37,060 bases of DNA from positions 1 to 37,060 of the forward strand of contig DUUT01000005.1 of NCBI GenBank assembly GCA_012841405.1. Direction: 5' to 3'. The notes below the pieces were generated by a model, which was given only the letters and a program-made list of their open reading frames with translations, had not been told where the DNA came from and searched no databases. Positions 1-37,060 of this stretch are shown one piece after another. The position numbers were made by a program, and so were the translations under genes. Source of the stretch: Chloroflexota bacterium (lineage in GTDB: Bacteria > Chloroflexota > Anaerolineae > UBA1429). Numbering within the stretch: the first letter of the stretch is position 1; the number at the start of each line of letters is the position of its first letter.

Positions 1-972
1 CCCCGCCTCGCCCGCCACGATGACCGTGCGCCCCGCGCCCGACACGGCCTGATCGAGGGCTTCGATGAGCGACGTGCGCTCCGCGTCACGGCCGACGAGC
101 GGTAGGGCGCCCGGGTCGGCATCCTCCGATGAGGCGTCGAGGGGCACCGCCGCGCTTGCGTCCACCTCCCCGCGCAACAAGCGATCGAGGGCCGAGACGA
201 GCTCCTCAGCGCTCTGGAAACGGCGGTCCGGGTCCTTCTCCAGCAAGCGCTGCACGGTGGCGTCCAGCGCCGGTGGGAGTGCTGCATCCGCGTGGTGGAG
301 CCGCGGTGGCTGTTCATTGAGGTGCTTGTAGATGATGCTGACGGCCGTTGGGCCGGGGAACGGCGGCTGGCCCGTGACCATCTCAAAGAGCACGGCGCCC
401 AGCGCATAGAGGTCGCTGCGCGCATCGATGGGCCTGCCGACGGCCTGCTCGGGCGAGAGGTAGAACACGGTGCCCATCACCGTGCCGGTGCGCGTCATCG
501 CCGACGCTTCGCTGAGGTGCGCCAGGCCGAAATCGGTGAGCTTGGTGTTACCCTCCGTGTCAAACATGACGTTGCCCGGCTTGACGTCGCGATGCACCAC
601 GCCGTGGGCGTGGGCATGGCCCAAGGCACAGGCTATCTGGCGCGCCACCGTCACCGCCGTGCGCCATGGCAACGGCCCCCGGGCGATGAGCTCGCGCAGC
701 GTGCCCCCGAGCATCAGCTCCATCACGATGTAGCGCAGCCCCTGGTCGACGCCCGAGCCATACACCGCGACGATATGCGGGTGGCGCAGCATCGCCAGCG
801 CCTGGGCTTCGCGCACAAAGCGCATCACCGTATCGGGTTCGGCACGCTCAGAGAGGATCTTGAGGGCGACCTCGCGCTGCTGGCTCAGGTCGAGGGCACG
901 GTAGACCTCACCGGCACCCCCCAGGCCCAGCAGCTCGACGATTTCGAGGTTGGCGACGATTCGTCCGATCAC
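1..972 (-). CDS. Ser/Thr protein kinase with C-terminal ATPase domain (partial, runs off left edge)
   Basis: The 324 codons present encode a Hanks-type Ser/Thr kinase domain that phosphorylates proteins with ATP. Visible are the glycine-rich loop (GLGGAGEVY, residues 16-24), the ATP lysine in VALKIL (K38), the catalytic loop HRDVKPGN (127-134) and DFG (147-149), so the kinase looks active. After the kinase (to about 260) the chain continues with LVGRDAER and then a sequence ending in GEAG at the window edge. This is the entry to a Walker A motif of the AAA/NACHT type used by large kinase-ATPase regulators, so the full protein should be much longer. The GTG start at 972 is chosen because it lies just before the first kinase strand and has a purine-rich GATGGGA upstream. 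No better in-frame ATG is seen. It lies 110 nt downstream of a histidine kinase on the same strand, so it is probably part of a signalling cluster. The ATPase assignment rests on the motif start only. Confidence 0.88.
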   Translation of the reverse strand, partial: MIGRIVANLEIVELLGLGGAGEVYRALDLSQQREVALKILSERAEPDTVMRFVREAQALAMLRHPHIVAVYGSGVDQGLRYIVMELMLGGTLRELIARGPLPWRTAVTVARQIACALGHAHAHGVVHRDVKPGNVMFDTEGNTKLTDFGLAHLSEASAMTRTGTVMGTVFYLSPEQAVGRPIDARSDLYALGAVLFEMVTGQPPFPGPTAVSIIYKHLNEQPPRLHHADAALPPALDATVQRLLEKDPDRRFQSAEELVSALDRLLRGEVDASAAVPLDASSEDADPGALPLVGRDAERTSLIEALDQAVSGAGRTVIVAGEAG

Positions 973-1082
973 GGTGGTGTTCCCATCGTGCGCGCGCGTG
1001 CAGAGCGCGCCCTCCCCCCAGCTATTATCCGCGCTCGTCCCCGCCTCCGCCGGGCGCCCCTCAGTGCCCGCGCCCACCAAGG

Positions 1083-2474
1083 TTAGCCGACCAACTCGAC
1101 CGGCAAGCGGACGGTGAACGTGGTTCCGTGCCCCGGTTGCGATGCCGCCGAGATCGTGCCGCGATGCCCCTCCACGAGGCTCCGTGTCACAGCCAAGCCC
1201 AGGCCGATGCCCTTATCCTTGGTGGTGAAGAACGGCTGGAAGAGCCGCTCCATGTCCTCTTCCGGGATACCAACCCCCGTGTCGGACACGAGCGCTACGG
1301 CGTCGCCGCCATCGCGATAGCTCGTGATCGCTAGCACGCCGCCCTCGGGCATGGCCTGGACGGCGTTGGTCACCAGGTTGACGAACACCTGCTGCAGCTG
1401 ATCGGCATCGGCCCGGATGGTGGGCAAGGCGGCATCCAGCTCTCGCCGCACCTCCACCGACTCGGGCATCGTCACGCGCATGAGCGTCTCGTCGAGGATG
1501 GCGTTGAGGTCCACGTCCGCCAGCTGCCGCGGCCGATTCCGCGAGAAGAACAGGAGGTCGTTGATGATTTTGGTCTGCCGGTCGATCTCGCGGTCGATCA
1601 TGGTAAAGTAGCGCTTGAGGATTTCGCCCGACTCGCCCACGTTGCCCTCAGAGACCACCCGATCGAGAAAATAGACCGCCGTGCGCATGACCATGAGAGG
1701 GTTGCGCAGCTCGTGGGCGACGCTCGTTGCCAGCCGCCCCACCGCCGCCAGGCGTTCGGCCTGCACGAGCTGTGCCTGCGTCTCGCGCAGTTCACTCACC
1801 ATCTGGTTGAGCTGCGCGTTACTGGCCCGCACGTCGTCATACAGGCGTGCACTCCGAATCGCCATCGCCGCCTGGCTGGCCATCGCCTGCAGCAGCCGCA
1901 GATCGGCCTCGCTAAAGGGGCGGATGCTCATGCGCGTATCCACATAGATGGCGCCCTGCAGCTCACCCCGCGCAATGAGGGGCACCGCCAGCACCGAGCG
2001 AATGCGTTGGACGATGATGCTCTGCGTCAGCTCAAAGCGCCCATCATCCTGGATGTTGGTGGTCAGGATGGGCTCCCGCCGCTCCATGACCCGGTTCACC
2101 AAGCTCGAGCTAAAGGCCTCGTCCGTCTCTTGGACATCGTGCGCGCCAAAGCGCCGCGCCGTGGCCGTATAGTAGCCGCCGTCGGGCCCTACGAGGGCTA
2201 CAAAGCCGCGCTCCGCTCCCACGAGCACGATCGCCTTGTCGATGATCGACTCCAGCAGATCCGACAGCTCGGACTTGGCGGCGAGGTCCTGCGCCACCTC
2301 GTACAGAGAGGCCAGCTCTTGACCCTGCTGGCGAAGATCGGCGATTTCGCTGCGCAGCTCGTCCACGAGCTTGAGCATTCCGGGTGCCGAGCGCGTGCCG
2401 CGCTCCTGCAAGCGCTGAAACTCGGCGTCCAGCGTATCGAGTATCGTAAGCGTATCGGTCACGCTGTCCCCCAT
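1083..2474 (-). CDS. GAF-domain sensor histidine kinase
   Basis: A 463-aa cytoplasmic two-component histidine kinase without membrane segments. An N-terminal helical region (about 1-60) leads into a GAF sensor domain (about 60-210). A coiled-coil linker with QAQLVQAERLAAVGRLA follows. The HisKA phosphoacceptor is H254 in SVAHELRNPL. The HATPase domain carries the N box (NLVTNAVQAM, 366-375), G1 (DTGVGIP, 398-404) and G2 (GIGLGLA, 422-428). All residues needed for autophosphorylation are present. The gene lies about 107 nt downstream of a stand-alone receiver gene on the same strand, its likely partner. A Ser/Thr kinase gene follows. The ATG at 2474 is used; no strong Shine-Dalgarno sequence precedes it. 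The ligand of the GAF domain cannot be told from sequence. Confidence 0.93.
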   Translation of the reverse strand: MGDSVTDTLTILDTLDAEFQRLQERGTRSAPGMLKLVDELRSEIADLRQQGQELASLYEVAQDLAAKSELSDLLESIIDKAIVLVGAERGFVALVGPDGGYYTATARRFGAHDVQETDEAFSSSLVNRVMERREPILTTNIQDDGRFELTQSIIVQRIRSVLAVPLIARGELQGAIYVDTRMSIRPFSEADLRLLQAMASQAAMAIRSARLYDDVRASNAQLNQMVSELRETQAQLVQAERLAAVGRLATSVAHELRNPLMVMRTAVYFLDRVVSEGNVGESGEILKRYFTMIDREIDRQTKIINDLLFFSRNRPRQLADVDLNAILDETLMRVTMPESVEVRRELDAALPTIRADADQLQQVFVNLVTNAVQAMPEGGVLAITSYRDGGDAVALVSDTGVGIPEEDMERLFQPFFTTKDKGIGLGLAVTRSLVEGHRGTISAASQPGHGTTFTVRLPVELVG

Positions 2475-2581
2475 CGACCAAGTGACGTTGAATCGCAGTG
2501 ATCGGCGATGCGGACAGTCCGCTGGGATGCGGTGCCGCGAACCGCCGCCGGAACCGCCATTTCGCGGCAGCCTCCAGGCGC

Positions 2582-2950
2582 TCAGCCTGGTGTCGACGCC
2601 ATGAGGAGCGGCAAGAAGGTGGCCACATCGAGGGGCTTGCGGAACACCGCTTCGGCGCCTGCCTCCATCGCCTTGGCTGCAAGGTCTCCCTCATCAAATC
2701 CAGTGATCATGATGACGCGTATCGCGCTATCAGTACGCTTGAGCGCGCGCAGCGTCTCTACGCCATCGATTCCCGGCATGCGAATGTCGAGCAGCGCGAC
2801 GTCGTAGCGCCCCTTCTCCGAAAGCTCCAGCGCACGTTCACCACTGTCGGCCACCTCAACCTGGTACCCCTCAAGGGACAGGATATCGAACATCGTCTCG
2901 CGAATGCCGGGATCATCATCAACGACTAGGACTCGGAGGCTAGCGGCCAT
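2582..2950 (-). CDS. Single-domain response regulator (CheY-like receiver)
   Basis: A 122-aa receiver domain with no output domain. The acidic pocket is VVDDD (9-13), the phosphoacceptor is D55 in LLDIRMPG, the switch Thr is in MITG, and the conserved Lys is in FRKP. Such stand-alone receivers pass phosphate on or act by protein contact. The ATG at 2950 is preferred over the upstream GTG at 2971. It has AAGGAG 11 nt upstream and the receiver fold starts right after it. The gene is first in a minus-strand group (receiver, histidine kinase, Ser/Thr kinase), so it is probably phosphorylated by the adjacent GAF histidine kinase. The role of the pair is not evident. Confidence 0.92.
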   Translation of the reverse strand: MAASLRVLVVDDDPGIRETMFDILSLEGYQVEVADSGERALELSEKGRYDVALLDIRMPGIDGVETLRALKRTDSAIRVIMITGFDEGDLAAKAMEAGAEAVFRKPLDVATFLPLLMASTPG

Positions 2951-2999
2951 TCGTTCACGGGCTCCTTGCACGGTATCGACGCCTCTGCCAGTATACTCT

Positions 3000-3008
3000 A
3001 TTCTAGCA
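3000..3008 (-). promoter_or_regulatory. Extended -10 promoter candidate for the signalling cluster
   Basis: On the minus strand the bases read TGCTAGAAT, an extended -10 (TGn plus TAGAAT), about 50 nt before the receiver start. No well-spaced -35 is seen: TTGATA is only 12 nt upstream and TTACAG is 19 nt upstream. A second -10-like TATACT lies 4 nt further downstream. The same TAGAAT hexamer occurs in other promoters of this window. Confidence 0.45.
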
Positions 3009-3083
3009 TATTCTTCGTATCAAGCTGTAAAGAGCGCGTAAAGTTACGTCGACTTGAGTACGTTGGGTGCACGCCGTTTGGAA

Positions 3084-3112
3084 TTGCCCCTACGCGAGGC
3101 GCGTCGTACAAT
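3084..3112 (+). promoter_or_regulatory. Sigma-70-type promoter of the subtilase gene
   Basis: TTGCCC at 3084-3089, a 17-nt spacer and TACAAT at 3107-3112. This predicts transcription from about 3119, some 40 nt before the TTG start codon at 3159. It is divergent from the signalling-cluster promoter. Confidence 0.75.
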
Positions 3113-3158
3113 TTCAGAGCCATGGCGCCGTTAGTGGCGATTGTGGGAGGTAAGTGCC

Positions 3159-4808
3159 TTGGCACGGAATGGTACCGATTGGAGGGCCGGCGCGCGGGGC
3201 ATCGCCTGGCGCACGGCCATGGTGGTTGCGCTCGTGTGCCTGCTCGTAGCACCTGCGAGCGCGACGCAACCGATGGCAGCCTTGGATCGCGGTACGGACA
3301 CTACCCCCTACGCGTTGCCCCCCGAGGCTCTGGAAAAGATTGACCCCACGCTCCTCCAAGAGCTCGTATCCCGGGAAGGAATGGAACCGCTGCCGTCACC
3401 CGCAGCACGGGCCGCGGATGATCCCGTCACCTATCTCGTCCACCTGGGTGAGGCGACGTTGCCGACCGCCCTCAGCCTGCCGACCGACCGCCTGGCTCGG
3501 CGACACGCCGTCGTGGCGTGGCTGCAAGAGCGCGCCAGACGCTCACAGCGCGACGCCGTCGACCTCTTGCGTCAGCACGTGGCTTCGGGCCGCATTGCCG
3601 GCTTTCGTAGCTATTGGATCGCCAACGTCCTCGTCGTCGAGGGCGGCCTCGAGACGGCCGTTGCGCTGACGCTCCTGCCCACCGTGGCGGCGATCGTGCC
3701 GAACCGCGCCATCCCGCTGGCGCTCCCTGAGGGCCCCGAGCTGTCGCAGGAACCGCCGAATATCGCTTGGGGGGTGGATAGGATTGACGCCGACCGCGTG
3801 TGGGCAGAGTGCGGCATCACCGGACGCGGCATCGTTGTCGCCAACGTCGATTCGGGCGTTGACTGGACACACCCCGACCTCCAGCGCAAATATCGGGGCT
3901 ACAACGCCGCCGATCCCGCCGCCTCGGATCACAACTATCACTGGTTCGACTTTACCGGCACCTATCCCCGCGCGCCCGGCCCCCGCGACACGACGGGCAA
4001 TTACGTCGCCAAAGTCCACGGCACCCACGTCATGGGCACCATCGTCGGCTCGTCGCCCGACGGCACCACGATCACCGGCGTCGCCCCGGAGGCCCAGTGG
4101 ATCGCCGTCAAGGTGTTCGATGACAACGGGCAACCCGCCACAGAAGAGGCCTTCCTGGCGAGCTTTCAGTGGCTGCTGGCGCCCACCGATCTGCAAGGCG
4201 CCCATCCCGATCCCGCCAAGGCGCCGGATGTCGTCTGCAACTCGTGGGGCGATAGCGAGGATGGGGCCTCCACGGTGTTCCGTCAGAGCATTGAGGCGCT
4301 GCGTGCGGCCGGCATCCTCACCGTATTCGCCGCCGGCAACACGGGCCCCGGCACCGGTACCATCGACGTCCCGGCGAGCTATACGAACACCCTCGCCATC
4401 GGTGCGACCAACCCAACCGATCTCGTCGCCGAGTTCAGCAGTCGCGGGCCTTCACCGGGGGGACAGCTCAAGCCGGACCTGATGGCGCCGGGAGTCTCCA
4501 TCGTCTCCACAGCGCCTGGCGGTGGGTATGCCACCCTCTCCGGCACCTCTATGGCCACTCCCCACGCGGCGGGGACGCTGGCCCTCATGCTCGAGGCCGA
4601 CTGCAGCGCGCTCGGCGTGCCCACCGTGCCCATCACCACCATCGAGGGCATCCTCCGCGACACGGCCCTCGAGCTCGGTGACCCGGGGCCGGACAACACC
4701 TATGGCTATGGTCGGATCGATGCCCATGCCGCCGTGGGGGTCGTGCAGGGAATGCACCGTCTCGTGCTGCCACTGCTGATTCGGCGGGCGCCGGCACTGC
4801 GCCCATAA
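3159..4808 (+). CDS. Secreted subtilisin-like serine protease (S8 family)
   Basis: A 549-aa secreted endopeptidase. The signal peptide has a basic start, a hydrophobic core (VVALVCLLVA) and an ASA cleavage site near residue 34. A propeptide-like region (about 80-175) precedes the S8 domain. The catalytic triad is D231 (VDSGVDWTHP), H290 (HGTHVMGT; H287 is the other histidine) and S464 (GTSMATPHAAG). The oxyanion Asn is in AAGNTGPG, so the enzyme should be active. The start is set at the TTG at 3159. GGGAGG (3145-3150) lies 8 nt upstream, whereas the further-upstream TTG at 3141 precedes that ribosome binding site. The C-terminus is short and basic, with no anchor. The gene stands alone behind its own promoter and converges on the GH2 gene. 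Confidence 0.92.
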   Translation: MARNGTDWRAGARGIAWRTAMVVALVCLLVAPASATQPMAALDRGTDTTPYALPPEALEKIDPTLLQELVSREGMEPLPSPAARAADDPVTYLVHLGEATLPTALSLPTDRLARRHAVVAWLQERARRSQRDAVDLLRQHVASGRIAGFRSYWIANVLVVEGGLETAVALTLLPTVAAIVPNRAIPLALPEGPELSQEPPNIAWGVDRIDADRVWAECGITGRGIVVANVDSGVDWTHPDLQRKYRGYNAADPAASDHNYHWFDFTGTYPRAPGPRDTTGNYVAKVHGTHVMGTIVGSSPDGTTITGVAPEAQWIAVKVFDDNGQPATEEAFLASFQWLLAPTDLQGAHPDPAKAPDVVCNSWGDSEDGASTVFRQSIEALRAAGILTVFAAGNTGPGTGTIDVPASYTNTLAIGATNPTDLVAEFSSRGPSPGGQLKPDLMAPGVSIVSTAPGGGYATLSGTSMATPHAAGTLALMLEADCSALGVPTVPITTIEGILRDTALELGDPGPDNTYGYGRIDAHAAVGVVQGMHRLVLPLLIRRAPALRP

Positions 4809-4812
4809 GCGT

Positions 4813-4839
4813 GCACGGTGCACAAGGGGAGCACCGTGC
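4813..4839. terminator. Hairpin between convergent subtilase and GH2 genes
   Basis: GCACGGTGC (4813-4821) and its perfect complement (4831-4839) form a 9-bp stem with a 9-nt loop, directly after the subtilase stop. A second small inverted repeat (CCATCC/GGATGG) follows. There is no T-run, so termination may be imperfect or protein-aided. Its position suits a bidirectional terminator. Confidence 0.45.
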
Positions 4840-4865
4840 CCCATCCCTTGGGGCGGATGGGAGCG

Positions 4866-6551
4866 TCATCCCTTCCCTGGACGCAGCAGCGCTCGCACCG
4901 TGCTGTAGGCCAGCTTGGGTCGGCGGTACGCGTCGAGCAGGCCCCTGGAGCTGGCATCCCCCAGGGGCTGTCGAGCACGCTCGGCGCCAGCCGCGCGCGT
5001 GTCGTACAGCTGCGACACATAGTACCCCGCCAGATCGGTCCGCTCTTGGACGTGCCGCACCCCCTCGGCCAAGAGCCGGCTCTGGTGCTCCTCGCTCCCA
5101 GGGACGTCATCCGCCAGGGCGCGGTGCCCATAGACCGCCCCGGCGCCAAACTCGGTCACCAGCATCGGCTTGGCGCCGATGCGGGCGCGCGTGCGATCGA
5201 GGAGCTCGGGCCAGGCCATGTCGTGGTTGCACCCGCCGCGATAGACGCTGACGCACACCACGTCCGCGAGATCCAGGCACGCGTCATCGAGGGCGTGGTT
5301 GGTGCCAAAGGTCACCAGCCGCGTCGGATCGGCCTCCCGGGCGATGTCGATCAGGCGCTCCAGCACTAACCTTGCCTCAGGGGTATCGGTGGCGCACGCG
5401 TTCAGCAGGCTCCATGCCCAGATGCAGGGGTGGCTGCTATCGCGCTCGATCGTGGCCCAGAGCATCGCCGCGGCCCGATTGGCGATCACATCCTGCGCCA
5501 GCTGTTCGCGACTGAACCCCCACAGGGGAATCTCTTCCATGAAGAGGATGCCGCGTTCATCGCAGAGGTCGAGGAGGCGCTCGTCGTTGGGGTAGTGCGT
5601 GCCACGGATGCTCGTGGCGCCCAAGTCGGCCAGCAGGTCGAGGTCTTGGAGCATGAGCGGTAGCGGCAGCGCGGGCCCCCAGTCGGGATGATCCTCATGG
5701 CGGTTCACCCCACGGATATGCAGCGGCACGCCATTCAGCAGGATATCCGTGCCGCGCACCACGAGGCTGCGAAAGCCGGTACGCTCGATGACGTCATCGC
5801 CGGCAAAGGCAAGGCGCGCGCTGTAGAGCTGGGGATCATCGGGGGTCCACAGGCGGACGTTCGGCACCTCCACAGCAAAGAGGAGCACGTGCGCTTCACG
5901 GGGATGCAGGCGGATGCGTCCACTGCGCAGGGGCTGCTCATCGAGCAGGAGCGTCCAGCGCTCATCGATCACGTCTTCGCCCACGTTGGTGAGCTCTGCG
6001 CGGACGCGCAGCGTCGCCTTGCCCTGGGCGACGACGGGCGTCAGCCGCAGACAGCTGATGTGCCCGGGCCCCGGCAGCTCCTCCACCCAGACGGGGCGGT
6101 GGATTCCGCCGTAGCGGAACCAGTCGAGGTTCGCCGAGGGAATCGTACTGACCATGTCGTAGGTGCTGTCCACGCGCACAACGAGCTCGTGCTCGCCGGG
6201 CTGCGGCACAGGGATGGAGAAGCAGAACGGTAGGAACGAGCCATAGTGCTCACCCAACGGCTCGCCATCAAGCCAGACGTTCGCTTGATGCGTGACGGCC
6301 GCAAAGCGCACCAGGGCCGCAGCGCACTCCCCGATGGTCAAGCGGGTACGGTACCACCCGACGCCCTCATAGTCGAGATACCCGCTGCACGTGTTCCACA
6401 CCCCCGGCACCCACACCTGCTGCCCGCCCGTGGGAAAGCGGTGGTACCACTCCTCGGTGATGCCGACATCGCCCGCATCCGGAACCCAATCCCAGTACCC
6501 TGCCAGATCCGTCTGTGTACGGGTCGTGGTTGTGGTAAAGGCTCGGTGCAT
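4866..6551 (-). CDS. GH2 family protein (beta-glucuronidase-like), acid/base Glu replaced by Ala
   Basis: A 561-aa protein with the GH2 plan: jelly-roll sugar-binding domain (about 15-190), Ig-like domain (about 190-285) and TIM barrel (about 285-561). Barrel motifs include GVNRHEDHPDWG and the nucleophile E467 in VTEFGAG. The strand that normally ends WSLxNE or WSxANE, whose Glu is the acid/base, reads WSLLNACAT. Residue 385 is Ala (GCG, 5397-5399). A normal retaining mechanism is therefore doubtful. It may be a lectin-like or regulatory relative, use another acid, or have a sequencing error. No signal peptide is seen, so it is probably cytoplasmic. The ATG at 6551 is chosen because GGAGGA sits 8 nt upstream and a promoter lies just beyond, inside the longer open frame to 6644. 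Confidence 0.9.
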   Translation of the reverse strand: MHRAFTTTTTRTQTDLAGYWDWVPDAGDVGITEEWYHRFPTGGQQVWVPGVWNTCSGYLDYEGVGWYRTRLTIGECAAALVRFAAVTHQANVWLDGEPLGEHYGSFLPFCFSIPVPQPGEHELVVRVDSTYDMVSTIPSANLDWFRYGGIHRPVWVEELPGPGHISCLRLTPVVAQGKATLRVRAELTNVGEDVIDERWTLLLDEQPLRSGRIRLHPREAHVLLFAVEVPNVRLWTPDDPQLYSARLAFAGDDVIERTGFRSLVVRGTDILLNGVPLHIRGVNRHEDHPDWGPALPLPLMLQDLDLLADLGATSIRGTHYPNDERLLDLCDERGILFMEEIPLWGFSREQLAQDVIANRAAAMLWATIERDSSHPCIWAWSLLNACATDTPEARLVLERLIDIAREADPTRLVTFGTNHALDDACLDLADVVCVSVYRGGCNHDMAWPELLDRTRARIGAKPMLVTEFGAGAVYGHRALADDVPGSEEHQSRLLAEGVRHVQERTDLAGYYVSQLYDTRAAGAERARQPLGDASSRGLLDAYRRPKLAYSTVRALLRPGKG

Positions 6552-6591
6552 GGCGACTCTCCTCCATGTGGCGTGGACGCAGGTCGCTGAG

Positions 6592-6620
6592 AGTATACCG
6601 ACGAAGGCGCGCGACGCCAA
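6592..6620 (-). promoter_or_regulatory. Promoter of the GH2 gene
   Basis: On the minus strand TTGGCG (6620-6615), 17 nt, TATACT (6597-6592). The predicted RNA start near 6585 is about 35 nt before ATG 6551, and this rules out the longer open frame. It is divergent from the glycosidase promoter at 6638-6666, with only 17 nt between the two boxes. Confidence 0.75.
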
Positions 6621-6637
6621 TCGCCGCCGCCGCTCGG

Positions 6638-6666
6638 TTGTCAAACCATGACTCCTATGCTAGAAT
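6638..6666 (+). promoter_or_regulatory. Promoter of the multidomain glycosidase gene
   Basis: TTGTCA (6638-6643), a 17-nt spacer and TAGAAT (6661-6666). TG at 6658-6659 makes an extended -10. It predicts an RNA start near 6673 and a leader of about 165 nt before ATG 6840. It lies back to back with the GH2 promoter, so the two glycosidase genes may be co-regulated. Confidence 0.85.
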
Positions 6667-6839
6667 GAACCCCACGAATCGCTCCACCACATCGCTCCCC
6701 GAACCCTCCGGTACACTGTGCACACCTCGCCGGATGGCGCCCCTGGGGATGCTCCACCAAGATTCACTTCGCCTGGCGAATAGCGCACCGAACCATAGAA
6801 CCCACCATGCGGATCCATCGAAAGGAGCACAGGCTAGCT

Positions 6840-9800
6840 ATGGAGCACCAAGGAAGCCAGCCCCACCGTGGGCTAGCCGCGCTGGTCCGTAACAAATGGA
6901 CACAGCGCATCGTCTACCTCCTCATCATCCCTGCCCTCTTGCTGTACGCACTATGGCTTCCCCCCGCAAGTCTCGGGGCCCGTCTCTTCCACACCGACTA
7001 CCCCGTCATCACCCCTGATGGGGGCGGCACGGTTCCCGGCCCCGAGGGAGCGCGTCTCGAGGTGCCCGCCGGCGCCGTGGCCAAGCGCCTGCGCCTCCGC
7101 CTGGATGCTCTGACGGCCGATGACGTGGCCGCGCTCAAGCCGGACCGGCCCGAGGCCATCGCGGCACAGGCCCTGCCGGCGGATGTGACGCTCCACGGCC
7201 CCCTGTACCGGATTGACGCCCTCGGTGATGCGCCGAGCGCGGCCACCGTGACGCTGCCTGTGCCCTACGACCTCTCAAACCTGGCGTTGGCCGAGCTCTA
7301 CGGCTGGGATGGCTCCCAGTGGCAGTGGCTGCCGGCGCAGGTGCAACCCGGTGGCACCGAGATCGCCGCGCAAGTCGACACGCTGCCCGCCATGTTCGTT
7401 GTCGCCGAGGCCCAGCCATCCGACCCGCGCATCGCTTTCGGTACCTCGATATCCGAAGGCGAGGGCCAACTCGCGACCGCCGATGCCCCCGTCATTCTGC
7501 ACGGGGTGCAGATCGACGAGGAGGGCCTCCCCGGCGGCCCCTACACGGGCGATGGAACCGCTGAGGCCGAGCTCACATCCCATGCGCTGGGCAAGATGCT
7601 CTCCATTTCGAACGTCGTCGATGGCGTGGCCCGCAGCGACTGGGTCGAGAACATTATCAGTGACGCCACGACGCGCAAGGCGCACATCGACGCCATCGTC
7701 GCCCTGGCGTCGGGCTGGGCGTCCGCGCTCCCCGATGCTCGTGGCATCGAGATCGCCTACGACGGCGTGAGCGCTGTGGCCCGCGAGGCCATGACGGCGT
7801 TCGTACAAGAGCTCGCGGCGGCGCTGCACGCCGCGGGCCAGCAACTCGCCGTGCGTATCGACCCCGCCGCCGTTGGCACGTCTGACAGCGGGTACGACCT
7901 GCGCGCCATCGGCGCAGCGGCGGACGTGGTGCGCGTGGCCGCCCCCAGCGATCCCGCCGCCTATGCCGACGGCACCATCGATCACCTGCTGACCCAGCTC
8001 ACCGCCGCGGTCGACCGCCGCAAGCTCGAGCTGGTCATCGATACCTACGCTCGTCGTGGTACCGGCGACGGGAGCGAGGCGCTCACCTACCGTGCGGCGC
8101 TGAGCCTCCTCACGCAAGAGATCACGGCCGATCGCGCCGGCACGCCGGTGCTGCCCGGGCAAGCCGTCAAGGTGTCCCTGCCCGATCTCGCCACGACGCC
8201 CATCACCGTCGATCCCGCCTCCAAGGTCTACTCCTTCGTGATCGCCGCTGATGGCGCGCCGGAGACGGTCTATCTCGAGACCGCCGCCAGCGTGGCGGCC
8301 AAGCTAGCCCACGCGTCGCGCTACGGCCTGGGCGGCGCCGTCATCGAGGGCGCCCTCGACCCGGAGAACGATCGGAACGTCGCCGCCATGGCGCGCAACT
8401 ACCGGCCCGACCTCGCCGTGCCCGAACCCACGTTCGCCCTGGTATGGACCGTCGAGGATGCCTCGTCCAAGCGCCTGGCGCAGCAGGTGGTGCCCCTCAC
8501 CGATCCCAACTATACGTGGACGGCGCCCAGCGCCCCCGGCAACTATGTCATCAGCGCCTCCGTCTCGGATGATGGTGGCGAGACGGACATCGGCGGCGAC
8601 GGCAAGCTGGCCATGGTGGTGCCGACGCTGACGCCGACGCCCACCATGCCCCCTACGCCGACGCCGACGAACACGCCGACGCCCGCTCCGACGAACACCC
8701 CAGAGCCGACGAGCGAGGCTCCTGCGGAGCCCCCGGCGACCGAGGGGGAGGGCGAGGCCGCACCACCGGCGCCCACGGAGGCGCCACCGGCACCGCCGCC
8801 CGCCTCCCATCCTCAGGCACCGAGCTCCTTCGGCTATGGCATCCAGGTGCACATGGTCGATCAGGGCAACCACGGACAGATTCTGGACGCCGTGCAGGGG
8901 ATCGGGTTCGGCTGGATCAAGCAACAGGTCGAGTGGTTCCGCTTCAACCCGGCGCCTGGCCAGTACCATTGGGGCTCGTTGGACGCCGTGGCCGATGCCG
9001 CCGCCGCGCGGGGGATCAAGGTGTTGTTCAGTGTGGTCAAGGCGCCGCAGTGGGCGCGCCCCGGTCACACCGACTTTGGCGTCGAGGGGCCACCTGCCGA
9101 TCCCCAGACGTACGCCGATTTCATCGGCGCCATGGCCGCCCACTTTAAGGGGCGGGTGCAGGCGTACGAGATCTGGAACGAGCAGAACCTGCACTATGAG
9201 TGGGGCAACGAGCCGATCGACGCCGGGCGCTACATGGAGCTCCTCAAGCGGGCCTACGGTGCCGTCAAGGCTGCTGACCCGAACGCCATCGTGGTGAGCG
9301 GGGCGCTGACCCCGACGGGAGCGCCGCCGCCCTGGGCAGTCGACGACTTTGACTATCTCCGGCAGATGTACGCGCACGGCCTGCGCAACTACTGCGATGC
9401 CGTGGGTGCGCACCCCAGCGGCTACAACGTGCCGCCCAACGCGCCGTGGCCGGGCTATAACGACCCCACCGCTGGCTTCCGTGGGCCGTTCGATGGCGGG
9501 AGCGCCGGGCATCACAGCTGGGCGTTCCAGAGCACCATGAGCGGCTACCGCGCCATCATGAACCAGAACGGCGACGCCAACAAGCCCATCTGGGTCACCG
9601 AGTTTGGCTGGGCCTCGGTGGAGAACCTCGGCGTCGGCCCAGCGGCTGGGTACGAGTATGCAGCTGACAACAGCGAGGGCGAGCAGGCACAGTTCATCGT
9701 TGAAGCCTACCAGCGCGCCCGCGCCGGGCACTTTGGCCGCGTGGGGCCCATGTTCCTCTGGAACTTGAACTTTGCGCCGGTGGCCGGCAACGCCTGGGAG

Positions 9801-9878
9801 GGCTCTGCCTTTGGCATCGTCCGCGGTGACTGGAGCCAGCGCCCGGCCTATGCCGCCCTGCGCGACATGCCCAAGTAG
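6840..9878 (+). CDS. Membrane-anchored multidomain glycoside hydrolase (degenerate GH18-like segment plus clan-A catalytic domain)
   Basis: A 1012-aa surface protein. A basic N-terminus and one membrane helix (about 24-42) act as signal anchor. The regions are: a ZU5-like beta domain (about 55-190, PDGGGTVPGPEGARLEVPAG); a GH18-shaped region (about 225-500) whose usual DxxDxDxE site reads RGIEIAYD, so hydrolysis there is unlikely; an Ig-like segment (about 530-590); a Thr/Pro/Ala-rich linker (about 594-660); and a C-terminal TIM-barrel glycosidase. In the last, E781 (YEIWNEQN) is the likely acid/base and E921 (WVTEFGW) the likely nucleophile, as in GH39/GH5-type clan A enzymes. The substrate is unknown, perhaps a plant or microbial polysaccharide. 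ATG 6840 (AAAGGAG 12 nt upstream) is preferred to ATG 6807, which has no ribosome binding site. The gene ends in a strong terminator. Confidence 0.85.
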   Translation: MEHQGSQPHRGLAALVRNKWTQRIVYLLIIPALLLYALWLPPASLGARLFHTDYPVITPDGGGTVPGPEGARLEVPAGAVAKRLRLRLDALTADDVAALKPDRPEAIAAQALPADVTLHGPLYRIDALGDAPSAATVTLPVPYDLSNLALAELYGWDGSQWQWLPAQVQPGGTEIAAQVDTLPAMFVVAEAQPSDPRIAFGTSISEGEGQLATADAPVILHGVQIDEEGLPGGPYTGDGTAEAELTSHALGKMLSISNVVDGVARSDWVENIISDATTRKAHIDAIVALASGWASALPDARGIEIAYDGVSAVAREAMTAFVQELAAALHAAGQQLAVRIDPAAVGTSDSGYDLRAIGAAADVVRVAAPSDPAAYADGTIDHLLTQLTAAVDRRKLELVIDTYARRGTGDGSEALTYRAALSLLTQEITADRAGTPVLPGQAVKVSLPDLATTPITVDPASKVYSFVIAADGAPETVYLETAASVAAKLAHASRYGLGGAVIEGALDPENDRNVAAMARNYRPDLAVPEPTFALVWTVEDASSKRLAQQVVPLTDPNYTWTAPSAPGNYVISASVSDDGGETDIGGDGKLAMVVPTLTPTPTMPPTPTPTNTPTPAPTNTPEPTSEAPAEPPATEGEGEAAPPAPTEAPPAPPPASHPQAPSSFGYGIQVHMVDQGNHGQILDAVQGIGFGWIKQQVEWFRFNPAPGQYHWGSLDAVADAAAARGIKVLFSVVKAPQWARPGHTDFGVEGPPADPQTYADFIGAMAAHFKGRVQAYEIWNEQNLHYEWGNEPIDAGRYMELLKRAYGAVKAADPNAIVVSGALTPTGAPPPWAVDDFDYLRQMYAHGLRNYCDAVGAHPSGYNVPPNAPWPGYNDPTAGFRGPFDGGSAGHHSWAFQSTMSGYRAIMNQNGDANKPIWVTEFGWASVENLGVGPAAGYEYAADNSEGEQAQFIVEAYQRARAGHFGRVGPMFLWNLNFAPVAGNAWEGSAFGIVRGDWSQRPAYAALRDMPK
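8622..8815 (+). repeat. Low-complexity Thr/Pro/Ala linker coding repeat
   Basis: Degenerate repeats of ACGCCGACG-type units encode TPT, TNTP and APPAP runs between the Ig-like segment and the C-terminal catalytic domain. This is a flexible extracellular linker, prone to length variation by slippage. It is part of the gene, not a separate element. Confidence 0.8.
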
Positions 9879-9898
9879 GTTCGCGTTTGGAGAATGCC

Positions 9899-9936
9899 AC
9901 GACGTAGAGCACAATGAACGTGCTCTACGTCGTTTT
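9899..9936 (+). terminator. Rho-independent terminator after the multidomain glycosidase gene
   Basis: A perfect 14-bp stem (9899-9912 with 9920-9933) and a 7-nt loop, followed by TTTT. The loop contains an ATG (9914) that is in frame with the next gene. It would give a false start 111 nt too early. Confidence 0.92.
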
Positions 9937-10024
9937 CTTGCGGCGCCCACGCACCGCAGGGAACCCTCCCATCGACTCTGGCGTCCAACAGCGTGTACCA
10001 CATCTTTGGAATTGGAGTCCGCCA

Positions 10025-11359
10025 TTGAGACAGCCATCACTCTCACAACGAGCCATTCTGGGCGTCCTCGCCTTCATCGTCGTGCTGTTGGCGGCGTGCA
10101 GCCCGTCGGTAGCCACGCAAGAGGCCCCCGAGCCGGGGGCCGACGGCGCGCCCACCCGCACTCTCCGGCCGTCCTTTACGCCGGCGCCTCCCGAGGCCGA
10201 ATCCCCCCGCGACCCGACGACGCCGCCCTCACCAGGGGGAGAGGCCGCCGCCCCCACCGAGCAGGGGGCCGAGACGTCGCTGGCAGAGGGACCGACGGAC
10301 AGGCCGGACGTGCCGCCCATCAAGCCGCTGCGCATGGAGTCGCCCGAGTACGGCATGCAAGCGTTTCTCTGGTGGCGGCCCGAGGTGGCCAGCCGTGACC
10401 TGCAGGTGATCCGCGATGCCGGCTTTGGCTGGGTCAAGGTGGGCTTTGGCTGGCGCGACATCGAGGGCGCCGCCAAGGGCGCCTTTGACTGGTCACGCAC
10501 CGACCTCATCGTGGACCTCTTCAACGAGGTCGGCCTCGACGCCGTGGTGCGCATCGATCATCAGCCGCAGTGGGCTGGTGGTGGGTTCCCGGTGAATGGC
10601 CCGCCGGACGACTATCAGGACCTGGCCGATTTTGTCTATGCCGTGGCCGATCGCTACAAGGGCCGCATCCGCGCCTACGAGGTATGGAACGAGCCAAACC
10701 TGGCGCGTGAGTGGGGCGGACGGCTCCCGGACCCGGGCGAGTACGCCGAGCTGCTGCGCCTCTCGTACGCCGCCATCAAGCGCGCCGACCCCAACGCCAT
10801 GGTCATCAGCGCCGGCCTGTCGCCCACGGGCACGTGGAATGACGAGTCGCGCCCGGATGACTGGTACCTGGAGAGCATGTACATCGCCATGGGCGGCAGC
10901 AGCGATGGCTACTTTGACGTGCTGGGAGCCCACGGCGCCGGCTACTTGAGCCCGCCAGAGCGTGACCCAGCCGTCGTCGCCGCGAACCCCGACCTGGGCG
11001 GCCATCGCGCCTTTGCCTTCCGGCGCGTCGAGGACCTCCGCGCCATCATGGTGCAGTACGGCGATGCCGACAAGCAGATCGCCCTGCTCGAGTTTGGCTG
11101 GACCAGCGATCCGCGGCCCGAGTCGCCCTACAACTGGCATGCCGTGAGCGAGGAGACCAAGGCCGAGTACCTCGTGAACGCCTACCAGTACGCCAAAGAG
11201 AACTGGTCGCCATGGATCGGCCTGATGAGCCTCATCTATATCGCTGATCCCGATTGGACGCCAGAGCACGAGCAGTACTGGTGGGCCATCACCGAGCCGG
11301 GCTATCCGGAATTCATCCCACGCCCGGCGTACACGGCACTGAAGAACATGCCCAAATAG
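10025..11359 (+). CDS. Lipoprotein clan-A glycoside hydrolase (GH39/GH5-like)
   Basis: A 444-aa secreted lipoprotein. The signal peptide (MRQPSLSQRA, then GVLAFIVVLLAAC) ends in a lipobox with Cys at about residue 25. A Pro/Thr/Glu-rich linker (about 28-95) leads to a TIM-barrel glycosidase. E223 (YEVWNEPN) is the likely acid/base and E356 (LLEFGWTS) the likely nucleophile. The catalytic half is clearly related to that of the upstream gene (KGRxxAYExWNE, AIKxADPNAxVxS, AFxxxxxxAIM, ending NMPK or DMPK), so the pair probably arose by duplication. TTG 10025 is chosen because GGAG lies 7 nt upstream and a proper lipoprotein signal follows. The in-frame ATG 9914 sits in the loop of a terminator. 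A promoter of its own is not obvious; TCGACT-18-TACCAC (9972-10001) is a weak candidate. Confidence 0.87.
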   Translation: MRQPSLSQRAILGVLAFIVVLLAACSPSVATQEAPEPGADGAPTRTLRPSFTPAPPEAESPRDPTTPPSPGGEAAAPTEQGAETSLAEGPTDRPDVPPIKPLRMESPEYGMQAFLWWRPEVASRDLQVIRDAGFGWVKVGFGWRDIEGAAKGAFDWSRTDLIVDLFNEVGLDAVVRIDHQPQWAGGGFPVNGPPDDYQDLADFVYAVADRYKGRIRAYEVWNEPNLAREWGGRLPDPGEYAELLRLSYAAIKRADPNAMVISAGLSPTGTWNDESRPDDWYLESMYIAMGGSSDGYFDVLGAHGAGYLSPPERDPAVVAANPDLGGHRAFAFRRVEDLRAIMVQYGDADKQIALLEFGWTSDPRPESPYNWHAVSEETKAEYLVNAYQYAKENWSPWIGLMSLIYIADPDWTPEHEQYWWAITEPGYPEFIPRPAYTALKNMPK

Positions 11360-11380
11360 CGGGCAGCAGCCTCGCCCCTG

Positions 11381-11409
11381 TTGCCATCTCGCATCGTACG
11401 GTGTATGAT
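11381..11409 (+). promoter_or_regulatory. Promoter of murA
   Basis: TTGCCA (11381-11386), 17 nt, TATGAT (11404-11409). The predicted RNA start near 11416 gives a leader of about 150 nt that contains the hairpin at 11473-11504. Confidence 0.7.
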
Positions 11410-11472
11410 AGCACCAATAATGCTACTCGACGGGTAATTCGCTCATTGACATGCCCCGTTGCTCTGCCAAAA

Positions 11473-11504
11473 CTTGGGGAGCCGCAGCCTGCCGGCTCCC
11501 CAAG
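11473..11504 (+). other. Strong hairpin in the murA leader
   Basis: CTTGGGGAGCC (11473-11483) and its exact complement (11494-11504) form an 11-bp stem with a 10-nt loop. On the plus strand an A-run precedes it and no T-run follows. On the minus strand TTTT follows. It could be a leader structure of murA, or a terminator for upstream transcription. Confidence 0.6.
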
Positions 11505-11563
11505 GGTCCTGCGTTAGTGCTCGAGCGCGTCCATTGATACATCATCTCGCATAGGGTGGAGCC

Positions 11564-12898
11564 ATGCCAATCGTCATCGAGGGTCAACGGCCCCTGGTGG
11601 GCACAGTCGACATCGGCGGAGCCAAGAATGCGGCCCTACCGATTATGGCCGCTACTTTGCTCACCCCCGACGAGTGCTGGCTGGAGAACGTCCCCTATAT
11701 CGAGGATATCCGCAACATGATGCGGGTACTCCACCATCTCGGCGTGGCCGCCCGTTTTGAGGGCCCCAACTGCCTGCGCATCAAAGCGACGCGCATCAGC
11801 AAGTCATTCATTCCGCTGGAACTGGCCCGAAAGATGCGGGCCAGTTTTCTCGTCACCGGCCCGCTGCTGGCCCGCTTTGGCCAGGTCGCAGCGCCCCACC
11901 CGGGGGGCTGCGCCATCGGCAACCGGCCGGTGAGCGTCGATCTGGCCGGGTTCCAGGCTATGGGCGGCGTGATCACCAGCGGGGATGAGGGGTATACCAT
12001 CAAGGGGCCGCGCCTCAAGGCGCAACGCCTCGTCCTCGATTACCCCAGCCACACCGGCACCGAGAACCTGCTCATGGCGGCATGCCTGGCTGAAGGAACC
12101 ACCATCATCGAGAATGCCTCGGTAGAGCCCGAGGTGACGGACCTGGCCAGCTTTTTGTGCGCCATGGGGGCGCGCATCTCGGGCGCGGGCACCAGTGTGA
12201 TCCAGGTGGACGGCACGCACCGCCTGCATGGTGCCGCCTATCGCGTCATGCCCGATCGCATGGAGGCCGGCACGTTTGCCCTCGGAGCGCTTATCACCGG
12301 TGGAGACGTCACCATGGACGGGGCGGTGACCCCCTACCTGGGCGCCCTCACCAGCAAGATGCGCGACGCCGGCGCCGAGGTGGAGGCCACTCGCGAGCGC
12401 TACCGGGTCCGCGTCACCCGCCCCCTCACCGGCGTGGACGTGCAGACCTACCCCTATCCCGGCTTTCCCACCGACTTGCAGGCGCCCTTTGCCACCGTGA
12501 TGACGCAGGCCAGCGGAAGCTGTACCATCCATGAGACCATGTTTGACGGCCGCCTGCTCTACGTCGAGGAGTTGCGGCGCATGGGGGCGCGCATCGACCT
12601 CTCGTCGGGGCGTACGGCCATCATCCACGGTCCCACGCCACTGCGCGGCACCTCCGTCACCGCCTTGGACATCCGCTCTGGCGCGGCGATGGTGCTCGCC
12701 GGTTTGGCCGCGGAGGGCACGACGCAGATCAGCAACGTGGGGTACATCGATCGGGGCTATGAGGACCTCGACGCAAAGCTGCGCGGCCTGGGCGCATCGA
12801 TCGTTCGTGTCGAGGAGAGCGACCACCCCTACCCGGAGCTTGACTGCGAGGAGCCGGTGGACTGGCCCCTCCACCGCATGGACGACGCCGCCTCGTAG
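11564..12898 (+). CDS. murA: UDP-N-acetylglucosamine 1-carboxyvinyltransferase
   Basis: A 444-aa cytoplasmic enzyme that transfers enolpyruvate from PEP to UDP-GlcNAc, the first committed step of peptidoglycan synthesis. Clear MurA features are the N-terminal GGAKNAALP with K21-N22, the loop GGCAIGNRPVSVDL with the catalytic Cys116 (the fosfomycin target Cys115 of E. coli), and FPTDLQAP in the second half. C-terminal parts include RSGAAMVLAGLAAEG and the ending YIDRGYEDLDAKLRGLGA. Length is close to the usual 420-450 aa with a short extra tail. ATG 11564 has a purine-rich AGGGTGGAG just upstream. The gene stands alone behind its own promoter and a structured leader. Confidence 0.97.
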   Translation: MPIVIEGQRPLVGTVDIGGAKNAALPIMAATLLTPDECWLENVPYIEDIRNMMRVLHHLGVAARFEGPNCLRIKATRISKSFIPLELARKMRASFLVTGPLLARFGQVAAPHPGGCAIGNRPVSVDLAGFQAMGGVITSGDEGYTIKGPRLKAQRLVLDYPSHTGTENLLMAACLAEGTTIIENASVEPEVTDLASFLCAMGARISGAGTSVIQVDGTHRLHGAAYRVMPDRMEAGTFALGALITGGDVTMDGAVTPYLGALTSKMRDAGAEVEATRERYRVRVTRPLTGVDVQTYPYPGFPTDLQAPFATVMTQASGSCTIHETMFDGRLLYVEELRRMGARIDLSSGRTAIIHGPTPLRGTSVTALDIRSGAAMVLAGLAAEGTTQISNVGYIDRGYEDLDAKLRGLGASIVRVEESDHPYPELDCEEPVDWPLHRMDDAAS

Positions 12899-12931
12899 GC
12901 ACATCCCGCGTCACCATGCCCAGCGACGCTG

Positions 12932-12961
12932 TGGGGCGCTGATCTCCCCCTTAGCGCCCCA
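12932..12961. terminator. Bidirectional hairpin between murA and the convergent zinc-ribbon gene
   Basis: TGGGGCGCT (12932-12940) pairs with AGCGCCCCA (12953-12961), a 9-bp stem with a 12-nt loop. It overlaps the last codons of the minus-strand gene, which stops at 12951. There is no long T-run. Confidence 0.55.
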
Positions 12962-14132
12962 GCGCCTCGTGCAACCAGAACTGCTCTGCCCGGGACGCCA
13001 CACCATCGTACGACACCCGATCCCAGTTCGTCTCCATCACGGCCTCTCGCGCGTAGCGCGCCACCACCACGATGGTCTCCTGGGACGTGCCATCCTCATC
13101 GAGCACCGCGTACGACCCCTGTACCGCCAGCTCATCGCCCACCATGCCCGCTCCCTGAATGGCCCTGAGAATGCGCAGCACGTCGATCTGCGCCCCTGTC
13201 CGCGTCAGCCAGGGAGTGTTGCCCCGGTTGATGGCCCAATCTACAAAGAGCTGTAACCCTTCGGGGCGCCCGCGCGCCTGCACGACGCGCACACGCCCCA
13301 CGTCTGGCCGATTGCTGGCGCCCAGGGCATCCACCACCGCCTCCTCCAGGCGCCGCAGCGTCTCGGCAGTCACTGGCACGGGGCTGGAGGTGGGCGTCAT
13401 GGTTGCCGTCATGGACGGCGTCATCGTCGGCGTCATCGTCGGCGTTGCCGTGGCGGTTGGCGTCGCCGAGGGCGAGCTGGTCGCCGTCGCCGTGAATGAG
13501 GGGGTCGGCATGGCGGTGGGCGGGGCGATCGCCGTCGGTGAAGCCAGAGCCCGAGCGATCGGCGAGACGGCGGCCTCGGTGACAAGCGCCTCCGTCGCCG
13601 TGCGGGTCGGGGTGGGCGCGGTCACATCCATACGCGTGGGAGGTACCGTCGATGGGAGCGCCGTGGGTGCCGCCCCACTGGCGCGTGACGCCGTCGCAGC
13701 AGGGGTGGCCGCGGCGGGCGCATCCGCCGGCGCCGGCCCCTCGACGATGCTCCACGCCCAGCGCTGCGCCGTCGTTGGGTTCGCCAGGAACCAGACGAGC
13801 GCCACCCCCGCAAGAACGACGCCCGCCACACCGGCGCACGCCCAGGTCGAAGCGCGCAGGGGGAGCGTACGGGGGGGCACCTCGGCCCACGCTGTGCCGC
13901 CACACATGCGGCACGCGAGCCCTGGCGCATCAAGGGAGTCACGCGGATGGCCACAGCGCCCACACCACGCATCCGGCCTTGCGGCCGGGAACCAACGCCG
14001 CACGCGCCCCGGCCCGCTCAGTGTGAGCACCGGCAAGGACGGGGCATCGCCCACGACGCCGCCACACAGGGGGCACACAAAGAGGGTAGACAGCCTTGGA
14101 TCACGGGGATACCCGCAATGGCTGCAACGCAT
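12951..14132 (-). CDS. Double zinc-ribbon membrane protein with Thr/Pro linker
   Basis: A 393-aa protein of unknown function. Two four-Cys zinc ribbons open it: C3/C6/C20/C23 (CSHCGYPRD...CPLC) and C57/C60/C74/C77 (CGRCGHPRD...CRMC). The two ribbons resemble each other and suggest an internal duplication. One membrane helix follows (about 98-117). A Thr/Pro/Ala/Ser-rich segment (about 125-262, TPTMTPTMTPS-like) then leads to a folded C-terminal domain of about 130 aa with no motif I recognise. Expected topology is ribbons inside and C-terminal domain outside. ATG 14132 is chosen because it starts the first ribbon. The upstream extension to 14357 is Arg/Pro-rich and would overlap the next minus-strand gene. 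No Shine-Dalgarno sequence is seen, so the start is less certain. The gene lies downstream of the PH-like gene and may be cotranscribed with it. Confidence 0.78.
   Translation of the reverse strand: MRCSHCGYPRDPRLSTLFVCPLCGGVVGDAPSLPVLTLSGPGRVRRWFPAARPDAWCGRCGHPRDSLDAPGLACRMCGGTAWAEVPPRTLPLRASTWACAGVAGVVLAGVALVWFLANPTTAQRWAWSIVEGPAPADAPAAATPAATASRASGAAPTALPSTVPPTRMDVTAPTPTRTATEALVTEAAVSPIARALASPTAIAPPTAMPTPSFTATATSSPSATPTATATPTMTPTMTPSMTATMTPTSSPVPVTAETLRRLEEAVVDALGASNRPDVGRVRVVQARGRPEGLQLFVDWAINRGNTPWLTRTGAQIDVLRILRAIQGAGMVGDELAVQGSYAVLDEDGTSQETIVVVARYAREAVMETNWDRVSYDGVASRAEQFWLHEALGR
13388..13640 (-). repeat. Low-complexity Thr/Pro/Ala coding repeat in the zinc-ribbon gene
   Basis: Short tandem units encode TPTxTPT-like sequence; for example, a 12-nt unit GGCGTCATCGTC on the plus strand is repeated directly near 13420-13443. 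This is an extracytoplasmic linker similar in composition to that of the glycosidase at 6840-9878. Confidence 0.75.
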
Positions 14133-14247
14133 CGCAGGGCGGGAGGCGCGTGCGTCACGATCATGCTGGAGCACTGGAGGTCCTCGCGTTTGACCACGTC
14201 CGGTTGTACCGGGCGGCTTAGGCAGTATCCCGAGGCTGGCCGTCGGC

Positions 14248-14802
14248 CTAGCGTGCCTGCGCCCCGCCGTGCCCGGCGCGTGGGGTCTCTGCGCCGTTAC
14301 GCGCGGGGTCCGCGGCCCCCGCTGGGAGCGCATCGCGGCTGCGCAGGATGAGATCACGCCACACGCTACCGTCCTTCAGATCGGCGACCGTGGCGACGCG
14401 GCGTTCAACCGCCGTACCCACCTGCACGGTGAGCACGAGTGACTCGGCATAGCGGAGCTTGCCGGGCCAGAGGCGCTCCAGCAGGGGAATGCCAGCGTGG
14501 CGAGGGAGCACCGAGGTCCCTAGGCCCACATCGACGATGTCCTGCAGGGAGATGTCCACGCTACCCTGCCACCCATCGAATCGTAGCGACTGGCTCGTGA
14601 GACGGAGTGTACCGCGGTCCAGCGCACTGTCGTTCAGGTACGCCGCCGAGGCCCGACGCAGGACCTTGCGGCTCGCACGAGGGGTGGCCACCCCTTCGGT
14701 GGTGGCCCCACCCCCAGCCGTTGCTTCCACTTGCCCCTCGTCTGTGGGTTTTGACTGAGACGGGGAATCATCGCGTGGGCGCTTGTATGCCGCTCTTGCC
14801 AC
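14248..14802 (-). CDS. PH/GRAM-like domain protein
   Basis: A 184-aa protein. The first 45 or so residues are polar and disordered-looking. A single beta-rich domain follows (about 46-160) with AAYLNDSALDRGTLRLTSQSL, FDGW, ISLQDIVDVGLG and LVLTVQV, then a helix (VWRDLIL). This matches the plan of GRAM/bacterial PH domains: seven strands and a capping helix, with lipid or protein binding. The family call is moderate. There is no membrane helix. GTG 14802 has GGAGGA 9 nt upstream and a good promoter at 14847-14875. It is followed after 115 nt by the zinc-ribbon membrane protein on the same strand, so the two may work together. Confidence 0.72.
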   Translation of the reverse strand: MARAAYKRPRDDSPSQSKPTDEGQVEATAGGGATTEGVATPRASRKVLRRASAAYLNDSALDRGTLRLTSQSLRFDGWQGSVDISLQDIVDVGLGTSVLPRHAGIPLLERLWPGKLRYAESLVLTVQVGTAVERRVATVADLKDGSVWRDLILRSRDALPAGAADPARNGAETPRAGHGGAQAR

Positions 14803-14846
14803 CTGCTCGCTCCTCCGTGGTACACTGGAGAACCTTGGCTGGCCCC

Positions 14847-14875
14847 ATTGTAGTAACAGCCAGCGCAGGCGTCAA
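14847..14875 (-). promoter_or_regulatory. Promoter of the PH/GRAM-like gene
   Basis: On the minus strand TTGACG (14875-14870), 17 nt, TACAAT (14852-14847). The RNA start near 14840 is about 38 nt before GTG 14802. Confidence 0.75.
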
Positions 14876-15028
14876 TGGGTTTCCCTCTCCAGATTGGCCC
14901 CCTCTCGCGCATCCCCGTGCGACGCTCCGCCGCGGGCTTGCCTGCACGTCTTGGCCCAGCCACCGCAACACGAGGCCCGCAGCAGCGTAGAGATTTCATG
15001 GATGGCAGATCACTCCTGGAGGAGCCAC

Positions 15029-15595
15029 ATGAACCGAGATTCGCGCCAAGTCACCAACGTGATCATGGGCATCGTGTTGGTAGGGCTTGGGCTGCTCTTT
15101 CTCCTGGCCCAGTTCTTGCGCATCAACCCGTGGACGTTGGGTTGGCCCTTCTTTGTCATCATCCCCGGCCTCATGTTCTTTGCGGGGATGGTCGCCTCGG
15201 GCAAGGGCAGAGAGGGAGGACTAGCCATACCGGGCAGCATCATAACCACTGTCGGCCTCATCCTGCTCTACCAGAACCTCTTGAACGCCTGGTCTACCTG
15301 GGCCTACGTCTGGGCATTGATCTATCCCACGTCCATCGGCATCGGGCGGATCATCATGGGACTGTGGGAAGAGCGGCCTCGTGAGGTGCGCGAGGGGCGC
15401 CAGATGGTGGTCATCGGGCTCATCATCTTTGTGGCCGCGGCGGTATTCTTTGAGGTCATTATCGGCATCGGCGGTCGGGGGATGTCCAGCATCCTCTGGT
15501 CGCTGATTCTCATCGGCATCGGTATTTATCTTCTCATCCGTCGCGGCTTTGCGCCCCCCGCACGCGACGAGACGCCACGCGGACGAGAGGATTAG
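15029..15595 (+). CDS. Six-helix membrane protein, DUF5668/LiaF-TM-like
   Basis: A 188-aa inner-membrane protein with six predicted helices at about 11-29, 38-56, 68-84, 92-112, 125-145 and 153-171. The repeated pattern (GIVLVGLGLLFLL, WPFFVIIPGLMFF, SLILIGIGIYLLIRR) is that of DUF5668 and LiaF transmembrane modules, which occur near envelope-stress and PH-domain membrane proteins. No catalytic residue is apparent. The function is unknown. ATG 15029 is chosen because GGAGGAG (15018-15024) precedes it and the first helix follows within 11 residues. The upstream open frame to 14783 crosses the promoter of the opposite gene. It ends in a strong hairpin. Confidence 0.85.
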   Translation: MNRDSRQVTNVIMGIVLVGLGLLFLLAQFLRINPWTLGWPFFVIIPGLMFFAGMVASGKGREGGLAIPGSIITTVGLILLYQNLLNAWSTWAYVWALIYPTSIGIGRIIMGLWEERPREVREGRQMVVIGLIIFVAAAVFFEVIIGIGGRGMSSILWSLILIGIGIYLLIRRGFAPPARDETPRGRED

Positions 15596-15621
15596 GGCGC
15601 GGGCAGGCTCCAGATCACAGA

Positions 15622-15661
15622 GAACCGGCGCGAGAGCAATCAGCCGCTCTCGTGCCGGTTC
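15622..15661. terminator. Bidirectional terminator hairpin
   Basis: A 16-bp stem (15622-15637 with 15646-15661, one G-T wobble) and an 8-nt loop lie between the convergent membrane-protein and aldo/keto-reductase genes. The stem is long and GC-rich, without a clear T-run. Confidence 0.75.
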
Positions 15662-15696
15662 CCCCGGTATCCCAGTGCGTGCCGCCCTTGGCCGCG

Positions 15697-16731
15697 CTAC
15701 GCTGGCCGGTAGTTGGCCCGCTGCTCGGCGTACAGCGCCATGTTTGCGCGCATGATGGAGCGGATCGGCAGCCGGTAGGGGCACCGCGACTCGCACGCGC
15801 CACAATCCTCACAGTCCTCCGCCTGGGCCACCACCTCACCCATCATGCCAAAGAAGCGCTCCGGCGGAAAGCGCTTGAGAAAGCTCTTGAGGTTCATGAG
15901 GGTCGAGATGGGAATCTCCTGCGGACACGGCTGACAGTAGTCACAACGCCGGCAGAACTCGGTGCCGAGCTCGTCGGCCAGCCGCTGCATCTCGGCGCGC
16001 TCGCTATCGGTCAAGCCCTCGGCGCTCTCCATGATGGCCACGATCTCTTCCATCTCGGCCGCGTTCTCAATCCCCGGAATCGGCACGAGGTCGGGGTACT
16101 GACGCAGCCACTTGAAGGCGATGGTGGCGTTCTCCAGCATCCCCCCGGCCATCGGCTTCATGGCAATGAACCCGACATCGTGCTGACGACAGGTGGGGAT
16201 CAGGCGCTCCAACGGCTCTTGCGTGACGAAATTGAGCGGAAACATCATCGTCTCAAAGAGCCCCGATGCGGCCATCATGATGGCGAGCTCGAGCGAGTGC
16301 GACGTCACGCCGATGTGCTTGATCTTGCCCGCCGCCTGCGCCTCGCGCGCGACCTCCAAGGCACCGCCAGGGCCGACGATCTCGTCGAACTGCTCCTGGG
16401 TGCTGACGTTGTGGAACTGGTAGAGATCGATCACATCCACACCGAGCCGTTCCAGGCTCAGCGCGAGGTGCTGGCCAAAGGTAGCGCCGTCACGCGCCGG
16501 GCTCTTGCTCGCCAGGATCAGCCCCTCACGCCGCCCTCGGATCGCCCTACCGATGCGCTCCTCGCTGGTGCCGTACCCATGCGCCGTGTCGATAAAGGTG
16601 ATGCCCAGATCGAGACAGCGCTTCACCGCCTCAACGGCCGCCTCATCGGTGAGCCTCTGGATGGGGATACCCCCAAAGCCAACCTCCGAGACCATCAGTT
16701 CCGTCTTGCCTAGTCGAACCCTTCGCATCAT
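15697..16731 (-). CDS. Aldo/keto reductase with two C-terminal [4Fe-4S] motifs
   Basis: A 344-aa cytoplasmic oxidoreductase. The aldo/keto reductase barrel (about 1-245) carries the tetrad D48, Y53, K76 and H107 (FIDTAHGYG, ASKSP, YQFHNV). The C-terminal tail adds two cysteine clusters: C260/C263/C266/C269 (CRRCDYCQPCP) and C307/C310/C313/C317 (CEDCGACESRCP), typical of iron-sulfur sites. This architecture is known as a predicted oxidoreductase family of aldo/keto reductases; the substrate is unknown. Two adjacent ATGs (16731, 16728) share a GGGAG site, so the start may be 3 nt shorter. It follows the PilZ gene on the same strand after about 197 nt. In that gap I see only a weak 6-bp hairpin (16861-16877) and no convincing promoter. 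Confidence 0.92.
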   Translation of the reverse strand: MMRRVRLGKTELMVSEVGFGGIPIQRLTDEAAVEAVKRCLDLGITFIDTAHGYGTSEERIGRAIRGRREGLILASKSPARDGATFGQHLALSLERLGVDVIDLYQFHNVSTQEQFDEIVGPGGALEVAREAQAAGKIKHIGVTSHSLELAIMMAASGLFETMMFPLNFVTQEPLERLIPTCRQHDVGFIAMKPMAGGMLENATIAFKWLRQYPDLVPIPGIENAAEMEEIVAIMESAEGLTDSERAEMQRLADELGTEFCRRCDYCQPCPQEIPISTLMNLKSFLKRFPPERFFGMMGEVVAQAEDCEDCGACESRCPYRLPIRSIMRANMALYAEQRANYRPA

Positions 16732-16928
16732 CTTGCTCCCTCTGTAACGATGACGGATTCACGAGCCTTGGAGCACCTTTGCGTGCACGGCGCCGATCCT
16801 GGGCGGGGCACAACCGCCGTAGCGGGGGGCACCGTCCATAGGACGCACCATCACACCGCAGGAGAAAACGCTTCTCCCGCGCATCCACCACCACAGCGGA
16901 TCGGCCTAGAATGGGGGATGACCAGTGC

Positions 16929-17273
16929 TTACCGGGGGCGAACCGCCGAGCGGCTCAGGAGACGCAGCTGCTCTTGCACGATGCGAGAGTACGGGATGCC
17001 TACGGTCAGTTCCAGCGCTACGCGCCGCGGCTCGACCCGTACCACCCTTCCCTCGACATCGGCGCTCTCCTTGTCGTCGAACAGGATGACCGCTTGCACC
17101 GGCTGGCCGAGCTCGACGTCCTCGCGATGCGGATAGTTGAACCGCACCCCACCCTCCGACACGTCCACGACCTCAAAGCGCTTGCCCCACACGTCGACCT
17201 GCGGTCGACGCATGATGGGGTAACGGATACGATAGTGGCGACGTCGCTCCTTCCCGTCGTAGGCTGGCGCCAT
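16929..17273 (-). CDS. PilZ domain protein (c-di-GMP receptor type)
   Basis: A 114-aa protein that is a single PilZ domain. It has the N-terminal arginine motif RRRHYRIRYP (RxxxR) and the downstream DVSEGGVRF, matching (D/N)xSxxG. Both are the c-di-GMP contact motifs, so binding is likely. There is no output domain; it would act by contacting a partner, such as a glycosyltransferase or motility protein. The GT4 gene lies directly upstream on the same strand, but its stop at 17410 and the PilZ promoter separate them. ATG 17273 has GGGAGG 9 nt upstream. A promoter with tandem repeats lies at 17330-17358. Confidence 0.88.
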   Translation of the reverse strand: MAPAYDGKERRRHYRIRYPIMRRPQVDVWGKRFEVVDVSEGGVRFNYPHREDVELGQPVQAVILFDDKESADVEGRVVRVEPRRVALELTVGIPYSRIVQEQLRLLSRSAVRPR

Positions 17274-17329
17274 AGTGCAGTACCTCCCGGAGTGTACGGA
17301 CGGTCATCCGCACGAACAGAACGGGGAAC

Positions 17330-17358
17330 ATGGTACCGATGGTACCGTGGGACGTCAA
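17330..17358 (-). promoter_or_regulatory. PilZ gene promoter overlapping tandem GGTACC repeats
   Basis: On the minus strand TTGACG (17358-17353), 17 nt, TACCAT (17335-17330). The -10 and spacer hold two head-to-tail copies of ATGGTACCG (plus strand 17330-17338 and 17339-17347), each with the palindrome GGTACC. The repeat could be an operator that blocks the polymerase site. The repressor is unknown. Confidence 0.62.
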
Positions 17359-17409
17359 GCGGGCCGCTGACTACCGGGCACTCTCCCCCGGCCCCCGTCG
17401 GTGCCTGCG

Positions 17410-18543
17410 CTAGGCCATCCCCTCGGCGATGACGCGCTCATAGAGCGCCAGCGTCTCCCGCGCCGTGCGCTCCCAGGAAAAGCCCGACGCCCGGGCGATG
17501 CCACGCCGCGCCATGTCCGCGCGCAGATCGGGATCGGTCGCCACAGCACGCAGCGTCGCTGCCATCGCCTCGGTATCCTCTGGGTCAAAGTAGAGCGCCG
17601 CATCACCGCCCACCTCCGGCAGGCTCGAGGTGGCGCTGGCACACACCGGCGAGCCGCTCGCCATCGCCTCGAGGACGGGCAGGCCAAAGCCCTCATAGAG
17701 GGAGGGCTGTGCCGTGACGATCGCCCCCGCGTACACGGCGGGCAGGTCCTCGTCGGGCACGAACCCTGGGCGGATCACCCGCTCGCGCCAGGGCGATTCC
17801 TCCACATGGTGCAGGAACTCCTCGTACAGCCACCCCAGCCCGCCCACGAGCACCAGGCCGTCGATCAGGTCCTCCTCCATGAGGCGGCCGCAGGCATCCA
17901 CGAGGCGGGAGAGGTTCTTGCGGGGCTCGATGGTACCCACCGCCAACACGTAGCGAGGCGGCAGACCGTAGCGCTCCTTTACGCGCTCCACGCTCTCGGT
18001 GGGCTGCGGGCGAAAGCGCGGATCTGCCGCCTCGGGGATGACGATGATGCGTGCCGGATCGAGGCCATACAGCGCTACCAGGTCGCACTTGGTGGCCTCC
18101 GAGACGGCAATGATGGCCGAGGCACGTCGGCAGAACATGGGCATGGTGGCACCGAGATAGGCCCGGTTCAGCAGCTTGTGGTGCTGAGGAAGGCGCTCAA
18201 AGATGAGGTCGTGCACCGTCAGCACGGTGGGGATGCCGCGCAGTGGGGGGAGGAGATGCTCCGTCGCGTGGAACAGCGTCGCCCCTGGCACGAGGCCGTT
18301 CATCGGCTGGCGCAGCCACTGGCCCATGGCCACCAGCGAACGCCACGGTTTGTAGCCCCAGCGCACTCCAGACGTGGGCCACTCCTCAAAACCGGGCAAC
18401 GGCCCTCGCCGCCCGAGGCTGTTATGGAACAGCCGCAATCGGTCACCCAGCAGCGGGCAGAGACCGCGCACCAGGTTCTCGGCATAGCGTTTGAGCCCGG
18501 CCTTGCCATGGACGGCGCTCGACACGTCGACATAGATGCTCAC
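17410..18543 (-). CDS. GT4-family glycosyltransferase
   Basis: A 377-aa GT-B fold glycosyltransferase that moves a sugar from a nucleotide donor to a glycan or lipid acceptor. The N-terminal half binds the acceptor (GKAGLKRYAENLVRGL, LTVHDL). The C-terminal half has the donor motifs VGTIEPRKNL (202-211) and the E-x7-E pair E284/E292 in SLYEGFGLPVLEAM. This matches mannosyl/rhamnosyltransferases of surface polysaccharide synthesis; donor and acceptor are not known. No membrane helix is seen. GTG 18543 is chosen. GGAGGAG lies 6 nt upstream, while the ATG at 18564 is part of the TATAAT -10 box and would lie upstream of the RNA start. Confidence 0.9.
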   Translation of the reverse strand: MSIYVDVSSAVHGKAGLKRYAENLVRGLCPLLGDRLRLFHNSLGRRGPLPGFEEWPTSGVRWGYKPWRSLVAMGQWLRQPMNGLVPGATLFHATEHLLPPLRGIPTVLTVHDLIFERLPQHHKLLNRAYLGATMPMFCRRASAIIAVSEATKCDLVALYGLDPARIIVIPEAADPRFRPQPTESVERVKERYGLPPRYVLAVGTIEPRKNLSRLVDACGRLMEEDLIDGLVLVGGLGWLYEEFLHHVEESPWRERVIRPGFVPDEDLPAVYAGAIVTAQPSLYEGFGLPVLEAMASGSPVCASATSSLPEVGGDAALYFDPEDTEAMAATLRAVATDPDLRADMARRGIARASGFSWERTARETLALYERVIAEGMA

Positions 18544-18562
18544 GCGTTGCTCCTCCGCCGCC

Positions 18563-18591
18563 ATTATACCGGCGCGGCTCCGACGGACCAA
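18563..18591 (-). promoter_or_regulatory. Promoter of the GT4 gene with very short leader
   Basis: On the minus strand TTGGTC (18591-18586), 17 nt, TATAAT (18568-18563). The RNA should start near 18556, only about 13 nt before GTG 18543. The ribosome binding site GGAGGAG (18556-18550) would then lie at the very 5' end of the message. Confidence 0.82.
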
Positions 18592-18705
18592 GCGCCGGAC
18601 AAAGGGCGTTCATCTGCGCTGACGCGCACTCCTCGGGGTACGTGAGGGGCAGCAAAAGCCACTGCACCGGGCGCCGTGCACGAGTGCGCCCGCGTTCGGT
18701 TAACC

Positions 18706-18734
18706 TTGTATGTGTGCACCATTGCGGGTAGAAT
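18706..18734 (+). promoter_or_regulatory. Promoter of the cNMP-PH gene
   Basis: TTGTAT (18706-18711), 17 nt, TAGAAT (18729-18734). The RNA start near 18741 excludes the upstream in-frame ATG at 18710 and supports ATG 18773. Confidence 0.75.
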
Positions 18735-18772
18735 GGCGCTCGCTTACCACCGTCTGTATCCAAGGGACACCT

Positions 18773-20515
18773 ATGGACCTCATCGAACTTCTCAGACGCG
18801 TGCCCCTGTTCCAGAACCTCTCAGAGTACCACCTGCACCTGGTGGCCGATGTCGCCATCGAGCACCGTGTACCTGCGGGGACGCGTCTGACACGTCAGGC
18901 CGATTTCGGCGGCGCTCTCTTTGTGATCGCCGACGGCGAGGCGACCATCCACCGCGTTGACGAGCGCGGTATGCAGCGCCCCGTCGGTATGGTGCGCCCG
19001 GGCGAGTGGTTCGGCGTCACCTCTCTCTTTCTCCGCGAGCCCCGCGACGCGTCCCTCACCGCCGTGACGCCCATGCGCCTGTGGACCATCCCCCGGCCCG
19101 CCTTTGAGGATCTCCTCGAGCGGCATCCAGACCTCGACGCCGATCTGTGGATCCCCGCCGAGATTCTCGATCGCCTCGAGGCCCCTCGCTTTGCCTGGAT
19201 GGAGCCGGGAGAGGTGGTGCTCTTTGTCTCACGACGCCACTGGCTGGGCTTGGCGCTGGGCCTCGTGCGCGGCGTGCTGGCGGGCCTGGTGATCCAGGTG
19301 ATCGTCGCAGCCCTCGATGCCCTCACGCCGATGGCGGTGAGCGTCCCCCTCTGGAGCGCCGTGGCGGTGCTCATCGCCGCCGCCCTCAGTGTCTGGCGCT
19401 GGGTCGATTGGACGAACGACTATATCGCCGTCACCACGTGGCGCGTCACCCACCACGAGCGGGTGGCCTTTATCTACGAGTCGCGCAGCGAGGCGCCCCT
19501 CGACCGCATCCAGAACATCCACGTCGAGCGCGGCTTCTGGGGTTCGCTGCTGGCGTACGGCACGGTCACCATCGAGACCGCCTCCGCCGTCGGCAGCCTC
19601 CGTTTCGATCGGCTGCCCCACCCTGAGGAGCTCCGCGAGATCATCTTTGCCCAGCTCTCGCGCGTGCGTGCCACCCGCCAGGCCGCCGAGCGCCACCTCA
19701 TCCGCGACGAGCTCTTGTCGCGCCTCCACGAGGAACTCGATCGGCCAGCGCCGCAGGATGATCCCTCGACGGCACAACCCATCGATTATGTCGAGACCCC
19801 CCTCTCCCAGGAGGTTGTCCCGGGAAGGCTCACCCGCCTGTTGGCGTGGCTTTCGGCGAGCGGCATCGTGCCACAGGTGCGCGTGGTCACCGACGACGCC
19901 GTGTCCTGGCGCCAGCACTGGATCTTTTTGCTCGTGAGCACGACTGCGCCAGGAGCGCTCAGCCTCGCGCTGGCCATCACGGCGCTCCTCGGGTTCTGGG
20001 GATGGTCCGGCGGGGTGATGGCCCTCCTCCCGGGGTACCCCTTCGTGGCGCTCTTTTTGCTGGTAGTGTGCTTGGGCTGGTTGTGGTGGCAAACCGACGA
20101 CTGGGCCAACGACGTCTATACCGTCACCGCCGAGCGCATCATCGATGTCAAGAAGCGCCCCCTGTTCTTCTCCGAGCAGCGCCGGGAGGCCAGCCTGGGC
20201 ATGATCCAGAACGTGCGGTTTAGCATGCCCTCCTTCTGGGCGGCGATGCTGAACTATGGCGACGTGTTCGTGCAGACGGCGGGCGCCGGCGAGTTCACCT
20301 TCCACCGCGTCCCCAATCCGAGGGAGGTGCAGGCCGAGATATTCCGTCGCATCGAAGCCTTCCGCGAGGCGCAACGCCAGCGCGAGGCCTCACGCCGCCG
20401 ATCCGAGTTGTCCGAATGGTTCTCGCTGTACGACGAGCTGCGCGAGCAGGACACCCCTCCCCCTGGGCACGAGAGCAGCCCAGCGAGCGAGGGAGGGCGC
20501 GGTACCAGGAGCTAA
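18773..20515 (+). CDS. Membrane protein: cNMP-binding-like domain plus two TM-PH modules
   Basis: A 580-aa protein. Residues 1-130 form a cyclic-nucleotide-binding-type barrel (FVIADGEATIH, RPGEWFGVTSL, PRDASLTA). The usual FGE glutamate is Val82, so nucleotide binding is uncertain. Next come two copies of a module with a beta hairpin, two membrane helices and a bPH2/YdbT-type PH domain: helices at about 157-180 and 188-208 with PH 215-300, then helices at about 382-408 and 416-438 with PH 445-530. The PH copies share WxNDxYxVTxxR, IQNxxxxxxFWxxxLxYGxVxxxTA and FxRxPxPxE. A charged tail follows (530-580). It probably senses or organises membrane lipids. ATG 18773 has AAGGGA 5 nt upstream and a promoter 40 nt ahead. 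The next gene starts 9 nt downstream, so the two form an operon. Confidence 0.85.
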   Translation: MDLIELLRRVPLFQNLSEYHLHLVADVAIEHRVPAGTRLTRQADFGGALFVIADGEATIHRVDERGMQRPVGMVRPGEWFGVTSLFLREPRDASLTAVTPMRLWTIPRPAFEDLLERHPDLDADLWIPAEILDRLEAPRFAWMEPGEVVLFVSRRHWLGLALGLVRGVLAGLVIQVIVAALDALTPMAVSVPLWSAVAVLIAAALSVWRWVDWTNDYIAVTTWRVTHHERVAFIYESRSEAPLDRIQNIHVERGFWGSLLAYGTVTIETASAVGSLRFDRLPHPEELREIIFAQLSRVRATRQAAERHLIRDELLSRLHEELDRPAPQDDPSTAQPIDYVETPLSQEVVPGRLTRLLAWLSASGIVPQVRVVTDDAVSWRQHWIFLLVSTTAPGALSLALAITALLGFWGWSGGVMALLPGYPFVALFLLVVCLGWLWWQTDDWANDVYTVTAERIIDVKKRPLFFSEQRREASLGMIQNVRFSMPSFWAAMLNYGDVFVQTAGAGEFTFHRVPNPREVQAEIFRRIEAFREAQRQREASRRRSELSEWFSLYDELREQDTPPPGHESSPASEGGRGTRS

Positions 20516-20524
20516 GGAGTCAGC

Positions 20525-21643
20525 ATGGACATCTATGACCGTCTGGGCGTTCGCAAGGTGATCAACGCGTGGGGCACCATCACCATCGTGGGGGGCTCGC
20601 TCATGCCGCCTGAGGCGTTTCAGGCCATGGCCGAGGCGGGACGCTCGTACGTTGACCTCCATGAGCTCAACGAGAAGGCGGGGCAGTACATAGCCCGTCT
20701 CCTCGGCGTGGAGGCCGCCCACATCAGCTCGGGAGCGGCCGGTGGCATGGTGCTGGCCGCAGCCGCCTGCCTGACGGGCACCGATATGGAGCGCATCTGC
20801 GCCCTCCCCGACACGGGTGACGGCGCCAACGAGATCATTGTCCAGCGCAGCAAGGGCCACAGCTATGTCTATCAGGCCATGCGGTACACGGGCGCCCGCC
20901 TCGTGCCCGTCGGATGCCCGCAGCAGATGACACTCGAGGATATCGAGGGTGGGCTGTCGGACAAGACAGCGGCGATCATGCTGTACCTCGACATCCACCG
21001 CCAACCGTCCATCCGTGAGGTTGCGCCCATCGCGCGGCGCGCTGGCGTCCCCATCATCGTGGATGCCGCGGCCGAGCTCCCGCCGCGCAGCAACTTTTGC
21101 CAGCCCCTGGCGGATGGCGCCGATCTGGTCGTCTTTAGTGGCGGCAAGGGTATTCGCGGCCCCCAGGCGACGGGCTTGATCTTGGGGCGCAGCGACCTCA
21201 TCGAGGCCTGTCGGCTGAACGCCAGCCCCTACAGCGCCATCGGCCGCCCCATGAAGGTGGGGAAGGAAGACATTGCCGCCCTCGTCGCCGCCCTCGAGGT
21301 GTTTGTCTCCCGCGATGAAGCCGAAGAGACGGCTGAGTACAAACGGCGTGCCGATCAGATCGTGGCCATGCTCGATGGCGTGCCCGGAATCTGCGCCCGT
21401 ACCCTCGTGGACGACCCCCGGGCGCGCCCCGTGGTGCCGCGCGTATACGTCGACCTGGCGGCGGACTTTTCGTGGACCGGGCGCCAGGTGAGAGAGGCGC
21501 TGCTGGCGGGCGACCCGCCCATCGCCATCGGTGAGACGGAAAGCGGCGTGTCGGTGGCGGTGCTCCTGCTGGACGACGAGCAGCAGGTGCGTACCGTGGG
21601 GGCTCGGCTGCGCGAGGTCTTGCTCTCGGCGCAGGCACAATGA
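20525..21643 (+). CDS. PLP-dependent enzyme of the DgaE/SelA-like family
   Basis: A 372-aa fold-type I PLP enzyme related to D-glucosaminate-6-phosphate ammonia-lyase (DgaE) and SelA-like proteins. It begins with YDRLGVRKVINAWGT, has VDLHELNEKAG, the glycine-rich ISSGAAGGM, D180 in IIVDAAAELPP (pyridine nitrogen contact) and the Schiff-base K208 in FSGGKGIRGPQ. Members of this group act on amino-sugar acids or beta-hydroxy/amino acids; selenocysteine synthesis is unlikely because no sel genes are seen here. The ATG at 20525 follows AAGGAG, which overlaps the TAA stop of the preceding cNMP-PH gene. Translational coupling is likely, though no biochemical link between the two proteins is known to me. 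Confidence 0.85.
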   Translation: MDIYDRLGVRKVINAWGTITIVGGSLMPPEAFQAMAEAGRSYVDLHELNEKAGQYIARLLGVEAAHISSGAAGGMVLAAAACLTGTDMERICALPDTGDGANEIIVQRSKGHSYVYQAMRYTGARLVPVGCPQQMTLEDIEGGLSDKTAAIMLYLDIHRQPSIREVAPIARRAGVPIIVDAAAELPPRSNFCQPLADGADLVVFSGGKGIRGPQATGLILGRSDLIEACRLNASPYSAIGRPMKVGKEDIAALVAALEVFVSRDEAEETAEYKRRADQIVAMLDGVPGICARTLVDDPRARPVVPRVYVDLAADFSWTGRQVREALLAGDPPIAIGETESGVSVAVLLLDDEQQVRTVGARLREVLLSAQAQ

Positions 21644-21691
21644 GGTGCATCGCCTGAGGGGCTGCCATCCGCGGCACCGTCCCCCACCGCT

Positions 21692-22150
21692 CTACTCTGC
21701 CAACGGGGCCGTCGTTCGCGACAGGCGCACCCAGCGGTACACGCCGAGGATGTGCTCGTGCATGTAGCGCCCCTTGGAGGGGGCCAGGCGCAGTCCGCGA
21801 AACACGTCCGGGGGGACGTCATAGTAGCGGTAGGCGCCACCGCGCCGGAACACCACCTCGAGGACGCGAGCCTCCTCGTCGTAGCCAAAGAGGCGGATCA
21901 TGGTGGAATCCGCCTGGACCCACGCCATGCGCTCAGGTTCCGCCCCGGGGCGCTGGGGCGTCGGCATGGGCACGCCGGCATCGCGCGCCTGCTCCATAAA
22001 GCGCGTGGCCGCGCCGATGGAGAGCTCGGCCAGTTCGCCAGCGTCATTGACGACGGCAACCACTCCCTGCCCCTCGTATTCGGTCGCTTTGCGGCTGCGA
22101 GGCGCCAGGGACACGATCAGCGTATCACGATCGCGATCATAGCGCGTCAT
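21692..22150 (-). CDS. KTSC domain protein with DUF2283-like N-terminus
   Basis: A 152-aa cytoplasmic protein. Residues 1-55 resemble DUF2283 (YDRDRDTLIVSL, VVNDAGELAELSI). Residues 78-142 form a KTSC domain (STMIRLFGYDEEARVLEV, YRYYDVPPDVFRGL, SKGRYMHEHI). The function of both families is not established; KTSC domains have been linked to nucleic-acid-related proteins. ATG 22150 begins the DUF2283 part. The longer open frame to 22432 is an Arg-rich extension that contains the TATAAT box at 22269, so it is not used. The ribosome binding site is weak (AGGA, 13 nt). Confidence 0.8.
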   Translation of the reverse strand: MTRYDRDRDTLIVSLAPRSRKATEYEGQGVVAVVNDAGELAELSIGAATRFMEQARDAGVPMPTPQRPGAEPERMAWVQADSTMIRLFGYDEEARVLEVVFRRGGAYRYYDVPPDVFRGLRLAPSKGRYMHEHILGVYRWVRLSRTTAPLAE

Positions 22151-22523
22151 CGTCGCACCATATCCTATGGGAATGGGCCGGGAAGCGGGAGTGAGGCGAC
22201 TGGGGGCGCCGCACGGCGCCCGCGAGCGGGGTGACGAACGGGGAACCCGGCGGCTGTTCACTGTACCCATTATAGCCGGACGGGTGCGAGCCCGCCACCG
22301 TCGGCGGCCTCTGCTACGCCTCGTGCGAGGGCGTGCTTCAAAACGCGCCCGACGTAGAAACGATGTCGCCCCGAGCGTACGCGAGGGGCCGTGACGCCCA
22401 TCGACAAGGTTTCTCGCCACGCTCAGAACCACGCTGTGGCCCTTTTCAAAGCACTACCAAGGGCTCGAGGGCTCACTCCAGCCATGCGGGCGCATCGAGG
22501 GCCGACGGCCGGTGCGCCTAGCG
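22151..22523. other. Intergenic region between KTSC and DUF1232 genes
   Basis: 373 nt without a gene that I can support. It holds the KTSC promoter candidate at 22269-22297 and a GC-rich palindrome (GGGCGCC 22204-22210 with GGCGCCC 22215-22221) that would fall in the KTSC leader. I see no terminator for the upstream DUF1232 gene. Confidence 0.6.
22269..22297 (-). promoter_or_regulatory. Promoter candidate of the KTSC gene
   Basis: A perfect TATAAT on the minus strand (22274-22269), with a poor -35 (TGGCGG, 22297-22292) 17 nt upstream. The leader would be about 110 nt. Confidence 0.5.
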
Positions 22524-23054
22524 TCACTCCTCGGGATGAGCCGCCTCTGCCGGCAGCTCGCGCACCGTTGCCTTGGGGCGACCAAACCGGCGCGAGAGCC
22601 AGCCCGCCACGCGACGGTTCAGCACCTCGTCCGCCGTCGCCAGCACAAGCTCGATCTGGCGCAGGATATCGCCCCGGCCCTCCCAGTGCTCGCGCAGCAC
22701 GCTCTCGCCCGCACTGCCCATCAGACCAACGACGCGGCTCAGGATGAACGCGAGGGCCACGGTGTCGTCCGTCAGGCCAAAGGGCACGATGAAATCCGGG
22801 ACAAAGTCCAACGGAGAAATGACATAGGCGCTGGCGCCGAGGAGCTGCAGCTTGAGCCCCGAGCTCAGCCGCGGATCGCGTAGCAGACGGATCAGCAGGG
22901 TGAACATGTCGGGGAGCAGCAGGAGGTACTCCCGCACCGTCGGTTGCACGTGGTGGCGCTCCAGCCAGCGGGCCACCTTGCGCCGCAGCCGCGTATAGTA
23001 GCGTTCGGCGCGCTGGATTTCGATCTCAAGTTTGGGGCTCAACGCGTCGCTCAA
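22524..23054 (-). CDS. DUF1232 (YkvA-like) protein
   Basis: A 176-aa protein with a DUF1232 domain at about 60-125. The hallmark is the helical hairpin segment LGASAYVISPLDFVPDFI followed by GLTDDTVAL, a conserved PxDxxPD motif of unknown function. It may associate with the membrane. The N-terminus is basic and helical; the C-terminus (about 125-176) has no motif I know. The TTG start at 23054 is used because a purine-rich GAGGTGAG lies just upstream. The next candidate, TTG five codons in, is possible. It has its own -10 box at 23114-23119. Confidence 0.82.
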   Translation of the reverse strand: MSDALSPKLEIEIQRAERYYTRLRRKVARWLERHHVQPTVREYLLLLPDMFTLLIRLLRDPRLSSGLKLQLLGASAYVISPLDFVPDFIVPFGLTDDTVALAFILSRVVGLMGSAGESVLREHWEGRGDILRQIELVLATADEVLNRRVAGWLSRRFGRPKATVRELPAEAAHPEE

Positions 23055-23113
23055 AGCTCACCTCACTCTTTGGGTCGGCCTCGCGGCCGGGCATGGCGGC
23101 GTCGGTAGGCGCT

Positions 23114-23143
23114 ATTATAGAGCAACTCGCCGCCCCACGGGAA
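23114..23143 (-). promoter_or_regulatory. Promoter candidate of the DUF1232 gene
   Basis: TATAAT on the minus strand (23119-23114), with TTCCCG (23143-23138) 18 nt upstream. The RNA start is about 55 nt before TTG 23054. Confidence 0.5.
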
Positions 23144-23234
23144 ATGCGACCCGCGCGCACCCAGAGGTGGAGGAGCTTATCCCACGGAGGCAGAGCGCGT
23201 CGCATGGGCACACGGTGGCGCCCATAGGAGGGAG

Positions 23235-23270
23235 AAACAAAAAGGGCCATGGCTAGTAAGCCATGGCCCT
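23235..23270 (-). terminator. Rho-independent terminator of the tRNA-Asp gene
   Basis: A perfect 12-bp stem (23243-23254 with 23259-23270) around a 4-nt loop, followed on the minus strand by TTTTTGTTT. It lies 3 nt after the CCA end of the tRNA. Confidence 0.95.
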
Positions 23271-23273
23271 CTG

Positions 23274-23350
23274 TGGCGGAAGCGACGGGATTCGAACCCG
23301 CGATCTCTGCCTTGACAGGGCAGCATGTTAGGCCACTACACCACGCCTCC
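23274..23350 (-). tRNA. tRNA-Asp (anticodon GUC)
   Basis: A 77-nt cloverleaf with encoded CCA (23274-23276). The acceptor stem GGAGGCG pairs with CGCTTCC. The anticodon stem-loop is CTGCC-CTGTCAA-GGCAG with anticodon GTC. The T arm is GCGGGTTCGAATCCCGT-like and the discriminator base is G, as expected for Asp. It is a single-gene unit with its own promoter and terminator. Confidence 0.97.
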
Positions 23351-23362
23351 GCAACGAGGCCC

Positions 23363-23391
23363 ATGATACCACATTTCGCGCCTTCCGCCAA
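23363..23391 (-). promoter_or_regulatory. Promoter of tRNA-Asp
   Basis: On the minus strand TTGGCG (23391-23386), 17 nt, TATCAT (23368-23363) with an upstream TGg, an extended -10. Transcription should begin about 6 nt before the mature 5' end. The -35 is identical to that of the GH2 promoter. Confidence 0.87.
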
Positions 23392-23446
23392 ATCGCCGAA
23401 ACGCCCCGCAGGCGATTCACGTGGCGCGGCTCAGCACCGTGGGCCA

Positions 23447-24376
23447 TCACTCGGTCAACCGGATGTCCAGCCCGCACACCGCGGCCCGGTCGATGGTCAC
23501 TTGGCCCGCCACCACGCCACCGAGCATCTGCGCCTCGCGCAGCCATGCCTCGGCGCGAGCAAGGGAGCGCGTCCGCAGGACGATGGCCAGCAAGGTGTCC
23601 TCATCGTGGGGCACAATCCGCAACCCCGGGCCCGACGCAGGCTGCCAGTACCCGCGATCCACGGGCAGCAAGGGGGCGAGGAGATTCTGCCAGCGCTGGC
23701 GCACCCGCTCCGGATGCACCGCCCCCACGATCACTTCGGCCAAGCCCACGAGCTCTAGCGGCCCACCGCGCCGTTCAGAGAAGACAGCCTGCTGCTCCGC
23801 CAGTGCCTCCACGAGCTCTGGGGCATAGTCCCTCATGTACACCGCAAAGCGCCCCGTATCGGACCACGCCAGGCTTGCCCAGTAGCTACGGAACGTTATG
23901 CGGCTCAGGGCAGCAAGCGCGCGCCCGATGGGCGTGCCCTGTGTCCACCATCGGCTGCGCAGTAGGATGCTGCCGCCCTCCCCCGCCAACCCGCCCAGCA
24001 GAACGTTGGTCCACCGAACGCTCCGCGTCCCGTCGGCGTGCTCCCCGAAATGAGGCACGGGCAGACTATGGGGGATGCCACGCATGACCAGCTCTCTCAG
24101 GCTGGCGTCCAACCCGATGGGCAGGAGAGCGATCCCCAACAGGTGGGCGTTTCGCGCCACGCGCCTCCGTCGTCTATCGATGTGCGCGATCTCGGCGATC
24201 TCGAGGCAGGCGTTGCCGACGCAGATGCCTCCGCTGGTGTACCAGTCGCCTCTCTGGATCGGCCACGCCACGGGGAGATCCAGCGGGCCGGTGAACAGCG
24301 AAAACAGGGGTTCCGGATCCTCAACCTGGATGACGACGTGGTCGACGCATTTGACGATCGCAGCCAGAGCAGACAT
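23447..24376 (-). CDS. Glyoxalase/VOC-like domain protein
   Basis: A 309-aa cytoplasmic protein that starts with a vicinal-oxygen-chelate type unit (VKCVDHVVIQVEDPEPLFSLF, then CLEIAEI). A second, more diverged half (about 175-305) has a similar beta-strand pattern, such as LRIVPHDEDTLLAIVLRTRSLARAEAWL. VOC proteins bind a metal and act on small carbonyl or aromatic substrates; the metal ligands here are not certain and the substrate is unknown. ATG 24376 is used with AGGAAC upstream. It lies 44 nt behind the acyltransferase gene on the same strand, so the two are probably in one transcript. Confidence 0.75.
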   Translation of the reverse strand: MSALAAIVKCVDHVVIQVEDPEPLFSLFTGPLDLPVAWPIQRGDWYTSGGICVGNACLEIAEIAHIDRRRRRVARNAHLLGIALLPIGLDASLRELVMRGIPHSLPVPHFGEHADGTRSVRWTNVLLGGLAGEGGSILLRSRWWTQGTPIGRALAALSRITFRSYWASLAWSDTGRFAVYMRDYAPELVEALAEQQAVFSERRGGPLELVGLAEVIVGAVHPERVRQRWQNLLAPLLPVDRGYWQPASGPGLRIVPHDEDTLLAIVLRTRSLARAEAWLREAQMLGGVVAGQVTIDRAAVCGLDIRLTE

Positions 24377-24420
24377 GACGAGCGTTCCTGATTGACACTT
24401 GGCAGCAATGGGGCGGTGCG

Positions 24421-25161
24421 CTAGATCTCGGGCGCATCGTCCCAGGGATAGACCTCGGCCGCGCGAGCTGCCTCACGCACAGCGGGATCAGGGGAATAGC
24501 GCCCCCGTTTTTCGGCGGGCAAGAGCTCGGCAATGCGCGACATGATCTCATGCCCGATGCGTTCGAGCTGCTCCCGACGCTCGCGACCACGACCCGTGGC
24601 GTGGAACGGGCCGAATGGGCGCCCAATGCGCACGGTGACGCGCGCCCGCCGCCCACGCAGCAGCCGCGGCAGCACATTCGGCACCCCATCGAACCCCATC
24701 GGCAGGATCCGTGCCCCGGTCCGTGCCGCCAGGAACGCGACCCCAGGGCGTGCGGGCCGCAGCACAGTGGCCCAGCTCCCTGCCTCGGGGTAGATGCCCA
24801 GAATGCCTCCCTGAGCGAGCACGGCCTCTCCGGCGCGCAACGCCTCCCTCGACACTGCGCCGCGATGGACGGCGTAATAGCCCCACACCTTGGGGATAAA
24901 GGTCGCCACCGCAGGGGCATTGGGCATACGGAACCCACCGACGAACTCGAGCGGCCACGGCGCCACCCGCACCATCAGCGCCGGATCAATGAAAGAAAAG
25001 TGGTTAGCGACCACCAACAGCGGCCCCTGCTTGGGCAGGTTCTCACGCCCGATCACTTCCAGGTCGGTAAGCAAACCAAAGGCGGCCCAGGCAAAGCGCT
25101 GCAGCGCCCACCGTATGGCGCGACGACGAGGATAGGCATAGCGGGCGACAGCTGTGACCAT
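24421..25161 (-). CDS. 1-acyl-sn-glycerol-3-phosphate acyltransferase-like (PlsC family)
   Basis: A 246-aa membrane-associated acyltransferase of phospholipid synthesis, or a related acyl transfer. The catalytic H-x4-D is H54/D59 in NHFSFIDP. The second conserved block is GIYPEAGS (E126), with the third near ILPMGFDGVP. The N-terminal hydrophobic stretch (about 16-32) likely binds the membrane. ATG 25161 is chosen because a GAGGGAG site is 5 nt upstream; the longer frame to 25212 has none. It sits between an MFS transporter gene and a VOC gene on the same strand. Acyl acceptor specificity cannot be read from sequence. Confidence 0.88.
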   Translation of the reverse strand: MVTAVARYAYPRRRAIRWALQRFAWAAFGLLTDLEVIGRENLPKQGPLLVVANHFSFIDPALMVRVAPWPLEFVGGFRMPNAPAVATFIPKVWGYYAVHRGAVSREALRAGEAVLAQGGILGIYPEAGSWATVLRPARPGVAFLAARTGARILPMGFDGVPNVLPRLLRGRRARVTVRIGRPFGPFHATGRGRERREQLERIGHEIMSRIAELLPAEKRGRYSPDPAVREAARAAEVYPWDDAPEI

Positions 25162-25237
25162 CTCTACTCCCTCAGCCCACCGACGATGTTGCCCTCGCTC
25201 CGACGGGAACACCGCCAGTCGTAGTCGACTCTGCCGC

Positions 25238-25306
25238 GCGCGACAACGCTGCCGGCGTTGCGCGCTGCGCTAGCCGCCTGTTCGCGAACAACCTGTTCGC
25301 GGCTAG
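25238..25306. repeat. Paired hairpins and direct repeats between MFS and acyltransferase genes
   Basis: 25238-25265 is an 11-bp stem with one bulged A and a 5-nt loop (GCGCG-CAACGC with GCGTTG-CGCGC). 25270-25277 and 25299-25306 form CTAGCCGC/GCGGCTAG. Inside lie two direct copies of CCTGTTCGCG (25277-25286, 25292-25301) and the palindrome TTCGCGAA. The second structure overlaps the stop of the MFS gene. It may weaken transcription between the two genes. Confidence 0.6.
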
Positions 25307-26637
25307 TCTCCGGGTACCGGCGCCAGTGCTCGTACCGTGGCACGCGCCCGCGCCTCGTTCATCGTCCATAGCAACACAAGGCCCGCCACGAGGAACAGGC
25401 CGATGGTCAAGATCGCGAGGCGCTGCCCCCCCTGCTCTGCCAGGAGAGGCGCCATCCCCTGCGCCATATGGGCCCGCGCCGCCTCAGCGGCCACCCACCC
25501 GTACACCGCCGGCCCCACGAAGGACGAGGTGCGCCCGGCCACGGCAAACAGCCCGTAGAATTGGGCAGACTGCCGTGGTGGCGTGATGACCCCCACCATC
25601 GTACGGCTCACCGACTGGATGCCTGCCATGGCGAACCCCGCCACCGCACCGATGATAAAGAACTCGAGCACCGTCCGGCTCAAGTACATCCAGACCACGA
25701 CGGCCACGAGCAGGAGAATCGAGAAGCTCAGCGACCGCTTACAGTCCGTCGCATCGGCCACCGCCCCAAAGGCCCAGGCGCCAGCGACATTCGTCACCTG
25801 CACAATGATCACAAAGATGATGAGCTGCTGCTGGTTCAGGCCAAAGAGCACCGCGCCGATGATGGCGGCAAAATCCAGCGCCATGATGACGCCGTCATTG
25901 TACACCAGGAATGCCCCCAGGAACTTGACGAGTTCCTGGTACTGGCGCGCTGACCGAACCGTACGCCAGAGGCGGCGAAATCCAACCCAGAGATAGGTCT
26001 CCCCCCGCGGGAGGGGCTGGGGCCTGCCGCGCTCGGGCAGCCACAGGAAAATCGGGATCGAAAACACGGCGTAAAAGGCCGCGGTGATGAGCAGGGAGAG
26101 GCGAATGATCGCCGTGCCACCCACCAGGGAAATCAGCGGCAAGATGAGGACGAGGCACACGATGCCGCCCGCCGAGCCGATGGCCCAGCCATTGCCCGAG
26201 ATGCGCCCCATCTCCTCGGGCGCCGCAATCTCGGGGAGCAGACCGTTGTAGAACACCTGGGCGCTGCGGTAGCCAATCTCTGCCAGGACGAAAAAGATCA
26301 TCCCCTTCCAGACGTCACCCTCGCCCACGAAAAAGAGCGCGCCTGTGAAGGCACACGAGATGACGGTAAAGAGCAAGAGGAAGCGCTTCTTGGACGCCGA
26401 ATAGTCCGCAATGGCGCCCAACACCGGCGAGATCACGGCCACCACCAGCATGGCGATGCCCACCGACAGCCCCCACAGCCGTGAGCCCTCGGCGCCGCCT
26501 ACGACTTTGCCCTGAAAGTAGGCCGAGTAGACGGCCAACAACACCACCGCCGCGTATGCCGAGTTGCCAAAATCGTACAGGTACCACGCCCAGCGCTGCC
26601 GCCGCGTCACCATACCTCGGATCGCCGTCTCCGCCAT
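25303..26637 (-). CDS. MFS transporter, UMF1/Atg22-like
   Basis: A 444-aa inner-membrane protein with about 12 helices. It has the UMF1/Atg22-type start WAWYLYDFGNSAYAAVVLLAVYSAYF and the helix 2-3 loop GAIADYSASKKRFLL, a variant of the MFS DxxGRR-like loop. A second such loop is GAVADATDCKRS. The fold and loop suit proton-coupled or facilitative transport; this subfamily has no settled bacterial substrate. ATG 26637 has AAAGGAG 6 nt upstream. It is first in a minus-strand group with the acyltransferase and VOC genes, behind a promoter about 200 nt upstream. Confidence 0.9.
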   Translation of the reverse strand: MAETAIRGMVTRRQRWAWYLYDFGNSAYAAVVLLAVYSAYFQGKVVGGAEGSRLWGLSVGIAMLVVAVISPVLGAIADYSASKKRFLLLFTVISCAFTGALFFVGEGDVWKGMIFFVLAEIGYRSAQVFYNGLLPEIAAPEEMGRISGNGWAIGSAGGIVCLVLILPLISLVGGTAIIRLSLLITAAFYAVFSIPIFLWLPERGRPQPLPRGETYLWVGFRRLWRTVRSARQYQELVKFLGAFLVYNDGVIMALDFAAIIGAVLFGLNQQQLIIFVIIVQVTNVAGAWAFGAVADATDCKRSLSFSILLLVAVVVWMYLSRTVLEFFIIGAVAGFAMAGIQSVSRTMVGVITPPRQSAQFYGLFAVAGRTSSFVGPAVYGWVAAEAARAHMAQGMAPLLAEQGGQRLAILTIGLFLVAGLVLLWTMNEARARATVRALAPVPGD

Positions 26638-26845
26638 AGGGTCTCCTTTGGTGTCGGCCTGGACCGCACCGCGACCGACGCACGTTCGGGGCGGGACGTA
26701 TCTGTGGGCCCTGGCTCATTGTCGAATGCCGTGTATCGAATCACATCGCCGCCGGCAATAGAGGCACCCACTCTGAGGTATGTACCCCCTCACCAAGGGC
26801 CGCACGATGCAGTGACGGACAGACATCGCGACGAACGTCGCTCGG

Positions 26846-26874
26846 AGTGTATCACGAGTCGGCATGCGGGGCAA
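26846..26874 (-). promoter_or_regulatory. Promoter of the MFS transporter gene
   Basis: On the minus strand TTGCCC (26874-26869), 17 nt, TACACT (26851-26846), preceded by TGa (extended -10). It predicts a leader of about 200 nt. Confidence 0.65.
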
Positions 26875-26930
26875 CTGGCGCCCGGAACGGGGGGAGCAGC
26901 ATCGCCATTAGCCTCACCCCGCGGAGGCGC

Positions 26931-26960
26931 TTGCCGTTATCGGAGAGGGGATGCTAGAAT
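26931..26960 (+). promoter_or_regulatory. Promoter of the FAD oxidoreductase gene
   Basis: TTGCCG (26931-26936), 18 nt, TAGAAT (26955-26960) with TGc in front (extended -10). The RNA start near 26967 is 45 nt before ATG 27012. Confidence 0.72.
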
Positions 26961-27011
26961 GCCGCCAGGGCTGCACCCGGTAGCCCCGACGTCGCCCAGG
27001 AGGATGTGACC

Positions 27012-28295
27012 ATGGCAACCGTACGAGAGTCGGCTCGGGATATCCCCATCGTCCGCGAGGTGGATGTCGTCGTGGCGGGAGGTGGACCGGCGGGATTCGC
27101 CGCGGCCACCGCGGCGGCGCGCCTCGGCGCGCGCGTGGTGCTCGTCGAGCGCTATGGCTGCCTGGGCGGCCTGGCAACGGGTGGCATGGTGCTCTACATG
27201 GATGGCCTGTTCAACAAGGCGGGCGAGCGCGTGATGGGCGACATCCCTTGGGAGGCGATGGAGCGGCTGCGCGCCATGAACGGCCTCGGCCTCGACGCGC
27301 CGACGCGTATTCACGTCGATTCGGAGCTGCTCAAGGTGGTGGCCGACGCCCTGTGCACCGAGGCGGGCGCCGAGCTGCGGCTCCACTCCTGGGTCGCCAA
27401 CACCTGGGTCGAGGACGACACCGTGCAGGGCGTCATCGTCGAGACCAAGGCGGGGCGTCAGGCGATCCGCGCCAAGGTCTGCATCGACGCCACCGGCGAC
27501 GGCGATGTGGCCGCCCTGGCGGGCGCCACCTTTGAGACGGGGCGCCAGCGCATCGGCCTCAACCTCAAGATGGGCGGCATCGATCGCGACCGCTTCCTGG
27601 CATTCGAGCGCGACCACCCCGAGCAGGCCCGCGCGCTCCGGGCACGGGTGCGCGAGATGGGCGGCTTTCCCCTACGGCCCAACACGACGCCCGATAGTGA
27701 CGCCGGTGTGTACTGGATCAACATCCTGGGGCTGGCCGACCGGGCCGGCGGAGGAAAGGACGAGGGCTCGGTGCACGACATCTTTGATGGCGCCCTCGAC
27801 GCCCTGAGCGTAGAGGACCTCACCTTTGCCGAGGTGACGCTGCGCAAGGGGTTGGTGGCGACCATCGACCTGTACCGTCAGTCCGTCCCCGGCTTTGAGA
27901 ACGCGCACCTGCTGGCGTTTGCCTCACAGCTCGGCGTGCGTGACAGCCGGCGTATCACCGGCCTCCACAAGCTGAGCCGCGAGGATATGCTCTCGCAGCG
28001 CCGCTTCGACGACGCCATCGGCACCTCAGGCCTCAGTTTTTCCAATGTGGGCCAGTACTGGATCCCCTATGGCAGCCTCGTTCCGGAGCGGCTCGACGGC
28101 CTGCTGCTGGCCGGGCGTTGCATCTGCGCCGACGGGTGGGCGCAGCAGGCGATCCGCCTGATCCCACCGGCCATGGTGACCGGCCAGGCAGCCGGTACGG
28201 CCGCAGCCATGGCGGCGCGCCTGGGCATCGCCCCCCGAAACCTCGAACCCGCCGCCCTGCGGCGCCAGCTCGCCGATGACGGCGTCATGTTGTGA
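27012..28295 (+). CDS. FAD-dependent oxidoreductase (PF12831-type)
   Basis: A 427-aa flavoprotein. The Rossmann motif GGGPAG (23-28) with E46 at the end of strand two binds FAD. ERYGCLGGLATGGM and IDATGDGDVAALAGA are typical of the FAD_oxidored family. The C-terminal LLLAGRCICADGWAQQAIRL...GQAAGTAAAMAA closes the FAD site. Members are often next to sugar or sugar-acid catabolic genes; the substrate is unknown. ATG 27012 is chosen because AGGAGG lies 8 nt upstream; the GTG at 27006 is too close to it. It is followed after 61 nt by a sulfatase gene, and a 40-bp palindrome covers its stop codon. Confidence 0.9.
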   Translation: MATVRESARDIPIVREVDVVVAGGGPAGFAAATAAARLGARVVLVERYGCLGGLATGGMVLYMDGLFNKAGERVMGDIPWEAMERLRAMNGLGLDAPTRIHVDSELLKVVADALCTEAGAELRLHSWVANTWVEDDTVQGVIVETKAGRQAIRAKVCIDATGDGDVAALAGATFETGRQRIGLNLKMGGIDRDRFLAFERDHPEQARALRARVREMGGFPLRPNTTPDSDAGVYWINILGLADRAGGGKDEGSVHDIFDGALDALSVEDLTFAEVTLRKGLVATIDLYRQSVPGFENAHLLAFASQLGVRDSRRITGLHKLSREDMLSQRRFDDAIGTSGLSFSNVGQYWIPYGSLVPERLDGLLLAGRCICADGWAQQAIRLIPPAMVTGQAAGTAAAMAARLGIAPRNLEPAALRRQLADDGVML

Positions 28296-28317
28296 CGCGT
28301 CACAAGATGACGCTGTC
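28278..28317. repeat. 40-bp near-perfect palindrome over the FAD-oxidoreductase stop codon
   Basis: Two 20-nt halves (28278-28297 and 28298-28317) match as inverted repeats at 18 of 20 positions, including a perfect central GTGACGCGTCAC. The sequence GCTTTGGCCTTTT follows. It may act as a transcription terminator, a binding site for a dimeric regulator ahead of the sulfatase gene, or both. Confidence 0.85.
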
Positions 28318-28356
28318 GCTTTGGCCTTTTACTGTCACGCATGAGGGAGACACATC

Positions 28357-29811
28357 GTGAGTGGGTCAGGATCGACCATGCCCGACGAGCGCCCCAACAT
28401 CCTGTGGATCTGCACCGACCAGCAGCGCTGGGACACCATCCGCGCGCTGGGGAACGCGCACATCCGTACACCGCATCTCGATCGGCTCTGCGCCGAGGGG
28501 GTGGCCTTTAGCCGCGCCTACTGCCAAAGCCCCATCTGCACGCCCAGTCGGGCCTCCTTCCTGACGGGGCAGTATCCCAGCACGCTACACGTCACCCGCA
28601 ATGGCAATGACTATTACCCCAGCGACACGGGCCTGATCACCCGTACCCTGGCTGATGAAGGCTATGACTGTGGCCTCGTGGGCAAGCTGCACCTCTCGGC
28701 GGCCGAGGGGCGCGTCGAGGTGCGCCCCGATGACGGCTATCGCCTCTTCCTGTGGAGCCACCATCCCGGCCCCGAGCCGTTCTGGCCGATCGAGGACCAC
28801 GCCTACCAGCGGTGGCTGCGCGACCAGGGGGTGAACTGGCGCGAGGCGTACGGCGGCGATCGCCAGCCAGGGTTCAAGATACAGACCGACTACTCGCGAG
28901 GGATCGCTGCGCGCTACCACCAGATGACGTGGTGCGCCAACGAGGCGATCGCCTTTATGAGCGAGCCACGACAAGGGCCATGGCTGATGAGCGTCAACCC
29001 CTTTGATCCGCACCCACCGATGGATCCCCCGCCCGAGTACATGGCGCGCATGGATATCGACGCCATGCCACTGCCGCTGTTTCGCCCGGAGGAGCTCGAG
29101 AGCCAGCGCGCCTATGCCGCCATCGACCACCAGACCACGACCCCGCGTTCGCCGCTGGACTATGACGCGCGCCGCATGGTAGCGGCCTACTATGCCCAGA
29201 TCGAGCTGATCGACGACCAGCTGGGGCGCATCCTCGACGCGCTGGACGAGAGCGGCCAGCGCGACAACACCATCGTCATCTTTATGAGTGATCACGGCGA
29301 GATGCTGGGCGACCACGGCCTCTTGCTCAAGGGGTGCCGTTTCTATGAGGGGGTGGTCCGCGTGCCCCTCATCATGTCGTGGCCGGGCCACTTTGCCCAG
29401 GGGCTGCGGAGCGACGCCCTGGTAGAGCTCACTGACGTGGTGCCCACGCTGCTCGAGTGCGTGGGGCTGCCGATCCCCGAGCGCGTGATGGGGCGCTCGC
29501 TGCTGCCCATCCTGACCCAGCGTGCCGATCCGAGCTCCCACCGCGATTTCGTGCGCTGTGAGTACCACGACGCCCTGGCGCTGGAGCACGCCAGCCACGC
29601 CAACATGATCGTCGATGAGCGCTACAAGCTGGTCGTCTACCATGGCCAGGACCTCGGCGAGCTGTACGACCTGCAGGAGGATCCCCACGAGTTCGAGAAC
29701 CTCTGGGACGATCCTGCCCACGCCGAGATCCGCTTCACCCTGATGAAGCGCCTTTTTGATGCCGTCATGCAGGCCACCGACCCCGGCCAACCGCGCGTGG
29801 GTCGGTTCTAG
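28357..29811 (+). CDS. Sulfatase (formylglycine-dependent, S1-type)
   Basis: A 484-aa hydrolase of sulfate esters. The signature CTPSRASFLTG (C61) is the site of formylglycine formation, and the anaerobic-type or FGE-type maturation enzyme is not in this window. Metal ligands are in WICTDQQ (D21) and SDHGEMLGDHG. No signal peptide is visible, so it is likely cytoplasmic, acting on imported sulfated sugars; choline sulfatase-like relatives share this layout. GTG 28357 has GAGGGA about 8 nt upstream. ATG 28378 is an alternative. It follows the FAD oxidoreductase and precedes an amidohydrolase, suggesting a catabolic group. Confidence 0.93.
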   Translation: MSGSGSTMPDERPNILWICTDQQRWDTIRALGNAHIRTPHLDRLCAEGVAFSRAYCQSPICTPSRASFLTGQYPSTLHVTRNGNDYYPSDTGLITRTLADEGYDCGLVGKLHLSAAEGRVEVRPDDGYRLFLWSHHPGPEPFWPIEDHAYQRWLRDQGVNWREAYGGDRQPGFKIQTDYSRGIAARYHQMTWCANEAIAFMSEPRQGPWLMSVNPFDPHPPMDPPPEYMARMDIDAMPLPLFRPEELESQRAYAAIDHQTTTPRSPLDYDARRMVAAYYAQIELIDDQLGRILDALDESGQRDNTIVIFMSDHGEMLGDHGLLLKGCRFYEGVVRVPLIMSWPGHFAQGLRSDALVELTDVVPTLLECVGLPIPERVMGRSLLPILTQRADPSSHRDFVRCEYHDALALEHASHANMIVDERYKLVVYHGQDLGELYDLQEDPHEFENLWDDPAHAEIRFTLMKRLFDAVMQATDPGQPRVGRF

Positions 29812-29831
29812 GAGGTCAGCCCCAAGTACCA

Positions 29832-29855
29832 CAGAGGACCCCAGAGGTCGCAGAG
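29832..29855 (+). repeat. Spaced CAGAG repeats after the sulfatase gene
   Basis: CAGAGG at 29832-29837 and 29842-29847 and CAGAG at 29851-29855, spaced 10 and 9 nt. This resembles CACAGAGG-type short intergenic repeats seen in many environmental bacteria. It is too short for certainty. Confidence 0.4.
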
Positions 29856-29876
29856 CACAGCACACCCGCTGACCGC

Positions 29877-29897
29877 CCCCCCGCACATCACGGGGGG
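29877..29897. terminator. GC hairpin after the sulfatase gene
   Basis: CCCCCCG (29877-29883) and CGGGGGG (29891-29897) form a 7-bp all-GC stem with a 7-nt loop. It lacks a T-run. It lies 66 nt past the sulfatase stop. Confidence 0.45.
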
Positions 29898-30046
29898 AGA
29901 TCATCAGGGCAGCGATGGAGGGGTATCGCGCCCTGGTTGGGAAAGCCACATCACACTGCGCCCAATCAGCGCACCGTTCTCTCCCGTGCCCTGTGCGCTC
30001 CCGGTGATCTCTGGCTAGACAATCATTATCTTGACGGAGGATAACC

Positions 30047-30805
30047 ATGCGAATTGATGCGGATTGCCACATCTCCTCCCGCGCTCCGGAGCAAGGGATC
30101 AGCGTGGATGAGCTGCTGCGGCGGCTCGATGCCCTCGGCGTCGACCGCGCCGTGTGCTGGCCCATGGTGTCATACACCAAGGAGATGGCCAACGACAACC
30201 GGGCGATCAACGAGGGCTACAAGGCCCATCCCGATCGCATTATTCCCTTCGGCGGCGTAAACCCCCTCACGGGGTTTGACGCGGCGCGCGATGAGCTCAA
30301 GCGCTGCATCGAGGAGTATGGCGTCAAGGGCGTCAAGCTGAATGGCGCCCGCGACGGCTACTACATCGACGACCCCAAGCTCAGCCTGCCCCTCGTGGAG
30401 ATGATCGCCGAGGCGGGCATCGTTCTGGCGTTCCACTGCGGGGCGAACGACTTTGAGAAGACGCACCCGTTTCGCATCGCCAAGATCTCGGACATGTTCC
30501 CGGATCTGAACATCATGATCGTGCACATGGGCGGCTCTGGCCAGCCCACGCTCCACGACGCCGTCATCGAGTTCGCCGCCAAGTACCCCAAGTGGTACCT
30601 CATCGACTCGGAGGCCGACTACCGCAAGGTGCTCGTCGCCCTCGACCGCCTCGGCTCCGAGCGCGTGTGCTATGGCAGCGACACCCCCTTCTGCCCCACC
30701 CGCTTCGAGTTCGGCCTGCGCCAGGTGTGGTACCAGGACCTGAGCGAGGACGACAGGGCCAAGGTGATGGGGGGGAACATGGCGCGATTGCTGGGGTTGG
30801 CGTAG
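30047..30805 (+). CDS. Amidohydrolase-2 family metal-dependent hydrolase
   Basis: A 252-aa TIM-barrel protein of the amidohydrolase-2 (decarboxylase/lactonase-like) family. Visible are DADCHIS at the start (D4, H8), VKGVKLNG, the metal-type His in LAFHCGAND and IVHMGGSG, and the Asp in CYGSDTPF near the end. These enzymes hydrolyse lactones or decarboxylate aromatic acids. The usual HxH pair at strand 1 is DxxxH here, so the metal site is partly changed. ATG 30047 has GGAGG 7 nt upstream. Its placement between a sulfatase and a glucokinase fits sugar or sugar-acid breakdown. No clear promoter of its own is seen. Confidence 0.87.
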   Translation: MRIDADCHISSRAPEQGISVDELLRRLDALGVDRAVCWPMVSYTKEMANDNRAINEGYKAHPDRIIPFGGVNPLTGFDAARDELKRCIEEYGVKGVKLNGARDGYYIDDPKLSLPLVEMIAEAGIVLAFHCGANDFEKTHPFRIAKISDMFPDLNIMIVHMGGSGQPTLHDAVIEFAAKYPKWYLIDSEADYRKVLVALDRLGSERVCYGSDTPFCPTRFEFGLRQVWYQDLSEDDRAKVMGGNMARLLGLA

Positions 30806-30826
30806 CGAGCGGTAACGCCTGCCCCA

Positions 30827-30865
30827 TGGCGGATGGCCGCGCTCGGGATGCGCGACCATCCGCCA
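30827..30865 (+). other. Long hairpin between amidohydrolase and glucokinase genes
   Basis: TGGCGGATGG (30827-30836) pairs with CCATCCGCCA (30856-30865). After one C/A mismatch an inner CGCG/CGCG extends it to 14 bp around a 9-nt loop. There is no T-run. It may be an RNA-stability or partial-termination element in the transcript. Confidence 0.6.
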
Positions 30866-30922
30866 CGCGTGAGCGGCTCACGACCAAAGACCGACGGCAC
30901 CACATGAGGAGGTCACACGGCC

Positions 30923-31921
30923 ATGCTTCTCGCCGGCGATGTTGGTGGAACCAAGACGCGCCTTGCCGCCATCGCTACGGACCATGGCCCACGCGATCCC
31001 GTCGTAGCGGCCACGTATACCAGTGCCGACTTTACGAGCCTTGACGCGGTGATCCGGCAGTTCATCACGGACACGGGGCTGCAGTTTGAGCACGCGTGCG
31101 TCGGTGCAGCGGGCCCGGTGATGGACAACAAGGTCACCACGACGAACCTCCCCTGGCTCCTGGACGGCGAGGAGCTGGCGCACAACCTCGGGTTCACGGC
31201 GTTCCGCCTGATCAACGACCTGGAGGCCGTGGCCAACGGCATACTCGAGCTGTTACCGGAGGACGTGCACACCCTCAACCCCGGCGATCCCGACCCTACG
31301 GGCGCCATCGGCGTCATCGCCCCAGGCACAGGTCTCGGCGAGGCCTATCTCTGTTGGGACGGCACGGCGTACCGGCCGCACCCATCCGAAGGGGGGCACA
31401 CGGATTTTGGCCCCATCGGTGAGCTGCAGATCGGGCTGCTACGCTACCTCACGGAGCGGTACGGCCACATCAGCTACGAGCGCGTGTGCTCAGGCCTCGC
31501 CATCCCGAGCATCTATGCCTATCTGCGCGACACGAACTATGCCCCAGAGCACCCCGACCTGGCACGAGAGGTGGCCGCCGCGCGCGACGCCACACCCGTC
31601 ATCTCTCGCTGGGCGCTCGACGTCGCCGAGCCGAGTGAGCTGTGCCTGGCCACGCTGCGCACCTTTGTCGCCATCCTCGGCGCTGAGGCGGGCAACCTGG
31701 CGCTCAAAGTCCTGGCGACGGGGGGCATCTACCTCGGCGGTGGCATCCCGCCGCGCCTCCTCCCCCTCCTGGAGGAGGAAGCGTTTCTCCGCGCATTCCA
31801 GGACAAGGGGCGCCTGCGCGATCTCTTGTCGCGTATCCCGATTCACGTTATCACCTACCCCGACGTGGCCCTGCTGGGAGCGGCCCACGTGGGGTTGGAG
31901 GAGGCCCCCGCAGCGACGTAA
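30923..31921 (+). CDS. glk: Glucokinase
   Basis: A 332-aa cytoplasmic enzyme that phosphorylates glucose with ATP, of the bacterial Glk family (not ROK). The motifs are LAGDVGGTKTRL (3-14, phosphate 1), N98-D99 in FRLINDLEAVANG (catalytic Asp), GVIAPGTGLGEAYL (phosphate 2), SEGGHTDFGP (sugar binding) and ATGGIYLGGGIPPRL near the C-terminus. Length matches the family (about 320-340 aa). ATG 30923 has AGGAGG 10 nt upstream. It closes the likely catabolic group with sulfatase and FAD oxidoreductase genes, feeding sugars to glycolysis. Confidence 0.92.
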   Translation: MLLAGDVGGTKTRLAAIATDHGPRDPVVAATYTSADFTSLDAVIRQFITDTGLQFEHACVGAAGPVMDNKVTTTNLPWLLDGEELAHNLGFTAFRLINDLEAVANGILELLPEDVHTLNPGDPDPTGAIGVIAPGTGLGEAYLCWDGTAYRPHPSEGGHTDFGPIGELQIGLLRYLTERYGHISYERVCSGLAIPSIYAYLRDTNYAPEHPDLAREVAAARDATPVISRWALDVAEPSELCLATLRTFVAILGAEAGNLALKVLATGGIYLGGGIPPRLLPLLEEEAFLRAFQDKGRLRDLLSRIPIHVITYPDVALLGAAHVGLEEAPAAT

Positions 31922-32086
31922 GCCAATGCGCAGCCCCAGGGCCTCGCTCGCCCGGTAGGGGCTCGCGCATCGTACCCCTCACAGGCCCGCAACCTGCCAC
32001 CGGCAACCGATGTCGAACGCGGTACACGATGCCGATAATGTCCCTGGAGTCCGAGCACGAGTGCCATCCTAGGAACTATTCCCTAC

Positions 32087-32115
32087 TTTCCTGATCGCTT
32101 ATATTGTGTTATCAT
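32087..32115 (+). promoter_or_regulatory. Promoter candidate of the transaldolase gene
   Basis: TTTCCT (32087-32092), 17 nt, TATCAT (32110-32115) with TGt just upstream (extended -10). The leader would be about 80 nt. A second -10-like TATATT lies at 32099-32104. Confidence 0.55.
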
Positions 32116-32202
32116 GGGTGAACAGGAGAGTCATAGGGCGTCCAGGCGCATGGCCCACTACAGGCGCTATGCGGCCTGCGCCATGCTCGGAGGTCCCGAC
32201 GC

Positions 32203-33315
32203 ATGACCACACTACACGCACTCACAGAGCTCGGCCAGAGCGTCTGGCTGGACGATATGCGGCGCTCATACCTTCGCTCGGGGCGCCTGGAGGCGTTTCT
32301 TCTTCAGGGGATCCGGGGCGTTACGACCAACCCAACCATCTTTTACCGGGCCATTACGGGTTCGGAGGAGTATGACCGCCAGATCGAAGACCTGGCCTGC
32401 ATCGGCCAGTCCGCCTATCAGATCTATGAGGCCTTGATCCTCGAGGATGTCGGCCGCGCCGCCGATCAGCTACGGCCCATCTATGAGGAGACCGGCGGCG
32501 TCGACGGCTACGTCAGCCTCGAGGTCAGTCCCCGGCTGGCCCGCGATACGCGTGGCACCATCGCCCAGGCGCAGCGCCTGTACAGCACGCTCGGGCGTCC
32601 GAACGTCATGATCAAGGTGCCGGGCACGCCGCAGGGCCTCCCCGCCATTCGGGCGCTCATCGCCGCGCGGGTGAACGTGAACGTCACCCTGCTCTTCTCC
32701 CTGCCCCAGTATGAGGCCGTGCTAGAGGCATACATGGCCGGCCTGGAGGACCTGGCCGCCGTTAATGGCAACCTGAGCGGCGTGGCCTCGGTGGCATCGT
32801 TCTTTGTCAGTCGCATCGATACCGCCGTCGACGCCGCCCTCGATACGCTGGGCTATGACGAGCTCAAGGGCAAGGCCGCGGTAGCCAGCGCTCGCGTCGC
32901 CTATGCCCATTTCCGCGCCGTAATTGAGGACGAGCGCTGGACTGCGCTGGCGCAGCGGGGCGCACGGATCCAGCGTCCCCTCTGGGCCAGCACCAGCACC
33001 AAGAATCCCGACTATCCCGATACGCTCTACGTCGACAGTCTGATCGGGCCCGATACGGTCACCTCCCTGCCCGTGCCCACGATAGAGGCGTTTCTGGCCC
33101 ACGGTACGGTGAGCAACACCCTCGACGATGGGCTGGACGAGGCGCGCGACTACCTGGCGCAGCTCGTTGACCTGGGCATCGATCTCACGGCCGTCGGCGA
33201 ACGCCTGCAGGACGACGGCATCACGGCGTTCGTCGAGTCGTTCGACGCCCTGCAGGACGCCATTGCCGAGAAGCGCATCGCGTGCGCCGACGTCTCGAAT
33301 GGGCACCAGAGCTAG
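32203..33315 (+). CDS. tal: Transaldolase
   Basis: A 370-aa enzyme of the non-oxidative pentose phosphate pathway that transfers a dihydroxyacetone unit between sugar phosphates. The Schiff-base lysine is K138 in NVMIKVPGTPQG. Further motifs are WLDDM near D17, GVTTNPTIF, SLEVSP (E107), and the late LWASTSTKNPDY. The length of 370 aa is that of the longer transaldolase type known from actinobacteria and cyanobacteria. ATG 32203 has GGAGG 9 nt upstream. It heads a plus-strand series with the SDR and folate genes (36 nt to the next gene); cotranscription is likely. Confidence 0.94.
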   Translation: MTTLHALTELGQSVWLDDMRRSYLRSGRLEAFLLQGIRGVTTNPTIFYRAITGSEEYDRQIEDLACIGQSAYQIYEALILEDVGRAADQLRPIYEETGGVDGYVSLEVSPRLARDTRGTIAQAQRLYSTLGRPNVMIKVPGTPQGLPAIRALIAARVNVNVTLLFSLPQYEAVLEAYMAGLEDLAAVNGNLSGVASVASFFVSRIDTAVDAALDTLGYDELKGKAAVASARVAYAHFRAVIEDERWTALAQRGARIQRPLWASTSTKNPDYPDTLYVDSLIGPDTVTSLPVPTIEAFLAHGTVSNTLDDGLDEARDYLAQLVDLGIDLTAVGERLQDDGITAFVESFDALQDAIAEKRIACADVSNGHQS

Positions 33316-33350
33316 CCGCCCTACCACATTCTCAAGGAGATGGAGTACCT

Positions 33351-34076
33351 ATGGAGTTGGCCGGAGCAGTGGTGATCGTGACCGGAGGCGCGGTGCGCCT
33401 CGGTAAGGCGATGGTCCTCGGACTGGCGCGTGCCGGCGCGCGAGTCGTCGTCCACTATGGGCACTCTGCCGACGCTGCCCGCCAGACGGTGGCCGAGGTA
33501 GAGCACATCGGCAGCGAAGCCTATGCCATCCAGGCCGACTTTATGGATGCCAGTGCGGCACAGAGCGTCATCGCGCGTGCCGTGGAGCACTTTGGCCACG
33601 TCGACGCCCTGGTCAATAGCGCCTCGATCTATGAGCCTGTCGGCGTCGCCGAGACCACCGAGGACCTGTGGGATCGTCACTTTGCGATCAATCTCAAGGC
33701 GCCGTTCTTCTTGTGCCAGGCCTTTGCCGCACAACTCGGTGACCGCCGCGGCCACATCGTCAACATCGCCGACTGGCGTGGAACGCGCCCCACGGCGAGC
33801 CGCGTCGCCTACACCCTCACCAAGGCGGGGCTCGTCGCCATGACGCAGAGCCTCGCCCAGGCGCTGGCACCCAACGTCCAGGTGAACGCTATTGCGCCGG
33901 GCGTCATCCTCCCTCCGCCGGGGCAGGGCGAGGAGTTTGTGGCGCGCCTGTTGCCCAGTATCCCCCTGCGTCACAGTGGCTCCCCCGCGGATATCGTCGC
34001 AGCGCTGCTCTACCTGCTGCGCACAACCTTTGTCACCGGAGAGGTGCTCTACGTGACCGGGGGGCAACACCTGTGA
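33351..34076 (+). CDS. Pteridine-reductase-like short-chain dehydrogenase (PTR1/FolM-type)
   Basis: A 241-aa NAD(P)H-dependent SDR. The cofactor loop TGGAVRLGKA has the Arg after the Gly-rich turn (R16) seen in pteridine reductases, and HYGHSADAA resembles the phosphate-binding HxRS-like loop. The catalytic set is D141 (VNIADWRG) in place of the usual Ser, Y154 and K158 (YTLTK), the same Asp/Tyr/Lys set known for PTR1/FolM. This supports reduction of dihydropterin, dihydromonapterin or dihydrofolate. Genomic context agrees, as folB-folK and folE follow. ATG 33351 has AAGGAG 10-11 nt upstream. The longer frame to 33282 overlaps the transaldolase gene. It ends 16 nt before the FolB-FolK start. 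Confidence 0.82.
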   Translation: MELAGAVVIVTGGAVRLGKAMVLGLARAGARVVVHYGHSADAARQTVAEVEHIGSEAYAIQADFMDASAAQSVIARAVEHFGHVDALVNSASIYEPVGVAETTEDLWDRHFAINLKAPFFLCQAFAAQLGDRRGHIVNIADWRGTRPTASRVAYTLTKAGLVAMTQSLAQALAPNVQVNAIAPGVILPPPGQGEEFVARLLPSIPLRHSGSPADIVAALLYLLRTTFVTGEVLYVTGGQHL

Positions 34077-34092
34077 GGAGATGGGCAAGACG

Positions 34093-34980
34093 ATGACCGA
34101 TCGCATCATGATCCGTGATTTGCTGGTACGCGCCATTCTTGGCATCAACCCCGACGAGCGCGTCAAGCGACAGGATGTGCTCATCAACGTCACCCTCGAC
34201 GTGGACACGCGCCCCGCTGCGGCGACTGACGCCATCGACGACGCCGTCAACTATTCGGCGCTCACCCACGAGATTACCACGCTCTCCGAGGGAACGCGCT
34301 ACCACCTCATCGAAAAGCTGGTTACCGAGATCGCTTGGCTGTGCCTGGACGACAGGCGCGTCCAAGCGGCGACGGTCACCGTGGACAAGCCGACGGTACT
34401 GCGCTTTGCCCGCTCGGTCGGCATCACGGTGCGCCGCACCCAGCTGGAGCGGCAACAGCACGCCTTTCCGGTGTACATCGCCCTGGGCTCCAACATCGAG
34501 CCCGAGCGCCACCTGCGTCTCGCCGTACAACGCCTTAGCGAGCGCTGCCGCCTCGAGGCCATCTCGCCGGTCTATGAGAACCCGCCCGTTGACGGCTCGG
34601 ACCAACCCTGCTATTTTGATGCCGTGGCACGGGCATTCACCACCCTCCCCCCGCGCACGTTCAAGGAGGAGGTCCTGCGCGCCATCGAGGCCGACCTCGG
34701 CCGGGTGCGCACCGAGGATCCGTATGCCGCCCGTACCATCGATCTGGACCTGATCCTGTACGGTGACCGCGTCCAATCGAGCGGAACGATGCGCGTCCCA
34801 TCCGAGGGCATTACCCAGTATGCGTTTGTGGCCGTCCCCCTGGCCGATCTGGCACCGACGCTGCCTCACCCCGAGACCGGGGAGCCGATGGCGTCGATCG
34901 CCGACCGCCTGAACCGCGACGACCTGAAGCGGCGAGACGACATCGTCCTCTGGCCACTCGATAATGATAGACGAGGATGA
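34093..34980 (+). CDS. folBK: Dihydroneopterin aldolase / 6-hydroxymethyl-dihydropterin pyrophosphokinase fusion
   Basis: A 295-aa bifunctional folate enzyme. Residues 1-118 are FolB with E22 (GINPDER), Y54 (VNYSAL) and the catalytic K99 (VDKPTVL). Residues 127-275 are FolK, beginning VYIALGSNIEP and with the metal Asp pair D217/D219 in RTIDLDLILYG. The two steps (aldol cleavage, then pyrophosphorylation) are consecutive, so the fusion channels one pathway. Start: GAGGAG lies at 34075-34080. This is 12 nt from ATG 34093 but directly abuts ATG 34081, so 34093 is preferred (the 34081 form adds four residues). It follows the SDR stop by 16 nt. folP is not in the window. Confidence 0.92.
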   Translation: MTDRIMIRDLLVRAILGINPDERVKRQDVLINVTLDVDTRPAAATDAIDDAVNYSALTHEITTLSEGTRYHLIEKLVTEIAWLCLDDRRVQAATVTVDKPTVLRFARSVGITVRRTQLERQQHAFPVYIALGSNIEPERHLRLAVQRLSERCRLEAISPVYENPPVDGSDQPCYFDAVARAFTTLPPRTFKEEVLRAIEADLGRVRTEDPYAARTIDLDLILYGDRVQSSGTMRVPSEGITQYAFVAVPLADLAPTLPHPETGEPMASIADRLNRDDLKRRDDIVLWPLDNDRRG

Positions 34981-35060
34981 GCGAGGCCCGCTCGCTGAGT
35001 ACGACGCGCTCCGCGGGCTAATACGATGCCTTCCTCGATGCGCGATGATGAAAGGGAACT

Positions 35061-35705
35061 ATGCCACCACTCACTGTGAATCCATCCGAGTTTGACACCT
35101 TTCGGGACGACTTGGTCGATGTGGCACCACAGGATTGCACCGACGACATCGCGTGCGCCGTGCGCACCATCCTCGAAGGCATCGGCGAAGACGTCAACCG
35201 GCCTGGCCTGGTCCGTACGCCCGAGCGCATCGCGCGCATGTTTCAGGAGCTCACCGCTGGCTACCATGTGGATCCCGACAAGCTGATCAACGACGCCATC
35301 TTTGACGTTGCCTATGACGAGATGGTGATCGTGCGCGACATCGATTACTACAGCCTGTGCGAGCACCATATGCTGCCCTTTATGGGCAGGGCGCACGTGG
35401 GCTATATCCCCAACGGGCGGGTGATCGGGCTGAGCAAGATCCCTCGCATCGTCGAGATGTTTGCGCGACGGCTCCAGCTCCAGGAGCATATGACGCAACA
35501 GATCGCCCAGTTTTTGCTCGATACCCTCGAGCCGCAGGGTGTTGGGGTGGTCGTCGAGGGCTATCACCTCTGCGCCGCCATGCGCGGCGTCAAGAAGAAC
35601 AATGCGCGGATGGTCACCAGTGCCATGCTCGGCTCTTTCAAGCGCAACCAATCGACGCGCGCCGAGTTCTTGGAGAACATTGGGCGGTCGCGCCTCGATT
35701 GGTAG
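35061..35705 (+). CDS. folE: GTP cyclohydrolase I
   Basis: A 214-aa enzyme making 7,8-dihydroneopterin triphosphate from GTP, first step of folate synthesis. Zinc ligands are C100 (LCEHHMLPF), H103 and C171 (YHLCAAMRG). Other motifs are VNRPGLVRTPERIARM, GLSKIPRIVEMFARRLQLQE and the C-terminal SFKRNQSTRAEFL. It is a full-length homodecamer-type protein. ATG 35061 follows AAAGGGA. The gene lies 80 nt after the FolB-FolK gene, with a short hairpin (AGCGAG/CTCGCT) in the gap, and is probably in the same transcript. Confidence 0.96.
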   Translation: MPPLTVNPSEFDTFRDDLVDVAPQDCTDDIACAVRTILEGIGEDVNRPGLVRTPERIARMFQELTAGYHVDPDKLINDAIFDVAYDEMVIVRDIDYYSLCEHHMLPFMGRAHVGYIPNGRVIGLSKIPRIVEMFARRLQLQEHMTQQIAQFLLDTLEPQGVGVVVEGYHLCAAMRGVKKNNARMVTSAMLGSFKRNQSTRAEFLENIGRSRLDW

Positions 35706-36099
35706 CGCTACGCGCCGCGCGCTCCACCGTCAGCGCCTTCTGTACCGAGCTGGCGAGCCTGACGCAAGGGGAGGTCGAGGGCGGCATCCGCTGTCGAGGC
35801 CCGTCGCCCTCGCTGACCTCCCCCGGGGGGCCATTACCACCGCGCCGTCGATGATACCCGCAACACCGCCGCCCTCCTCGCCGTAACCCCTGGCCGGGGA
35901 CGTCGCGTCCACACGGCGCCTGCCGCAACACCAGCAAAGGATCCCACGTAATGAGGGCAACGCAACCCGGCACCCCAACGGGGAACCCGTCAGAGGTGTT
36001 GCGTCAGGCGTAATGCTGTACGCCAGCGTGCCGCCTGCGGTATAATTAACGTGATAGGCCCCCTCTCATCCGCACATTTTGGAAGGAGTGCATGCCCCC
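35706..36099. other. Intergenic region between folE and the P-type ATPase gene
   Basis: 394 nt with no supported gene. It contains a CCCCCGGGGG palindrome near 35820-35830 and a nested inverted repeat (ACGCAAC 35960-35966 with GTTGCGT 35998-36004, enclosing ACGGG/CCCGT) just before the ATPase promoter. The last could be a folE terminator or an operator. Confidence 0.55.
36017..36046 (+). promoter_or_regulatory. Promoter candidate of the P-type ATPase gene
   Basis: A perfect TATAAT (36041-36046), with TGTACG (36017-36022) 18 nt upstream. The RNA start near 36053 is about 47 nt before the ATG. Confidence 0.55.
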
Positions 36100-37060
36100 A
36101 TGGAGCGATGGTACCTCCTCGATGAGGGCGCCGTCGTCGAACGGCTCGGCTCGCATCGTGATGGCCTTGATGACGCCGAGGCGGTGCGGAGGTTGGAGCA
36201 GTACGGCCCCAACCAACTCGAAGAGCGCCCCCTCCGCAGCCCCTGGAGCGTGCTCGCCGGTCAGTTCACCGAAGTCATGGTGCTCGTTCTGCTGGTGGCC
36301 GCCGTGATCTCGCTCTTTGTCGGCGAGGGCACCGACGCCATCATGATCCTCGTCATCGTGGCGCTGAACGCGTTCCTGGGCTTTACCCAGGAGTACCGCG
36401 CCGAACGCGCCATGGAAAAGCTCAAGCAGCTCGCCGTGCAGACGGTACGCGTGCGCCGCGGCGGCCAGCTGCACGAGGTGGAAGCAACCCAACTCGTCCC
36501 CGGCGATGTGATCCTCATCGAAGCGGGGGCACGGGTCCCGGCGGACGCCCGGGTGCTCGAGTCGGCCAACCTGCGTGTTGAGGAGGCCGCCCTCACCGGC
36601 GAGTCGGTGCCCGTCGAAAAGGTGGCGCACGCTATCGAGGGCGATAACGTCCCCATCGGCGATCAGCGCAACATGCTGTTCATGGGCACAGCGGTGGCCT
36701 ATGGCCGGGGTACGGCCATCGTGACGGGGACGGGGATGCGCACGGAGCTCGGCAAGATCGCTGACCTGCTGCAAGAGGTCGCGGAAGAAAAGACCCCCTT
36801 GCAGCGGCGCATGGCCGAGCTCGGCAAGTGGCTGGCTCTCGGTGCCCTGGCGATCGTCGCCCTGGTGTTCGCCGTCGGCGTGGTGCGGGGTGAAGCCCTC
36901 AGCGAGATGTTCCTCGTGGCCGTGAGCCTGGCGGTGGCCGCCGTGCCGGAGGGCCTGCCCGCCGTGGTCACCATCGCCCTGGCCCTCGGCGCGCAGCGCA
37001 TGGTGCGACGTAACGCCCTCATCCGCAAGCTGCCCGCCGTCGAGACCCTCGGCTCCGTGA
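36100..37060 (+). CDS. P2-type cation-transporting ATPase (partial, runs off right edge)
   Basis: The first 320 residues of a calcium-type (P2A-like) ATPase are present. They include the cation-ATPase N-terminal helix region (AVRRLEQYGPNQLEE), helices 1-2 (about 55-95), the actuator domain with ALTGESVPVEK, and helices 3-4 with the transport motif VPEGLPAVVTIALALGAQRM. The P domain with DKTGT lies beyond the window. PEGLP in helix 4 is the ion-site motif of SERCA-type pumps, so Ca2+ or Mn2+ export is likely. ATG 36100 has AAGGAG 11 nt upstream; ATG 36092 is out of frame. Confidence 0.92.
   Translation, partial: MERWYLLDEGAVVERLGSHRDGLDDAEAVRRLEQYGPNQLEERPLRSPWSVLAGQFTEVMVLVLLVAAVISLFVGEGTDAIMILVIVALNAFLGFTQEYRAERAMEKLKQLAVQTVRVRRGGQLHEVEATQLVPGDVILIEAGARVPADARVLESANLRVEEAALTGESVPVEKVAHAIEGDNVPIGDQRNMLFMGTAVAYGRGTAIVTGTGMRTELGKIADLLQEVAEEKTPLQRRMAELGKWLALGALAIVALVFAVGVVRGEALSEMFLVAVSLAVAAVPEGLPAVVTIALALGAQRMVRRNALIRKLPAVETLGSV

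Follow-up and report, generated by a model that had tools for sequence, protein, structure and literature searches.

The GH2 protein encoded in the window (the whole 37,060-nucleotide stretch of DNA analysed here) appears on balance to be a lineage-specific pseudoenzyme, derived from a cytoplasmic GH2_3 beta-hexuronidase (beta-galacturonidase/glucuronidase). Judged from its residues, catalytic function has very probably been lost, and the pattern of constraint suggests that the gene has been kept for a non-catalytic role rather than having entered early decay. Rather than an active enzyme, the protein is probably either a remnant that no longer cuts or a protein that binds; going by established GH2 chemistry, it is very unlikely to hydrolyse hexuronides by the ordinary retaining mechanism, because the acid/base, the platform tryptophan and the uronate clamp are all absent. 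Annotation by family models is likely to name the protein beta-glucuronidase or beta-galactosidase, neither of which its residues support.

The GH2 protein and its catalytic loops

The reading frame is whole, with neither stop nor frameshift within 4866-6551 of the reverse strand, and its ATG is preceded by a strong ribosome site (Table 1). A promoter scan of the region around the start returned two promoter-like sites, against 0.2 expected in shuffles. No signal peptide was seen by eye at the N-terminus, MHRAFTTTTTRTQ, and for this reason the protein is probably cytoplasmic. Three GH2 Pfam domains scored above cut-off in the 561-residue product (PF02837, PF00703 and PF02836), in the order N-terminal jelly-roll, Ig-like domain and (beta/alpha)8 barrel; these N-terminal, sandwich and TIM-barrel domains, together with the nucleophile glutamate of loop 7, place it in the GH2 sequence family. 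The AlphaFold model (pLDDT 87.6, pTM 0.90) found its best fold match in 6NCW/6NCX (TM 0.87-0.89; 0.88 for 6NCW), and 6NCW, a beta-galacturonidase from Eisenbergiella tayi, is also the nearest solved protein by sequence (279 bits). A lost catalytic motif is combined with a fold that, as predicted, has been kept.

Table 1. Positions of the GH2 gene, its catalytic-site codons and its neighbouring features in the window
Feature	Position	Strand	Remarks
GH2 gene	4866..6551	-	561 codons + stop; degenerate catalytic site
Shine-Dalgarno-like GGAGGAGAG	6557..6565	-	5 nt upstream of ATG at 6551; sequence read directly
Sigma-70-like promoter TTGGCG-17-TATACT, for the GH2 gene	6592..6620	-	9/12 matches
Asn384 (GusA N412), kept	5400..5402	-	Alignment
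Ala385 (GCG) replacing the acid/base Glu (GusA E413), loop 4	5397..5399	-	Alignment
Ser435 for Asn (GusA N466), loop 6	5247..5249	-	Asn in 42/42 relatives
Gly440-Cys441 for Trp-Tyr (GusA W471-Y472), loop 6	5229..5234	-	Trp-Tyr in 39/42 relatives
Glu467, nucleophile (GusA E504), kept, loop 7	5151..5153	-	Alignment
Ser513 for Trp (GusA W549), -1 subsite platform, loop 8	5013..5015	-	Trp in 42/42 relatives
Pro529 for Arg (GusA R562), carboxylate helper, loop 8	4965..4967	-	Arg in 39/42 relatives
Ser534-Ser535-Arg536 for the NxK uronate motif (GusA N566-K567-K568), loop 8	4944..4952	-	Alignment
Subtilase	3141..4808	+	Convergent with the GH2 gene, likewise in G005
Divergent sigma-70-like promoter TTGTCA-17-TAGAAT	6638..6666	+	TG before second hexamer
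Membrane-anchored GH18/GH39-like protein	6840..9878	+	Divergent; probable start 6840
GH39/GH5-like lipoprotein	9914..11359	+	Ordinary conservation

An initial annotation of this DNA had held that the acid/base glutamate was replaced by Ala385 (GCG), while the nucleophile E467 (VTEFG) was present. Both points were confirmed by residue-by-residue mapping onto E. coli GusA, whose letters were verified against PDB chains: A385 corresponds to E413 and E467 to E504. WSLLNACATDT likewise aligns with WGILNECASDT of 6NCW, A385 standing opposite the catalytic glutamate, so that the NE-motif glutamate of active GH2 retaining glycosidases is missing. The same alanine had been proposed as something to seek in orthologs, but all 42 aligned relatives carry glutamate in this column and, in this alignment, the alanine occurs in the GH2 protein alone. 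One other statement did not hold. The rest of the barrel, described as intact, has seven more catalytic-loop residues replaced that are invariant or nearly so elsewhere, and the single A-to-C change said to separate GCG from GAG accounts for one codon of a loss that covers at least eight, from 4944 to 5399.

The active site of GH2_3 hexuronidases comprises NE in loop 4, a tyrosine in loop 6 and a tryptophan in loop 8; an arginine and the NxK motif hold the carboxylate, and the loop-6 tyrosine assists in binding it (PMC12243196). Replaced together in the GH2 protein, in GusA numbering, are E413A, N466S, W471G, Y472C, W549S, R562P, N566S and K568R; in its own numbering, the seven losses beyond the acid/base are N435S, W440G and Y441C in loop 6 and W513S, R529P, N534S and K536R in loop 8. 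C441, P529, S534 and R536 thus occupy the positions of the uronate clamp. Kept are E467, N384, Y437, R316, H319 and the loop-2 residues. Nine of 78 highly conserved positions differ, compared with 0-2 in each ortholog, and they are unevenly spread: residues 371-561 lost 8 of 30 conserved sites, residues 1-370 lost 1 of 48 (Fisher p = 0.0016). Loops 4, 6 and 8 contain all eight C-terminal losses; 8/12 sites in these loops were lost, versus 1/66 others (p ~2e-7, for a loop set defined after the data were seen). Disorder of loop 8 was dropped as a sign of damage, since in the intact ortholog L033 this loop is of low confidence as well.

The initial annotation had offered, among other readings, a non-hydrolytic protein, and this is well supported, as the substrate-binding residues went along with the acid/base. 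It had also offered an enzyme with another acid, which is weakly supported, as no acidic residue was gained beside loop 4. In such a repurposed enzyme, a changed pocket would act on non-uronate sugars by way of another acid, for instance E524 or D532 of loop 8, or on a substrate with an activated leaving group. The nucleophile is retained, GH2_21 glucuronidases work despite a replaced acid/base, for which another glutamate has been proposed (PMC12243196), and the galactosidase activity of GusA is raised by N566S and K568Q (PMC3118342). We nonetheless consider repurposing improbable: the platform tryptophan, loop-6 tyrosine, arginine and NxK are all gone together, E524 and D532 are the sole acids gained nearby, sit in the low-confidence loop 8 and are not shared by any of the seven family orthologs, and the pattern of change is relaxed rather than directional.

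Placement among relatives and constraint on the two halves

Orthologs of the GH2 protein, 52-63% identical, were found in 7 of the 14 other genomes of its family, which belongs to the Chloroflexota, and the 42-relative alignment consists of these and of loci added from the class and from GTDB genomes. The protein pairs with L006 in the clade formed by the family (support 1.0 at full length and 0.95 for the C-terminal half) and so groups with hexuronidase-type orthologs; the nearest solved protein, 6NCW, belongs to GH2_3. No wider clade with the same loss was found among loci from 298 class-level and 400 phylum-level genomes within the E-value limits used. The loss is seen in one genome only, and the searched set held no second species of its genus. 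The source genome contains no second close GH2 copy; its other GH2 matches are paralogs of 31-35% identity, and an Asn-Glu motif is readable in three of them; a back-up active copy was ruled out on this basis. Loss of the uronate pathway as a cause was likewise set aside: UxuA is present and a distant UxaC-like match was found, as it was in relatives, with no link shown.

The source MAG (4.0 Mb, 96% complete) has an estimated contamination of 7.5%, and the losses cluster within about 460 bases, both of which would fit an error of sequencing or assembly confined to the gene's 3' half. This explanation is nevertheless the least credible of those considered, given that the frame is whole despite many changes and that both halves place in the same family clade beside L006. 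A chimeric 3' half was ruled out, trees from either half giving the same placement, as was a single-base error at 5397-5399, since at least eight catalytic-site codons differ together. Scattered base errors are made unlikely by a control in the same window, MurA, which is off at 4 of 194 invariant sites, all mildly and within the range of its relatives; the GH39-like neighbour is ordinary too.

Constraint on the two halves was compared with a two-ratio codon model on two topologies, in which synonymous sites were saturated and the omega values are accordingly rough. In the C-terminal half, omega on this branch was 0.24-0.28 versus a background of 0.074-0.077 (2dlnL 8.0-9.9), a signal that weakened but persisted when the eight lost codons were left out (2dlnL 6.3); in the N-terminal half it was 0.080-0.084 versus 0.069, which is not significant. 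No other tip branch reached a 2dlnL of 4 in this model. These data show that relaxed selection is limited to the C-terminal half and to this branch. In the C-terminal half, at first and second codon positions that are otherwise invariant, 18 base changes ran toward G/C and 4 away, a bias typical of plain relaxation in a GC-rich genome, and one which argues against a fine-tuned new site.

The main rival to a kept pseudoenzyme is early gene decay, in which a dispensable enzyme would have lost its catalytic residues to drift first, with its frame still unbroken and with no present function. It would account for substitutions biased to G/C and toward Gly, Ala, Arg, Pro and Ser, as expected without selection, for a raised omega that reaches beyond the eight lost codons, and for the lack of an evident partner function. 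We regard it as unlikely, though less so than repurposing, because the N-terminal half is constrained as in intact orthologs. When neutral evolution was simulated so as to match the losses of the C-terminal half, 11-12 of the 48 conserved N-terminal sites were expected to be lost, against the one observed, and one loss or fewer arose in at most 0.5% of runs. The frame without stop or frameshift, and the promoter-like and ribosome sites ahead of it, also speak against decay, although the unbroken frame is less telling, being retained in 0.8% to 21% of neutral runs depending on mutation bias. Neither a broken frame nor gene-wide relaxation, as in a pseudogene, was found. On the evidence of this one genome, a kept pseudoenzyme is favoured over a dying gene because N-terminal constraint has been selectively maintained.

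We therefore propose the following course for the preferred reading, a kept pseudoenzyme. An ancestral GH2_3-type beta-hexuronidase would have been inherited vertically, and its catalytic apparatus dismantled in this lineage, with the acid/base, the -1 platform tryptophan, the loop-6 tyrosine and the arginine and NxK of the uronate clamp gone and the fold kept. The resulting protein would no longer hydrolyse glycosides and would persist as a folded pseudoenzyme; its remaining role, one without need of the old pocket, may be to bind, to act as a scaffold or to assemble oligomers through the sandwich domains. A more specific version, which we put forward tentatively and hold to be less probable than the general one, is that the beta-hexuronidase, still at its original locus and with no duplication, became a non-catalytic protein under selection: binding or regulation would fall to the sandwich domains together with half of the barrel, while the catalytic half has been released from constraint.

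Gene neighbourhood

The GH18/GH39-like neighbour of the GH2 gene is also present in three other genomes of the family, G001, G002 and G009; an intact GH2 gene faces the same GH39-like genes in G002 and G009, and the genes lie nearby in G001. Gene order indicates that the GH2 locus is ancestral and the gene vertically inherited, because neighbours on both sides are shared with intact orthologs. The initial annotation had read the divergent promoter as suggesting a working partnership with the glycosidase gene beside it; the same layout accompanies the active-looking GH2 of G002 and G009, so it predates the loss and offers no evidence that the inactive form in particular works with a partner. 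The GH39-like neighbours look anchored or lipidated, whereas the GH2 protein is probably cytoplasmic. In G009, a histidine kinase follows the GH2 gene.

Other features of the region were observed in passing. The GH39-like gene pair (6840-11359, forward strand) is kept as a unit near GH2 in four family genomes, the source included. A FolB-HPPK (FolK) fusion lies at 34081-34980 (forward), and stand-alone FolK-like genes occur near the GH2 gene in L074, L075 and L076. FAD_oxidored, arylsulfatase-like and amidohydrolase genes stand in a row at 27006-30805 (forward), possibly as a catabolic cluster. Two reverse-strand genes have no Pfam match: 12951-14357, whose product has zinc-ribbon-like CxxC pairs and a long Thr/Pro/Ala-rich linker, and 23447-24376, which encodes 309 residues.

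Comparison with known systems

The E. tayi GH2_3 beta-galacturonidase (6NCW/6NCX) shares with the GH2 protein its domain order, its nucleophile, the asparagine of NE and the loop-2 residues, but has the acid/base glutamate, platform tryptophan, loop-6 tyrosine, arginine and NxK, all of which the GH2 protein is without. E. coli GusA is alike in family and fold and differs in that its E413, N466, W471, Y472, W549, R562, N566 and K568 are replaced here.

Chitinase-like proteins are pseudoglycosidases of another family, and most pseudoglycosidases are thought to arise after duplication. Heparanase-2 is a pseudoglycosidase of another family as well (PMC12406646), and both resemble the present case in having kept a glycosidase fold and lost catalytic function. 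They belong to different families, however, and here it is a single-copy ortholog that is affected; with seven intact orthologs in the same family, it is a clean case for asking if the GH2 scaffold still has a role once catalysis has gone.

Closer in family are GH2_19, members of which have TV, NA or NQ in place of NE, and GH2_21, which also lacks the acid/base glutamate (PMC12243196). Like the protein described here, these are natural GH2 proteins without that residue, the NA form included. They are, however, other subfamilies, where the residue has been lost repeatedly and where, in GH2_21, another conserved glutamate may make up for it (PMC12243196), whereas here the loss concerns one lineage within a hexuronidase clade, and the sugar-binding residues were lost too. 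Loss of the acid/base in other GH2 subfamilies is already known; the present case differs in that a single-copy hexuronidase ortholog has lost its entire clamp.
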